Positions 1 to 64,000 of a DNA stretch of 64,000 bases are shown here, piece by piece. The notes beneath the pieces are model-generated. The model searched no databases, was not told where the DNA came from, and saw only the letters and a program-made list of their open reading frames with translations. Numbering within the stretch: the stretch's first letter is position 1; every line of letters starts with the position of its first letter. The position numbers and the translations under genes were made by a program. Origin of the DNA: Roseospira goensis (lineage in GTDB: Bacteria; Pseudomonadota; Alphaproteobacteria; Rhodospirillales; Rhodospirillaceae); the NCBI RefSeq assembly GCF_014197795.1, contig NZ_JACIGI010000021.1, forward strand, positions 1 to 64,000, read 5' to 3'.

Positions 1-1
1 C

Positions 2-88
2 AAGGTCATCAAGCGGATGGCCTACGGTTTCCGGGATGACGCCTACTTCTTTCTCAAGATCCGCGCCGCTTACCCCGGAATTCCGTGA
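2..88 (+). CDS. ISL3-family transposase, C-terminal end (partial)
   Basis: An open frame enters from the left edge and ends at a TGA, giving 28 residues (KVIKRMAYGFRDD..YFFLKIRAAYPGIP). This tail resembles the C-terminus of ISL3-type transposases, which catalyse DDE transposition. Only the last residues are visible, so the family call rests on recalled similarity of a short tail. It lies directly downstream of the CRISPR effector operon, on the opposite strand, where cas4/cas1 and cas2 would often be found. An insertion sequence may therefore have truncated or separated the locus. Confidence 0.6.
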   Translation, partial: KVIKRMAYGFRDDAYFFLKIRAAYPGIP

Positions 89-100
89 TGAACCTGATTT

Positions 101-164
101 TAGAGCAGAGTCACCCGCCGAAATGGGACCGTGGCGCGATTCCATTTTGGCGCGATCTGCTCTA
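101..164. repeat. 64-bp palindromic element, copy A
   Basis: This 64-base stretch begins TAGAGCAGA and ends TCTGCTCTA, so its outer 9 bases are perfectly inverted, with a more loosely paired interior (ATGG/CCAT). It has the same length and end design as the elements at 9351, 9427 and 18164. It sits between the transposase tail and the 3' end of csb2. Confidence 0.65.
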
Positions 165-167
165 TGA

Positions 168-1772
168 TCAGGGCGCAAGGGAGGGGCCGAAGAGGCCCAG
201 GCCGAAATGACTGGCAAAGCCCAGGGCCAACGGGCCGGGTTGGTCCGTTGGAAAGGTCAGGGTCAGGAACGCGCCCAAGCTGTCCGGCTGGCGTTCGCCC
301 CGGCGCGAGCGGACGCGGTGGAAGTGGATGGGGCGCAGGTCCTTGCCGCCCTCCAGGCGCAGGGCTGGTTCCGCGTTGACACGGAAGGCGGCTGCGTCCG
401 TGTGGCCCACAATGCCTCGCCGGAGCAACAGGCGGCGCACCTCGGCGTCGTACCCGCCCGTCTTCAGGTGACCGGCGGCCAAGAACGGGGTCAGGCTGGT
501 CCAGGCGCGGGACGGGCCGAACAGGCGGCTGACCGGCGCGAAATCGTCCGGCCGACCGAAGCCCTCCAGCGCCAAAGACCATTCCCGCGCCGCATCCATC
601 CACAGCTTGCGCAGGCCGGACAGCTTGGCTTGCGCCTCGCCGTCGAACCCGCGGGGCAGCCAGACCGTGACGTGGTCGATCCAGCCGTCGTTGTCGGCGT
701 CCTCCGGCAGCCAGAAGGCGTGCGCGTGTTCGGGGATGCGCAGCGCCTTGTTGTCCTCACCGTGGCCGGAGATCTCGGGTGGGGCCTTGAACCGCCCTGT
801 TTCCGTGTCGCGCCCGAACCTGCTCATGGCCGCGAGGCGCATCACCTCGCCGATGTGGATGGTGTCCTCGACGCGCGGGCGGGGCCGGCCGGTCAGCACC
901 CAGCGGGCGACAGTGGGCAGAGTCTTGCCGGTGGGGGCGGCCGGGGCACGGCGGCGCCGGCGCCGGGCGGTGGGAGAGAGCGGCGGCCGGACATAGACCA
1001 CCTCGCGCGAGGCGGGCGGGCGGGTCCATCCGACCTTCTGAAGGTCGCCGGTGTCCAGCGACAGGGCATCCAGCAGGGTGTCCGGAAGGGTGCCCTTGAG
1101 GGTTCCGTCCACCTTCTGCGCCAGCGCCTTGGGTGTCGGCGGTTTCTTGCCGGCCGCGGTGTATTCCGAAGTCAATCGTGCCTCAGTCTCCCCGATCAGG
1201 CGGGCGCGCTCTTCGCAATACTTGGCCGCCTGCAGCGGCACCAGCACACGGACGGGATCGCCTTCCGCCTCCGTGGCGGCCGTACCGTTCACGGGCTTGC
1301 AGTTGGCCTTTTCGACGGGCCACTCGGTTGAAACCGTCGCCTCGACCCAGCTTTCCGCCCGGCCGAGGTAGCCGAGCCCGTCCGCCAGATCCCGGGCCAG
1401 GGCCAGCAGGTCGTCGTCCAGGGTCACGTCAGGCCATGCGGCGACGATGGCGCCGTCCCGGGGCAGATGGGCGAACGCATCGAAGACGAGCGTCGTTTTC
1501 ACCGGCGCCGGCATGTAGTGGCGGGTGTGGCTGTGGACCGCGTCGTCCGGCAGGTGGAAGACGGGTGGAGTTTCCGCCAGGGCCTCGACCAAGCGCGCCA
1601 GGGTGTCACGCGGCCAGCGGTCATGGTCGCCCTTGCGCCACCAGGTGGCGACAAGCGCGCGCAGCAGCCGCCACGGCTCCGGCGGCCAGGCCACGTCCGC
1701 CTCGTTGACGTTCCGCCCCCAGGGCGTGGCGTGATAGCGCCCGGCCGGGAAGCTGAGGATCAGAGCAAACAT
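168..1772 (-). CDS. csb2: Type I-G CRISPR-associated protein Csb2 (Cas5/Cas6-like)
   Basis: This 534-residue protein matches the Csb2 (GSU0054) family, the Cas5-like and presumed crRNA-processing Cas6-like subunit of type I-G (old I-U) effector complexes. It starts MFALILSFPAGRYHATPWGR. It carries the typical H-A-FWLPEDADNDGWIDH segment around residues 350-370 and ends in a glycine-rich loop (ALGFASHFGLGLF) like those of RAMP proteins. It is the last gene of the operon, 5 bp after csb1. The C-terminus lies near the 64-bp palindrome and the transposase tail but does not look truncated. The arginine-rich stretch near residue 270 could contact RNA (inference). Confidence 0.88.
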   Translation of the reverse strand: MFALILSFPAGRYHATPWGRNVNEADVAWPPEPWRLLRALVATWWRKGDHDRWPRDTLARLVEALAETPPVFHLPDDAVHSHTRHYMPAPVKTTLVFDAFAHLPRDGAIVAAWPDVTLDDDLLALARDLADGLGYLGRAESWVEATVSTEWPVEKANCKPVNGTAATEAEGDPVRVLVPLQAAKYCEERARLIGETEARLTSEYTAAGKKPPTPKALAQKVDGTLKGTLPDTLLDALSLDTGDLQKVGWTRPPASREVVYVRPPLSPTARRRRRRAPAAPTGKTLPTVARWVLTGRPRPRVEDTIHIGEVMRLAAMSRFGRDTETGRFKAPPEISGHGEDNKALRIPEHAHAFWLPEDADNDGWIDHVTVWLPRGFDGEAQAKLSGLRKLWMDAAREWSLALEGFGRPDDFAPVSRLFGPSRAWTSLTPFLAAGHLKTGGYDAEVRRLLLRRGIVGHTDAAAFRVNAEPALRLEGGKDLRPIHFHRVRSRRGERQPDSLGAFLTLTFPTDQPGPLALGFASHFGLGLFGPSLAP

Positions 1773-1777
1773 GGAGG

Positions 1778-5160
<3,383 letters not shown>

Positions 5161-5168
<8 letters not shown>

Positions 5169-7581
5169 TGGTGCCCCCCTTTTGCTCCGCCTCGGACGCG
5201 CGCCAGTCGGCGAGGCGCACCAGGGCTTCCAGCCACGCCAGCCGGAACGGCCCGTATCGGTCCAGCAGGGCGCGGGTGCGCTCGGTCCAGCTTGCGCCAG
5301 TTTCGTCGTCCCACCCCAGGTCCATGACCGAAAGAACCAGCGTCCGCTCCGGCGAGGCCGTGCCGTTGTCCAGGTCCACGGCCGGCAGGGGATCGCTCTC
5401 CCACACGCCCCGGGCGAAGCGGCGGCCGTCGGGGGCCGGCTGTTCCTTGGGCAGGGCGCGCAGCGACAGCCGCACCTTGCCGTGGTGGGCGGCGATCAGA
5501 TAGGCGGCCAGATCGGCCTCGCGCGCCCAGCCATGGTGGGCCAGGAACGCCAGCGCCGAGGCCAGTTCATGGCGGAAATAGGCGCGCCCCCTGTCCCGAT
5601 GGTAGGCCGCCGCCTTGGCCAGCGGCGCCGCCCCCGGCTCGGCATTGCCCAGCCGCGCCTGAAATGCCGCATGCGCCTTGCCGACATCGTGCCAGCGGGC
5701 GGTGGTCACCACCGCATCGCGGTCCGCTCCGGTCACGCCCAGCGTGTCGCACAGCGCCTCGGCCTCCTTGGCCACATGGCCAAGGTGCGCGGTCAGCGGC
5801 ACCGGGACGTCTTTGCTGCTGTCTGGGTCGGCGTCGGCGGTCTCGGCAGCGGAGTCCGGGTCGTGCGGGACCGGCGCCACCGGCGCCCTGCTGTCGGGGT
5901 TAAAGCCGCCGTCCGGCGTGTAGCCGCCCACTGACACATCCAGCATCAGCACCAGTCCAGGCCACGGGCCGTCCGAGGACAATGGCCGCCACGTCGGGAC
6001 GCGGTCCCCGCCGTCCTTCCCGGGCCGCGCCTGCGGATCGGCGTGGTAAGCCGTCTTGCCCTTCAGCCATGTCCTGGCCCGACCGATGGGAATGGCGCAC
6101 AGCTCGTCGCGCGTCGGCGCGGGCTGGGTCTCCAGGGTGTTCGCAGCATCCTCGCGCCAGAACACGCGCACGTCGGTGTCGTCGGCGTCGCGGACGTAGG
6201 GCGAGATGTCGACGTCGAAGCCGGTCAGGTCCGGGTCGGTGTCGAACAGCTCGATCAGGTCCTTGCGGCGCAGCACCCGGCGCACTGGCGTCGGATCGCC
6301 GGGTCCGCCCAGAGCCGACGGCGCGGCGTCGGACAACTCATGCAGACGGTCTCTCGCCTCTTCCAGGTCCTTCACGTCATAGGGCGCGGCGCGGGATGGC
6401 GCATCCTTGTCGTCGGCCCCGTCCAGGACGTCGATCCAGACCAGCGGGGCGCCGCCGTCGGCGCTGTACTCGCCGCGCCGATTGACGCGGCCGAAGCGCT
6501 GCACCAGCGAGGCCCAGGGCGCCAGTTCCGTCACCATGACGGCGGCGGACAGATCCACGCCGGCCTCGATGGCCTGGGTGGCGACGATGATGACATCCCG
6601 TGGCGCGCCCGGCGCGGGCAGCGCCTTGGCCTTGGCCGCTCGTTCCGCCGGCCGGAACCGGGAGTGGATCAGCAGGGTTTCCGAGCCCGATGCGGCCGAT
6701 AGCACCGCGTGAACCGCCTGTGCCCGGGCCACGGTGTTGACGATGACCAAGGTGGGATGACCGGATCGGTGTTGGTCCTGCACGGTCTGCGCCAGGGCTT
6801 GCGCATACGCCTTGGCTTCGTCCTTCTTCTGGCTGGGCGGCGGCGCCTCGACTCGGGTCACCGGCTTGCGCGCCGAGACGATGGCCTGCACGCGGTCGCC
6901 GGCGGCATCCTCCGGAAAGTCCTCAGGCACGCGCCAGACCGTCGGCGTGGTCTGAAAATCCACGCTGGCCAGCCACTCTTTCTTCAGCGTCGCCGACACC
7001 CACAGGCTGCGCGCCGGCCGCGCGCTTCCCATGGACCGCCGGAACGCCTCAAGCTGGGTCGAGGTCGGCCGCGCCGCTCCCATGGCCTGCACCTCGTCGA
7101 ACACCCACAGGGCGTCGGTGTGCAGCAGGGCGAAGTCCACCGGCCAACGAAACCGGCTCATGGCGTAGCCACGCATCAGCGCCCGGCTGACCAGCATGTC
7201 CTGGGTGCCGATCAGGATGGCGGGGCGGTCCGGGTCCCGGTACCACGGCGGCTCGTCCGCGCCGCCCATCAGGACATGGACATCCTCGCATCGCGGCAAA
7301 CCCGGGAACGCGGCAAGGTTGGTCATCCAGCCTTGCGTTGCGCCCGCCGTCTGCTCGACCAGCGCGCGCATGGGAAGGCAGTAGACCAGCCGGCGCGGCG
7401 CCGCCGGGTCGCCCTGGGCATGGCGCCACGCCCAGCCCAGCACCACGCCGGCGGTCTTGCCGAGTCCGGTAGGCGCGATCAGGGCGTCGGGCCAGTCGGA
7501 GGCCTCCGCCAGCGCCGATTGCCACGCGTATGGATCATGTTCATGCCCAAAGGCGGTTTGGAAAAACGCGCGATACGTCAT
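5161..7581 (-). CDS. cas3: CRISPR-associated helicase/nuclease Cas3, type I-G
   Basis: This protein unwinds and degrades target DNA after recruitment by the effector complex. Counting from the chosen ATG (MTYRAFFQTAFG), the 806-residue protein has Walker A APTGLGKT at 36-43, a motif II reading DEVQ, a helicase C domain with VMVTELAPWASLVQRFGRVNRRG, and a C-terminal HD nuclease domain (ARWHDVGKAH, H631/D632). HD after helicase is the type I-G arrangement. The reading frame continues 69 codons upstream, but that extension is not Cas3-like. The ATG at 7581 follows GGGGAGAGC, a good ribosome binding site. This is the first gene of the operon. Confidence 0.92.
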
Positions 7582-7932
7582 GCTCTCCCCCGACCAGGCG
7601 CCGTCCCTGCGACCCGTGAGACCCATGCGACCCATGCTGGCATTCAGTCCGGCGCATCCTGAACGATACTCATGCGTTCTCATCCACAACGCAAGGGATA
7701 GGCAGGCGACGCGGTACCGCGTTGGATTGTTGAAAGCCACGGCGACCGGGAGTCGTTCGGTTCCCCAAGCGGAGTCCATTCCTCTCATGGCGGCATGCCA
7801 GAACCGGGCACGTGCGTGTCAGGTCCAGTCGGGCATCTTGTTGATGCCATGGTCGACGGGGCGGGCGGGTCCGGCTACCCTCAACGATGGGTGGCGCCCC
7901 CCTGGTCACGGGCGATGTGGAGGGTTGGAGCG
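7582..7932. other. Intergenic region between cas3 and the next operon
   Basis: About 350 bases without a supported gene. It must hold the promoter of the leftward cas operon. No CRISPR repeat array is present here. The only local repetition is a short GACCC(G/A)TG motif around 7611-7635. Confidence 0.5.
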
Positions 7933-8307
7933 ATGCTCAGCCTCATCCTGGCCGGCATAGGTGGGGTCCTGGTTCTTTACGTTGTCTGGGGCCTGCTCTT
8001 CGGTCTCTTCAGGCTGGTGTCCGGCTGGGCCGACCGGGAGACCCGCGAACGGGCGCCCTCCAAGGGCGGCCGGGAGACCCGTGAACCGCGGTCCTCCGAC
8101 GACCCGGTTGAGGCTCTCGTGGGCGCCGGTGCGATGGCCCTGGCCGTCGGGATGGTCGGGGCGCCCGTCGCCTTCGTCGTGGCGCTGTTCACCAAGAGCA
8201 ACGGTGCGCCCGAGTTCGGCGTTCTGCTGAACATCATGGTCCTGACCTTCTTCGGCGTGCTTGTGCTGCAGGTGTTGACGGCGAGCCGCGATGACCATGA
8301 CCGCTGA
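7933..8307 (+). CDS. Small inner-membrane protein, unknown function
   Basis: From the ATG at 7933 (preceded by GGTTGGAG) this encodes 124 residues. Residues 1-25 (LSLILAGIGGVLVLYVVWGLLFGLF) form a transmembrane segment, and two more hydrophobic stretches follow the acidic/basic linker (GAGAMALAVGMVGAPVAFVVALF and LLNIMVLTFFGVLVLQVL). The linker is rich in R and E. I recognise no family. The frame is open further upstream, but that part reads as non-coding. The 3' end overlaps the next gene by 17 bp, so the two are probably co-transcribed. Confidence 0.6.
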   Translation: MLSLILAGIGGVLVLYVVWGLLFGLFRLVSGWADRETRERAPSKGGRETREPRSSDDPVEALVGAGAMALAVGMVGAPVAFVVALFTKSNGAPEFGVLLNIMVLTFFGVLVLQVLTASRDDHDR

Positions 8308-8971
8308 CCCGCGCCGGCGGCTGCGCGCGGGCCGTCTCCTGGCCCTGGCCGGGGTCGTCCTGGCCCTGCTCGCGGCCGAGCCGGCCCACGCCGACCGCGC
8401 CGGCCGGGTGCGCGCCGACGCCGACCGCCTGGTCGCCGCCATGCTGGACCACTGCCGCGACGACCCGGCCCGCACCCTCAACACCGCCGGCCTGCTGGAG
8501 CCGCTGTCCGACCCGGTCGTGTTCCGCGCCGCCTGCGGCCGGGGCCTGCACGGCCGCCCCCTGATGGGCACGGCGTACACCGCCTTCTTCCACCGCGAGA
8601 GGAACGCCACCGGCCTGTTCGAGGTGTTCGGCGCCGCGCGAGAGGTGGCGTTCGCCGGCCGCCGCTACCGGGTGGTGATCGGCCAGACCGCGCGCGCGGC
8701 GGTGCGTGACGGTGCGGTCGTCGACGCCGAGATCCGGCCGTCGGCCTATGCGATGGAATTCCAGGGCGACCGCTGGCGTCAGGTCTGGACCTTCCTGGAT
8801 CCGGTCACGGGCGACCGGGTGCTGCCGCGCGGCCCGTTCACGCAGGACCCCATCGCCCCGCCGGGGGCGGATGCCTTCCTGCGCCGGCTGTGGCGCGACC
8901 ACGTCACCGGCAGCTTCCACGACCTGCTGTTCACGGTGCGCGACAGCATCGGGGTGCCGCTGGTGGAGTAG
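8291..8971 (+). CDS. Secreted protein of unknown function
   Basis: This 226-residue protein has a clear signal peptide: RRRLRAGR, then a hydrophobic run LLALAGVVLALLAAEPAHA, with predicted cleavage after AHA. The mature part has a region with two cysteines (DHCRDDP, FRAACGRG) and a beta-rich middle (ATGLFEVFGAAREVAFAGRRYRV, then FLDPVTGDRVLPRGPF). I recognise no domain. It overlaps the upstream membrane protein gene, so the pair may act together at the envelope. Confidence 0.62.
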   Translation: MTMTADPRRRLRAGRLLALAGVVLALLAAEPAHADRAGRVRADADRLVAAMLDHCRDDPARTLNTAGLLEPLSDPVVFRAACGRGLHGRPLMGTAYTAFFHRERNATGLFEVFGAAREVAFAGRRYRVVIGQTARAAVRDGAVVDAEIRPSAYAMEFQGDRWRQVWTFLDPVTGDRVLPRGPFTQDPIAPPGADAFLRRLWRDHVTGSFHDLLFTVRDSIGVPLVE

Positions 8972-9350
8972 CCGCCGCGACCAGCGGTGACCGAATGCGA
9001 GGTGAACCGTCCCGGGTTTGTTGGTGTGGACGGTCCACCGGCATCGACTGTGCCAAGATCAGGTCGTTCTACCAACCCGAGGAGGGCCGCCGATGGCATT
9101 CCAGCGCATTTCGATGGACACGTCCAAGCATCTCTTCACGCTTCATGGCATTGATGACGGAGAAAAGCCGGGTCTGAACCGTGAGCTGCGGCGTTCACAG
9201 GTCGAGTCATTTCTCGCGAAGCTGCCAACGACGGAGAACGACGGAGATTGCACTTGAGGCTTGCGCGGGCTCCCATCATTGGGGGCGGCTTCTCACCGGC
9301 ATGGGGCATCGGGTGACGCTGATTGCGCCTCAATCCGTGAAACCGTTCGT

Positions 9351-9414
9351 TACAGCCGATTGCGACAAACCGGACTCGCGGCACGACTTCGGTTTGTCGC
9401 GATAATCGGCTGTA
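9351..9414. repeat. 64-bp palindromic element, copy B
   Basis: This element begins TACAGCCGATT and ends AATCGGCTGTA, a perfect 11-base inverted end. An inner pair, GACAAACCG/CGGTTTGTC, extends the stem. It is exactly 64 bp and lies inside the dead IS110 transposase, 12 bp before copy C. Confidence 0.75.
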
Positions 9415-9426
9415 GAACCGATAATG

Positions 9427-9490
9427 TAGAGCCAATTTACGTTCGAAATCGGACCGCATCTGCGGTTTTGATTTCGAACAATCGGCTCTA
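9427..9490. repeat. 64-bp palindromic element, copy C
   Basis: This element begins TAGAGCC and ends GGCTCTA, with an inner stem TTCGAAATC/GATTTCGAA and a central ACCGCA/TGCGGT hairpin. It is exactly 64 bp. After it, the IS110 transposase reading resumes at NDRNDA. Together with copy B this implies insertion into, or expansion within, the transposase gene. Confidence 0.75.
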
Positions 9491-9561
9491 AGCGGGGCGA
9501 GAATGATCGCAATGACGCTATCGCGACCAGTGAGGCGGCATCGCGTCCGGACGATGCGCCC

Positions 9562-9609
9562 GGTGCCGGTGAAGACAGGTGCCGGTGAAGACAGGTGCCG
9601 GTGAAGACA
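9562..9609. repeat. Three tandem copies of a 16-bp unit
   Basis: GGTGCCGGTGAAGACA is repeated three times perfectly. A single copy would encode the VPVKT segment of the IS110 transposase. The two extra copies shift the frame and are one of the lesions in the pseudogene. Confidence 0.85.
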
Positions 9610-9933
9610 GTGGACGAGCAGGCCGCGACAATCGTTCTGCGGCATCGCGCGTTGCTGATCAGCAGGTTCAAGGCATCAGCGAAAGATGGCGATCGGTCGA
9701 ACCAAGGAACGATGAAACCCGTTGCCGGCAACGACATACCATGCCATGGGTTTGTTTGGGCTTCGATCGCGGAGTCCCTCTGGGCCAGCGGTCTTGCGCC
9801 GCGTCGACAGGCCGGACACATGACCGCAGTCCAACCGGCGCCGATCTTTCGCTGTTTCGACCTTGAAACCTCCGGGCCGTCCACACGCGACCGGACGGGT
9901 CTGGCCGGGCGGGCGCCGGGATGGTCCGGGGCC

Positions 9934-10518
9934 TCAGAAATCCTTGAGGCCGTCGATGTCGATGGCGCTGAAGTAGGCTTCCTTGTCCTCGGCCCCGGCG
10001 GAGCCGCCGATTTGCACCAGAATGCGGTTGTTGACCAGGGCCTGGAGCTGGCCGTCGTTGGTCAGGACCACCTTCTGACGGTTGATGCGCTTGACGGTGC
10101 CCATGGCCCCCATGGCGGCCGAGTTGCCGAACATGCCGGCCATGGCGGTAACCATCGGGTTGTCCGCCAGGAACTCGATCGTCACCGTCTCGCCGCCGTC
10201 CTTCTCGTAGGCCGCGCTGGCGCTCAGGCCGCCGCCCATCATGGCCGCGCCCATGGCCTGGGTCTCGGCGTCCTGGCGCGTCCAACCGGCCAGCGGCTGG
10301 GGCAGGAAGTCGGCCAGGCCCGCCGCCTTCATTTGCGACAAGAGTTGGCTGGCGAAGTCCAGTTCCTCCTTGGCGAGGGCGATGTCGCCGGCCTGATACG
10401 CCTCCAGGGCGGCCTGGATCGAGTCCTCGACGTCGTCGGCGTGGGCGGGCAGGGCGGTGACGGACATCAGCGCGGCGCCGGTGAGGGCGGCGGCCAGAAC
10501 CTGGGCAAAGCGGGTCAT
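9934..10518 (-). CDS. Secreted protein of unknown function
   Basis: From the ATG at 10518, preceded by AAGGAAGG, this encodes 194 residues. It has a signal peptide (MTRFAQVLAAALTGAALMSVTALPAHA) and a mature part that starts with a TPR-like helix pair (SIQAALEAYQAGDIALAKEELDFASQLLSQMKA). A glycine/methionine-rich segment and a beta-rich C-terminus (TVTIEFLADNP, RQKVVLTNDGQLQALVNNRILVQIGG) follow. The frame continues upstream without credible coding character. I do not recognise the family. It lies divergently from dnaK. Confidence 0.65.
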   Translation of the reverse strand: MTRFAQVLAAALTGAALMSVTALPAHADDVEDSIQAALEAYQAGDIALAKEELDFASQLLSQMKAAGLADFLPQPLAGWTRQDAETQAMGAAMMGGGLSASAAYEKDGGETVTIEFLADNPMVTAMAGMFGNSAAMGAMGTVKRINRQKVVLTNDGQLQALVNNRILVQIGGSAGAEDKEAYFSAIDIDGLKDF

Positions 10519-10758
10519 CGCGGGCGTCCTTCCTTGGTCTCGACTCCTGGCTGCGGGATGCAGGCCGCCGGCGACCGTCGTGACCGCCGGGTGGGGCCCG
10601 CGCGCGGTCCGGACCGCCGTGCCCGGACGAGTGGGATCCGGTGGCCCGGACACAGGCCGGCTCGGCGTCAGCGTCCTCCGGTCGTCGGGCATCGTCAAGG
10701 TTCTGGCACCGCGGATCGTGGGCCGCGGCGCGGACGTGCCGGGCGGCTCGGGTTTCTG

Positions 10759-10787
10759 TTGCGGCCCTCCGGCCCGGTTCTTATATA
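10759..10787 (+). promoter_or_regulatory. Candidate dnaK promoter
   Basis: A TTGCGG box (10759-10764) is followed after 17 bp by TATATA (10782-10787), about 170 bp upstream of dnaK. It is one of the few AT-rich spots in the region. It resembles a housekeeping-type promoter more than a clear sigma-32 promoter, and I see no CIRCE element. Confidence 0.35.
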
Positions 10788-10958
10788 GCGCCCAGCTTAC
10801 GCCCGCCCCCGGGGCCGCGCCCGGCCCGTGGCCGGCTCCGGGCCAGCCCGGGGGGCGATCGCAGACGGACCACGGTCCCCGAGCGCGGGGATCAGCCTCC
10901 GGGAATCGCCGCGGTGCCTGATGGGGCCGCCGCGCTTCGCCAGAATGGAGAAATGCAG

Positions 10959-12899
<1,941 letters not shown>

Positions 12900-13083
12900 G
12901 CCCGGCCTGCTTTGGTGACGGAGGCCGCCACCGGGACCGCGCGCGGATCCGGGTGGCGGCCCCTTCACGTGACGGACGGGCCCGTTGCGGAAGGACCCGT
13001 CACGCAAGGGGGCGCGCCCCGCCCGCCCGGCGGTGCGGGGCCGGCCGGAGACGACAGCATCGCCGCCGGAAGGGCCAGACGGG

Positions 13084-14226
<1,143 letters not shown>

Positions 14227-14301
14227 TGCCCCCGCGGCGGCGCCCCCGTCCGGCGTCGCATCCGGGGCTGCGCGCCGTGGCGGGGCCTGAGGCGGGCCGC
14301 T

Positions 14302-15735
14302 CTATCCGTCGCCGCCCTGCGACGGGCCTTTGATCGTCTCCAGCGCGGCCAGGGCGCGGTCGCGGGCGGCCTTGTGGTCCAGGATCGGGGCGGGATAGGT
14401 CTCGCCCAGCGTCACCCCGGCCTCGCGCAGCACCAGCGCGGGCGCGTCCCAGGGCTTGTGCAGCACCCGGTCCGGCAGGCCGGCGAGTTCCGGCACCCAG
14501 CGCCGCACATAGGCGCCGTCGGCGTCGAACTTCTCGCCCTGCAACACCGGATTGAAGACGCGGAAGTACGGGGCCGCGTCGGCGCCGCAGCCGGCGATCC
14601 ACTGCCAGGAGCAGGTGTTGTTGGCCGGGCAGGCGTCCACGAGCGTGTCCCAGAACCAGCGTTCGCCGGCCCGCCAGTCGATCAGCAGGTCCTTGACCAG
14701 GAACGAGCCGACGATCATGCGCGCCCGGTTGTGCATCCAGCCGGTCTCCCAGAGCTGGCGCATGGCGGCGTCGACCACCGGATAGCCGGTCCGGCCCCGC
14801 GCCCAGGCCCGCAGGCCCTCCGGGTCGTCGCGCCAGGGGAAGGCGGCGAATGCCTCCTGAAGGGGCTCGTCATGCATGGCCGGATGCTGGTGCAGCAGGT
14901 GATACGAGAACTCGCGCCAGCCCACCTCGCGCAGGAACGACTCGGCGCCGCGGTCATACGGCCGGTCGCGCACTGCATGCCAGATCTGGCGCGGGCTGAT
15001 CTCCCCGAAGCGCAGGTGCGGGGACAACAGCGAGGTGGCGTCCGCCCCCAGCGCGTCGCGCTGGTCGGCGTACGCTGGCGCCTGATCGTCCAGGAAACCC
15101 TCAAGGACGGTGTGTGCGGCATCCTCCCCCGGAACCCAGGTGGCGCGCAGGCCGCCGGCCCAGTCCGGCTGCGTCGGCCGCAGGCCCCAGTCCTCCAGCG
15201 CATCGCCGTCCGGCCAGGCCGTGGGTGCCGGGATGGCGTCGGGGGCGGGCAGGGGGCGTGGCGGCGGGTCCAGGGTCTGGAGGTGCTTCCAGAACGGCGT
15301 GAAGACGCGGAACGGCTGGCCCTGCTTGTTCCGGACCGCCTCGGGTTCGTACAGCAGCGACCCGGCGTAGCGGCGCGCCGTCACCCCCAGCCCGGCGAGG
15401 TGGTCGGCCAGCGGTGTCTCGTCCGACCCCGCCATCCGGGTCCAGAACACGGCGTCGGCCCCGGTCTCCCGGACCAGATCGGTCAGCACCGTGCGCACCG
15501 GCCCGCGTCGCAGCACCAGCCCGGCGCCGCGCGTGTCCAGGTCCGCGGCGAGCGCCGCGAGCGAGCCGTGCAGCCACCATCGCGCCGCCCCCCCCAGGGG
15601 GCGGGCATCCTCGCCCTCGCCGTCCAGGATGTAGACCGGAACGACCGGCCGGCCGGTGGCGACGGCGGCGCTCAGCGCCGGGTTGTCGGAGAGCCGCAGG
15701 TCGCGGCGGAACCAGAGAACGACGGGGGCGGTCAT
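14302..15735 (-). CDS. phr: Deoxyribodipyrimidine photolyase (class I)
   Basis: This 477-residue flavoprotein repairs UV-induced cyclobutane pyrimidine dimers using light. It opens with the antenna-binding Rossmann domain ([17 protein letters not shown]). The C-terminal FAD/DNA-binding helical domain contains [37 protein letters not shown] and [18 protein letters not shown]. Length and motifs are those of an active class I photolyase. The frame remains open far upstream, but the family start is at the ATG at 15735. It converges with dnaJ and diverges from malate synthase. Confidence 0.94.
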
Positions 15736-15837
15736 GCGGCGGGCCTCGGCGCAGGAGGAGACGAGCGATCCCGTACCGGTGCCTTGCCCCGGCCGCCCGG
15801 TCAAGCCGCCGCCGCATCCGCCGGCGAAAAGAAAGTG

Positions 15838-15856
15838 CTTTCCGCAATGCGGAAAG
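15838..15856. promoter_or_regulatory. Perfect palindrome upstream of malate synthase G (IclR-type operator candidate)
   Basis: CTTTCCGCAATGCGGAAAG is a perfect 9-1-9 palindrome about 115 bp before the malate synthase start. Its core TTCC-N7-GGAA (15840-15854) has the form typical of IclR-family operators. The same spacing occurs twice upstream of bhcA (29949, 30051). A second small palindrome, TCCATATGGA, lies at 15883-15892 and shares TCCATATGG with the bhcA site. The regulator itself is not in the window. Confidence 0.6.
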
Positions 15857-15970
15857 GGGGGCTCACGACGCCGGCCGACCTGTCCATATGGAGAGGTCAT
15901 GAGGCGCCAGACGAGCAGGGCCGATCCTGCCCGCAAAGGCGTGGTCCTGAACCGGAAGAGGAGACCTGTC

Positions 15971-18166
15971 GTGACCGGCACTGTGCAACGGGGTGGCCTG
16001 CGCGTCGCCGAGAGCCTGGACCGCTTTGTCACCGAGGAGGCGTTGCCCGGCACCGGCATCGAGGCGGCGTCCCTGTGGGCGTCGCTGGAGTCGATCCTGA
16101 CCGATCTGGCCCCGCGCAACCGGGCGCTGCTGGCGGAGCGCGACCGGATGCAGCGCGCGATTGACGCCTGGCATGCGGACCGGCGCGGCCAACAGCACGA
16201 TCACGCGGCCTATGTCGCCTTCCTGCGCGACATCGGCTACCTGCGGGCGGAGCCCGACGCCGCGGCGGCGCAGGCGACCACGGCCCACGTCGATCCCGAG
16301 ATCGCGTCGATCGCCGGCCCCCAGCTCGTGGTGCCGGTGATGAACGCGCGCTACGCCCTCAATGCCGCCAACGCCCGCTGGGGCAGCCTGTACGATGCCC
16401 TCTACGGCACCGACGCGATCCCGCAGGACGCGGGCGCGCCGGCCGGGGCGGGGTACGACCCGGCGCGCGGTGCCCGGGTGATCGCCGAGGCGCGGCGTCG
16501 CCTGGACACGGCGGCGCCGCTGGCGGCGGGCTCGCACGCCGACGCCACCGGCTATGCCATCCGGGACGGCGCCCTGGCGGTGACGCTGGCCGACGGTCGC
16601 ACCAGCGGTCTCGCCGATCCGGCCGCCCTGGCGGGCTATACGGGCGAGGCCGCGGCGCCGGCCTCCGTGCTGCTGCGCCGTCACGGCCTGCACCTGGAAA
16701 TCGTGATCGACCGCACCCATCCGATCGGCCGCACGGATCCCGCCGGGGTCGCGGACGTGGTGCTGGAATCGGCGGTTACCACCATCCAGGACGCCGAGGA
16801 CAGCGTCGCCGCCGTCGACGCGGCCGACAAGGTGGCGGTCTACCGCAACTGGCTGGGCCTGATGAAGGGCGACCTCGCGGCCACCTTCGAGAAGGACGGC
16901 CGCCGGCACACCCGCCGCCTCAACCCGGACCGCGTGTTCACTACCCCCGACGGCGCCGGCACCCTCACCCTGCCTGGGCGCGCCCTGATGCTGGTGCGCA
17001 ACGTCGGTCCCCTGATGACCAGCGACGCGGTGCTGTTGCCGGACGGCTCGGAGGCGCCCGAGGGCATCCTGGACGCCCTGTTTACCAGCCTGATCGCGTT
17101 GCATGACCTCAAGGGCACCGGCCCGCTGCGCAACAGCCGCGCCGGGTCGGTCTACATCGTCAAGCCGAAGATGCACGGCCCGGACGAGGTGGCGTTCGCC
17201 GACACCCTGTTCGCCCGCGTCGAGGACGCCCTGGGGCTGGCCCGTAACACCCTCAAGATGGGCATCATGGACGAGGAGCGGCGCACCACGGTGAACCTCG
17301 CCGCCTGCATCGCCGCCGCGCGCGCCCGCGTGGTGTTCATCAACACCGGCTTCCTGGACCGCACCGGCGACGAGATTCACACGTCGATGGAGGCCGGCCC
17401 GATGATCCGCAAGGCGGACATGAAGGGCACCGCCTGGATCCAGGCCTACGAGGACCGCAACGTCGACGTCGGCCTGGCCTGCGGGCTGCGCGGCCGCGCC
17501 CAGATCGGCAAGGGCATGTGGGCCATGCCGGCGCGCATGGCGGATATGCTGGCGGCCAAGATCGGCCATCCGGAGGCCGGCGCCAACACCGCCTGGGTGC
17601 CGTCGCCCACCGCGGCCACGCTGCACGCGCTGCATTATCACCAGGTGGACGTGGCGGCGCGCCAGGCCGCGCTGGCCGACCGCCCGCGCGCCAGCCTGGA
17701 CGACATCCTGACGATTCCGCTGGCGGCCGATCCGTCCTGGTCGGCCGAAGAGATCCAGCAGGAGCTGGACAACAACTGCCAGGGGATCCTGGGGTATGTG
17801 GTGCGCTGGGTGGATCAGGGCATCGGCTGCTCGACGGTGCCGGACATCAACGACGTCGGCCTGATGGAGGACCGCGCCACCCTGCGCATCTCCAGTCAGC
17901 ATCTCGCCAACTGGTTGCGCCATGGCATCTGCGCGCGGGAGCAGGTGATGGCGACCCTGACCCGCATGGCCGCCGTGGTCGACCGCCAGAACGCCGGCGA
18001 TCCGGCCTATCGCCCGATGGCGCCCGATCCGGCCGGCAGCGTGACGTTTCAGGCGGCCTGTGACCTGATCTTCGACGGGGCCGCCCAGCCCAACGGCTAT
18101 ACCGAGCCGGTGCTGCACCGCCGCCGCCGCGAGGCCAAGGCGCGCCTGCATACGCTGGCGGCGTAG
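15971..18166 (+). CDS. glcB: Malate synthase G
   Basis: This enzyme condenses glyoxylate with acetyl-CoA to form malate, feeding glyoxylate into the TCA cycle. At 731 residues it has the length of the monomeric G isoform. Motifs include [24 protein letters not shown] around the catalytic arginine and [14 protein letters not shown]. Near the end, [17 protein letters not shown] carries the catalytic aspartate. I chose the GTG at 15971 because AGGAG lies 8-10 bp upstream. The longer open frame runs antisense through the photolyase promoter. The stop codon TAG forms the first bases of a 64-bp palindrome. glcG follows, as in glc operons. Confidence 0.95.
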
Positions 18167-18227
18167 GGCAGATCGTGGTCAATCTGAACCACAGCGTGGG
18201 TCTGATGGATGACGTGAATCTGCCCTG
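18164..18227. repeat. 64-bp palindromic element, copy D
   Basis: This element begins at the TAG stop of malate synthase (TAGGGCAGAT) and ends ATCTGCCCTG. The outer pair GGGCAGAT/ATCTGCCC is perfect and the centre holds a CCACAGCGTGG hairpin. Measured symmetrically, the element is 64 bp like copies A-C. It may act as a terminator-like structure or mRNA stabiliser between glcB and glcG. Confidence 0.65.
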
Positions 18228-18338
18228 AATCACATAGTCGGGGCGGCCGTCTGACACGCCACGGCCGTCCATACACGACGGCGCGGCTGGCCGGCCCTCC
18301 TTCCTTCCTCCGTTGGACACGACCCAAGGACAGGTTTC

Positions 18339-18785
18339 ATGTTCGAACACTCCCTCTCGCTGGACACCGCCGATGCCATCGCCGACGCCGTGCTGGAGGC
18401 CGGCCGCGCCGACGGCCTGCAACCGCTCACCGTGGCGGTGCTGGACGACGGCGGCCGCCTCAAGGTGCTGAAGCGCGCCGACGGGTCCAGCGTGCTGCGG
18501 CCCGAGATCGCCCTGGGCAAGGCCTTCGGTGCGCTCTCGCTCGGCATGGGCGGGCGTGAGCTGGCGCGCCGCTCGCAGAAGATGCCGGGCTTCATGAACG
18601 CCCTGTCCGACCTCGCCGGCGGTCTGGCCGTGCCGGTGCCGGGCGGCGTGCTGGTCCGCTCGGCCGAGGGCCGCATCCTGGGCGCCGTCGGCGTGACCGG
18701 CGATCTGTCGGAGAACGACGAAGCGTGCGCCGTGGCGGCGATCACCAAGGCCGGCCTGGTGGCCGACACCGGCGATCCGGCCTGA
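18339..18785 (+). CDS. glcG: GlcG/HbpS family protein (DUF336)
   Basis: This 148-residue single-domain protein is of the GlcG/HbpS family, whose members bind heme or small ligands and often sit in glycolate/glyoxylate operons. The family signature is visible: AVLDDGGRLKVLKRADGS, then RPEIALGKAFGALSLGMGGREL, and the C-terminal GGVLVRS..GRILGAVGVTGDLSENDE. AAGGA lies 9 bp before the ATG. Its position after malate synthase G parallels glcGB arrangements. The precise molecular role is unknown for the family. Confidence 0.85.
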   Translation: MFEHSLSLDTADAIADAVLEAGRADGLQPLTVAVLDDGGRLKVLKRADGSSVLRPEIALGKAFGALSLGMGGRELARRSQKMPGFMNALSDLAGGLAVPVPGGVLVRSAEGRILGAVGVTGDLSENDEACAVAAITKAGLVADTGDPA

Positions 18786-18813
18786 GTCCCCGGACCATGG
18801 CCCGGATACGACG

Positions 18814-18843
18814 CGACCCCCGCGCCGCTGGGCACGGGGGTCG
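18814..18843. terminator. Hairpin between convergent glcG and phasin genes
   Basis: CGACCCCCG and CGGGGGTCG form a perfect 9-bp stem with a 12-base loop, midway between two convergent genes. There is no clear T-run, so bidirectional termination is inferred from position and stability. Confidence 0.5.
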
Positions 18844-18868
18844 TGGCGTGTTCCCGGGGTCCCGGTGA

Positions 18869-19216
18869 TCAGGCGCGGGCGAAGCCGTCGATGACCGCCT
18901 TGGTGCGCGCCTGCAGCGGCTCCATGGTGCTCTTCATGACGCTGTTCGACAGGTCCACCATCTTCTTGGACTGGGCCACCATGGCATCCCAGTTGTCCTT
19001 GACCAGCTTGGTCTGAAGGTTGGTGAAGTCGGCGGGCGTCTTGCACGCGCCCAGCTGCTTGCTGGCCGCGACCGCGCCGTCCATGGACTTGGACGAGAAG
19101 GCCACCGCCTCCTTGCTCATGTCTTCCAGGCCCTTCGCCAGGACCTTGCTGGCGGCACTCGCGGCGTCCAGGTTGTCCTTGTTGAAGGACATCAGATCTT
19201 CGTAGGTGCGGATCAT
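18869..19216 (-). CDS. Phasin family protein
   Basis: This 115-residue amphipathic helical protein coats polyhydroxyalkanoate granules. Phasin character is seen in the opening MIRTYEDLMSFNKDNLDAASAASKVLAKGLEDMSKEA, the SSKSMDGAVAASKQL segment and the C-terminal STMEPLQARTKAVIDGF. AAAGG precedes the ATG at 19216. A longer upstream reading frame exists but carries no phasin sequence. The presence of a phasin suggests the organism stores PHA/PHB. Upstream sites resembling PhaR operators support autoregulated expression. Confidence 0.85.
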   Translation of the reverse strand: MIRTYEDLMSFNKDNLDAASAASKVLAKGLEDMSKEAVAFSSKSMDGAVAASKQLGACKTPADFTNLQTKLVKDNWDAMVAQSKKMVDLSNSVMKSTMEPLQARTKAVIDGFARA

Positions 19217-19358
19217 GGCATGTGCCTTTCGTGTCTGCGGACTCGCGGGTCTCTCGGTCTGCGCCGGCCCGGCCGGCCGGCGGGTGCGCCCTGAGCGCCG
19301 GGCGTCTTGGCATTCCGTTTGAGGCGCAGGGCAGCCGGTGATGCCTCGTGGGCTCGCC

Positions 19359-19374
19359 ATGCTGCACTGCAATA
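19359..19374. promoter_or_regulatory. Candidate PhaR-type site upstream of the phasin gene
   Basis: ATGCTGCACTGCAATA contains the TGC/GCA inverted half-sites (TGCTGCAcTGCA) typical of PHA-responsive PhaR operators. It lies about 145 bp before the phasin ATG, next to an AT-rich stretch that could hold the promoter. Confidence 0.45.
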
Positions 19375-19418
19375 TACTCCCTGAGTTTAGTGCGTTTCGG
19401 GGCCGTGTCAATGGGTTT

Positions 19419-19433
19419 TTGTGCGCTGCACAA
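19419..19433. promoter_or_regulatory. Second TGC/GCA palindrome, candidate PhaR-type site
   Basis: TTGTGCGCTGCACAA is a perfect 6-3-6 palindrome, 45 bp from the first site. It lies between the divergent phasin gene and the hypothetical gene at 19534. Two related sites would fit cooperative repression. Confidence 0.45.
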
Positions 19434-19533
19434 TAACGGCCAGGTTGAACCTGAAACGATTGATTTTCCAAGAGAATGTAGGGTGCTAAAGTGGGCTCGC
19501 GGACAGAATGTTACAGCATAGGGGAGGCGGGCC

Positions 19534-20160
19534 ATGACGGATGCGCGCGCCACCAGGGCTTCCGAGCCGGCGCCCGCCGAAGCGGCGTCGACGGACAAGG
19601 CCGCGGACGACGGCACGCCTGGGACCACGGACGACACGACGGACGACACGACGGACGACACCCGCGCGACCGCGCGCCCGGACTCGGCCGCCTGTGTCGC
19701 GGTGCGGGCGCGGCTGGCGGGCACCAACATCAACCCGGAGACCCTGCTGGCGACCGACTATCTCAATCATTTCAATGAGATCATCATGATGCTGGAGATG
19801 GTCCCGGATATGCCGGACCTGGTCGAGGACTGCAAGGAGTGGCAGCCGAAGTCCTACACCGACCACTTCGCCGACAGCGCGTTCCGCGACAAGGCGCTGG
19901 CCATCGAGGCATTCGCCCTGTGCCCGCCGCGGTACCGGGTGCCCTTCGATGAGACCATCGCGCAGATGAACATGTTGGCGCTGGCCACCGTGGAGCGCAT
20001 GGAGGCCGCGCTGGCCGCCGGCGAGACCGAGGCCGTGGCGATGCAGGCGCGCAGTGCGAGCCAGGCTCTGCAACGCCTGATGGACATGGCGGGCGCGATC
20101 ATCCACGGTGCCCAGACCACCCTGGACCAGAGCGAGATCGACGCCATCCTGGGCTCGTGA
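19534..20160 (+). CDS. Hypothetical protein with a CheZ/FliM-like C-terminal tail
   Basis: This 208-residue protein has a disordered acidic N-terminus that includes three TDDT-type repeats encoded by a 12-bp tandem repeat at 19624-19659. A helical body follows (ETLLATDYLNHFNEIIMMLEMVPDMPDLVEDCKEW, ..RVPFDETIAQMNMLALATVERMEAAL). The last residues, LDQSEIDAILGS, resemble the LSQDEIDALL peptide by which FliM and CheZ bind CheY. I know no characterised family. It diverges from the phasin gene. Confidence 0.68.
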   Translation: MTDARATRASEPAPAEAASTDKAADDGTPGTTDDTTDDTTDDTRATARPDSAACVAVRARLAGTNINPETLLATDYLNHFNEIIMMLEMVPDMPDLVEDCKEWQPKSYTDHFADSAFRDKALAIEAFALCPPRYRVPFDETIAQMNMLALATVERMEAALAAGETEAVAMQARSASQALQRLMDMAGAIIHGAQTTLDQSEIDAILGS

Positions 20161-20220
20161 CGCGCGCGGATCCCGGGGGGTGACACCCCGTGACCCCTGA
20201 GCACCGATCCCGGAGCCGCC

Positions 20221-21699
20221 ATGCCCGCCTCCCTGCAGACCGCCCCGCTGGCCACGCTGGTGCCGGCGGACCCCTGGCGCCGGCCGCCGTTCCCGGACCT
20301 GACCGACGGCCGCCTGACCCTGCGCGGCCAGACCGCCGACGCCCTGGCCGCGCGCTACGGCGCACCGCTGTTCGTGTTCGACGGCCCGGGCATCGAAGCC
20401 GCGCTGGCGCGGCTGCGGGCGGCCCTGGACCGGCACCATCCCAACACCCGCATCGCCTATGCGGCCAAGGCTTGTGGCCTGCGGGCGGTGCTGGAGCTGA
20501 TGCGCGCCGCCGGCGCCGACATTGAGGTCAACAGCGGCGGCGAACTCGAAAAGGCCATGCTGGCGGGCTTCCGCCCCGACCAGGTGGTGTTCAACGGGGT
20601 CGCCAAGACCGACGCCGACCTGACGCACGCGATCCGCCTCGGCGTGGGGGCGATCAACATCGACTCGGTGCACGAACTGGAGCGGGCCGCCGCGATGGCC
20701 GGCGATGTGGGCCGGCCGGCCCGCGTGGCCCTGCGCCTGGTGCCGGACCTGACCGGCGGCACGGCCCCCGGGCAGGAGACCGGGGGCGCGGCGACCAAGT
20801 TCGGCTGCACCCCCGGTGAATTGCCGGCGCTGGCGGCGGTGCTGGCGGGGGCCGGCGACCGGATCGACCTGGTCGGCGTGCACGTCCACGCCGGGTCGCA
20901 GATCACCGACGCCGCCACCTTCGCGGCGGTGGGGCAAAGGGTGGTAGACCTGGTCCGCATGGTCACCGCCGCAACCGGCCGTGCGGTGCCGAGCGTGAAC
21001 GTGGGCGGCGGCCTGCCGGTGGCCTATGTGGCCGCGCCGGCCCCGGGGGCGGTGCCCGACTACCTCCACGCCGGCATCGGGCCGGACGAGGCGGCATCGG
21101 CCCTGCTGACGCCGATCCGCGACGGTCTGGGCGAGGCCGTGACGGTGGTCCTGGAGCCCGGGCGGTCGCTGGTGGCCGGCGCGGCGGTGCTGCTGGCCCG
21201 CGTGGTGAACGCCAAGGCCCGCGACGGGGCGCGCTGGCTGCTGCTGGATGCGGGCTTCAACGTCCTGGGCGATCAGTTCGGCTACAAGTGGTACTTCCAC
21301 ATGGTCAACGCGACCCGGGCCGGGGCGTCGCACGACACGCCGTTCCGGGTCGGCGGACCGCTGTGCGACGGCGGCGACGTGTTCTTCGATGTGGACGGGG
21401 AAAGTCAGGTCGCCGCGCTGCTGGCGGCGATGCCGGCGCTGGCCGAGCGGGCCGAGGATCTGCGCCGGTTGCTGGTGCGGCTGCCGACGCATCGGGCGCT
21501 CCCGCTCGGCAGCACCGTGGGGGACGTGCTCTGTCTGCTGGACGTGGGCGCCTATGCCGTCGACCAGGTGACGCACTACAACGGCCGGCCGGCACCGGCG
21601 GTGGTGATGCTGGACGCCGACGGCGCCGACCATCTGGTGCGCCGGCGCGAGACGGTCATGGACCTGATGGTGCATGACGCCGGTTGGCCGCCGGCCTGA
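20221..21699 (+). CDS. PLP-dependent decarboxylase, fold type III (diaminopimelate decarboxylase-like)
   Basis: This 492-residue enzyme is of the LysA/ornithine-decarboxylase group, which decarboxylates amino acids on an alanine-racemase-like TIM barrel. The PLP lysine lies in RIAYAAKACGL. Further motifs are EVNSGGELEKAM, GVHVHAGSQI, NVGGGLPV, VVLEPGRSLVAGA and GGPLCDGGDVFFD (active-site cysteine loop). It is longer than a standard LysA (about 420) because of inserted and terminal segments. It could therefore act on diaminopimelate or a related substrate; no lysine genes are adjacent. An aminotransferase resembling DapC lies 3 kb away. Confidence 0.78.
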   Translation: MPASLQTAPLATLVPADPWRRPPFPDLTDGRLTLRGQTADALAARYGAPLFVFDGPGIEAALARLRAALDRHHPNTRIAYAAKACGLRAVLELMRAAGADIEVNSGGELEKAMLAGFRPDQVVFNGVAKTDADLTHAIRLGVGAINIDSVHELERAAAMAGDVGRPARVALRLVPDLTGGTAPGQETGGAATKFGCTPGELPALAAVLAGAGDRIDLVGVHVHAGSQITDAATFAAVGQRVVDLVRMVTAATGRAVPSVNVGGGLPVAYVAAPAPGAVPDYLHAGIGPDEAASALLTPIRDGLGEAVTVVLEPGRSLVAGAAVLLARVVNAKARDGARWLLLDAGFNVLGDQFGYKWYFHMVNATRAGASHDTPFRVGGPLCDGGDVFFDVDGESQVAALLAAMPALAERAEDLRRLLVRLPTHRALPLGSTVGDVLCLLDVGAYAVDQVTHYNGRPAPAVVMLDADGADHLVRRRETVMDLMVHDAGWPPA

Positions 21700-21705
21700 C
21701 GCGGC

Positions 21706-21925
21706 GCGCCCCCAAGGGAGCGGGGGCGCGAGAACCCCGGTTTCTGGGTCCCACGCTCCGGCGTGGGACCGGTTTGCGCGCTGCGCCCCCGCGGGAGCGG
21801 GGGCGCAAGAACCCCGGTTTCTGGGTCCCACGCGCCGGCGTGGGACCGGTTTGCGCGCTGCGCCCCCGCGGGAGCGGGGGGCGCGAGAACCCCGGTTTCT
21901 GGGTCCCACGCTCCGGCGTGGGACC
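21706..21925. repeat. Three direct copies of a hairpin-rich repeat
   Basis: A unit of about 78 bp is repeated almost perfectly three times (the third copy is truncated). Each copy contains GCGCCCCC..GGGGGCGC, then ACCCCGGTTTCTGGGT, then the hairpin CCCACGCTCCGGCGTGGG. The block fills the convergent gap between the decarboxylase and dps. The same CCCACGC/GCGTGGG hairpins recur at 30083-30325 and 40497-40560, so this is a dispersed repeat family. The hairpins may end transcription from both sides. Confidence 0.8.
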
Positions 21926-21933
21926 CGCCGCCG

Positions 21934-22425
21934 TCAGCCCGCCGTGGCGCGCAGCATCCAGGCGGTCTTCTCGTGCACGCCCAGGCGGTCGGTGAGCAGC
22001 CCGGCGGTGACCTCGTCGGAGACCTCGGCCGCCTCCGCGATCAGCGGCCGGATGGCGCGGGCCAGCGCGTCGTGATCCTTCGCCAGGGTGCTGACCATCG
22101 CATCGGCGGCCGGCGGCGTCTCGGGCGCATCCTCGATCACGCTCAGCGCGGCATAGCGGCCCAGGCCGCCCGGGGCCACGCTGCCGAGGGACCGGATGCG
22201 CTCGGCGATCTCGTCCACGGCACCGTACAGGTCGGTGTATTGCTCCTCGAACAGGGCGTGCAGGCCCTGGAAGCGCGGCCCGGTGACGTTCCAGTGGAAG
22301 TTGTGGGTCTTCAGGGCCAGGGTGAAGGTCGCCGCAAGCACGCCGGTCAGCCCCTGCGCCACACTGGTGCGGGCGTTCTCCTCAAGGCCGGTCTCGATCG
22401 GCGTGGCAAGCCTCTGGTCGGTCAT
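21934..22425 (-). CDS. dps: Dps family DNA-binding ferritin-like protein
   Basis: This 163-residue Dps/ferritin-like protein forms dodecamers that oxidise and store iron and protect DNA in starvation and oxidative stress. The ferroxidase centre is visible in LALKTHNFHWNVTGPRFQGLHALFEEQYTDLYGAVDEIAERI, which includes the conserved H, HxxW and Asp/Glu ligands. The C-terminal helix reads RLGVHEKTAWMLRATAG. The start at 22425 has a strong GGAGG. It lies next to the phasin and decarboxylase genes, and no OxyR or Fur site is evident. Confidence 0.93.
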   Translation of the reverse strand: MTDQRLATPIETGLEENARTSVAQGLTGVLAATFTLALKTHNFHWNVTGPRFQGLHALFEEQYTDLYGAVDEIAERIRSLGSVAPGGLGRYAALSVIEDAPETPPAADAMVSTLAKDHDALARAIRPLIAEAAEVSDEVTAGLLTDRLGVHEKTAWMLRATAG

Positions 22426-22572
22426 CGTTTTCCCTCCGTCGGTGATTCGGGAAGCCGCGCGCACCGCAGGTGCGGGCTTGTGCGATGAACATATGGAGCG
22501 CCCGCCGGCTAATCCAACAGAAAATGTGTGTCAATTTCAGTGACCGAACCGATCGCCCCGGCGGCGCCGGCC

Positions 22573-23055
22573 CTACAGGGCGTAGCGCATGCGGAAGGTG
22601 TGGCGCGTCTCGGGCGCCGTGACCGTGACCGCGGCATCCGCGAAGGTGGGCCGCGCCGGCACCACGCTGGGGTCGCGGGTGAAGCCGAAGCCTTCCAGCG
22701 GGATACCGAAAAGCCCCGTATCGAAGCGGCCGTTGTCGTTCTGGTCGTGATAGGCCGCGACGGCGTAGCGGCCCGGCGCCAGGTCCGGGATACGCACCGT
22801 GACGCGGTCGCCGCGGACCGTGGCCTTGGTGCCCGCCCGCTTGGCGTCGGCGTCCAGGAAGGCGGCGGGGTCGTCGTAGACGGCGACGTAGACGGTGCCG
22901 CCCGACTCCGCCAGGTCCGTGATGGTCAGGGCCAGCGTGGCCGTGGGCGCCGGACCGGGCTCGGCACCGGCGAGGGTTGGCAGCACGGCCATCAGCGCCA
23001 GCAGGACGGGCACCCATCTCCGCCGGCACCGTCCGCCGGGGGGTGTGAGGGGCAT
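22573..23055 (-). CDS. Secreted DUF2141 family protein
   Basis: This protein of about 160 residues has a signal peptide (RRRWVPVLLALMAVLPTLAGA) and a single DUF2141 beta-sandwich domain. Visible motifs are LALTITDLAESGGTVYVAVYDDPAAF, then GRYAVAAYHDQNDNGRFDTGLFGIPLEGFGF. The DQNDNGRFD loop is typical of the family and resembles a calcium-binding loop. The function of DUF2141 proteins is unknown. I chose the ATG at 23055 because GGAGA lies 5-6 bp upstream; the ATG at 23067 is the alternative. Confidence 0.8.
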   Translation of the reverse strand: MPLTPPGGRCRRRWVPVLLALMAVLPTLAGAEPGPAPTATLALTITDLAESGGTVYVAVYDDPAAFLDADAKRAGTKATVRGDRVTVRIPDLAPGRYAVAAYHDQNDNGRFDTGLFGIPLEGFGFTRDPSVVPARPTFADAAVTVTAPETRHTFRMRYAL

Positions 23056-23125
23056 CGGGGTCTCCATGTCAGACGGGAGGCTACGGATCGGGCAATGATC
23101 CTATCCGTCGCGCGGCCCGGCGCCG

Positions 23126-23413
23126 TCACGGATGGGGGCCGCGCTTGTTGCGACTGCGCAGGCCGTAGCCGCAGTCGCATTTCTCCGATCCCTTGACCAG
23201 CCGGGCCGACCACTCGGTGCCCGGGCTGCCCGGCTTGTCGGCGCGTTCCCAGGCGAACTCGGCGCCGCAGCGCTGGCACACCATGTTGGCGGGTTGCTGG
23301 CGCTCGGCGAGGCTGCGCCCGACCGGCCGGGCGGCGCGCGAGCGCAGGCCGGCGCGCTTCGGGGGCGGGACCAGGACCCCTTTCTCGGGTTTTCCGGACG
23401 GCGGAGCGGCCAC
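23126..23413 (-). CDS. Small zinc-ribbon protein
   Basis: From a GTG at 23413, preceded by GGAGG at 5 bp spacing, this encodes 95 residues. The basic N-terminal half leads to two CxxC-type knuckles, MVCQRCGAEFAWE and EKCDCGYG, which could bind one zinc ion. The C-terminus is basic (RSRNKRGPHP). The upstream ATG of the longer frame gives a proline/arginine-rich extension that does not look coding. I do not recognise a named family; nucleic-acid binding is an inference. Confidence 0.6.
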   Translation of the reverse strand: MAAPPSGKPEKGVLVPPPKRAGLRSRAARPVGRSLAERQQPANMVCQRCGAEFAWERADKPGSPGTEWSARLVKGSEKCDCGYGLRSRNKRGPHP

Positions 23414-23493
23414 CGTAGCCTCCGTGGCTGTGCAGGATCGACGCCCGTAGCGTAGCGCGGCCCGCCCCGCCATGCCACAGGGCCGCAAACGAA

Positions 23494-23523
23494 ACGCCCG
23501 CCGCGGGGAGGCGCGGCGGGCGT
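23494..23523 (-). terminator. Rho-independent terminator (leftward)
   Basis: ACGCCCGCCGCG and CGCGGCGGGCGT form a perfect 12-bp stem with a 6-base loop. Reading on the minus strand, the stem is followed by TTTCGTTTG, a T-rich tail. It is 350 bp downstream of the aminotransferase stop at 23875, so it ends either the bhc operon transcript or a separate RNA from the gap. Confidence 0.7.
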
Positions 23524-23760
23524 TGCGTGATGGGACCGACCTGACGTGTGGCTGAGGCACGCGGGCCGGTGAGGGTCCATCTCTGGGGACCGGCGGCTGG
23601 CTGGACCGACCGGACCCGGCGGGACCGAACGTGGCTGAGGCGTGCGGTCCCAGGAGGGGTATGGCTGGATATCGAGCATCCCCCTTGTCGGGGGTTTAGG
23701 CCGGTCCGTGGAGCGCCCGACCTGATGATGGGAGACTATACCCGACTGCCTTACTGTGTC
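23524..23760 (-). ncRNA. Possible small RNA ending at the 23494 terminator
   Basis: This stretch has no credible gene, yet ends in a strong leftward terminator. On the minus strand a TATAGT box lies near 23735. Downstream are a CCCCCGACAAGGGGG hairpin and two copies of GCCTCAGCCAC, about 90 bases apart, in similar GC-rich stem contexts. It could equally be the 3' UTR of the bhc-aminotransferase operon. I could not match it to 6S, SRP, RNase P or tmRNA. Confidence 0.25.
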
Positions 23761-23874
23761 TTGTCCGTCCGATGACAGATTTGTAATTGTTCAAAAAAGG
23801 GGGCGGGGTGCGGACGGCCCGACGCGCCGGCCGCGGCCGACTCGGGCGGGCGGCCGCTCCGCCGGACCACCGTG

Positions 23875-25077
23875 CTACAGCAGGGGCCGGATGCGGCGCA
23901 GCGCGGCCTCGACGGTGGCGGCGTCGTGCACCAGGGCGAGGCGGATGTAGGGGGCGCCCGGGTTGACGCCGTGGGCGTCGGGGCGGCCGAAGTAGGCGCC
24001 CGGGACCACCTTGACCCCGGCCTCCGCCCACAGGCGCCGGGCGGTCGTCTCGGCCCGGTCCGCGCCGACCTCCAGCCACAGGAAGAACCCGGCCTCCGGG
24101 CGGGCGTAGCCCGGATGATCGCCGAGCACGGCATCGGCGATCTCGACGTTGCGGCGGTAGTAGGCGCGGTTCTCCGCCACATGGGCATCGTCCGCCCACA
24201 GTCGGGCGGCGGCGGCCTGGGAGGGCAGGGGGATGAACACCGCGCCGTAGTCGCGCAGCTTCAGGAACGGCCGGATCACCCCCGGGTCGCCGGCGCAGAA
24301 GCCGGCGCGCAGGCCGGCCAGGCTGGAGCGCTTCGACAGCGAGTGGAACACGACCACGTTGTCCAGCGTGCCGTCCAGGGCGAGGGCGGCCTGGAGCGCC
24401 GTCGGCGGCGGGGCGCCGTAGTACAGTTCGGCGTAGCACTCGTCGACCACGAGCACGAAGTCGTGGGTTCGCGCCAACTCCACGGCGCGCGTGAGGTAGT
24501 CCAGGTCCGCCACCGTGCCGGCCGGATTGGTCGGCGAGCACAGGTAGAACAGCGACGTCCGCGCCCAGGTGTCGGCGTCCACCGCGTCCAGGTCGGGCAG
24601 GTGCCCGGTCTCCCGGGTGGTGTTCAGGAACACCGGCTCGGCGCCGGCGGTGAGGGCGGCACCCGCATAGGTGTGGTAGAACGGGTTCGGGATCAGAACC
24701 GCGGGCGGCCGGTTGGTGCCCTCGGCGCGGCGCGGGGTCACCACCTGCGGCAGCATGAACAGGCCCTCGCGGGTGCCGGCCAGGGGCGCGATCGACTCGC
24801 CCGCCCGGATCACGCCGGCAGGCAGGCCGAAGCGTCGCTCCAGCCACCCGACCATGGCAGCGTTGAGCGCGTCGGTGCCGCGCGGGCTGACGTACTTGCC
24901 CCACAGGTGGGCGTTCTCGGCCAGGGCCTCGGCCACGAACGCCGGGTAGCGGTTCTGCGGCTCGCCCACCGACATCAGCAGCGGCGGCGGATCGTCCGGC
25001 GGCGTGACATCGGCGATCAGCGCGTTCATGCGCGCAAAAGGGCTGTCGGGCAACTGGTCGAGGGCAGGGTTGAGCAT
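23875..25077 (-). CDS. Class I/II PLP aminotransferase (DapC-like) at the end of the bhc operon
   Basis: This 400-residue fold-type I aminotransferase starts MLNPALDQLPDSPFARMNAL, like succinyl-diaminopimelate aminotransferases. Substrate and cofactor motifs are MSVGEPQNRYP, LIPNPFYHTYAGAA, YLCSPTNPAGT, VLVVDECYAELYY, and the PLP lysine in FHSLSKRSSLAGLRAGF. The GDP and IRLALVH segments complete the fold. It begins 61 bp after bhcD on the same strand and probably belongs to that transcript. In this context it could replenish amino groups for the cycle instead of making lysine; the substrate cannot be read from sequence. Confidence 0.8.
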   Translation of the reverse strand: MLNPALDQLPDSPFARMNALIADVTPPDDPPPLLMSVGEPQNRYPAFVAEALAENAHLWGKYVSPRGTDALNAAMVGWLERRFGLPAGVIRAGESIAPLAGTREGLFMLPQVVTPRRAEGTNRPPAVLIPNPFYHTYAGAALTAGAEPVFLNTTRETGHLPDLDAVDADTWARTSLFYLCSPTNPAGTVADLDYLTRAVELARTHDFVLVVDECYAELYYGAPPPTALQAALALDGTLDNVVVFHSLSKRSSLAGLRAGFCAGDPGVIRPFLKLRDYGAVFIPLPSQAAAARLWADDAHVAENRAYYRRNVEIADAVLGDHPGYARPEAGFFLWLEVGADRAETTARRLWAEAGVKVVPGAYFGRPDAHGVNPGAPYIRLALVHDAATVEAALRRIRPLL

Positions 25078-25138
25078 CGGGGCACCACGAACGGTGGGGG
25101 AACAGGGCGGATCGGTCCGCACTGTCCCCGATGCCGGC

Positions 25139-26104
25139 TCACATGTCCACGCTCTGCGCCAGCCCCTGCGCGCGCGCCAGCCGCACCGCCACGGCGGCGA
25201 CCGCCAGATCCTGGAGGCCAACACCGGTGCCGTCGAACAGGGTGATCTCGTCGGCGTCGACCCGGCCCGGGCGGTCGCCGGTGAGGACCGCGCCCAGCGG
25301 CGTGATCGCCGCCGGCGTCAGCAGCCCGGCCTCGACCGCGTGCTGACACTCGCCGAGCCGCACCGCCTGGTCGATCTCGTCGGTGAACACGTGGGCGGTG
25401 CTGACCAGGGCGGGGTCCAGCTCCTGCTTGCCCGCGGTGTCGGTGCCCATGCAGGCGATGTGGGTCCCCGGCCGCACCTGGCCGCACATCAGCAGGGGTT
25501 CGAAGCACGACGTGATGGTGATGATGACGTCGGCGCGCGCGCCCAGGGTGTCGCGGTCGACGGCCTCGAACGGCAGGCCGACCGCGGCGGCGGCCTCGGC
25601 CAGGCGGTCGAGCATCGAGGGATCGACGTTCCAGCCCAGAACGCGGGAGAACGTTCGCTGCGCGGCGGCGGCGTGAAGCTGGAACGGGGCCTGATGGCCG
25701 GCGCCGACGATGCCGAGCACATGGGCGTCGGGGCGCGCCAGATGCTTGATCGAGACCGCGCTGGCGGCGGCGGTGCGCAGCGCGGTCAGATGATTGCCGC
25801 CGACCACCGCATGGGGGCGGCCGGTATCGGGGTCGAACAGCACCACCGTGGACTGGTGGTTGGTCAGGCCCTTGTCCGCGTTGCCGGGCCAGTAGCCGCC
25901 GGATTTCAGGCCCAGGACCTGCCCGGCGCGGTCGAAGCCGGACTTGAAGCCGTAGACCGCGTCGGCATGCCCCAGGGTTTCGCGCACGACCGGGAAGTTC
26001 CAGGCGTCGCCGCGCGCCATGGCGGCAAAGGTGGCCTCGACGGCCGCGAAGGCGGCGGCGGGCGTCACCAGGTCGCGGGCGACCGATTCGGGCACCAGGA
26101 ACAT
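25139..26104 (-). CDS. bhcD: Iminosuccinate reductase BhcD (ornithine cyclodeaminase/mu-crystallin family)
   Basis: This 321-residue NAD(P)-dependent enzyme is of the ornithine cyclodeaminase family. In the beta-hydroxyaspartate cycle, BhcD reduces iminosuccinate to aspartate. The Rossmann loop is GIVGAGHQAPFQLHA near the middle. The substrate side shows GFKSGFDRAGQVLGLKSGGYWPGN, VVGGNHLTALRTAAASAVS and HIACMGTDTAGKQELDP. The assignment over a generic cyclodeaminase rests on its place with bhcA-C on the same strand. It is separated from bhcC by 342 bp that carry a long inverted repeat. Confidence 0.85.
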   Translation of the reverse strand: MFLVPESVARDLVTPAAAFAAVEATFAAMARGDAWNFPVVRETLGHADAVYGFKSGFDRAGQVLGLKSGGYWPGNADKGLTNHQSTVVLFDPDTGRPHAVVGGNHLTALRTAAASAVSIKHLARPDAHVLGIVGAGHQAPFQLHAAAAQRTFSRVLGWNVDPSMLDRLAEAAAAVGLPFEAVDRDTLGARADVIITITSCFEPLLMCGQVRPGTHIACMGTDTAGKQELDPALVSTAHVFTDEIDQAVRLGECQHAVEAGLLTPAAITPLGAVLTGDRPGRVDADEITLFDGTGVGLQDLAVAAVAVRLARAQGLAQSVDM

Positions 26105-26260
26105 GGGTTGGTTTCCTTCTTGGGTGCGTGTTTCGGTGGACGGCCCCGCCGTCAGAGCCACATCACTGCGAACCCGCGTCGCAGATGCGGGCGACGCCAT
26201 CCAGAGCAGAAAGGCAGAGATCCGCCCTGGATGGCTTCGTTGCCGCGCCGTGCCCGGCCG

Positions 26261-26350
26261 TAGGTTGGGGTGACGCCCGCAGGGCGGAACCCCAACAGCG
26301 CCGCGACGATCGCGGTGCGCGTTGGGGTTCGCTGCGCTCACCCCAACCTA
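26261..26350. repeat. 90-bp nested inverted repeat inside the bhc operon
   Basis: The element begins TAGGTTGGGGTGA and ends TCACCCCAACCTA (13-base perfect inversion). Nested inside are GAACCCCAAC/GTTGGGGTTC arms and a GC-rich centre. It has the look of a miniature mobile or REP-type element and lies between bhcD and bhcC, lengthening that gap. Such a stable structure could reduce bhcD expression relative to bhcABC. Confidence 0.8.
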
Positions 26351-26446
26351 CATCCGTTGGAACGGATCATCCGGATTGGGTATGACAGGAACAGAGCCAA
26401 CGTCTGTATTGGATGGCGCCGGGACGTCGCCTGTCGCGGCGCGCCC

Positions 26447-27601
26447 CTACAGGGCCAGGCCGCGCGCGGTGACCGGCCACACCGCCTCGACCACGCCGCC
26501 GCGCACCGCGACGTACCAGTCGTAGACGTTGCAGGTCGGGTCGCAATGGCCCGGCACCAGCTTCAGCTTCTCGTTGAGCTTGAGGACACCCTGGGGGTCG
26601 CTGATGACGCCGTGCTCGTCCGAGCACTTGATGTATTCGACGTCGTCGCGACCGAAGATGACCGGCAGCCCCGAGTCCACGCTCTGGGCCTTCAGGCCGG
26701 CGTCGCAGATGGCCTTGTCCGCCTTGGCGTGCGACATCACCGAGGTGAGGATGAACAGGCTGTTCTCGAACTCCGAGATGACCCGGCCGTCGGGGTCGAG
26801 GACCCGCTGATAGTCGGCGTCCATGAACACGTAGGAGCCGCACTGCAACTCGTTGTACACGCCACTGGCGCCCTCGAAGTAGTACGTCCCGGTGCCGGCG
26901 CCGCCGACGATGGCGCAGTCCAGCCCGGCCGCCGTGAGCAGGTCCACGGTCTCGCGCACCTTGGCGATGGCGGCCTCGATCTTGGCCTTGCGCTCCGCGA
27001 AGTCGTGCACGTGCTGGGCCGCGCCCTGGTAGGCCTGGAGGCCGGAGAAGGCGAGGCCGGGGGCCGCCGCGATCGCCTGCGCCAGCGCCACGGCCGGGGC
27101 GCCGGGGGCGACGCCGCAGCGGCCGGCGCCGACGTCGATCTCCACCAGGCACTCCAGGGTCACGCCGTGGCGGGTGGCGGCGGCCGACAGGTCCGCGACG
27201 TTGCCGGCGTCGTCGACGCAGACCAGCACCCGGGCTTTCTTCGCCATGGCGGCGAGGCGGTCGATCTTGCCCGGGTCGACGACCTCGTTGGAGACCAGCA
27301 CGTCCTTGACCCCGGCGTCGACCAGGGCTTCGGCCTCGGCCACCTTCTGGCAGCACACGCCGCAGGCGCCGCCGTGCTCGATCTGATACAGCGCGATATC
27401 GGCGGACTTGTGGGTCTTGGCGTGGGCGCGCAGGCGCAGGCCGTGCGCCTCGATGAAGGCCTTCATGGTCTGCACGTTTTTCTCGAAGGCGTCCAGGTCG
27501 ACGATCAGGGCGGGGGTGCCGATCTCGTCGATCGTCATGCCGACGGCGGCCGGCACGGTGTAGCCGACGACGGGCGGGGCGGTCTTGGTGATGGCGTTCA
27601 T
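26447..27601 (-). CDS. bhcC: 3-hydroxyaspartate aldolase BhcC (D-threonine aldolase family)
   Basis: This 384-residue PLP- and metal-dependent enzyme condenses glycine and glyoxylate to beta-hydroxyaspartate, the entry step of the cycle. The fold-type III barrel shows IGTPALIVDLDAFEKNV, the PLP lysine region RLRAHAKTHKSADIA, LECLVEIDVGAGRCG and the C-terminal metal site VPGHCDPTCN. Length and motifs fit BhcC and D-threonine-aldolase-like proteins. The ATG at 27601 follows AGGAG. It starts 23 bp after bhcB. Confidence 0.92.
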   Translation of the reverse strand: MNAITKTAPPVVGYTVPAAVGMTIDEIGTPALIVDLDAFEKNVQTMKAFIEAHGLRLRAHAKTHKSADIALYQIEHGGACGVCCQKVAEAEALVDAGVKDVLVSNEVVDPGKIDRLAAMAKKARVLVCVDDAGNVADLSAAATRHGVTLECLVEIDVGAGRCGVAPGAPAVALAQAIAAAPGLAFSGLQAYQGAAQHVHDFAERKAKIEAAIAKVRETVDLLTAAGLDCAIVGGAGTGTYYFEGASGVYNELQCGSYVFMDADYQRVLDPDGRVISEFENSLFILTSVMSHAKADKAICDAGLKAQSVDSGLPVIFGRDDVEYIKCSDEHGVISDPQGVLKLNEKLKLVPGHCDPTCNVYDWYVAVRGGVVEAVWPVTARGLAL

Positions 27602-27624
27602 GGCGGGTCTCCTGCGGGGGGCGG

Positions 27625-28602
27625 TCAGGGCGTCATCCAGGGCAGCCTGTCGAGATCCACGTTGCCGCCGGTGATGATGACGCCGACGCGCTTGCCGGCG
27701 AACACGGCGGGATTCTTGAGGATGGTGGCCAGCGGCACGGCGCAGGACGGCTCCATCACGATCTTCATGCGCTGCCAGGTCAGGTACATGGCGTCGATGA
27801 TCTCCTGCTCCGTGGCGAGCAGGATGTCGGTGACGTAGCGTGACACGAAATGCCACGTGTATTCCTTCAAGGGCACCTTGAGGCCGTCGGCGACGGTCTG
27901 GGGGGCATCGTCGGCGATGATGTGGCCGGCCTTCAGCGAGCGGCAGGCATCGTCCGCGTTCGCGGGCTCGGCGGCGTAGATCGCGGTCCGGGGCGACAGC
28001 GTGGACAGCGTCAGGCAGGTGCCCGAGACCATGCCGCCGCCGCCGATCGGCGCGATCACCGCATCCAGCGACCCGATGTCCTCGAGCAGCTCCTTGGCGC
28101 AGGTGGCCTGCCCCGCGATGACGCGCGGGTCGTTGTAGGGGTGCACGAAGTCGGCGCCGGTTTCGGCCACCACCTCGGCGAACACGGCCTCGCGCGACGA
28201 CGTGCTGGGCTCGCACTCGACCACCCGGCCGCCGTAGCCCATGACGGCCTCCTTCTTGGCCCGCGGCGCCGTGCGCGGCATGACCACCGTGCAGGCGATG
28301 CCGCGCCGGCCGGCGGCGTAGCTGAGCGACAGGCCGTGATTGCCGGAGGAATGCGTGGCGACGCCCCGGGCCGCCTGCTCGTCGGACAGACCGAAGACGG
28401 CGTTGCTGGCGCCGCGCGCCTTGAAGGCCCCGGCCTTCTGGAAGTTTTCGCACTTGAAGAACAGCCGCGCGCCCGTCATGCGGTCGAAGGTCTCTGACGT
28501 CAGCACCGGCGTGCGGTGGATGTAAGGCCGGATGCGGTCGTGCGCCGCCAGGACATCGTCGAAGGTGGGAACGGCGGCGGGAGGAGCGGTGAGCGCGGTC
28601 AT
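27625..28602 (-). CDS. bhcB: Beta-hydroxyaspartate dehydratase BhcB
   Basis: This 325-residue PLP enzyme is of the serine/threonine dehydratase (fold type II) family. In the cycle it dehydrates erythro-beta-hydroxyaspartate to iminosuccinate. Visible are the PLP lysine motif FFKCENFQKAGAFKARGASNAV, the SSGNHGLSLSYAA loop and the phosphate-binding GGGGMVSGT. I chose the ATG at 28602 (MTALTAPP); a few codons lie open upstream. It lies between bhcA (44 bp gap) and bhcC (23 bp gap). Alone it could be called threonine dehydratase, but the operon supports the hydroxyaspartate role. Confidence 0.9.
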   Translation of the reverse strand: MTALTAPPAAVPTFDDVLAAHDRIRPYIHRTPVLTSETFDRMTGARLFFKCENFQKAGAFKARGASNAVFGLSDEQAARGVATHSSGNHGLSLSYAAGRRGIACTVVMPRTAPRAKKEAVMGYGGRVVECEPSTSSREAVFAEVVAETGADFVHPYNDPRVIAGQATCAKELLEDIGSLDAVIAPIGGGGMVSGTCLTLSTLSPRTAIYAAEPANADDACRSLKAGHIIADDAPQTVADGLKVPLKEYTWHFVSRYVTDILLATEQEIIDAMYLTWQRMKIVMEPSCAVPLATILKNPAVFAGKRVGVIITGGNVDLDRLPWMTP

Positions 28603-28646
28603 GATCGTACCCTCTGGGGCGGTGTCTCTGTGCAACGGGACCCGGG

Positions 28647-29858
28647 TCAGGCGGCGGCGGTGGCGGCCGGGGCAGGGGCCGTGGCGGCCTCGGCGGCGGT
28701 CTCGCGGTACCAGGCCTGGGCGGCGGCGACGCCGCTGCCCAGGGTGACGGGATAGCCCAGGTCCGCCATGGCCATCTCGGCGGTGGCCAGGCCGGACAGC
28801 GCCATCACGTCGGTCATCTGGCCCAGGTGGCCGATCCGGAACAGCGTGCCGGCGACGTCGCCCAGGCCGCCGCCGAAGGACACGCCATAGCGGTCGTAGG
28901 CATGCCGGACCAGGGCGTCGGCGTCATGGCCCTCGGGCACCATGATGGCGGTCACGCTGTCCGAGCCGATCTCGGGCCGGCGCGCGCACAGCGGCAGGCC
29001 CCAGGCCGCCACCGCGCGCCGCACCCCCTCGGCGATGCGCCGGTGACGGGCGAACACCGCGTCCAGCCCTTCCTCTTCCAGCATCGCCACGGCCTCGCGC
29101 AGGCCATACAGCAGCGGCACCGGCGGGGTATACGGGTAGCCACCGCCGGCCGTGGTGCCCAGCATGTCGCGCATGTCGAAGTAGCAGCGCGGGCAGCCGG
29201 CGGTCTCCATGGCGGCGCGGGCCTTGGTGCTGACGCCGACGATGGCGAGCCCGGTCGGCAGCATCAGGCCCTTCTGCGAGCCGGTCACGGCCAGGTCGAC
29301 CCCCCAGTCGTCCATGCGGAAGTCCATGGCGCCAATCGAACTGACGCCGTCGACGAAGAGAAGCGCCGGGTGCCCGGCGTCGTCCAGCGTGCGGCGGACG
29401 GCGGCGACGTCGCTGCGCACGCCGGTGGCAGTTTCGTTGTGGGTGACCAGGACAGCCTTGATGCGGTGTTCGCGGTCGGCGGCGAGGGCCTCGGCGTAGG
29501 CGTCGAGCGGCACGCTCTCGCCCCAGGGGGCCTCGATGACCTGGACGTCGAGGCGGTGGCGCCGACACAGGTCGATCCAGCGGTGCGAGAACATGCCGTG
29601 GCGGGCCGCCAACACCCGGTCCCCGGGGGACAGCGTGTTGGTGACCGCCGCCTCCCAGCCGCCGGTGCCGCTGGACGGGAACACCACGATCTCGCCGCGG
29701 GTGGTCTGGAACACCGCCTTCAGGCCCTCCAGCAGCGCGGCCAGGAACGCCGGAAAGTCGGACGCCCGGTGGTCGTGCGTCGGCACATCCACGGCGCGGC
29801 GCAGGCGCTCCGGGATGTTGGTCGGGCCGGGGATGAACACGGGGTTCGGGCTGGACAT
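28647..29858 (-). CDS. bhcA: Aspartate-glyoxylate aminotransferase BhcA
   Basis: This 403-residue class V aminotransferase is of the serine/alanine-glyoxylate type. BhcA moves the amino group of aspartate to glyoxylate, giving oxaloacetate and glycine and so closing the cycle. Motifs are FIPGPTNIPERLRRA, FPSSGTGGWEAAVTN, VLVTHNETATGV, FVDGVSSIGAMDFRMDDWG and the PLP lysine K196 in GSQKGLMLPTGLA. The Ala-rich C-terminal tail (ATAPAPAATAAA) is unusual. A purine-rich site (AGGGGGAAA) precedes the ATG. It is the first gene of the operon, and two IclR-type sites lie upstream. Confidence 0.92.
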   Translation of the reverse strand: MSSPNPVFIPGPTNIPERLRRAVDVPTHDHRASDFPAFLAALLEGLKAVFQTTRGEIVVFPSSGTGGWEAAVTNTLSPGDRVLAARHGMFSHRWIDLCRRHRLDVQVIEAPWGESVPLDAYAEALAADREHRIKAVLVTHNETATGVRSDVAAVRRTLDDAGHPALLFVDGVSSIGAMDFRMDDWGVDLAVTGSQKGLMLPTGLAIVGVSTKARAAMETAGCPRCYFDMRDMLGTTAGGGYPYTPPVPLLYGLREAVAMLEEEGLDAVFARHRRIAEGVRRAVAAWGLPLCARRPEIGSDSVTAIMVPEGHDADALVRHAYDRYGVSFGGGLGDVAGTLFRIGHLGQMTDVMALSGLATAEMAMADLGYPVTLGSGVAAAQAWYRETAAEAATAPAPAATAAA

Positions 29859-29948
29859 GGCGGTTTCCCCCTGATGGCGTCGCGCCTCGCGTGGCTTGGT
29901 TCGTTTCGAAGGAGTATGGGACGCGGCAGGCTTGCGGCCTACGTGGTT

Positions 29949-29963
29949 TTCCATATGGTGGAA
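29949..29963. promoter_or_regulatory. IclR-type operator candidate 1 upstream of bhcA
   Basis: TTCCATATGGTGGAA is an inverted TTCCA/TGGAA pair of the form TTCC-N7-GGAA, extended by GG/CC outside. It lies about 90 bp before the bhcA start. The same TTCC-N7-GGAA spacing occurs at 30051 and in the malate synthase palindrome at 15840. Confidence 0.55.
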
Positions 29964-30050
29964 CCGGTTTTCAGAATTGTGCGGCGCAGCAGGCTGCGGC
30001 GCGGCTGTCAAGTCGTTGCGCCACAACGCAAACGTGGCTGCCGGCGTGGT

Positions 30051-30065
30051 TTCCATGATACGGAA
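30051..30065. promoter_or_regulatory. IclR-type operator candidate 2 upstream of bhcA
   Basis: TTCCATGATACGGAA again fits TTCC-N7-GGAA and lies 102 bp (start to start) from the first site. A TTGACA box on the minus strand and a CGTTG/CAACG inverted pair lie between the two sites, around 30005-30030. The whole interval 29859-30070 is the likely control region of the bhc operon. Confidence 0.45.
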
Positions 30066-30082
30066 TGCAGGGCCGTGCGCCA

Positions 30083-30325
30083 GCGCCCACGCGGGAGCGT
30101 GGGCGCAAGACCTGAAGAAAGCGCCCACGCTCCCGCGTGGGCGCAAGACCCAGTCCTCGTTTCTCGGTCCCACGCTCCGGCGTGGGATTTCTCGGTCCCA
30201 CGCTCTGGCGTGGGACCGCGTGCCGCTGCAACACGGGCGCCCCCGCGGGAGCGGGGGCGCAAGACCCCAAGAATGAGCGTGGGCGCGAGGTCCTCGCTCC
30301 GGGTCCCACGCTCCGGCGTGGGACC
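30083..30325. repeat. Cluster of dispersed hairpin repeats
   Basis: Several hairpins are packed together. Two are of the type GCCCACGC..GCGTGGGC, three are CCCACGCTCCGGCGTGGG or one-base variants, and one is GCGCCCCCGCGGGAGCGGGGGCGC-like. They belong to the same family as the block at 21706-21925 and the pair at 40497-40560. They fill the gap between the bhcA promoter region and the convergent end of the DUF4169 gene. Confidence 0.8.
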
Positions 30326-30331
30326 CGACCG

Positions 30332-30535
30332 TCACGTCGGGTCCGAGTCCCGGCCGGACCCGTCGCCCAGCCGATGCCCGTCCAGATGCCGGCGCGCCCG
30401 CGCGCGATCGTCGTCCGCGCGGTCGCGCTCCGCCTTGCTGCGGCCGAAGCGGCTCCGGTTGGTCTCGGCCGCGGCCTCCTTCTCGGCGCGCGCGCGCTGC
30501 TTGCGGGCCTGGCGCAGGTTGACGATTTCGGCCAT
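30332..30535 (-). CDS. DUF4169 family small basic protein
   Basis: This 67-residue protein opens MAEIVNLRQARKQRARAEKEAAAETNRSRFGRSKAER, the hallmark of the alphaproteobacterial DUF4169 family. It is very rich in R, K, E and D and predicted to be one long helix with a disordered tail (HRLGDGSGRDSDPT). The longer open frame upstream is not needed. The function is unknown. It diverges from the phosphatase gene at 30710. Confidence 0.75.
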   Translation of the reverse strand: MAEIVNLRQARKQRARAEKEAAAETNRSRFGRSKAERDRADDDRARARRHLDGHRLGDGSGRDSDPT

Positions 30536-30709
30536 GGGGACGTCCTCGCGGTTCGGTCGCGTGCCACGATCCAAGCTTCGCCGATCCGACGGGCGCCGGC
30601 AATGCTCGGGACCGGCGGGCACCTTGATCGGCGCGCCGTTTCCCCGCACTGTGCGCAGCGCGTGCCGCCCATCCGCCCCGTCCTATCCGCCCCGTCGCGA
30701 GGAAACCCC

Positions 30710-31513
30710 ATGGACGCCATGACCGACCGCCTGCGGGCGGACATCCAGGCCCTTGTCCCCTTCGCCGAACGCCTGGCCGATGCGGCACGGGGCGAGACCC
30801 TGCCTCGGTTCCGGTCGGCGGGTCTGGCCGTGGAGACGAAAGGCGACCTGTCGCCCGTGACGGCCGCCGATCGCGCCGCCGAGGCGGCCATGCGGACGCT
30901 GATCGCGGCCGAATACCCGGATCACGGCATCCTCGGCGAGGAACAGGACTCGGTCGGCCTGGACCGCGAGTTCGTGTGGGTGCTGGACCCGATCGACGGC
31001 ACCCGGTCGTTCGTGACCGGCAGCCCGCTGTGGGGAACCCTGGTGGCGCTCAGTTGGCATGGCCAGCCGGTGTTGGGCATCATCGACAGCCCCGCCGTGG
31101 ACGAACGCTGGATCGGCTGCATCGGGCGTGCGACCACTTACAATGGCGAGCCGTGCCGGACCCGGACGCTGCCGACCCTGGGTCAGGGCTTCCTGTTCAC
31201 TGCGGCGCCGGACCTGTTCACCGCCACCGACCGGCCGGGTTTCGAGGCGCTGTCGGCGCGAGTGGCGGACCGGCGCTACTCCGCCGACTGCTACGCCTAC
31301 GGCATGGTGGCCTCGGGCTGGATCGACATCGCGCTGGACCCGGACACCAAGCCTTACGATTACATGGCGCTGGTGCCGGTGGTGGAGGGCGCCGGCGGTG
31401 TGATGACCGAGTGGTCGGGCGCGCGCCCCCGGATCGACGGATCCGGCTGGGTCGTCGCGGTCGGTGATCCGGCCCAGCACGACGCCGTGCTGGCCGCGCT
31501 CGCCGGGGCCTAG
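30710..31513 (+). CDS. hisN: Inositol monophosphatase family phosphatase (HisN-like)
   Basis: This 267-residue Mg-dependent phosphatase is of the IMPase superfamily. Metal-site motifs are GDLSPVTAADRAAE, HGILGEEQ, VLDPIDGTRSFVTGSPLWGTLVAL and, at the C-terminus, KPYDYMALVPVVEGAGG. The overall pattern matches alphaproteobacterial HisN-type histidinol-phosphate phosphatases, the last phosphatase step of histidine synthesis. Inositol-1-phosphate or related substrates cannot be excluded. GAGGAAA precedes the ATG. No other his genes are nearby, and mgtE follows 92 bp later. Confidence 0.82.
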   Translation: MDAMTDRLRADIQALVPFAERLADAARGETLPRFRSAGLAVETKGDLSPVTAADRAAEAAMRTLIAAEYPDHGILGEEQDSVGLDREFVWVLDPIDGTRSFVTGSPLWGTLVALSWHGQPVLGIIDSPAVDERWIGCIGRATTYNGEPCRTRTLPTLGQGFLFTAAPDLFTATDRPGFEALSARVADRRYSADCYAYGMVASGWIDIALDPDTKPYDYMALVPVVEGAGGVMTEWSGARPRIDGSGWVVAVGDPAQHDAVLAALAGA

Positions 31514-31543
31514 CGGACGCGGCATGCGTCCCCATATCGAACG

Positions 31544-31576
31544 CCCCCGTCCCCCGTCCCCCGTCCCCGTCCCCGT
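31544..31576. repeat. CCCCCGT microsatellite before mgtE
   Basis: Three CCCCCGT units are followed by two CCCCGT units in the 92-bp gap between hisN and mgtE. Such a tract is prone to slippage and could change spacing upstream of the mgtE start at 31606. Confidence 0.8.
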
Positions 31577-31605
31577 CAGAGCCCCTTCGGTCCAGGACAG
31601 CGCCC

Positions 31606-33006
31606 ATGACTGACCCCTCGGTCCGCGACCAGATCCACCGCGACGTTCTGCGCAGCGACGACTCCTACGGTCTGCTGCCGGAGTTCGTGACGATGGTGCA
31701 CGACGCGCTGGAGGCCGAGGACGACGCCACGGTGCGCGAGCTGGTGGCGCCGCTGCACTACGCCGACATCGCCGACCTTATCGAGACCCTGGGGAGCGAG
31801 GACCGGGCGCGGTTCGTGCGCGCCGTCAAGAGCGTGTTCAACGCCGAGATCCTGCCGGAGCTGGACGATGCCGTCCGCGCCGAGGTGATCGAGGAACTGG
31901 GCTTCGAGGATTTCGCCGCCTGCCTGCGTGAGGTGGAATCGGACGACGCGGTCTATCTCGCCGGCCAGATCGAGGACGAGGACGAGCGCGCCACGGTCCT
32001 GGCCAAGCTGCCGGCGGAGTTGCGCGCGGTCATCGAGCAGGCGCTGGCGCTGCCGGAGTTCAGCGCCGGGCGCCTCATGCAGCGCGAGCTGGTGGCGGTG
32101 CCGAGCTACTGGACGGTGGGCGAGACCATCGACTACCTGCGCTCGGGCGCGCGCCTGCCCGACGAATTCTATCAGATCTTCATCGTCGACCCGCGTCACC
32201 GGCCGGTGGGCAACGTGCGGCTGTCGGCGCTGCTGCGGGCGCGTCGGCCGGTGCGGCTGCGCGAGATCATGGACCCCAAGACGGCCGAGATCCCGATCAC
32301 CATGGACCAGGAGGAGGTGGCCTTCCTGTTCCGCCAGCAGAACCTGTTGTCGGCGCCGGTGGTGGACGCCTCCGGCCGGCTGGTCGGGCGCGTCACGGTC
32401 GACGACGTGGTCGACGTCATCGACGAGGAGGCCGAGGACGACATGTTCCGCCTCGCCGGTCTGTCGGAGGGCGACCTGTTCTCGGCCGTCGTCGATACCG
32501 TCAAGAGCCGGTTCACCTGGCTGCTGCTCAACCTGGGCACCGCCGTGCTGGCCTCGCTGGTGATCGGCCTCTTCGAGAGCACCCTGGAGGCCGTGGTGGC
32601 CCTGGCGGTGCTGATGCCGATCGTCGCCTCGATGGGCGGCAACGCCGGCACCCAGACCCTGACCATCGCGGTCCGGGCGCTGGCCACCAAGGAACTGACG
32701 GCGGCCAACGCCACGCGCATCGTCGGCAAGGAGGTGGCGATCGGCCTGATCAACGGCCTGGTCTTCGCCGTTCTGACCGGGGCCGTCTCGTGGGTCTGGT
32801 TCGGCAACCCGGCCATCGGGGTGGTGATCGGGGCGGCGATGATCATCAACATGGTGGCGGCCGGCCTGGCGGGGATCGCGATTCCCCTGGTCCTGGACCG
32901 CCTGAAGGTGGACCCGGCGGTGTCGTCCGGCGTGTTCCTGACCACGGTCACCGACGTGGTGGGCTTTTTCGCCTTCCTGGGGCTGGCGGCGGTGTTCATC
33001 CTGTGA
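31606..33006 (+). CDS. mgtE: Magnesium transporter MgtE
   Basis: This 466-residue channel-type Mg2+ importer has a cytoplasmic superhelical N domain (HYADIADLIETLGSEDRARFV) over roughly residues 1-130. A pair of CBS domains follows (AVPSYWTVGETIDYLRS.. and EIPITMDQEEVAFLFRQQNLLSAPVVD..). Five transmembrane helices run from about 300 to the end. The pore signature is PIVASMGGNAGTQTLTIAVRALA. The N and CBS domains sense cytosolic Mg2+ and gate the pore. I see no Mg riboswitch in the short upstream gap. Confidence 0.95.
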   Translation: MTDPSVRDQIHRDVLRSDDSYGLLPEFVTMVHDALEAEDDATVRELVAPLHYADIADLIETLGSEDRARFVRAVKSVFNAEILPELDDAVRAEVIEELGFEDFAACLREVESDDAVYLAGQIEDEDERATVLAKLPAELRAVIEQALALPEFSAGRLMQRELVAVPSYWTVGETIDYLRSGARLPDEFYQIFIVDPRHRPVGNVRLSALLRARRPVRLREIMDPKTAEIPITMDQEEVAFLFRQQNLLSAPVVDASGRLVGRVTVDDVVDVIDEEAEDDMFRLAGLSEGDLFSAVVDTVKSRFTWLLLNLGTAVLASLVIGLFESTLEAVVALAVLMPIVASMGGNAGTQTLTIAVRALATKELTAANATRIVGKEVAIGLINGLVFAVLTGAVSWVWFGNPAIGVVIGAAMIINMVAAGLAGIAIPLVLDRLKVDPAVSSGVFLTTVTDVVGFFAFLGLAAVFIL

Positions 33007-33051
33007 CCGGAAGGCACGCGGCGGCCGGGTCGGTCTCGACAGCGGGTTTAC

Positions 33052-33063
33052 GTTTACGTAAAC
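33052..33063. promoter_or_regulatory. LiuR-type operator before liuR
   Basis: GTTTACGTAAAC is a perfect 12-bp palindrome 9 bp before the regulator ATG. It matches the core of the larger palindrome at 35167-35184 in front of liuA. Its position implies autorepression. Confidence 0.75.
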
Positions 33064-33071
33064 TGCCGGCC

Positions 33072-33614
33072 ATGATCGAGACAACCCCCGAGATCGGCCC
33101 TCACGGTGAGCCGCACGGTGTCCCCGACGACGATAGCCGCGGGTGCAGCGACGGCGAGGGCGACGGCGACCAGGAGCGCGACCGCACCTACAGCATCGCC
33201 GAACTGGCGCGCGAGTTCGGGGTGACGGCGCGGGCGATCCGGTTCTACGAGGACAAGGGCCTGCTGACCCCGCGGCGGGCCGGGCAGCGTCGCGTCTACT
33301 CGGAGCGCGAGCGGGTGCGTCTGCTGCTGATCGTGCGCGGCAAGCGCCTTGGTTTCTCGCTCAGCGAGTGCCAGGACATTATCGACATGTACGGCGCCGA
33401 GCCCACGGAGGGCGCCCAGCTTCGCCGCCTGGTCAAGACCATCCGCCAGCGCCGGCGCATCCTGCAGGAGCGCATGGAGGACATGCGGCTGACCCTGGAC
33501 GAGCTGGACCAGGTCGAGGCTCAGGCCCAGCGCATCCTGGACGGGGGTGAGCGCGGGGCCGCGGTGACCCCGACCGTGCGCCGGCCCATGGTCAATCCTG
33601 ATCCGGGGGTGTGA
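33072..33614 (+). CDS. liuR: MerR-family transcriptional regulator, LiuR-like
   Basis: This 180-residue regulator has an acidic disordered N-terminus of about 38 residues, then a MerR winged-helix domain (TYSIAELAREFGVTARAIRFYEDKGLLTPRRAGQRRVYS). The dimerisation coiled coil follows (LVKTIRQRRRILQERMEDMRLTLDELDQVEAQAQRIL). No cysteine metal site is present. Proteins of this type control branched-chain amino acid (liu) catabolism and bind TTTACGTAAA-like palindromes. Such sites lie immediately upstream of this gene and of liuA, which supports the name. It is transcribed in the same direction as the liu genes. Confidence 0.88.
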   Translation: MIETTPEIGPHGEPHGVPDDDSRGCSDGEGDGDQERDRTYSIAELAREFGVTARAIRFYEDKGLLTPRRAGQRRVYSERERVRLLLIVRGKRLGFSLSECQDIIDMYGAEPTEGAQLRRLVKTIRQRRRILQERMEDMRLTLDELDQVEAQAQRILDGGERGAAVTPTVRRPMVNPDPGV

Positions 33615-33621
33615 TCGGGGC

Positions 33622-35013
33622 CTACTTCAGCGCCATGAACTTGAGGATGTGACTGTCCAGGAGGTCGGAGTTGGCGACGATCTGGGTCAGATCCTCCGCG
33701 CCCTTGACGGACCCGCGCTCCTTTAGCCCCACCAGGTCGAGCATCATCAGCCGCAGAGCCTTGGCCCCTTCAGGGGTGCCGATCACGGTCTCGAAAAATT
33801 TGCGACCGTAGCCCTTTTTACCCCACAGGCCTTCGAGGATGAAGAACACCTCCGAGATCGTCGGCCGCAGCGGGGCCGGCGTGCGGGCTTGGTCGTCCGG
33901 TGCCAGCAGGAACAGAGCCACGATCGAGTCCTCGGTCAGGTAGCTCATGTAGCGTTGGCAGAACAGCGACATCTGTTCGACCCGCGCCTGCCGGGGCGCA
34001 ATGTCCAGCCCGCGCAGGTCGCGCGCCGCTACGCCGAACACGGCGAGCAGCGGCGCCGGGAACTCCAGCAGGTGGTTGAACTCGGCGCCCAGCACGCCGC
34101 GCAGCGTGCGAATGTCCGTGCTGTAGACGTGACCGGCGACCGCCGGTTGCCCGCGGCGCTCCCGCTCCTGGTTCACGCGCTCGGTGATGTCATGAATGTC
34201 CCAGGCGGCGACCGCGCGCACCGCCTCCGGCGTCGTCAGCAGGAACAGTTCCGGACCCAGATCGCGGACCTGCTCGGGTACGGTGAACGATTCCGCGATG
34301 GCGCTCAGGTAGGCCGGGCCGGCGGTCACCAAGCGCGGGAAGTCCTGCGTCAGGGTTTCGCGCAGCGCCTTCAGCACCGGCGGCCGTATCTGTGACAGCG
34401 TGAGCAGCAGCGCCTCGTCGGTCTCGAACAGGGCGCGGCGGATATTGCCCTCGAAGCCGCGGACCAGTTCGGTGACCACCGCCGAGGGCAAGGCGGCGAT
34501 GCGCCGCAGCCGCGGCAGCATCTCGACCTCCGTCAACTCGGCGGCGAGGCGATCGTACACCTTGGGCAGGCGGCGCAGGATCAACCGCGCCGCGCGGTCG
34601 ACGAAGTAGCGCCGCGCGTGCTGCACCGAATAGCCGCAGGCCGGCACGATAACCCGGCTCCGAGTCGGCGGGATCAGCTTGCCATTGGCCGCCCGCAGCG
34701 CGATGGCCCCGGACTTCCAGGCTTCATCGAACACCGCCAGGCCGCGCTCGATGGCGCGGTCATCGTTCACCGCGCGCTGGAACGGCACGCCGTCCAGGCG
34801 GCACTCCGCCTCGGTCCCGTGCATCTGGCGTTCGACCTGGCACAGGGTGGGGTACAGGCTCGCCACGGTGCGGACCATGCGGGCGTTGCGCCGGCGTTCG
34901 TCGCGCCCGTCCAGGCCGCGGGCCACCCCGCGCATGAAACGCGGCATGGACACGACCCAAGGGCTGTCCCCATGGCTCTGTTCAATGGTCAGGCGATTCT
35001 GGATCTCACCCAT
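33622..35013 (-). CDS. Uncharacterised 463-residue protein divergent from the liu operon
   Basis: I do not recognise this protein. It is soluble, largely helical and rich in Arg and Leu, with no signal peptide or membrane segment. Conserved-looking stretches are SMPRFMRGVARGLDGRDERRRNARM near the N-terminus, ARRYFVDRAARLILRRLP, and a C-terminal part with PTISEVFFILEGLWGKKGYGRKFFETVIG and GLKERGSVKGAEDL. Its start faces liuA across a 270-bp gap that holds the large LiuR-type palindrome. Its end is 7 bp from the liuR stop. The LEFPAPLLAVFG and SDLLDSHILKFMALK segments could help a profile search. Confidence 0.75.
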   Translation of the reverse strand: MGEIQNRLTIEQSHGDSPWVVSMPRFMRGVARGLDGRDERRRNARMVRTVASLYPTLCQVERQMHGTEAECRLDGVPFQRAVNDDRAIERGLAVFDEAWKSGAIALRAANGKLIPPTRSRVIVPACGYSVQHARRYFVDRAARLILRRLPKVYDRLAAELTEVEMLPRLRRIAALPSAVVTELVRGFEGNIRRALFETDEALLLTLSQIRPPVLKALRETLTQDFPRLVTAGPAYLSAIAESFTVPEQVRDLGPELFLLTTPEAVRAVAAWDIHDITERVNQERERRGQPAVAGHVYSTDIRTLRGVLGAEFNHLLEFPAPLLAVFGVAARDLRGLDIAPRQARVEQMSLFCQRYMSYLTEDSIVALFLLAPDDQARTPAPLRPTISEVFFILEGLWGKKGYGRKFFETVIGTPEGAKALRLMMLDLVGLKERGSVKGAEDLTQIVANSDLLDSHILKFMALK

Positions 35014-35164
35014 CGGGCGTCTCGCGGCATGTCGGGGATCGGTCGGAAAAACCCGCCCGACCAGTAAGTCTATCCTGCCTGTCTGGCCCTAACAACATGA
35101 GACTCAATTGCTTTTACCGTGTTCTTCACGTTGTGTCTTGAGGATCGGTTGCCGTCGGTTCCGG

Positions 35165-35193
35165 TTGACGTTTACGTAAACGTCATATACGGT
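35165..35193 (+). promoter_or_regulatory. liuA promoter with overlapping LiuR-type operator
   Basis: TTGACG (35165-35170) and TACGGT (35188-35193) are spaced by 17 bp. The spacer contains the perfect 18-bp palindrome GACGTTTACGTAAACGTC (35167-35184). A regulator bound here would cover the -35 and spacer, consistent with repression or MerR-type control. The liuA start is about 90 bp downstream. Confidence 0.75.
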
Positions 35194-35283
35194 GCCGCAC
35201 AGAATGAAGAGCCGCGCCGGGCCGGGGACTGGGCGCCCCGGTCGTGCCGGGCCGAGAACGAATCCGGTCGAGGAGACGCCGCC

Positions 35284-36450
35284 GTGATCAGCTTTCCCAC
35301 CCTGAACTTTGACCTCGGCGAGACCGCCGACATGATCCGCGATACCGTGGCCGCGTTCGCCGCGGAGGAGATCGCGCCGCGGGCCGCCGACATCGACCGC
35401 GACAATGTGTTCCCGGCTGACCTTTGGCGCAAGTTCGGGGATCTCGGTCTGCTCGGCATCACGGTGGACGAGGCCGACGGCGGGTCCGGGCTGGGCTATC
35501 TCGAGCACATGATCGCGGTCGAGGAAATCAGCCGCGCCTCGGCGTCGGTCGGCCTGTCCTACGGTGCGCACTCCAACCTCTGCGTCAACCAGATCCGGCG
35601 CAACGGCTCGGCCGAGCAGAAGGCCCGCTATCTGCCCAAGCTGATCTCGGGCGAGCACGTGGGCGCGCTGGCGATGAGCGAGCCCGGGGCCGGCTCCGAC
35701 GTGGTCGGCATGCGCACGCGCGCCGAGAAGAAGGGCGATCGCTACATCCTCAACGGCACCAAGATGTGGATCACCAACGGTCCCGACGCCGACGTGCTGG
35801 TGGTCTACGCCAAGACCACGCCCGAGGCCGGGCCGAAGGGCATCACCGCGTTCCTGATCGAAACAGGCTTCAAGGGCTTCTCGACGGCCCAGAAGCTGGA
35901 CAAGCTGGGCATGCGTGGCTCCAACACCTGCGAACTGGTGTTCGAGGACTGCGAGGTCCCCGAGGAGAACGTGCTGGGCCAGGTCGACAGGGGTGTCCGG
36001 GTCCTGATGAGCGGCCTGGACTACGAGCGCGCCATCCTGGCCGCCGGGCCGCTGGGCATCATGGACGCCTGCCTGGACGTGGTTCTGCCCTACGTGCACG
36101 AGCGCAAGCAGTTCGGCCAGGCGATCGGCGAATTCCAGCTTATGCAGGGCAAGATCGCCGACATGTACACCACCATGAACGCGGCCAAGGCGTATGTGTA
36201 TGCCGTCGGCAAGGCCTGCGACCGGGGCGAGACCACCCGCAAGGACGCCGCCGGGGCCATCCTGTTCGCGTCCGAGAAGGCGACCTGGATGGCGCTGGAG
36301 GCGATCCAGTGCCTGGGCGGCAACGGCTACATCAACGAATATCCCACCGGCCGGCTTCTGCGCGACGCCAAGCTCTACGAGATCGGCGCCGGCACCAGCG
36401 AGATCCGCCGCATGCTGATCGGCCGCGAGCTGTTCGCCGAGACGGCGTAG
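35284..36450 (+). CDS. liuA: Isovaleryl-CoA dehydrogenase
   Basis: This 388-residue FAD enzyme oxidises isovaleryl-CoA to 3-methylcrotonyl-CoA in leucine degradation. Acyl-CoA dehydrogenase signatures are [18 protein letters not shown] and [35 protein letters not shown]. The catalytic glutamate is in the isovaleryl-specific position, E248 of [18 protein letters not shown], instead of the usual C-terminal one. I take the GTG at 35284, preceded by GAGGAG; the open frame upstream runs through the operator. It is the first gene of the operon. Confidence 0.94.
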
Positions 36451-36456
36451 GCCGCC

Positions 36457-37266
36457 ATGACCCCTGACCTCGCCGACCACGTCCGAGCCCAGGGCGCGCG
36501 CCTGCTGTTCGCCTGCCGCGTCGGCGAGGCGGTCGAGGGCACCGTGGCCGCGCCCAACCGGCCCGCGCCGCCCGGGGTGCGCTTCGTCTATGTGCGCCCC
36601 GCCGCCTGGTACCTGACCCTGGCCGAGCGGGCCGACACCCTGGAGGGTCCTGGTGAGGACGGCTGGGGCTGGGACCTGCGCAAGGTGCTGCGGCTGCTGT
36701 TGCGCTCGAATCCCATGGTCTGGTCCTGGCTGGCCAGCCCGGACGTCCTGTACGATCCGGTCGGGCTGGGCGATGACCTGCGCCGGCTGGCGGACGAGGG
36801 CTATTCCCGCCGTGCCTTGGGGCATGCCCTGTGGGGCGAGGCCCGCAAGGCGCTGACCGCGTTCCTCGACCGGGGCGAGGCCATGACCGCCACCAAGTCG
36901 CTGAAGGCGGCGCGCGCCCTCCTGGCGCTGCGCTGGCTGGAGGCGGGGGGCGGCCTGCCCCCGCTGGCATTGTCGGTGCTGCTGAACCAGGACGCGACGC
37001 CGGCCGATGTGCGCGCCGAGATCGAGGCCCTCCGCGCCGCGCCGACCGACCGCCATCCGGCGCTCTACCGCTGGATCAACGCCGAACTCGACACGGCCGC
37101 CGACCGCTGCGCCGCGCTGCCCGAGGGGGCGCCCGATCCGGCGGCGGCCGATGCGCTTTACCGCGCCCATGTGTTGCCCGAGAATGACGCCCAGGCGGCC
37201 GCAGCGGGCGCGGCACGTCATCCCCAAGCAAGCACGCTCGCATCAGGAGGAGATCCGTCCCCGTGA
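36457..37266 (+). CDS. Degenerate nucleotidyltransferase-superfamily protein (COG3541-like)
   Basis: This 269-residue protein shows the layout of predicted nucleotidyltransferases of the YcgL/COG3541 type: RLLFACRVGEAVEG.., VRFVYVRPAAWYLTL, then GWGWDLRKVLRLLLRSNPMVWSWLASPDVLYD. The catalytic signature, normally GSxAxGxxSxxSDxD, reads GEAVEGTVAAPNRPAPPGVRF here. Both metal-binding aspartates and the serine are therefore missing and the protein is unlikely to transfer nucleotides. It starts 7 bp after liuA, and its TGA overlaps the GTG of the thiolase (GTGA). It is thus translated as part of the operon. Confidence 0.72.
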   Translation: MTPDLADHVRAQGARLLFACRVGEAVEGTVAAPNRPAPPGVRFVYVRPAAWYLTLAERADTLEGPGEDGWGWDLRKVLRLLLRSNPMVWSWLASPDVLYDPVGLGDDLRRLADEGYSRRALGHALWGEARKALTAFLDRGEAMTATKSLKAARALLALRWLEAGGGLPPLALSVLLNQDATPADVRAEIEALRAAPTDRHPALYRWINAELDTAADRCAALPEGAPDPAAADALYRAHVLPENDAQAAAAGAARHPQASTLASGGDPSP

Positions 37267-38450
37267 CCACAGATCCCGTCGTCATCGTCGGGGCTGCCCG
37301 GACCCCCATGGGCGGCTTCCAGGGTGAACTGGCCGGCGCGACCGCGTCCGCGCTGGGCGCCCATGCCATCGCCGCCGCGCTGGAGCGGGCGGGTGCGGCC
37401 GCCGCGGACACCGACGGCGTGCACATGGGCTGTGTGCTGCCGGCCGGGCAGGGCCAGGCGCCCGCGCGTCAGGCCGCCCACGGCGCCGGCCTGCCCTGGA
37501 GCGCAGGCTGTACCACCGTCAACAAGATGTGCGGCTCGGCCATGAAGGCGGCCATGATTGCCCACGACGAGCTGGTGGTCGGCTCCGCCGACGTGCTGGT
37601 GGCCGGCGGCATGGAGAGCATGACCAACGCCCCGTACCTGCTGGACAAGGCCCGCGGCGGCTACCGCATGGGGCACGGCGCGGTGCGCGACCACATGTTT
37701 CTGGACGGCCTGGAGGACGCCTATGAGCCGGGGCGCCTGATGGGCACCTTCGCCGAGGACTGCGCCCAGCATTACCAGTTTTCCCGCGAGGATCAGGACG
37801 CCTTCGCCATCTGCTCCCTGGACCGCGCCCAGCGCGCCACGCGGGACGGCGTGTTTGCGCGCGAGATCGCGCCCATGACCCTGACGGCCGGCAAGGCCGA
37901 GACGGTCGTGGACACCGACCAGAACCCGCGGCTGGCCCGGCGGGAGAAGATCCCGACGCTGAAGCCGGCCTTCCGCGCGGGCGGCACCGTGACCGCCGCC
38001 AACAGCTCCAGCATTTCGGACGGGGCGGCGGCCCTGGTGCTGACCCGGGCCTCCGTGGCCGAGCATCGGGGCTGGACGCCGCTGGCCCGTGTGGTCGGCC
38101 ATGCCACCCACGCCCGCGAGCCGCACTGGTTCACGACCGCCCCCATCGGCGCCATCGAAAGCCTGATGGCCCGCACCGGCTGGACCGTCGGCGACGTCGA
38201 CCTGTGGGAGGTCAACGAAGCCTTCGCCGTGGTGACCATGGCCGCCATGCGCGACCTGGGCATCCCCCACGACATCATGAACGTGCACGGCGGCGCCTGC
38301 GCACTCGGCCACCCCATCGGCGCGTCGGGGGCGCGCATCCTCGTCACCCTGCTAAACGCGCTGCGGGAACACGGCCAGCGGCGCGGCGTTGCCTGCCTGT
38401 GCATCGGCGGCGGCGAGGCCACCGCCATGGCTCTGGAGATGATGCACTGA
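37263..38450 (+). CDS. Acetyl-CoA acetyltransferase (thiolase)
   Basis: This 395-residue thiolase cleaves or forms acetoacetyl-CoA and related 3-ketoacyl-CoAs. The catalytic residues are present: C90 in NKMCGSAMKA, H350 in GGACALGHPIGASGAR and C380 in CLCIGGGEA. In this operon it could split acetoacetyl-CoA arising from leucine (after CoA transfer from acetoacetate) or act in isoleucine degradation. Translation starts at a GTG overlapping the previous stop by 4 bp. Confidence 0.92.
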   Translation: MTTDPVVIVGAARTPMGGFQGELAGATASALGAHAIAAALERAGAAAADTDGVHMGCVLPAGQGQAPARQAAHGAGLPWSAGCTTVNKMCGSAMKAAMIAHDELVVGSADVLVAGGMESMTNAPYLLDKARGGYRMGHGAVRDHMFLDGLEDAYEPGRLMGTFAEDCAQHYQFSREDQDAFAICSLDRAQRATRDGVFAREIAPMTLTAGKAETVVDTDQNPRLARREKIPTLKPAFRAGGTVTAANSSSISDGAAALVLTRASVAEHRGWTPLARVVGHATHAREPHWFTTAPIGAIESLMARTGWTVGDVDLWEVNEAFAVVTMAAMRDLGIPHDIMNVHGGACALGHPIGASGARILVTLLNALREHGQRRGVACLCIGGGEATAMALEMMH

Positions 38451-38625
38451 TCTTTTTTCGGCCGGGGACCGGGACCGCCCGGTGCCCGGCCTCCGCCGCT
38501 GCGCGGCGCCGACGCGGTCGCGTCGGCCGCCCCAGGGAAGACGACGCGTCCTCCCGCGGGCGGACAGGGCGCAGCATCGCGTTCGTGCGCGCATGAGGAC
38601 CCCCGGACAGCACAGGAGACCGACC

Positions 38626-39309
38626 ATGCCCACCGTTCTGATCACCGGCGCCAGCCGTGGCCTGGGCCTGGAGTTCGTGCGCCAGTACCGCGCCGACGGC
38701 TGGGACGTCATCGCCACCTGCCGCGATCCCGCCAAGGCGCCGGAGCTGACCGCCACCGGGGCGGAGGTTCACGCCCTCGACGTGACCGACGACGCGGCCG
38801 TCAAGGCGCTGGGCCGCACCCTGGCCGGGCGCACCCTCGACGTGCTCATCAACAACGCCGGGGTCTATCCGCTGAAGGGACCGCAGGGATCGTTCGGCGA
38901 CATCCCGGTCAAGCCCTGGATGGAGGCCCTGCGCACCAACGTGATCGCGCCGTGGAAGGTGGCCGAGACCTTCGTTGCCAACCTGGAGCAGGCCGAGCGC
39001 CCGGTGCTGGCCACCATTTCCTCCAAGATGGGCAGCATCGGCGACGCCGCGTCGCCGGGGTCCGTGGTCTACCGGTCGTCCAAGGCCGGCGTGAACATGG
39101 TCGTCAAGGGCTTGTCCATCGAGCTGGGGCCGCGCGGCATCATCTGCCTGGCGTTCCATCCGGGCTGGGTGAAGACCGACATGGGCGGTCCGAACGCGCT
39201 CATCACGCCGGAACAGAGCATCACCGGCCTGCGGCGCCTGATCGCCGCCGCCACGCCGGCGGACAACGGCCGCTTCCTGGCCTACGACGGCCAGGAGGTC
39301 CCGTGGTGA
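38626..39309 (+). CDS. Short-chain dehydrogenase/reductase
   Basis: This 227-residue classical SDR starts [21 protein letters not shown] (NAD(P)-binding TGxxxGxG). It continues with [12 protein letters not shown], and the catalytic set is Ser in [12 protein letters not shown] and YxxxK in [15 protein letters not shown]. The family resembles short SDRs of the sniffer/C-factor type ([18 protein letters not shown]). AGGAGA lies 8 bp upstream of the ATG. The substrate is unknown. It lies within the liu cluster, 175 bp after the thiolase. Confidence 0.85.
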
Positions 39310-39337
39310 AGCGGTCCGGCGGAACGGAGGGCCGTCC

Positions 39338-40480
39338 ATGGACCTGAGCGAGGACCAACGCCTGATCCGCGACACGGCGCGCCAGTTCGCGCGCGAGCGG
39401 CTGGCGCCCCATGCCGCCGCCTGGGATCGCGACCATGCCTTCCCGGCCGAGGCGTTGGCGGAGATGGGCAGCCTTGGCTTCCTGGGCATGGTGGTGCCGG
39501 AGGCCTGGGGCGGGGCCGGCACGGACTACGTCGCCTATGCCCTGGCGCTGGAGGAAATCGCCGCCGGCGACGGGGCCACCAGCACCATCATGAGCGTGCA
39601 TACCTCGGTGGGCTGCGTGCCGATCCTCAGATTCGGGACCGAGGATCAGAAACGCCGCTTCCTGCCCGCCATGGCGCAGGGCCGGACCATCGGCGCCTTC
39701 TGCCTGACCGAGCCGCAGGCCGGCTCCGACGCTGCAAACCTGAAGTGCAGGGCAGTGCGCGACGGGAACCAATACGTGCTGTCCGGCACCAAGATGTTCA
39801 TCACCTCGGGCGCCAACGCGGGCGTTGCCATCGTGTTCGCGGTCACCGATCCGGAGGCCGGCCGCAAGGGGATCTCGGCCTTCATCGTGCCCACGGACAC
39901 CCCGGGCTGGGAGGTGGTGCGCATCGAACACAAGCTGGGCCAGCATGCCTCCGACACCTGCCAGATCGCGTTCAACGATCTGCGGCTGCCGGCCGACCTG
40001 CGGTTGGGCCAGGAGGGCGAGGGCTACCGGATCGCCCTCGCCAACCTGGAGGGTGGGCGCATCGGCATCGCCGCCCAGGCGGTCGGCATGGCGCGGGCGG
40101 CGTTCGCGTACGCCCGCGACTATGCCGCCGAGCGGACCGCGTTCGGGACCGCGATCGTCCACCACCAGGCCGTTGCCTTCCGACTGGCCGACATGGCGAC
40201 CCGCATTGAGGCGGCGCGCCATCTGGTGCTGGAAGCCGCGCGCCTGAGGGACCTCGGCCGGCCGTGCCTGAAGGAGGCCTGTATGGCCAAGCTGTACGCC
40301 AGCGAGATGGCCGAGCGGGTGTGCTCGGACGCGATTCAGACCCTGGGGGGCTACGGCTATCTGGCCGATCACCCGGTGGAGCGGATCTATCGCGATGTGC
40401 GGGTGTGCCAGATCTACGAGGGCACATCCGATGTGCAGCGCATGGTGATCGCGCGCGAGCTGATGGGCGAGGCGGGGTGA
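39338..40480 (+). CDS. Acyl-CoA dehydrogenase
   Basis: This 380-residue FAD enzyme is of the short/branched-chain acyl-CoA dehydrogenase group. Motifs are [37 protein letters not shown], and [40 protein letters not shown]. The catalytic glutamate is the C-terminal one (E361 of YEGTSD), unlike liuA. It may act on 2-methylbutyryl-, isobutyryl- or short straight-chain CoAs, widening the cluster beyond leucine. It starts 28 bp after the SDR. Confidence 0.92.
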
Positions 40481-40496
40481 CGGGCGGTCGAGTGGC

Positions 40497-40560
40497 GCGC
40501 CCACGTGGAAGCGTGGGCGCCAAACCGGGAAAACCATGGTCCCACGCGCCCGCGTGGCAC
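40497..40560. repeat. Pair of dispersed hairpin repeats
   Basis: GCCCACG..CGTGGGC (40497-40520) and CCCACGCGCCCGCGTGG (40539-40560) are members of the hairpin family also seen at 21.7 and 30.1 kb. They lie in the 124-bp gap between two liu-cluster genes and could weaken read-through. Confidence 0.7.
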
Positions 40561-40604
40561 CACGAAAAGCGCCGTCCAGCGGGTTGTCAGGGGGGACACG
40601 GAGC

Positions 40605-41207
40605 ATGCCCGAGCCGATCGACTTCTATTTCGACTATTCCTCGCCCTACGGCTATGTGGCCGCGCATCTGATCGAGCCACTGGCGCAGCGGCACATCCGC
40701 GAGGTCACCTGGCATCCCATCCTGCTGGGGCCGGCCATGAAGCTGTCCGGCAACACGCCGATGGCGGGCCAGCCCCTCAAGGGCGCGTACATGCGCCAGG
40801 ACGTGCCGCGCCTGTGCCGGCGGTACCGCCTACCGTTCACCTGGCCCGAGCCGTTCCCGGTCGCCACGGTGGCGGCGGTGCGTGCGACCATCTGGGTGGG
40901 GGACCGCGACCCGGCCCTGGCCGTGCGGTTCGCCAAGGCGCTGTACCGGGCCTATTTCGGCGACGGCCGCAACATCGGGGAGACCGAGCAGGTGCTGGCC
41001 GTGGCCGCCGAGACCGGCCTGGATGCGGCGGCCCTGGCGGCGGCGCTCCAGGACCCGGCCCTGAAGGACCGCACCCGCGCCGCCGTGGACGCCGCCCTCA
41101 AGCTCGGCGTGTTCGGTTCGCCCTTCTTCCTGGTCGACGAGGAGCCGTTCTGGGGCGTGGACCGCCTGCCCCTGATGGACGAGTGGCTGGCCCGCGGCGG
41201 CTGGTAG
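40605..41207 (+). CDS. 2-hydroxychromene-2-carboxylate isomerase family protein (DsbA-like fold)
   Basis: This 200-residue protein is of the DsbA/GST-kappa-like HCCA isomerase family. It begins [25 protein letters not shown], with Ser in place of the redox cysteine. It continues with [15 protein letters not shown], and ends with the cis-proline loop [21 protein letters not shown]. Family members use glutathione in aromatic degradation, but related copies occur with acyl-CoA catabolic genes. Its role here is unknown. The ATG at 40605 defines the family start. Confidence 0.85.
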
Positions 41208-41245
41208 CCCGCGTCCCGAGAGACCGAACAGCAGGAACAGAGCGC

Positions 41246-42853
41246 ATGACCGTCCTCAAGAGTGCCATCAACACCCGCTCCGCCGAGTTCAAGGAGAACG
41301 CGGCCCACATGCAGGCCCTGGTCGACGACCTGCGCGCCAAGGTCAGCGGCATCAAGCTGGGCGGCGGCGAGCGCGCCCGGGCCAAGCACCTGGAGCGCGG
41401 CAAGCTGCTGCCGCGCGAGCGCGTGCGCACCCTGCTGGACGTGGGTTCGCCGTTCCTGGAGTTCTCCCAGTTCGCCGCCTGGCGGGTGTACGAGGACGAC
41501 GTGCCGGCCGCCGGCATCATCACCGGCATCGGCACGGTCGAAGGGGTCGAATGCGTGATCGTCGCCAACGACGCCACGGTGAAGGGCGGCACCTACTACC
41601 CGCTGACCGTCAAGAAGCACCTGCGCGCCCAGGAGATCGCGCGCGAGAACCATCTGCCCTGCATCTATCTGGTGGACTCCGGTGGCGCCTTCCTGCCGCG
41701 CCAGGACGAGGTGTTCCCCGACAAGGAACACTTCGGCCGCATCTTCTACAACCAGGCCACCCTGTCGGCACAGGGCATCCCCCAGATCGCGGTGGTGATG
41801 GGAAGCTGCACCGCCGGCGGCGCCTATGTGCCGGCGATGTGCGACGAAAGCATCATCGTGAAGGGTCAGGGCACCATCTTCCTGGGTGGCCCGCCGCTGG
41901 TGAAGGCCGCCACCGGCGAGGTGGTCTCGGCCGAGGACCTGGGCGGGGCGGACGTGCATTGCCGCACCTCCGGGGTGACGGACCACTACGCCCAGGACGA
42001 CGCCCACGCCCTGCATCTGGCGCGGCGGGTGGTCGCCAATCTGAACCGGCGCAAGACGGTGCCGCTCGACATCCGGTCGCCCGAGGATCCGCTCTACGAT
42101 CCGGCCGAGATCTACGGCCTGATCCCCAAGGACACCCGCAAGCCCTACGACGTGCGCGAGGTCATCGCCCGGCTGGTGGACGGCTCCCGGTTCGACGAGT
42201 TCAAGGCGCTGTACGGTCCCACCCTGGTCACCGGCTTCGCCCGCATCCTGGGCTACCCCGTCGGCATCGTCGCCAACAACGGCATCCTGTTCTCGGAGAG
42301 CGCGCTCAAGGGCGCCCACTTCATCGAGCTGTGCAATCAGCGCGGCATTCCGCTGGTGTTCCTTCAGAACATCACCGGGTTCATGGTGGGCCGGAAGTAC
42401 GAGAGCGGCGGCATCGCCCGCGACGGCGCCAAGATGGTGACCGCGGTGTCCTGTGCCGCCGTGCCCAAGTTCACCGTCATCATCGGCGGCAGCTTCGGCG
42501 CCGGCAACTACGGCATGTGCGGTCGCGCCTACGGGCCGCGCCTGATGTGGATGTGGCCCAACGGGCGGGTGTCGGTGATGGGCGGGGACCAGGCCGCCGG
42601 CGTGCTGGCGCAGGTCAAGCGCGACGGCCTGGAGGCCCGGGGCCAGAGCTGGTCGGACGCGGATGAGGAGGCGTTCAAGGCCCCGATCCGCGACCAGTAC
42701 GAGACCCAGGGCCATCCGTACTACGCCTCCGCCCGGCTGTGGGACGACGGCATCATCGACCCCGCCGAGACCCGGATGGGTCTCGCCTTGGGCATCTCGG
42801 CGGCGCTCAACGCGCCCATCGGCGAAACCCGCTACGGCGTGTTCCGGATGTGA
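41246..42853 (+). CDS. liuB: Methylcrotonyl-CoA carboxylase, carboxyltransferase (beta) subunit
   Basis: This 535-residue subunit transfers the carboxyl group from biotin to 3-methylcrotonyl-CoA, giving 3-methylglutaconyl-CoA. The crotonase-like carboxyltransferase fold shows [72 protein letters not shown], and in the C-terminal half [25 protein letters not shown] and [26 protein letters not shown]. These mark it as methylcrotonyl- and not propionyl-CoA carboxylase. AGGAA lies before the ATG. Partner of liuD. Confidence 0.95.
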
Positions 42854-42861
42854 GGTGCCGT

Positions 42862-42912
42862 CTTGAGCGCCACAGCCCCGCGCGCCGGCGGCGCGGCGGG
42901 ACGCGGCTCAAG
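42862..42912. repeat. 51-bp hairpin between liuB and liuC
   Basis: CTTGAGC (42862) and GCTCAAG (42912) are perfectly inverted, and the interior is a near-palindromic run of CGCGC and GCGCG. The structure fills the 100-bp gap and could modulate expression of the downstream genes. Confidence 0.55.
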
Positions 42913-42953
42913 GACCGCGCCGGCTGGACCGACCTTTCAAAGGACCCCGACCG

Positions 42954-43763
42954 ATGACCGATAGCCCCGAGACCCGGCCCTCCGAGACGCTGGACGTCGT
43001 TCGCGACGGCCGCGGCGTCGCCACCGTCACCCTGACCCGGCCGGCGCTGCACAACGCCTTCGACGACGCCCTGATCGACCGCCTCACCCGCACCTTCACC
43101 GACCTGGGCGCGGACGACGCCGTGCGCGTGGTCGTGCTGGCGGCGGAGGGCAAGAGCTTCTCCGCCGGGGCCGATCTGAACTGGATGCGCCGCATGGCGG
43201 GCTATACGCGCGACGAGAACGTGGCCGACGCCCGGGCGCTGGCGACCATGCTGGAGGCCATCGACCGCTGCCCCAAGCCGGTGATCGCGCTGGTGCAGGG
43301 GGCCGCTTTCGGGGGCGGGGTCGGGCTGGTGGCGGCCTGCGACATCGCCATCGGCACCGCCGACGCCACCTTCGCCCTGTCCGAGGTCAAGCTCGGCATC
43401 ATCCCGGCGGTCATCAGCCCCTACGTCCTGGCCGCCATCGGGCCGCGCGCGGCGCGGCGCTACATGCTCACCGGCGAACGCTTCGACGCCGAGGAGGCGC
43501 ACCGCCTGGGCCTGCTGCACGAGGTGGTGGGCCGCGAGGAACTGACGGGGGCGGCCGAGGTGATGATCGCCGCCCTGCTCAAGGCCGGCCCGCAGGCGCA
43601 GGCGGCGGTCAAGGACCTGATCCGCGCCGTCGCCTTCCGCGCCCCGGATGGCGTGATGGACGAGACCGCCGGCCGCATCGCCACGATTCGGGCGTCGGCC
43701 GAGGGTCAGGAGGGCCTGGGCGCCTTCCTGGAGAAGCGCACGCCGGGATGGATCAAGGAGTAG
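42954..43763 (+). CDS. liuC: Methylglutaconyl-CoA hydratase (enoyl-CoA hydratase family)
   Basis: This 269-residue crotonase hydrates 3-methylglutaconyl-CoA to HMG-CoA. The oxyanion-hole motifs are AAEGKSFSAGADLNWMRRMAGYT and VQGAAFGGGVGLVAACDIAIG, followed by FALSEVKLGIIPAVISPYV. The N-terminal TVTLTRPALHNAFDD is typical of LiuC/AtuE. It lies between the two carboxylase subunit genes, and liuD starts 7 bp later. Confidence 0.93.
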   Translation: MTDSPETRPSETLDVVRDGRGVATVTLTRPALHNAFDDALIDRLTRTFTDLGADDAVRVVVLAAEGKSFSAGADLNWMRRMAGYTRDENVADARALATMLEAIDRCPKPVIALVQGAAFGGGVGLVAACDIAIGTADATFALSEVKLGIIPAVISPYVLAAIGPRAARRYMLTGERFDAEEAHRLGLLHEVVGREELTGAAEVMIAALLKAGPQAQAAVKDLIRAVAFRAPDGVMDETAGRIATIRASAEGQEGLGAFLEKRTPGWIKE

Positions 43764-43770
43764 CCGGGGC

Positions 43771-45771
43771 ATGTTCACCAAAGTCCTGATTGCCAACCGC
43801 GGCGAGATCGCCTGTCGCGTGGCCCGCACCTGCCGCCGCCTCGGCATCAAGACGGTGGCGGTCTACTCCGACGCCGACGCCGCCGCCATGCATGTCGACC
43901 TGTGCGACGAGGCGTGGCGGCTGGGGCCGCCGCCGGCGCGCGAGTCCTACCTGCGCGGCGACGCCATCCTGGAGGCGGCCCGGCGCACCGGGGCCGAGGC
44001 CATCCACCCCGGCTACGGCTTTCTGTCGGAAAACGCGGCCTTCGCCCGCGCCTGTGCCGAAGCCGGGATCGTCTTCATCGGGCCGTCGCCCGAGGCCATC
44101 GACGCCATGGGCTCCAAGTCCGAGTCCAAGCGCCTGATGGAGCGGGCCGGCGTGCCGCTGGTGCCCGGCTACCACGGGACCGATCAGTCGCTGTCCGCGC
44201 TGCGGGCGGCCGCGGACGACATCGGCTACCCTGTGCTGGTCAAGGCGTCGGCCGGCGGCGGCGGCAAGGGCATGCGGGTGGTGCGCGCACCGGGGGAGCT
44301 GGACGCGGCGGTCGAGGGCGCGCGTAGCGAGGCCGCCAGCGCCTTCGGCGACGACACCCTGCTGGTCGAGAAGTATCTGGATGCGCCGCGCCACGTGGAG
44401 ATCCAGGTGTTCGGCGACACCCACGGCACCGTCGTGCACCTGTTCGAACGCGACTGTTCGATCCAGCGCCGGCACCAGAAGGTGCTGGAAGAGGCGCCGG
44501 CACCCGACCTGCCTGACGACATCCGCGCCGCCATGGGCGCGGCCGGCGTGGCGGCGGCCCAGGCGATCGGCTATGTCGGCGCCGGCACCGTGGAGTTCCT
44601 CTACCAGGACGGCCGCTTCTACTTCATCGAGATGAACACCCGCCTTCAGGTCGAGCACCCGGTGACCGAATTGATCACCGGCCAGGATCTGGTGGAGTGG
44701 CAGCTCCGCGTCGCCGCCGGCGCCCCGCTGCCGGTGGCGCAGGCGGATCTCGCGGTGACCGGGCATGCCATCGAGGCCCGGGTCTACGCCGAGGATCCGG
44801 CCGGCGGGTTCCTGCCCTCCATCGGCAAGCTGCGCCACCTGCGCCCGCCGGCGGAGGGGCCGCACGTGCGCGTCGACACCGGGGTGCGCGAGGGCGACCG
44901 GGTGTCCATGCACTACGACCCCATGATCGCCAAGCTGATCGTCTGGGACGCCGACCGTCCGGCGGCGCTGCGCCGGCTGCGTGCGGCGCTGGAGGCCTAC
45001 CAGGTGGTCGGGGTGTCGACCAATCTGGAGTTCCTGGGCAGCGTGGCGGCGCATCCCGCCTTCGCGGCGGAGCGGGTGGGCACCCGCTTCATCGAGACCT
45101 TCGAGTCCGACCTGTTCCCGGAGGCGGTCCCGGCCGACGACGGCGTGCTGGCGCTGGCGGCCCTGGACGTGCTGCTGCGCCGCCAGACCGAGGCGTCCGC
45201 GGCGGCGGCGCGCTCGGGCGACCCCCATTCGCCCTGGCACAACACCGACGGCTGGCGCCTGAACGACGACAATTACCAGCGCATGGCGTTCCTGGACGGC
45301 GACCAGACCCGGGCGGTGACGGTGCACTACCGCCCCGAGGGCTATCGGCTCGACCTGCCCGGTGGCTCGGTGCTGGCGCGCGGGGAGATCGACGCCGACG
45401 GCAATCTCGTCAGCGATCTGGACGGGTTCCGCCGCCGCGTCACCGTGGTGCGCCAGGGCCTTGATCTGATCATCCTGGATCGCGGCCGCCAGCATCGCCT
45501 GACCCTGGACGATCCGGCCTCGCGGGCCGCCGAGCGCGACCAGGGCGGCGGCGGCCTGGTGGCGCCGATGCCGGGCAAGGTCACCCGCCTGCTGACCGAA
45601 GCCGGTCAGGCGGTGGAAAAGGGCGATCCGCTGGTGGTATTGGAGGCGATGAAGATGGAGCACACGATCGTCGCGCCCGATGACGGCACGGTGACCGCGC
45701 TGCACTTCCAGGCCGGCGATCAGGTCGAGGACGGCGCCGCGCTGCTGGAGTTCGAGCCCCGGGGAGACTGA
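43771..45771 (+). CDS. liuD: Methylcrotonyl-CoA carboxylase, biotin carboxylase/carrier (alpha) subunit
   Basis: This 666-residue protein carboxylates biotin using ATP and bicarbonate. It has the N-terminal biotin carboxylase domain (KVLIANRGEIACRVARTCR; ATP-grasp loop KASAGGGGKGMRVV; EMNTRLQVEHPVTE), a middle BT domain, and a C-terminal biotinyl carrier domain with VLEAMKMEH, in which K628 is the biotin attachment site. It is complete and of normal length. A 142-residue unknown protein follows only 3 bp downstream. Confidence 0.96.
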   Translation: MFTKVLIANRGEIACRVARTCRRLGIKTVAVYSDADAAAMHVDLCDEAWRLGPPPARESYLRGDAILEAARRTGAEAIHPGYGFLSENAAFARACAEAGIVFIGPSPEAIDAMGSKSESKRLMERAGVPLVPGYHGTDQSLSALRAAADDIGYPVLVKASAGGGGKGMRVVRAPGELDAAVEGARSEAASAFGDDTLLVEKYLDAPRHVEIQVFGDTHGTVVHLFERDCSIQRRHQKVLEEAPAPDLPDDIRAAMGAAGVAAAQAIGYVGAGTVEFLYQDGRFYFIEMNTRLQVEHPVTELITGQDLVEWQLRVAAGAPLPVAQADLAVTGHAIEARVYAEDPAGGFLPSIGKLRHLRPPAEGPHVRVDTGVREGDRVSMHYDPMIAKLIVWDADRPAALRRLRAALEAYQVVGVSTNLEFLGSVAAHPAFAAERVGTRFIETFESDLFPEAVPADDGVLALAALDVLLRRQTEASAAAARSGDPHSPWHNTDGWRLNDDNYQRMAFLDGDQTRAVTVHYRPEGYRLDLPGGSVLARGEIDADGNLVSDLDGFRRRVTVVRQGLDLIILDRGRQHRLTLDDPASRAAERDQGGGGLVAPMPGKVTRLLTEAGQAVEKGDPLVVLEAMKMEHTIVAPDDGTVTALHFQAGDQVEDGAALLEFEPRGD

Positions 45772-45774
45772 CCG

Positions 45775-46203
45775 ATGACCGCTGGTGCGCCCACCCTGAC
45801 CGATATCCTGGTGTCCTACGCCCGACGCGTGCGCGACGGCCAGGAACTGGCCCGCCGGCTGGGCTATCTCGCCGCCAGCGTCGAGGAGAACATAGAGGAC
45901 GTGACGGATTTCCACGCCGCGGTGGAGACCCTGATCGGATCGGCGCCGGTCTCGGAGAGCGCGCGCCGCCTCAACGCGGTGCTGACCGACCATCACCGCC
46001 GCCTGCTCCAGGAGACCCGGCGGGCGCGCAACGATTTGGTCTACGACTTCTTCATCGACTACCCGGTGGAGCGGTCCGACGGCACCGTGGACGAGGCGGC
46101 CCTGGCGCGCGCGGGGGCCCACCTGGCCGCCATCGACGAGACCCTGCGCGAGGCCCGGGAGCTGGTCGATCGGCTTGAGGTCACGGTGATGTCGCCGACG
46201 TGA
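45775..46203 (+). CDS. Helical protein of unknown function in the liu operon
   Basis: This 142-residue protein is predicted to be all-helical. Charged heptad-like stretches are [62 protein letters not shown] and [17 protein letters not shown]. It has no cysteine motif, signal or membrane segment. It starts 3 bp after the liuD stop and 52 bp before HMG-CoA lyase, so it is co-translated with the pathway. I recognise no family. It might be an accessory or assembly factor of the carboxylase (inference). Confidence 0.68.
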
Positions 46204-46255
46204 CCATCGCGCCCCGGCGCAGCCGGCATTCGCGACAGAAGGGAGGGACGGCCGC

Positions 46256-47161
46256 ATGCTGCCGCAAACGGTGAAGCTGGTCGAGGTCGGGCCGCGCGAC
46301 GGCCTGCAAAACGAGCCCGGCACGGTGCCGACGGCGACCAAGGTCGCGTTAATCGACCGGCTCGGGGCGGCCGGGCTGACGGTCATCGAGGCCGGCAGCT
46401 TCGTGTCGCCGAAGTGGGTACCGCAGATGGCCGATACCGCCGCCGTGCTGGCCGCGATCCAGCGCCGGCCGGGCGTGTCCTACCCGGTGCTGGTGCCCAA
46501 CATGAAAGGGCTGGAGGCGGCCCTGGCGGCGACCGGGGTCGAGGAGATCGCGGTGTTCGGGGCGGCCTCGGAAAGCTTCTCGCAGCGCAACACGAACTGC
46601 TCGATCGACGATGGTCTGGCCCGCTTTGCGGACGTGACCGCGGCGGCGCGAGAGAAGGGCCTGCGGGTGCGCGGCTATGTCTCCTGCGTGCTGGGCTGCC
46701 CCTACGAGGGCAGGATCGCTCCGGAGGCCGTGGCGCGGGTTGCCGGGGCGCTGGTCGACATGGGGTGCTACGAGATCTCCCTGGGCGACACCATCGGCGC
46801 CGGCACCCCGCTGGCGGCCCAGGCGATGGTGGAGGCGGTGGCCGAGCGGGTGCCGCGCGAGCGGCTGGCGGCCCATTTCCACGACACCTACGGCCAGGCG
46901 CTGGCGAACATCCTGGCCGTGATGGAGCGCGGCGTGGCGGTGGTGGACTGTTCGGTCGCCGGGCTCGGCGGCTGTCCCTACGCCAAGGGCGCCAGCGGCA
47001 ACGTGGCCACGGAGGATGTGCTGTACATGCTGGACGGCATGGGCATCGCCACCGGCGTGGACATGTCCGCCCTGCTGGACGCCAGCGCGATGATTTCGCA
47101 GGCGCTGGGCCGGTCCCCGGCCTCGCGGGTGGCGCGCGCCATGGGCTGTGCCGCGGCCTGA
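46256..47161 (+). CDS. liuE: Hydroxymethylglutaryl-CoA lyase
   Basis: This 301-residue DRE-TIM metallolyase cleaves HMG-CoA to acetoacetate and acetyl-CoA, the last step of leucine degradation. Motifs are [65 protein letters not shown], and the catalytic cysteine loop [30 protein letters not shown] precedes the ATG. It closes the liu cluster. Confidence 0.95.
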
Positions 47162-47253
47162 GGCCGTCCCGATCGGATTTCGCTTGACACCGCCGGGGAT
47201 GGACCGAGGGTGAGACCGGTGCGGCGGCGGAGCGGACGGCCGAAGGACGGAGC

Positions 47254-47769
47254 ATGGGCGGGTACACCCTGGAGCGCCTGAACTTTCTGATCGTCGACGA
47301 CAGCGGCCACATGCGGACCCTGGTCAAGACGATCCTGGGTGCCCTTGGCGCCACCCAGGTGCAGGAGGCCCGCGACGGCGCGACGGCCCTCACCGAGATG
47401 CGGCACTTTCCGGCCGACATCGTGGTCTGTGACCGGCACATGGCCCCCATGGACGGTCTCGCGTTCGTCCGTCGCGTGCGCACCGGGTCCGACAGCCCCA
47501 ATCCGTTTGTGCCGATCATCATGCTCACCGGCGAGACCGCCATGACCAGTGTGGTCGAGGCCCGCGATGCCGGCGTGCACGAGTTCCTGGCCAAGCCGAT
47601 CTCCGCGCGCTCGCTCTATGCCCGCATCCAGGCCATCATCGAGCGTCCACGCCCCTTCGTGCGCACCCCGACCTACTTCGGTCCCAACCGCCGCCGTCGC
47701 CAGGTGCCCTGGGCGGGGCCGGAACGGCGGCGCACGGGCCGGGTCACCGGGGGGCGGACACCGCCGTAG
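47254..47769 (+). CDS. CheY-like response regulator
   Basis: This 171-residue protein has a single receiver domain (residues 8-130). The acidic pocket is at FLIVDDSGHMR, the phospho-accepting aspartate is D60 in IVVCDRHMAPMDG, the conserved Thr is in IIMLTGET and the Lys is K114 in EFLAKPIS. A basic tail of about 45 residues (FGPNRRRRQVPWAGPERRRTGR) follows and has no known output domain. It lies upstream of an Hpt-like protein and may be its partner. RSM/TMS-type alphaproteobacterial single-domain regulators look similar. Confidence 0.85.
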   Translation: MGGYTLERLNFLIVDDSGHMRTLVKTILGALGATQVQEARDGATALTEMRHFPADIVVCDRHMAPMDGLAFVRRVRTGSDSPNPFVPIIMLTGETAMTSVVEARDAGVHEFLAKPISARSLYARIQAIIERPRPFVRTPTYFGPNRRRRQVPWAGPERRRTGRVTGGRTPP

Positions 47770-47946
47770 CGCATGGCGGGAGCGCAGGGCGGGCGGTCTG
47801 TTCAGGGTCCTGTGGGGGCGGTTCCTTGGCTCCGGCGGCGATGGTACAAAGGAGGGTCATGGCGCGGGCGTCCCGCCGGGGCGGACCGATGCCCGGCGTG
47901 GCGGCTGCCAGGGACCCTGGAGTGCGAAGTGGGGCGGGAGAGACGC

Positions 47947-48555
47947 ATGGCGGGCCAGGCCGATGGTCAGGGCACTCGCGATCGCCCGGAAGGCGGGGAT
48001 GGGTCGGCCGCGGCCGGCGGTCCTGCGGCCCGGGGCGCGGCTGTCGACGGTCTGTCGTCCGATGCCCCAGCTTTCGATGACGGGGTGGCGTTCATCGACC
48101 CGCCGGCCACCCTGCGCGAGAAGGTTCAGGGGGGAACGGCGGCCGTCGACGGCGCCGCCTTGGCGCGGGCGGAGGCCGTCATCACCGCCTTGCGCGCGGA
48201 CTACCTCGCCTGGGCCGCCGACGATGTCGAGCGGCTGGCGCGGGCGCTGGTCGTGGTCGAGTCGGCGCCGCCCGACATCGAGACCGCCAAGGGTGACCTG
48301 TTCCGCATCGCCCATGATATGAAGGGGCAGGGGGGCAGCTTCGGCTATGATTTGGTGACCGTGGTCGGGGATCGGCTGTGCCGCCTGGTGGAGCGCATCG
48401 AGGGTCCGCCGTCCGCCCCGCAGGTGCAGGCCGTCCGCTTGCACGTGGAGGCGCTGCGGCTGATCATCGGCCGCCGGATGGAGGGCAATGGCGGCCCCGC
48501 CGGAACCGACCTGGTGGCCGGTCTGGATCGCTTGGCACGCAAGGTGACCGCCTGA
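47947..48555 (+). CDS. Hpt-like (histidine phosphotransfer) protein
   Basis: From the ATG at 47947 (preceded by GGGAGAGA) this encodes 202 residues. A disordered Gly/Ala/Asp-rich N-terminus leads into a helical bundle with the Hpt-like motif LFRIAHDMKGQGGSFGYDLVTVVGDRLCRLVERIEG. H123 is the likely phosphorylated histidine, as in the HxxKGxxxxxG pattern. The helix before it (ETAKGDL) and the last one (VEALRLIIGRRMEG) complete the bundle. The neighbouring receiver gene suggests a phosphorelay pair. Confidence 0.72.
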   Translation: MAGQADGQGTRDRPEGGDGSAAAGGPAARGAAVDGLSSDAPAFDDGVAFIDPPATLREKVQGGTAAVDGAALARAEAVITALRADYLAWAADDVERLARALVVVESAPPDIETAKGDLFRIAHDMKGQGGSFGYDLVTVVGDRLCRLVERIEGPPSAPQVQAVRLHVEALRLIIGRRMEGNGGPAGTDLVAGLDRLARKVTA

Positions 48556-48936
48556 GGTCAGCGATCAGCGGCCATCGACCAGCGGCCATCCACCGACGGC
48601 CATCGACGATGGCCGGTGAGGCCGGGGGTGGCCAGCTCGGCCCGGCGGACGGCCCAGGCGGATCCGCCGCGGATCGGGTCCGGGACCGGCGACTCGGCAG
48701 AGGGCCGGGGCCGGTTGCGGGCTTCCGGGGCGGCTCCCATATCGAAGCGGGCGGCGGGTCTGTGCGCTTTTGCGCCGCAGCGGTGTGATGGGTCTTTATC
48801 GGGTCCGTTGCAAGACCGTACAATACCGGTCGCGTGGAACGACCGGGGTCCTGGGCCGGGGTTCGGGCGCGCTGTGAGTCCCGCGCGACCTTCCGGCGTC
48901 GGTGACGGCAAGGGAAATCAGGAGCAGGACGAACCC
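48556..48936. other. Gap before clpS with a short degenerate repeat
   Basis: About 380 bases without a supported gene. At 48562-48607 a 15-base motif AGCGGCCATCGACC occurs as three imperfect tandem copies. The rest should hold the clpS-clpA promoter. A GTTGCAAGACCGTACAATACC stretch near 48808-48828 is a possible promoter region. Confidence 0.4.
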
Positions 48937-49284
48937 ATGACTGTTCCATTGCATGGATCGGACAGCGACGACGGCAAGGACGGGGGCGGCCCGAATACGG
49001 GGGTCGTCATCAAGACGCGGCCGAAGACCAAGAAACCGGCCATGTACAAGGTCCTGATGCTGAACGACGACTACACGCCAATGGAGTTCGTCGTGATGGT
49101 CCTGGAGCGGTTTTTCGGCAAGACGCACGAGGAAGCCACCCGCATCATGCTTCACGTGCATCAACGCGGCGTGGGCATCTGCGGTGTGTACACCTACGAG
49201 GTGGCCGAGACCAAGGTGACCCAGGTCATGGACCTGGCGCGTAGAAACCAGCACCCGTTGCAATGCACCCTTGAGAAGGAATAG
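48937..49284 (+). CDS. clpS: ATP-dependent Clp protease adaptor ClpS
   Basis: This 115-residue adaptor delivers N-degron substrates to ClpAP. It has a flexible Gly/Asp-rich N-terminus and a folded core starting [24 protein letters not shown]. The core continues with the substrate-pocket residues in ..[31 protein letters not shown]. The ATG at 48937 follows AGGAGCAGGA. clpA begins 6 bp after the stop, the usual order. Confidence 0.96.
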
Positions 49285-49290
49285 CGGCCC

Positions 49291-51642
49291 ATGCTCTCCC
49301 GCAACCTGGAAATGAGCCTTCACCGGGCGCTGGCGCTGGCGGCCGAACGCAACCATGAGTACGCAACGCTTGAGCATCTGCTGCTGTCTCTGGTGGACGA
49401 CCAGGACGCCGTGGCCGTTCTGAAGGCGTGTTCCGTCAGCACGGAGCGCCTGCGCGAGCAGTTGACCGCGTTTGTCGACACCGAACTCAACGGCCTCGTG
49501 GTCGACCGTCTGGACGGCGACCCCAAGCCCACGGCCGGGTTCCAGCGCGTGGTGCAGCGGGCCGCCATCCATGTCCAGAGTTCCGGCCGCGAGCAGGTCA
49601 CGGGCGCGAACATCCTGGTCGCCATTTTCGCCGAGCGGGAGTCTCATGCCGTCTACTTCCTGCAGATGCAGGACATGACCCGCCTGGACGCGGTCAACTA
49701 CATCTCGCACGGCATCGCCAAGGCCCCGGACAAGACCGAGGCCCGCGCACCGCAAGGCACCACCGAGGGCACGCGGGAGGAAGAGGTCGTGAAAAAGGGC
49801 CAGGAGGCGCTGGACACCTACTGCGTGAACCTCAACAAGAAAGCGGCCGAGGGGCGAATCGACCCGTTGATCGGCCGTGATCTGGAGGTCGAGCGCACCA
49901 TTCAGATTCTGTGCCGTCGCACGAAGAACAATCCGCTGCTGGTGGGCGATCCGGGCGTCGGCAAGACCGCGATCGCCGAGGGGCTGGCCAAGCGCATCGT
50001 GGACAACGCGGTGCCCGCGGTGCTCAAGGAGGCCACCATCTTCGCACTCGACATGGGCGCGTTGCTGGCCGGCACCCGCTACCGGGGCGACTTCGAGGAG
50101 CGCCTGAAGGCGGTGATCAAGGAGCTGGAGGCGTTCGACGGCGCCATCCTGTTCATCGACGAGATCCATACGGTGATCGGGGCCGGGGCCACGTCGGGCG
50201 GGTCCATGGACGCTTCGAACCTGCTCAAGCCGGCGCTGGCCGCCGGCGCCCTGCGCTGCATCGGGTCGACCACCTACAAGGAGTTCCGCAATCACTTCGA
50301 GAAGGACCGGGCCCTGGTGCGGCGGTTCCAGAAGATCGACGTCAACGAGCCCAGCCTGGACGACGCCATCAAGATCGTCACCGGCCTGAAGCCGTACTAC
50401 GAGGAACATCACCGGGTGCGCTACACCAACGAGGCGGTGCGCGCCGCGGTGACGCTGTCCTCGAAGTACATCAACGACCGCAAGCTGCCCGACAAGGCCA
50501 TCGACGTGATCGACGAGGTCGGCGCGGCCCGCATGCTGGTGCCGGAGAGCAAGCGGCGCAAGACCGTGACGGTCAAGGACATCGAGGACATCATCGCCAA
50601 GATTGCCCGCATCCCGCCGAAGACCGTCTCGCGCGACGATCAGGCCGCGCTCGCCAACCTGGAGCGCGACCTCAAGACCATGGTGTTCGGCCAGGAAGGC
50701 GCCATCGAGGCCCTGTCGAGCGCGATCAAGCTGGCCCGCGCCGGCCTGCGCGAGCCGGAGAAGCCGATCGGCTGCTACCTGTTCTCGGGTCCGACCGGCG
50801 TCGGCAAGACCGAGGTTGCCCGCCAGCTCGCCCACACCCTGGGGGTGGAGCTGGTCCGCTTCGACATGAGCGAGTACATGGAGCGCCATTCGGTCTCGCG
50901 CCTGATCGGCGCGCCGCCGGGCTACGTCGGCTTCGACCAGGGCGGGCTGCTGACCGACGCGGTGGATCAGCACCCCTACAGCGTGCTGCTGCTGGACGAG
51001 ATCGAGAAGGCCCACCCGGACCTGTTCAACATCCTGTTGCAGGTGATGGACCACGGCAAGCTGACCGACCATTCGGGCAAGACCGTCGACTTCCGCAACA
51101 CGATCCTCATCATGACCACCAATGCCGGCGCCCAGCAGCTCGCCAAGGCGGCCATCGGGTTCAACCGCACCGATCGCCAGGGCGAGGACCGCGAGGAGAT
51201 CGAGCGCATGTTCTCGCCGGAGTTCCGCAACCGGCTGGATGCGGTCATCCCGTTCGCCAGCCTGTCCGGCGAGGTGGTCGCCAAGGTCGTCGACAAGTTC
51301 GTCATGCAGCTCGAAGCCCAGTTGGCCGACCGCGATGTGACCGTCGAACTGTCCGACGAGGCGCGCCAGTGGCTGGCCAAGAAGGGCTACGACAAGCTCA
51401 TGGGCGCGCGCCCGCTGGGCCGCATCATCCAGGAGAGCATCAAGAAGCCGCTGGCCGAGGAACTGCTGTTCGGTCGCCTCACCAAGGGTGGCGTGGTGCG
51501 CGTCAACATCGAGGACAACAAGCCGGTGTTCGAGATCGACGAAGCCCGCGGCGGCCGCAAGGGGGGCTCGTCGGGTCCGTCCGGCGACGGCGGCGAGCCC
51601 AACGGTGGCGGCCACGGCAAGACCCCGGAACTGGTGGAGTAG
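49291..51642 (+). CDS. clpA: ATP-dependent Clp protease ATP-binding subunit ClpA
   Basis: This 783-residue AAA+ unfoldase feeds proteins into ClpP. The N domain begins [34 protein letters not shown]. The first AAA+ module has Walker A GDPGVGKT at 219-226 and [14 protein letters not shown]. The second has GPTGVGKT at 500-507 and [13 protein letters not shown], followed by the ClpP-contact region. The C-terminal tail is Gly/Pro-rich ([22 protein letters not shown]), an extension often seen in alphaproteobacteria. Partner of ClpS. Confidence 0.97.
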
Positions 51643-51700
51643 ATCGGGGGACCACGGATCGGGCGGACGCGCACGCTGTGTCCGTCCGGAGCTGCCGCGC

Positions 51701-51728
51701 GGCGCCGGACCCGCCAGGGTTCGGCGCC
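51701..51728. terminator. Hairpin downstream of clpA
   Basis: GGCGCCGGACCC pairs with GGGTTCGGCGCC around a 4-base loop (12-bp stem with one G-T pair). It is 58 bp after the clpA stop and has no T-run, so termination is inferred from position and stability. Confidence 0.5.
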
Positions 51729-51734
51729 GTTCGC

Positions 51735-51752
51735 GTGTGGTGGTCACCACAC
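51735..51752. promoter_or_regulatory. Perfect 18-bp palindrome upstream of the CheZ-like gene
   Basis: GTGTGGTGGTCACCACAC is an 8-2-8 perfect palindrome, 168 bp before the CheZ-like start. It has the form of a dimeric repressor site. I cannot assign the regulator. Confidence 0.4.
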
Positions 51753-51920
51753 AGGCGATGGTCGCAGGGCCGACGGTCGGGTGCTACACTGCGGTGCGAA
51801 ACAAGGAAATCGGCCTCTGGCGGTGCGAGCGGTAAAGATCGCGTCAATCTTCGCACGGTATAACAGGTCGACTCGACGGCGGACCGGATGGGGGCTGCCA
51901 GGGACAGAAGGAACGGGATC

Positions 51921-52793
51921 ATGGACGAGGGGCCGGTCAGGACGAGACGGTCCGCGCAGAAGCGCACCTTCTCCATCGAACGGCACCTGCGGCGCGCGGC
52001 CGCCGGGGCCGAACCGGGGGCCGAACCGGGGGCCGAACCGGGGGGCGATCCGATCGACCGGATCCGACCGCCCGATGGCACCAACGCCGCCGACCTGGCG
52101 ACCCTGATCGGCGAGGTGCGGGCGATGCGGGCCGAGATGGGCGGACTGCGCCAGACTCTGGCCGAGATGGCCACGCCGATGTCGGTTCCGGCCGAGGCGC
52201 CGTCCCCACCCCGGCCGTCGCCGGTGCGCGCGATGGCGTTCCCCGGTTGCGAGGAAGAGGCCCAGATCCTGCGCGTCGAGATCGCCCGCATGGTGCGCAG
52301 TCTGGCGACAGCCAAGCGCGAGATCGCCGAGATCAAGCACCCGCTGCGCGAGCCCGACGACGACCGCATGACCAAGGCGGCAAGCGAGCTGGACGAGATC
52401 GTCGCGGCCACCGAGGAGGCGACCAACGCCATCCTGGACTCGGGTGAGATTATCAGCAGCCACTGTCAGACCATCCTGGCCGAAGTCGGCGACATGGACG
52501 CGATGGCTCCCTACCTGCACGACGTGGGCGAGCAGGTGGCCCGGATCATGGAGGCCTGCAATTTCCAGGACATCACCGGCCAGCGCATCAACAAGGTGGT
52601 CCATACCCTGGAGTTCATCGAGGAGCGCATCAAGGCCATCGTCGAGGACTGGGGACGCGATGCCTTCCTCGATCTGCCGCTGCCCGACGATGACATCGAG
52701 GCTGCGGCCGAAGACGAGAGCCAGCTTCTGAACGGCCCGCAGCTCAAGAACAAGGGGCTCAGCCAGGATGATATCGACGCCCTGTTCGATTGA
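51921..52793 (+). CDS. cheZ: CheZ-like chemotaxis phosphatase
   Basis: This 290-residue protein should dephosphorylate CheY-P. It has a basic, disordered N-terminus with an AEPG triplet encoded by a 12-bp tandem repeat (52005-52040). Long helices follow (EAQILRVEIARMVRSLATAKREIAEIK; ASELDEIVAATEEATNAILDSGEII). The CheZ signature CNFQDITGQRINKVVHTLEFIEERI contains Q216, the counterpart of the catalytic glutamine. The C-terminal CheY-binding peptide is GLSQDDIDALFD. I chose the ATG at 51921 with AAGGA upstream. No other che genes are in the window. Confidence 0.82.
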   Translation: MDEGPVRTRRSAQKRTFSIERHLRRAAAGAEPGAEPGAEPGGDPIDRIRPPDGTNAADLATLIGEVRAMRAEMGGLRQTLAEMATPMSVPAEAPSPPRPSPVRAMAFPGCEEEAQILRVEIARMVRSLATAKREIAEIKHPLREPDDDRMTKAASELDEIVAATEEATNAILDSGEIISSHCQTILAEVGDMDAMAPYLHDVGEQVARIMEACNFQDITGQRINKVVHTLEFIEERIKAIVEDWGRDAFLDLPLPDDDIEAAAEDESQLLNGPQLKNKGLSQDDIDALFD

Positions 52794-52986
52794 GCCGGAC
52801 AGCGGGTGGCGGCGGCGCGACCGGGCGTGTGGCGGTCGGCCCCCGGCGCGGGCGGCCGGGCGCGTGCTGCGGGCGGGCGTCGTCGGGCTGGCCGTACTGG
52901 TGGCCGCCTGCGAGTGTGTGTCCGTGCGCGGAGAGGCGGGCAGCCGCTCCGGCGTGGAGGACGTGGAGATCGCCATCCCGCTGTGA
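52768..52986 (+). CDS. Small putative lipoprotein
   Basis: A 72-residue frame overlaps the cheZ end by 26 bp. Its C-terminal half reads VLRAGVVGLAVLVAACECVSVRG, a hydrophobic segment ending in a lipobox-like LVAAC. About 30 residues that would lie outside the inner membrane follow. The long Arg/Gly-rich part before the hydrophobic segment is unusual. A GTG at 52864 would give a more normal 40-residue lipoprotein precursor. No family is recognised, and the start is uncertain. Confidence 0.42.
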   Translation: MISTPCSIEPDSGWRRRDRACGGRPPARAAGRVLRAGVVGLAVLVAACECVSVRGEAGSRSGVEDVEIAIPL

Positions 52987-53235
52987 CCTTGTCGGCGCCC
53001 GTGGCGGTCTGGGCCGGGTGCCGGACGGGCCCAGTTCCGAGTCCGGGGCGCTGTATTATCGGTCGGGTTGTGTTCCTGGATTTTTCTTCTTGATTGGCTG
53101 CGATTCCGATGATTCCCTGCGTGGGGGACGAGGGATCGGGGACCGGTTCGGCCCGGGGCGAGCCTGTGGGCGCGCGTGCCCGCAAGGCCCTGAAAGGCCC
53201 CGCCAGCCCCCCGCAAGAGAAGGAGGACACCGCCG

Positions 53236-54435
53236 ATGGGACACTCCAGCGAGGTGCAGCGGGCGGGTGACGCGCGGCCGTCGCGGTGGCGCCGATGGCG
53301 GGGGGCCGGGGCGGCGGTGTGCCTCGGCCTGACGCTCGGTGCCTGCGAAATGGCCGCAGACGGCGGCGCGGGGACGGAGTCCGGGGCCGTCGCATCCGGA
53401 ACCATCGTGGATCCCCCAGGGGCGATCGGGCCGGCACCGCTGCCGAGCTATGCCGTCGGCGATCAATACGTGTTCGACAATCCGCGCGAGACCTGGACCG
53501 TCAGCGCCGTGGCGGACGATCGCGTCACCTGGACCAGCGATCGGGGTGGTCGGCGGGTGACGCCGCGCGACCCCCTGATGCCCAGCCTGAGTTCGACCGC
53601 CGCCGACGTCGGCACCATCACCCGCACTGTTAAGGAACAGACCGGCGCGCTGTGGCCGCTGGCCGTCGGCAACGAGGCCAGCTTCGTCGTCCACGTGGCC
53701 ATGGAGGGGCGCGCGCCGCAGGCCCTGGCGTGGAACTGCCGGGTCGTGGGCACCAGCCGCACGGCGGTGCCGGCCGGGACGTTCAACACCCACAAGGTGG
53801 CTTGCGCGCGCTCGGACGGGCTGCGGCTCAACACCTATCACGCCCCCACCGTCGGCTATTTCGTCCGTCGTGAGGTGACGACCCCGGATCAGGAGGAACA
53901 GGCACGGTCCCTCGTCGCGGTCCGCACCGCGGCGGTGACCGCCGCGCGCGTGCCCGAGGCGCCCCCCCCGGAGGCGGCTCCGGCCGGCCAGGCGGATGCC
54001 CAGCCGCTACCACCCCCCGCGACCGGGGACAGCCCGGCGCCGGCCGCCGCGCGCCGCCCTCCCGCCGCGGTGCCGCCGCCCGCCGCCGTGCCGGCCGCCA
54101 CCCCCGCCCCGCAGCCGACCGCGACGCCGGCCCCGGCTCCGGCCCGCGCGGCCGCCCCGGCGGCGGCGACGGGGACCGGCTGGACCGGGGCCGGGGTGCG
54201 GCTGGCCTCCTTCCGCAGTGCCGAGGGCGCGCGCCAGGGGTGGACCAACCTCAAGGGTGCCTATCCGGGGCTGCTCGGGCCGCTGGCGCCGCGCGTTGTT
54301 CCGGTAGACCTGGCGGGCAAGGGGACGTATCACCGGCTGTACGCTGGGCCGTTCCCGTCGGCGCAGGAGGCGCGCGGCCTGTGCGGTCAGATCCGCGAAA
54401 TGGGGTCGGTCTGCGACGTCCGCACCTTTAACTGA
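53236..54435 (+). CDS. SPOR-domain lipoprotein/secreted protein
   Basis: This 399-residue protein has an N-terminal export segment with a lipobox-like LTLGAC (WRGAGAAVCLGLTLGACEMAA). A beta-rich domain covers residues 70-215 (YAVGDQYVFDNPRETWTV, TITRTVKEQTGALWPLAVGNEASFVV, GTFNTHKVACARSDGL). A long Pro/Ala linker follows. The C-terminal SPOR domain starts GVRLASFRSAEGARQGWTNLKGAYPGLLG and ends YHRLYAGPFPSAQEARGLCGQIREMGSVCDVRTF. SPOR domains bind denuded peptidoglycan at septa. The protein is probably anchored to the outer membrane and spans to the wall. Confidence 0.78.
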   Translation: MGHSSEVQRAGDARPSRWRRWRGAGAAVCLGLTLGACEMAADGGAGTESGAVASGTIVDPPGAIGPAPLPSYAVGDQYVFDNPRETWTVSAVADDRVTWTSDRGGRRVTPRDPLMPSLSSTAADVGTITRTVKEQTGALWPLAVGNEASFVVHVAMEGRAPQALAWNCRVVGTSRTAVPAGTFNTHKVACARSDGLRLNTYHAPTVGYFVRREVTTPDQEEQARSLVAVRTAAVTAARVPEAPPPEAAPAGQADAQPLPPPATGDSPAPAAARRPPAAVPPPAAVPAATPAPQPTATPAPAPARAAAPAAATGTGWTGAGVRLASFRSAEGARQGWTNLKGAYPGLLGPLAPRVVPVDLAGKGTYHRLYAGPFPSAQEARGLCGQIREMGSVCDVRTFN

Positions 54436-54470
54436 GCCGTCGCCCCCTGTCCCCCGCTCGAAAGACTCCG

Positions 54471-54947
54471 ATGCCGTCCCCTGCCTCCCGCGCCGCGATC
54501 CTGATCGCCACCCTGGCCGTCCTGACCCTCGCGGCCGGGGCGGCGGTGGCGTGGCAGGCGCTGGCGGACCGCGACGCTCACATTGCGCGTCTGGCGACGG
54601 AGCGGCAGGCTCTGCGAGACCAGGTCGCGGCGCTGGAGGCCCGGCGGGCGACGCTGGTGTCGGAGCTGGAGGCCGCGCTGCGGATCGGAGAGCGCCTCAG
54701 CGATCGGGTCGATGTGCTGGAGGCGGATCTCGCCGAGGCCCGGGCGACCCAGCTTGAGGTCCGAGAGGTGCGCGGCACCGCCGACTTCCCGATCCAGCGC
54801 GCGATGGCGCAGGCGGGCGACACGGTGGCCGGATTCGCGGACCGCGAGGGCACCACCGCGGCGATGGTGCGGGCGCTCAACCCGTGGCTGGACGGCACCG
54901 AGACGCTGGACGGCTTCCAGACGCTCTGGATTCCCAAGCCGCGGTGA
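54471..54947 (+). CDS. Membrane-anchored coiled-coil protein with LysM-like domain
   Basis: This 158-residue protein has an N-terminal transmembrane anchor (AAILIATLAVLTLAAGAAVAW), then a coiled coil of about 60 residues (RLATERQALRDQVAALEARRATLVSELEAAL, RVDVLEADLAEARATQL). The C-terminal module TVAGFADREGTTAAMVRALNPWL..TLDGFQTLWIPKP has the LysM pattern of a sugar/peptidoglycan-binding fold. It follows the SPOR protein by 35 bp, suggesting a joint cell-wall role. Confidence 0.7.
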   Translation: MPSPASRAAILIATLAVLTLAAGAAVAWQALADRDAHIARLATERQALRDQVAALEARRATLVSELEAALRIGERLSDRVDVLEADLAEARATQLEVREVRGTADFPIQRAMAQAGDTVAGFADREGTTAAMVRALNPWLDGTETLDGFQTLWIPKPR

Positions 54948-54975
54948 CCCGACAGCCCGACCCGTGAGATCCCGT

Positions 54976-55036
54976 TAGCGCCGATCGCCCGAATTCGAAA
55001 TCACCATGCGAGTCCGTATTCGGGCGTTCCGCTCTA
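54976..55036. repeat. Palindromic element, copy E (61-bp variant)
   Basis: This element begins TAGCGCCGATCGCCCGAAT and ends ATTCGGGCGTTCCGCTCTA. The inner CGCCCGAAT/ATTCGGGCG arms are perfect and the outer TAGnGC/GCTCTA ends are conserved. It is 3 bases shorter than copies A-D. It lies between convergent genes and may end transcription from both sides. Confidence 0.55.
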
Positions 55037-55050
55037 TGGGCCGGCCCGGA

Positions 55051-57111
55051 TCAGCAGTCCGACGATCCAGGGCGGCGCCCCGCAGCGTGGTCGGCCCAGA
55101 GCGCGCGATAGGCGTCTTCCAGTTGGGCGGCGTAGGCGGCCGGGTCGCACAGCGGCAGCGCCGCCAGGCGCGGCCGCAGCGCCGCCCGCACGCTGGCCAG
55201 GGTGGCGGGATCGGCGGCCGCCGCAACCGCGCGGGCGACGTAGGCATCGGGGCTGTCGGCGACCCAGTCGGCCAGCCCGGCCCGTGTCAGGTGCGAGACC
55301 GCATGGCGACCGCATGGGTGATATCCCGCCAGGGTCACGACGGGAATCCCCATCCAGAGCAGTTCGAGCACGGTCAGCCCGCCGGACCAGGGGTCGCTGT
55401 CCAGGGCGATGTCGACGCTCCGGTAAAGGTCCATCATGCCGGCGCGGTCGCGGCCGCCCTCCAGGGACACGCGGTCGAGCGGAACGCCGAGCCGGGTCAG
55501 GCGGTGCCGCATCGACTCGCGTACGGCGGCGCGGTCGAACGCCCGGGCCTGGATCAGCAGGCGCGCGTCCGGCACCGCGGTCAGCACGCGACCCCAGCGG
55601 GCCAGCAGGCCGTCATGGGTCTTGTCCAGGCGGTTGAAGGCGCCGAACGTGATGTGCCCCCGCTCGTGGCAGGGCGGCGGGCCGGGGTGCGGCGCATCGG
55701 CCGGCGGGCTGAAGAAATAGGCGCCGTGCGGCAGGCACACCGCGGGCTCCGACAGCCGCGCCGGATCCGGGACGTGGTGGGCGTCGGTCAGCAGGGCGTC
55801 GAGGCCGGGCAGGCCGATGCTGCCGAACACGTCGCCCCACATCACCTGGACCGGGGCCAGACGTTCGGCCAGGGCCGCCAGGGCCTGCGGCAGGGTGGTG
55901 GGCGTGACCAACACCACGACGTGCGGCGCCAGCGCCCGTACCTGGGCCCGCAGCGTGGTGGGGCTCGGGTCGGCAACCGTGTGCAGGCGGGCGGGGGAAT
56001 GGCTCAGGATGTCCGGCGGTGGGGCCGGCGGGCGGTCGGGGGGCACCGCATGGATGACGTGCGCCGCGATGTCGCCGGGCGCGTCGGGCCGGTCGTGGGC
56101 GAGGATGGCCGGCAGGGCGAGGGCGGCCACCTGCGGGCGCGTCATGTCGCCGACATAGGCGATGCGCAACGGCGGCGTGGGCGGGGCCGGCAGGTCCGCC
56201 CGCCACAGGCCGGTGCGCGCGGCCCAGCCGTCGCGTTCGGCGCGGATCACGGCCGGGTCCACGGCGGGCGCGTGATGCAGGATCGACAGCAGGTCGCCGA
56301 TGTGGGCGACGTCACGGCGCACGGCGGCCGGCACTCGTAGCGCCGCGGCGGCCGCGGCGTCGGCGGCGCCCTCGGACAGCGCCAGGCTGGCGCGGGCCAG
56401 CAGCGCGCCGGGGTGGCCCGGCACCAGGTGCAGCGCGCGATCCAGGGCCGGTGCCGCGCCCTCGCCGTCGCGGTGGCGCAGCGTCAGGGTGGCGCGGGTC
56501 ACCCAGGCGTCCGCGTACGGCGGGGCGAGGGCGAGGGCGGTGCGGATCGAACGGTCGGCCAGAGCGGGGGCGCCGTCGCGCAGGGCCAGCAGGGCGCGGG
56601 CATGCCACAGGGTCGGGTCGGTGCCGGCCGGCGGTGCCGCGTCGAGGACGGCGCGCGCCGCCGCCGTGTCGCCGGCCGCGAGGGCGGCCATCGTTGCCGC
56701 CCCGGCGGCGCGCGGATCGTCGGGCAACAGGCGCCACCAGGTGCGCGCGATCGCACGGGTGGCGGCGGCGTCGCCGGTGGCCTGCGCGGCGGCGTGTGCC
56801 TCCGCGCACAGGCGCGACAGGGGAAGGTCGGGGGTGCGGGTGCGGGCCGCATCCAGGGTCAGCGCGCGCCGCACCGCACGCAGGCCGGCGCGCGCATCAC
56901 CGCGCCGGTGGCGGAGCAGGCCCAGGTTCAGCCAGCTCGTCGGGTGGGCCGGCAGCAGACGCACCACCCGCATGAACGCCGCTTCGGCGGCATCGAGGCG
57001 GGCCGCCTGGAGGTGTGTCACACCCTCGGCGAACAGGGTGCGGGCCAATGCTTCGCCCTGCGGACCCGGCGGGGCGATCGGGGCGGAGACGGAGACGAAC
57101 GGCTCGGACAC
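55051..57111 (-). CDS. TPR and GT41 (O-GlcNAc-transferase-like) protein
   Basis: This 686-residue protein has an N-terminal TPR array over residues 20-270 (LDAAEAAFMRVVRLLPAHPTSWLNLGLLRHRRGDARAGLRAVRRAL, then repeating Ala-rich units). A C-terminal GT-B glycosyltransferase of the SPINDLY/OGT type follows, with FGAFNRLDKTHDGLLARWGRVLTAVPDARLLIQ, RVSLEGGRDRAGMMDLYRSVDIALDSDPWSGGLTVLELLWMGIPVVTLAG and a GRHAVSHLTRAGL loop. Bacterial relatives glycosylate proteins such as flagellins or act on polysaccharide. No flagellin gene is nearby. Confidence 0.85.
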   Translation of the reverse strand: MSEPFVSVSAPIAPPGPQGEALARTLFAEGVTHLQAARLDAAEAAFMRVVRLLPAHPTSWLNLGLLRHRRGDARAGLRAVRRALTLDAARTRTPDLPLSRLCAEAHAAAQATGDAAATRAIARTWWRLLPDDPRAAGAATMAALAAGDTAAARAVLDAAPPAGTDPTLWHARALLALRDGAPALADRSIRTALALAPPYADAWVTRATLTLRHRDGEGAAPALDRALHLVPGHPGALLARASLALSEGAADAAAAAALRVPAAVRRDVAHIGDLLSILHHAPAVDPAVIRAERDGWAARTGLWRADLPAPPTPPLRIAYVGDMTRPQVAALALPAILAHDRPDAPGDIAAHVIHAVPPDRPPAPPPDILSHSPARLHTVADPSPTTLRAQVRALAPHVVVLVTPTTLPQALAALAERLAPVQVMWGDVFGSIGLPGLDALLTDAHHVPDPARLSEPAVCLPHGAYFFSPPADAPHPGPPPCHERGHITFGAFNRLDKTHDGLLARWGRVLTAVPDARLLIQARAFDRAAVRESMRHRLTRLGVPLDRVSLEGGRDRAGMMDLYRSVDIALDSDPWSGGLTVLELLWMGIPVVTLAGYHPCGRHAVSHLTRAGLADWVADSPDAYVARAVAAAADPATLASVRAALRPRLAALPLCDPAAYAAQLEDAYRALWADHAAGRRPGSSDC

Positions 57112-57195
57112 GACCGGACCCTGCCTGTGGACGGGCCGGCAGGGTACCCGGTCCGGGCGTGCGGCTCCACCCTCGGCCGGGCGGACGGCGCGCGG

Positions 57196-57468
57196 TCAGG
57201 CCGCGGCGCCGTGGCGGTCGTGGTGATCGTTGGAGCGGCGGGCGGCGAGCGAGCCGGCGTCCGGCATGGCGGTCAGGCCGTTCTCGCGCACATAGCAATC
57301 CTGCAACGAGGAGGCAGCCTCCTGGGCACTCTGGCGGGTGCCGAACAGGGCGGTCCAGACCGCGCGGGCTGCGGTGCGCAGCAGGTGGGCGAGGTAGCGG
57401 TCGCGTTCGCGCCGCGCCGCCATTTCCAGGGCAAGCGGGGCGTCTGTCGAATGCAGGGGGGCTGACAT
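57196..57468 (-). CDS. Small hypothetical protein
   Basis: From the ATG at 57468 (AAGGGA upstream) this encodes 90 residues. A helical, Arg-rich core (EMAARRERDRYLAHLLRTAARAVWTALFG) is followed by QEAASSLQDCYVRENGLTAMPDAG and a polar His-rich tail (RRSNDHHDRHG). The core resembles short DUF1127-like helices only loosely. The reading frame extends 29 codons upstream but without coding character. The function is unknown. Confidence 0.5.
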   Translation of the reverse strand: MSAPLHSTDAPLALEMAARRERDRYLAHLLRTAARAVWTALFGTRQSAQEAASSLQDCYVRENGLTAMPDAGSLAARRSNDHHDRHGAAA

Positions 57469-57818
57469 GGGGGGATGTCCCTTCTGGCGCATGGTCGAAC
57501 ACTTCAGGCAGCACAAGGAGCGGGCGGGCGGCCTCGTTCGTAGCTGCTCCTCCAATGTAGGAAAGCCCGGCTCCGGTATGGTGTGCGTTTTTTGCAGTGC
57601 GGTGTCCCTGCTGCGCCGGGGGCCGAGTCTCCGGTATCACGGCCCATCCGCGGCGGGGGGACGGCGCTTGTGCCAGCCTTGCGGGCGGATCTTTCGCGGG
57701 GGCCGCGCGGCGGTCCGATATCACCAATGGCGCAGTTGATCCCGACCGGTCCCTTCGTCACCATGCCCCGACGCATGGCCCCGGCCGCTGGGGTCCGGTC
57801 AACGCACGGAGACTCACC

Positions 57819-58151
57819 ATGAGCGGGGCCCACGACGACCGCGCCCACCTCATCGCCCATCGTCGCTTCATGGAAGAAGTCGAGATGGCGGTGCGGGCGG
57901 CCAATCAGGAGATCATCGGCCAGAAGCTGCCGCACCTGGACCGCACCAGCTTCTTCAAGCTGGCGGTGTCGATCGCCCGCCTGCGCGCCCGGTATCTGGA
58001 ATCCGTCATGGCGCTGGACTGGGAGCACGCCGACGCCGACCGCCTGGCCGCGGTGCAGAACCGGCGCACGATGTTCGAGGAGGCGCGCGCCGGGTTCGAG
58101 GCGTTGCAGCATGCCTTCGAGCGCGGCTACATCACCCTGGACGAAAAGTAG
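57819..58151 (+). CDS. Hypothetical helical protein
   Basis: From the ATG at 57819 (preceded by GGAG) this encodes 110 residues. It is one helical domain: HLIAHRRFMEEVEMAVRAANQEIIGQKLPHLD, then SFFKLAVSIARLRARYLESVMALDWEHA, then NRRTMFEEARAGFEALQHAFERGYITLD. It has no cysteines or membrane segment. I recognise no family. It is convergent with the nuclease-like gene at 58183. Confidence 0.62.
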   Translation: MSGAHDDRAHLIAHRRFMEEVEMAVRAANQEIIGQKLPHLDRTSFFKLAVSIARLRARYLESVMALDWEHADADRLAAVQNRRTMFEEARAGFEALQHAFERGYITLDEK

Positions 58152-58182
58152 CTCCATTGCCCTCGGCGTGACGGCGCCGGTC

Positions 58183-58779
58183 TCAGCGGGCCGGGCGCTT
58201 GAAGGTGCCCGTCCACAGCCCGGCGTGGGCCGCGCGGGCGGCGCCTTCCGCGCGGGCATAGCGGCTGCCGGCGGAGACGGCGAACCCGAGCCGGACCATG
58301 GTCTCGTTGAGGTTGAGGCCGCCGGCCTTGCAGACCGCGATCAGGTATCCGTCGGGGTCGACCGACTCGCCCAGGCAGGTGACGGTCCTGTCGAGTGTCA
58401 GGTGCAGCAGGACGGACGCGGCCTTGCGGCCGCACGGCCAGGTCTGGCCCTGATGCTGGCAGACCGCCGACACCGCCGGGGCCGTGATGCCGAACAGGCG
58501 GACCGGGATGCCGCCGCGGCAGGCGCCGTAGGCGCGCCGCCCGTCAATGTGCAGGGTGTCGCCGGACTCCACGCACGCCGATCCGAGGGCATCGGCCCGG
58601 GCCGGCATGGCTGCGCCGAGCAGCGCCGACGCGACCAGCAGCCCTCCAAGGGTCCGCGCGGGGACCGAAGGCCCCGCCCTGCGTATCGCGGTCTTGCGTA
58701 TCGCGGTCCTGCGTATCGCGGTGACGGGTCGGCCTGGACGGGGCCGGGTGAGCGGGGACGGCGGGACGAAGCGAGTCAT
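58183..58779 (-). CDS. Secreted nuclease-fold (thermonuclease family) protein lacking catalytic residues
   Basis: This 198-residue protein has a basic N-terminus with three TAIRR-type repeats (15-bp tandem repeat at 58681-58725). The export segment TLGGLLVASALLGAAMPARA and a staphylococcal-nuclease-like OB fold follow. The fold is visible at ESGDTLHIDG (GDT 73-75), VRLFGITAP (94-101), CGRKAASVLLHL, VCKAGGLNLNETMVRLGFAV and the C-terminal GLWTGTF. Active members have GIDAPE and DxYGR; here these read GITAPA and DGYLI. The metal-binding Asp, catalytic Glu and second Arg are missing, so a binding role is more likely than cleavage. Confidence 0.75.
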   Translation of the reverse strand: MTRFVPPSPLTRPRPGRPVTAIRRTAIRKTAIRRAGPSVPARTLGGLLVASALLGAAMPARADALGSACVESGDTLHIDGRRAYGACRGGIPVRLFGITAPAVSAVCQHQGQTWPCGRKAASVLLHLTLDRTVTCLGESVDPDGYLIAVCKAGGLNLNETMVRLGFAVSAGSRYARAEGAARAAHAGLWTGTFKRPAR

Positions 58780-59155
58780 GGCATCCTCCCCATTCTGGGG
58801 CGCCATTCTGGGGCGCCGGCAGCGTGATCCCCGAGTCCACCCTTTGGCGTGGGGGTGGGGCCGTCGGGACGCCAGCGGATGATACTTTATATAGGTAGCA
58901 TGACCGCCGGGGCGGCGTCTGTATGGCTTCCGGTTGACGCCCGCCCTATATGCATGCTGCGCCGCACCGTTCATGCCCCTGGTCGGCATCCAAAATTGCG
59001 CCATATAGTCTGTGAAATGTAGGGCCGCTCGGGCCGGGTCGGCCCCTGTGTGGCCGGACTAATGTGTGGCCGGACCAATGTGTGGCCGGATCCACCGGCC
59101 CGGACCCGGGGGTCCGTCCACAGCCGTCCCATCCTCTCACCGAAGAAACCGAAGC
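58780..59155. other. Divergent intergenic region with a 16-bp triplication
   Basis: About 375 bases between the leftward nuclease-like gene and the rightward DUF502 gene. AT-rich spots (TTTATATAGG near 58888, TATATGCATG near 58948, CCATATAG near 59002) are candidate promoter elements. The right end carries three copies of TGTGTGGCCGGACCAA (59047-59094). No gene is supported. Confidence 0.45.
59047..59094. repeat. Three tandem copies of a 16-bp unit upstream of the DUF502 gene
   Basis: TGTGTGGCCGGACTAA, TGTGTGGCCGGACCAA and TGTGTGGCCGGATCCA follow one another directly, 60-110 bp before the start codon. They could be tandem binding sites or a slippage product. Confidence 0.8.
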
Positions 59156-60028
59156 ATGTCGAAGAAGACCGCTCCGCCGTCCCAGACCCCGCCCGGCCGG
59201 GAGCAGAAGCGGGCGCCCGGCGCCGCGCTGCCGAACGGGCCCGGCCTGTCGCTGACCGCGCGGCTGCGCAACCATTTCATCGCCGGGATCCTGGTGACGG
59301 CACCGGCCGCCATCACGTTCTTCGTCGCCTGGAAGTTCATCGAGTTCGTCGACCAGCGGGTCGCCGCCCTGATCCCGGAGCAGTACCACCTTCCGTTCAG
59401 CGTGCCCGGTCTCGGGCTTCTGGTGATGGTGCTGTTGCTGATCGGCATCGGCGCCTTCGCGACCGGGCTGTTCGGGCGCATCCTGTTCCGGCTGGGCGAG
59501 CGGCTGCTCAACCGGATGCCGCTGATCCGCAACATCTACGGGGCGCTGAAGCAGATTCTGGAGACGGTGCTGGCGCAGCAATCCACGGCCTTTCGCCAGG
59601 TGGTGCTGGTCGAGTATCCGCGTCGCGGCATCTGGGCGATCGCCTTCATCACCGGGGTGACCGAGGGCGAGGTGCAGAACCTGACGGCGCAGGAGTGTGT
59701 CAACGTCTTCCTGCCGACGACGCCCAACCCCACGTCGGGGTTCCTGCTGTTCGTGCCGCGTCAGGACATGATCGTGCTCGACATGTCGGTGGAGGAGGGC
59801 ATCAAGATGGTCATCTCTGGCGGCATCGTGACACCGCCCGACCGCCGGCCGGAGGAAGTGCGCCGGGTGCCGCTGGTGGACACGATGCCGGAGGACGAGT
59901 CCGGACGGTCGAACGTCCGCGCTCTCGCGACGCGGCGGCAGGAGGACGATGCGTCCAACGGTGAGTCGCCCACCCCGCGCCCGGCTCCCGGTGTGGAGCG
60001 GCGCGAGAAGGACGTTGCGCGGGTGTAG
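59156..60028 (+). CDS. DUF502 family inner-membrane protein
   Basis: This 290-residue membrane protein has two transmembrane segments (FIAGILVTAPAAITFFVAWKFI and LGLLVMVLLLIGIGAFATGLFG). The conserved DUF502 stretch LIRNIYGALKQILETVLAQQSTAFRQVVLVEYPRRGIWAIAFITG and the FLPTTPNPTSGFLLFVP motif come next. The polar C-terminus is disordered. The molecular function of DUF502 proteins is unknown. It converges with recG. Confidence 0.87.
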   Translation: MSKKTAPPSQTPPGREQKRAPGAALPNGPGLSLTARLRNHFIAGILVTAPAAITFFVAWKFIEFVDQRVAALIPEQYHLPFSVPGLGLLVMVLLLIGIGAFATGLFGRILFRLGERLLNRMPLIRNIYGALKQILETVLAQQSTAFRQVVLVEYPRRGIWAIAFITGVTEGEVQNLTAQECVNVFLPTTPNPTSGFLLFVPRQDMIVLDMSVEEGIKMVISGGIVTPPDRRPEEVRRVPLVDTMPEDESGRSNVRALATRRQEDDASNGESPTPRPAPGVERREKDVARV

Positions 60029-60044
60029 CGGAGGCGGAGGCGCG

Positions 60045-62141
60045 TCATCCCGACTGCACCGTCCTGACGGCGGCGTCGCGCTCGAACAGGTACAGCAGCA
60101 CGCGCAAGGCGCGGCCGCGCTCGCTCTCCAGGTCGGGATCGCGGTTCAGGATCAGCTTGGCGTCGTCGCTGGCCATCGCCAGCAGGTCGGCATGGGCCTC
60201 CAGATCCGCCAGCCGGAACTGGGGGAGGCCGCTCTGGCGCGTGCCCAGCACCTCGCCGGCGCCGCGCAGGCGCAGGTCCTCCTCGGCGATGACGAACCCG
60301 TCCTCGGTGTTGCGGATCACCTGCAGGCGCTCGCGCGCCACCTCCCCCAGCGGCCCCTGGTAGACCAGCAGGCAGGTGGACTTGGCGCCGCCGCGGCCGA
60401 TGCGACCGCGGAGCTGGTGGAGCTGCGCCAGCCCGAATCGTTCCGCATGTTCGATCACCATGACCGTCGCGGCGGGCACGTTCACCCCCACCTCGATGAC
60501 CGTGGTGGCGACCAGGACGTCGACCCCCTCGCCGGCGAACCGCTCCATCACGCTGTCCTTCTCGGCGGGTTTCATGCGGCCGTGCACCAGGCCGACGCGG
60601 CCGCCGAACACCGCGCGCAGGTCCTCGTAGCGGCTTTCGGCGGCCGCCAGATCGGCGGTTTCCGACTCCTCCACCAGCGGGCAGACCCAGTACACCTTGG
60701 CGCCGCCGCCGATGGCACGGCGGATGGCGGCGTTGACCTCGGGCAGGCGCTGGGCCGACAGCAGCACGGTCTCGATGGGCTGGCGGCCCGGGGGTTTCTC
60801 GTCCAGGCGCGAGACGTCCATGTCGCCGTAGTGGGTCAGGGTGAGGGTGCGCGGGATCGGGGTGGCGGTCATCACCAGCACGTCGGCGTCGGGGCCCTTG
60901 CCCGACAGGCCCAGGCGCTGGTCGACGCCGAAGCGGTGCTGCTCGTCGATCACCACCAGGCCCAGGTCCTGGAAGGCGACGTCGGACTGGAACAGCGCAT
61001 GGGTGCCGACGATGACGCGGATCTCCCCGGCGGCGAGCGCCTCGACGGTCGAGTCGCGCGCCCGGCCCTTGTCCCGCCCGGTCAGGAGCGCGATGCGAAT
61101 CCCCGCGGCCTGCGCCAGTGGGGCCAGCGTCTCCATGTGCTGGCGCGCCAGGATCTCGGTCGGGGCCATCAGGGCCGCCTGACCGCCGCACTCCAGGGCG
61201 ATCAGCATGGCCAGCCACGCCACTACCGTCTTGCCGCTGCCGACGTCGCCCTGGAGCAACCGCAGCATGCGGGTGGGCCGGGCCATGTCGGCGGCGATCT
61301 CTTCCATCGCCCGTTGCTGGGCCCCGGTCAGGGTGAAGGGCAGGGCCGCCAGCGCCGCGCGCCGCAGCGATCCGTCGCCGGCGCGGGCGCGCCCGGCGCG
61401 GCCCCGCATCTTGGCCCGCACGATCAGCAACGCCAGTTGGGTCGCCAGCAGTTCGTCGTAGGCCAGCCGTTGGCGGGCCGGCGCCTGGGGCGAGACCGCC
61501 TCCTCGTCCTGGGGGTGGTGCGCGGCCTCCAGCGCCGCGCCCCAGCCCGGCCAGCCCCGGCGCGCCATCAGCGCGGGGTCGTGCCATTCCGGGGCCTTGG
61601 CGGCCACCGCCAGACCCACGTCCAGTGCGGCGCGGGCCACCTTCTGCACCGTTCGCGCGGTCAGGCCGTGGGTGAGGGGATAGACCGGCTCGACGGTTTG
61701 GATCTCGGCCAGGTCGGCCACCGGCACGACGTAGTCCGGATGCACCATCTGCGGCAGGTCGTTGTAGACCTCGACGCGGCCGCTGACCGCGCGCCGTTCC
61801 CCGATCGGCAGCAGCTTCATCAGGTAGTCGCGGTTGGCGCGGAAGAAGGCGAGGGTGAGGGTGCCGGTCTCGTCCGACGCGGCGACCCGGTAGGGGGCGC
61901 GGCTGCCCGGCGGTGGCGGCCGGTGTTCGTCGACGGTCAGCACCAGGGTGGCGATCCGGCCGGGCAGGGCCTCGGTCACGCGCGGCCGATCGCGCCGGTC
62001 GATCACGCCGTGCGGCAGCAACCACAGTATGTCGACGACGTGCGGCCCGGCGAGTTTCTGCACCAGCGGCGCGACGCGTGGGCCGACGCCTTTCAGGGAG
62101 TCGATGGGGCGGAACAGCGGATACAGGAGTTCGGGGCGCAT
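60045..62141 (-). CDS. recG: ATP-dependent DNA helicase RecG
   Basis: This 698-residue helicase reverses stalled replication forks and branch-migrates recombination intermediates. The N-terminal wedge/OB domain starts LYPLFRPIDSLKGVGPRVAPLVQKLAG. Helicase motifs are Walker A GDVGSGKT (298-305), DEQH at 399-402, the motif III region MTATPIPRTLTLTHYGDMDVSRLDEKPPGR and motif VI QLHQLRGRIGRGG. The C-terminal TRG-type region follows. Length and domain order are standard. sdhE lies close by, as in many alphaproteobacteria. Confidence 0.96.
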   Translation of the reverse strand: MRPELLYPLFRPIDSLKGVGPRVAPLVQKLAGPHVVDILWLLPHGVIDRRDRPRVTEALPGRIATLVLTVDEHRPPPPGSRAPYRVAASDETGTLTLAFFRANRDYLMKLLPIGERRAVSGRVEVYNDLPQMVHPDYVVPVADLAEIQTVEPVYPLTHGLTARTVQKVARAALDVGLAVAAKAPEWHDPALMARRGWPGWGAALEAAHHPQDEEAVSPQAPARQRLAYDELLATQLALLIVRAKMRGRAGRARAGDGSLRRAALAALPFTLTGAQQRAMEEIAADMARPTRMLRLLQGDVGSGKTVVAWLAMLIALECGGQAALMAPTEILARQHMETLAPLAQAAGIRIALLTGRDKGRARDSTVEALAAGEIRVIVGTHALFQSDVAFQDLGLVVIDEQHRFGVDQRLGLSGKGPDADVLVMTATPIPRTLTLTHYGDMDVSRLDEKPPGRQPIETVLLSAQRLPEVNAAIRRAIGGGAKVYWVCPLVEESETADLAAAESRYEDLRAVFGGRVGLVHGRMKPAEKDSVMERFAGEGVDVLVATTVIEVGVNVPAATVMVIEHAERFGLAQLHQLRGRIGRGGAKSTCLLVYQGPLGEVARERLQVIRNTEDGFVIAEEDLRLRGAGEVLGTRQSGLPQFRLADLEAHADLLAMASDDAKLILNRDPDLESERGRALRVLLYLFERDAAVRTVQSG

Positions 62142-62183
62142 ACGGCGGACTGGCGGTCGGGACGGTTGGTGGGGATCGGCGGG

Positions 62184-62753
62184 TCAGGAGTCGCGCGCGG
62201 GGTTCGGGTCGGTCTGCCGCAGGAGGTCATCGAGGCGGGCCTTGCAGGTCTCCAGCGCGTCGATCAGGCGGGCGTAGAGGTGGCCGAGATCACGCAGTCT
62301 CTGTGGGGACAGCCGGCCCCGCTGCTCCGGGTCCAGGAGGGCCCGGACGATGGTCGCGCGGCCCTGCAAGGCGTCGTCCAGCCTCTCATAGGTGCGGTAG
62401 TCAACCGCGATCAGGTCCTTGTCCAAGGTGTGCAGCACGTCCCGGACGCCTAGGATCTGCGCCAGCACGGCCCGCAGGTCGGCTTCCGCGATCCGCTCGG
62501 TGGCGGCGTCCGTGCCGCCGGTGGCCGCGATTTTGCGCTCGAGGTCGAAGATCGTATCGCGCACCCGGATGTTGGGGCCACGCAGGCCGACGGTCTCAAC
62601 CAGCAGGGCTTGGAGCCCGTCCCGGAACGCCCGCGCCCGCTGGCGGTCGCGGATGGCATGGTAGGCGGCGATGTTGCGCTCGATGTGTCCGACGACATTG
62701 GTGATGTCGGCGACGGCCTGCGCGACCGCCTCGGTCAAGGTCTCGTCGCCCAT
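62184..62753 (-). CDS. Hypothetical helical protein
   Basis: From the ATG at 62753 (preceded by GGAAGGGG) this encodes 189 residues, largely helical. Segments include LTEAVAQAVADITNVVGHIERNIAAYHAIRDRQRARAFRDGLQALL, DLRAVLAQILGVRDVLHTLDKDLIAVDYRTYERLDDALQ and LGHLYARLIDALETCKARLDDLLRQ. The pattern suggests a helical bundle. No family is recognised. The long frame upstream is not coding. It lies between recG and sdhE. Confidence 0.62.
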   Translation of the reverse strand: MGDETLTEAVAQAVADITNVVGHIERNIAAYHAIRDRQRARAFRDGLQALLVETVGLRGPNIRVRDTIFDLERKIAATGGTDAATERIAEADLRAVLAQILGVRDVLHTLDKDLIAVDYRTYERLDDALQGRATIVRALLDPEQRGRLSPQRLRDLGHLYARLIDALETCKARLDDLLRQTDPNPARDS

Positions 62754-62939
62754 GACCGCCCCTTCCGTTCCGTTGCCTGACGGGGCTTCGTGGCCCGTGC
62801 CGCCGGACTCTACGCTGCCCCGGCGTGACAGGGGAGGGCGAAACCGCAGGCCGGGCCGCGGCGTGTGGGCTGACAGCGCCCGGACGTTCCCATATAACTC
62901 CCGGTGGCGGCTGCCGCCGGACCCGACCGGGAGCGGATC

Positions 62940-63197
62940 ATGGATGACCGACGCAAGCGCATTCTCTACCGTGCCAAGCTGCGCGGCATGAAGGAGACGG
63001 ACCTGATCCTGGGCGGTTTCGCCGAGGAGTTCGTGGCCGGCATGTCCGAGGTCGAGCTGGACCAGTTCGAGACCCTGCTGGAAGAGCCCGACGCCCACAT
63101 CATGGACTGGCTGTTCGATCGTGCCCCCGTGCCGGCGGAATACGACACGCCGATCATGGCGCGTCTCAAGGATTACCGCCTGATGCCGCCGGTCTGA
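62940..63197 (+). CDS. sdhE: Succinate dehydrogenase assembly factor SdhE (DUF339)
   Basis: This 85-residue protein assists covalent FAD attachment to SdhA. The family signature is [23 protein letters not shown], with the conserved RGxxE motif. [30 protein letters not shown] and the C-terminal [10 protein letters not shown] follow. GGGAGCGG precedes the ATG. The recG-sdhE neighbourhood is common in alphaproteobacteria. Confidence 0.92.
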
Positions 63198-63351
63198 AGG
63201 GGCCGCGCGGGCGCTCTCGGCCGGTAGGTCCGCGCTTCGGACGGGGCGTTGGATCACGGCCGCGGCGCCATATCCCGTGACGCCCGGCCGGATCTGGTGT
63301 AAGCCCTCGCGCACTTCCCGACAGCCCCGGCGTACAGGACCCCGCAGCCCC

Positions 63352-64000
<649 letters not shown>

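Follow-up and report, generated by a model that had tools for sequence, protein, structure and literature searches.

Introduction

Glycolate carbon can be assimilated without carbon loss through the beta-hydroxyaspartate cycle, which in Paracoccus is known to be controlled by a regulator of its own. GclR of Pseudomonas is an IclR-type repressor of gcl. According to PMC11323563, BhcR of Paracoccus denitrificans is required for bhc expression, glyoxylate lowers its binding in vitro, and its palindromic site is located upstream of the bhcA -35 element. E. coli IclR and AllR are described in the same paper, and in PMC8222616, as glyoxylate-binding IclR-family repressors of glyoxylate genes; the former tabulates the five oxygen-binding ligand residues of E. 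coli IclR and the latter gives the IclR group-1 operator consensus as TYCRY-N-RYGRA / GKTYCRYW3-4RYGRAMC.

In Roseospira goensis, the window (the whole analysed stretch of 64,000 nucleotides) contains glcB and a bhc cluster. The same DNA signal, present at several glyoxylate gene sets and before a gene for a glyoxylate-sensor-type regulator elsewhere in the genome, suggests one joint switch.

Operator sites and genes at glcB and bhcA

The features of the two loci are the following (a dot indicates that no strand is assigned):

15838..15856, strand., glcB operator, perfect 19-bp palindrome CTTTCCGCAATGCGGAAAG, with exact TTCC-N7-GGAA at 15840-15854
15884..15890, strand +, CCATATG, a probable -10-like element in the glcB promoter, 29 nt past the operator and overlapping TCCATATGGA
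15971..18166, strand +, glcB, malate synthase G (NCBIfam, 1251 bits against a cut-off of 565)
18339..18785, strand +, HbpS/GlcG-like gene downstream of glcB (Pfam PF03928, 96.8 bits)
25139..26104, strand -, bhcD, iminosuccinate reductase (NCBIfam, 560.9 bits against 500)
26447..27601, strand -, bhcC, beta-hydroxyaspartate aldolase-like (Pfam Ala_racemase_N and D-ser_dehydrat only)
27625..28602, strand -, bhcB, beta-hydroxyaspartate dehydratase (NCBIfam, 618.5 bits against 550)
28647..29858, strand -, bhcA, aspartate-glyoxylate aminotransferase (NCBIfam, 707 bits against 650)
29913..29919, strand -, CCATACT, a probable -10-like element in the bhcA promoter, 29 nt past the proximal operator
29949..29963, strand., proximal bhcA operator TTCCATATGGTGGAA, exact TTCC-N7-GGAA
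30051..30065, strand., distal bhcA operator TTCCATGATACGGAA, exact TTCC-N7-GGAA

The cycle is complete in one cluster, with BhcA, BhcB and BhcD above the NCBIfam equivalog cut-offs and BhcC recognised by its Pfam domains only. The perfect palindrome that had been noted before glcB and the two sites of the same form before bhcA are all exact. A further element upstream of glcB, TCCATATGGA (start 15883), had been regarded as a match to the first bhcA site, and is better read as a -10 element: a second operator is unlikely here, since CCATAT is the sole portion of it repeated in R. marina, again 29 nt past the operator, and C(C/G)ATA stands at the same 29-nt distance in the bhcA promoter. Position and recurrence led to its rejection as an operator. 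Both promoters share an operator-N29-(-10-like) layout with no clear -35, from which we infer that they may be activated from just upstream of -35.

Selectivity of the motif and extent of the predicted regulon

The bare pattern TTCC-N7-GGAA has five matches in the 64-kb window against 0.55 in shuffles, two of them (6643 and 41714) in coding-like sequence. Genome-wide it occurs at 50 sites, mostly coding-like, against 13 for the backwards-read pattern. The window shuffle mean scaled to genome length predicts about 36, which would fit chance palindromes in GC-rich promoters. With 50 sites against about 36, the bare pattern lies only a little above chance and lacks selectivity; it was rejected as a regulon predictor. 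A chance frequency across the genome had been named as evidence against the original prediction; the bare form comes close to it, whereas the stricter form TTTCC-RY-N3-RY-GGAA, here TTTCCRYNNNRYGGAA, occurs at five distinct places against none for the backwards control, and in the window at three distinct sites against 0.00 in 100 shuffles, the RY refinement having been made after seeing the sites and partly from them, so that conservation and co-occurrence with the regulator are the independent tests. The five strict places, all in gaps upstream of a gene, are at glcB, at bhcA (two), in the gap that parts an iclR gene from one for malyl-CoA lyase, and upstream of a tctCBA operon.

Non-coding-looking bare sites elsewhere, such as C4:94218, C10:74054, C22:6078, C29:45427 and C58:3104, do not fit the RY positions, and no glyoxylate genes were seen among their neighbours, checked by eye. 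Likewise, no glyoxylate gene was recognised by eye at the 10 further genome places that carry the strict motif with one mismatch, while C23:6458 (TTCCAGCATACGGAA) lies in coding-like sequence and was rejected as an operator. The IclR group-1 form, TYCRY-N3/4-RYGRA, is found in promoters at the five strict places, and the glcD site (exact TTCC-N7-GGAA at -203) is looser, with 3/4 RY positions.

The predicted regulon is wider than glcB and bhc. It would also comprise glcD, the malyl-CoA lyase gene and an operon, putatively for oxalate, encoding TctCBA, an oxalate-CoA-ligase-like protein and a PanE2-like protein. The strict site before the latter is distant from tctC (-382 in R. goensis and -300 in R. 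marina), and malyl-CoA lyase, GlcD (an incomplete query) and the CoA ligase all score below the NCBIfam cut-offs.

The candidate regulator

For glcB and bhc, a common IclR-type regulator whose gene is absent from the window had been proposed, this gene to be sought near a further TTCC-N7-GGAA site. The search led to an iclR gene of the same genome at C1:138829-139629, divergent from the malyl-CoA lyase gene and separated from it by the gap that carries the strict operator, and the sequence favours the single regulator. Its product, C1 IclR, has the IclR effector domain PF01614 (150.1 bits, cut-off 24), and its closest solved relatives are the ligand domains of E. coli IclR and AllR; by hand mapping, the ligand positions G160, D212, S239 and S241 are kept and position 161 is Val.

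The idea that this regulator is BhcR did not hold: against NF045644, the BhcR model and the best NCBIfam model for this protein, C1 IclR scores 310.1 bits, below the cut-off of 350, and in a tree thinned to 76/122 rows it falls outside the 26-row BhcR clade (100/100) and groups with glcB-adjacent regulators at 90/85. Its gene, beside malyl-CoA lyase on contig C1, is unlinked to bhcA. The predicted protein is of a lineage related to BhcR but distinct, found elsewhere beside glcB.

Two IclR-type regulators with similar operators might instead be at work, with bhc controlled by a genuine BhcR from another locus and glcB and malyl-CoA lyase by C1 IclR, given that a divergent bhcR-like gene is present in 73/80 bhcA loci read and that, according to PMC8222616, motif types are shared among IclR proteins. 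This is quite unlikely, as just three IclR_C genes were found in the genome, 98.6% complete, of which the other two, at 69.8 and 41.6 bits against 150.1, were rejected as distant and have no strict site near either in the genome-wide motif scan; moreover, the R. marina locus shows no bhcR near bhcA. The IclR gene on C10 has a bare site 1.2 kb away, which is coding-like and was discounted.

Conservation and origin of the control

R. marina (G052) has nine distinct exact TTTCCRYNNNRYGGAA places, five in the promoters of malyl-CoA lyase, glcB, bhcA, tct and glcD and four outside them. Its glcB carries an exact TTTCCGTCATACGGAA at -131, the same position as in R. goensis; the proximal bhcA operator has an exact counterpart (-108 against -105 in R. 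goensis) and the distal one a counterpart with one mismatch (-211 against -207). The flanking DNA has diverged between the two species and most sites stand out, although the conservation of the bhc sites is a single comparison because true bhcA is present in only 2/7 genus genomes.

Within the genus, an exact TTCC-N7-GGAA marks the malyl-CoA lyase promoter in 5/5 genomes with the regulator and 0/2 without, and glcD promoters have a site in three of the four examined genomes with the regulator (the exception being G047) and in 0/2 without. At glcB, the family sample gives two exact and two one-mismatch sites in four genomes with the regulator, against no exact and one one-mismatch site in ten genomes without; the weak partial glcB matches of G026 and G037 and the partial glcD of G056 were left out of these counts. 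The glcB of G033 has a one-mismatch site at -111, and G015, without the regulator, yet has one exact strict place. The predicted operator is thus one that follows the regulator within the genus.

Across Alphaproteobacteria, the 30 best-scoring loci were read (29 plus G007): in nine, an exact site lies in the 300 bp preceding iclR (0.2 expected), 18 have a site with at most one mismatch (3.9 expected), and 12 have none even at one mismatch. The regulator relative lies beside glcB in 8/30 loci, and five loci are near glyoxylate-carboligase-like genes, as judged by eye. Chance as the origin of the palindromes is very improbable, since the same five promoters carry sites in R. marina, site presence follows the regulator, and sites are enriched upstream of its class-wide relatives.

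A single regulator could instead act at glcB and malyl-CoA lyase only, the bhcA sites being non-functional or left over from a BhcR since lost; the Paracoccus BhcR operator is of this form too. Paracoccus bhcA loci carry TTTCCG-N5-CGGAAA near -85, and R. goensis BhcA nests among bhcR-linked rows. Both site pairs would be expected to decay without a binding protein; nevertheless they match the strict RY form, and both their spacing and the layout shared with glcB are kept in the two genomes, which makes this explanation unlikely. From the same nesting of BhcA among bhcR-keeping loci, the cycle was apparently taken over by the glcB-lineage regulator. We consider it somewhat probable that in Roseospira-like bacteria the bhc cycle lost BhcR and came under this IclR, whose command would extend to malate synthase G, malyl-CoA lyase, glycolate oxidase and an oxalate-to-glyoxylate operon linked to a transporter. 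One glyoxylate sensor would then keep the chief sources and sinks of the metabolite in balance, and this would be a likely case of regulator replacement.

Proposed mechanism

The three palindromes are very likely operators of one IclR-family regulator, C1 IclR, probably glyoxylate-sensing, which would act at glcB and bhcA and is predicted to act also at the iclR/malyl-CoA lyase gap, where it may regulate its own divergent promoter, at glcD and at the tctCBA-CoA ligase-PanE2-like operon. With glyoxylate as the putative effector, its sources (glycolate oxidation, malyl-CoA cleavage and oxalate, which the last operon may convert to glyoxylate) would be coupled to its sinks, malate synthase G and the beta-hydroxyaspartate cycle. 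The R. goensis cycle seems to be under a general glyoxylate regulator, alongside the carbon-losing malate-synthase branch and the glyoxylate sources. The split of glyoxylate between the two routes becomes directly testable, and an operon for oxalate uptake and activation is predicted.

Comparison with known systems

In the open-licence papers searched, no report was found in which a single IclR brings bhc together with glcB, malyl-CoA lyase or oxalate genes. The group-1 consensus takes in the R. goensis form, but the consulted main text of PMC8222616 mentions no regulon of glcB, malyl-CoA lyase or bhc. The closest in ligand domain are E. coli IclR and AllR, with most ligand residues apparently kept in C1 IclR by the hand mapping; they differ in targets and operators (TGGAAATNATTTCCA for IclR), both being described as repressors. 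GclR resembles C1 IclR, by description, in regulating glyoxylate use, and several C1 IclR relatives lie by glyoxylate-carboligase-like genes; in contrast, no link of GclR to glcB, malyl-CoA lyase or bhc was seen in its description. BhcR of P. denitrificans shares the IclR family, the best-matching model and a palindrome before bhcA, whereas its gene diverges from bhcA and BhcR proteins make up a separate clade, C1 IclR being unlinked, of another lineage and with five predicted promoters including glcB. Compared with these systems, the predicted regulon would be a fresh variant of known IclR-type glyoxylate control.

Putative operator sites and motif specificity

The original prediction had placed TTCC-N7-GGAA palindromes before the genes of malate synthase G (glcB) and of the beta-hydroxyaspartate cycle (bhcABCD), and a search of the window, positions 1-64000 of contig C21, confirmed all three:

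15838-15856, before glcB, a perfect 19-bp palindrome
29949-29963, before bhcA
30051-30065, before bhcA

Scores above the NCBIfam equivalog cut-offs identify malate synthase G, BhcA, BhcB and BhcD, and for BhcC the Pfam domains are those expected. REP-like palindromes, CCCACGC-N4-GCGTGGG, match the window 17 times at up to two mismatches (3.2 expected). Five of these matches are clustered at 21750-21922 and seven at 30086-30322, the second cluster starting about 20 bp past the distal bhcA operator.

The bare TTCC-N7-GGAA form is found five times in the window, against 0.55 expected from shuffles, and 50 times in the 4.18-Mb genome (81 contigs), against 13 for a backwards control and about 36 expected by scaling the window shuffles; the majority of the 50 sites fall within coding-like sequence, as judged by codon-position composition, and the bare form is weakly informative. 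A stricter form, TTTCCRYNNNRYGGAA, was derived from the sites themselves and chosen after inspection, and weight is therefore put on conservation, covariation and class-wide tests. It occurs at five distinct genomic places, three of them inside the window, with none in window shuffles, and agrees with the IclR group-1 consensus published in PMC8222616.

The candidate regulator

The genome encodes three IclR_C genes, the top scorer being:

C1:138829-139629, iclR, divergent from a malyl-CoA lyase-like gene

The best solved relatives of the lyase gene are malyl-CoA lyases (5ugr, 457 bits; 4l9y, 368 bits), no NCBIfam model reaching its cut-off for this gene, and the gap between the two genes contains TTTCCGCACAGTGGAA, at position -87 relative to the start of the lyase gene. 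The closest solved chains of the regulator are the ligand domains of E. coli IclR and AllR, and hand mapping onto the residue table of PMC11323563 shows that G160, D212, S239 and S241 are kept and that position 161 is Val.

BhcR, the Paracoccus regulator of bhc to which the original prediction had appealed, is not upheld for this gene: it is the top NCBIfam model at 310 bits, below its cut-off of 350 (the second, IclR, scores 252 vs 380), and in a 76-row IclR tree the regulators of five genus genomes form a single clade (100/99) outside the 26-row BhcR clade (100/100). In this tree, which has many deep forks without resolution and some very long outgroup branches, the genus clade joins three regulators whose genes adjoin glcB, with support of 90/85, short of the tool's star level.

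Among 80 bhcA loci retained from 590, a divergent bhcR-like gene is found in 73, a tandem IclR gene in 2 and neither in 5, one of which has just 261 bp of upstream sequence. BhcA of R. goensis and of the genome that we take to be R. marina form a clade (100/98) nested within bhcR-linked rows (99/93); among the 73 bhcR-linked loci, five, all from Paracoccus, carry an exact bare-form site no more than 400 bp from bhcA. On the simplest reading, bhcR would have been lost or left behind, with a glcB-lineage regulator taking its place. In two metagenome-assembled alphaproteobacteria (L063, L090), the IclR gene in tandem before bhcA is 50-51% like the C1 regulator and outside the BhcR clade, perhaps another regulator replacement.

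Predicted regulon members

Strict sites lie upstream of glcB, bhcA (two), malyl-CoA lyase/iclR and an operon on contig C3 with tctC-tctB-tctA by Pfam. This operon includes a 2-dehydropantoate 2-reductase subfamily gene (535 bits vs 223) and a CoA ligase whose top solved matches are oxalate--CoA ligases (5ie0, 412 bits; 6qjz, 391 bits), with no NCBIfam equivalog above cut-off. PMC7486775 and PMC12686821 present the Methylobacterium panE2 product as a CoA-acylating glyoxylate dehydrogenase or oxalyl-CoA reductase; from the gene pair we infer a putative oxalate-to-glyoxylate conversion. A looser exact site, with three of four purine/pyrimidine (RY) positions, is located 203 bp upstream of glcD on C26. 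No isocitrate lyase exceeds the cut-off in the genome (62 bits vs 276), which makes malyl-CoA lyase a plausible source of glyoxylate.

Conservation and covariation

The R. marina genome has nine distinct strict-pattern places, at the malyl-CoA lyase, glcB, bhcA, tct and glcD promoters and at four others, two coding-like, one before a transhydrogenase-like and one before a glucan-synthase-like gene (names by eye). Promoter alignments between the two species are diverged outside the sites, and the bhcA pair holds its position (-207/-105 in R. goensis; -211, with one mismatch, and -108 in R. marina). The tct operon is syntenic in R. marina, tctC being present in two of seven genus genomes, with a site in both.

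All seven genomes have malyl-CoA lyase, and five have the divergent iclR; an exact TTCC-N7-GGAA lies upstream of the lyase in all five, with imperfect RY positions in G047 and G056, and the lyase promoters of the other two have no site, even at one mismatch. Of these two, G015 has no IclR match and G042 only distant ones. The glcD site is found in 3/4 genomes with the regulator and 0/2 without, a partial G056 gene being left out. Among 14 full-length glcB genes in a family sample of 60, the four accompanied by the regulator have two exact and two one-mismatch sites, and the ten without it none exact and one with one mismatch.

Some strict sites lie elsewhere. The site before the transhydrogenase-alpha-like gene (L228, R. 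marina C1:222386; named by eye) may mark an extra regulon member, and one before a sulfite-oxidase-like gene (L236, G033 C153:88773; by eye) is either chance or a further target. An identical 16-mer, TTTCCGTTATGTGGAA, precedes the glucan-synthase-like gene in R. marina (L247, C23:16073) and in G015 (L230, C22:2650), the latter lacking the regulator.

Across the class, the regulator has matches at E<=1e-40 in 50 of 385 genomes, R. goensis counted. Thirty loci were examined, the best-scoring 29 of this search (R. goensis excluded) and G007 from the family sample. In the 300 bp upstream of iclR, 9 of these loci have an exact site (0.2 expected by first-order resampling) and 18 a site with at most one mismatch (3.9 expected); the other 12 have neither. 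In 8 of the 30, glcB is within about 1.5 kb; by eye, glyoxylate-carboligase-like neighbours occur at five of the remaining loci, glycerate-kinase-like ones at four and pyruvate-kinase-like ones at three. At L182, L187 and L193 (family f44), with divergent glcB, the spacer upstream of iclR holds a variant half site, TTTTCACAWTRYGGAA, which may reflect altered specificity.

Promoter layout and comparison with known systems

At glcB and proximal bhcA of both R. goensis and R. marina, C(C/G)ATA occurs 29 nt after the operator and is likely a -10 element; no clear -35 is seen at these promoters in either genome. The predicted operator would thus lie just upstream of the -35, a position that would suit an activator. 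The layout fits glcB of G033 only after a two-base shift and is absent at the malyl-CoA lyase, glcD and tct promoters, and therefore the sign of control may vary among the predicted targets.

IclR control responsive to glyoxylate is already known; the open-licence literature searched contained no regulon uniting the beta-hydroxyaspartate cycle with glcB, malyl-CoA lyase, glcD and an oxalate-like operon. BhcR is reported as an activator in vivo in PMC11323563, and the predicted operator position of the C1 regulator at glcB and bhcA would match this mode of action.
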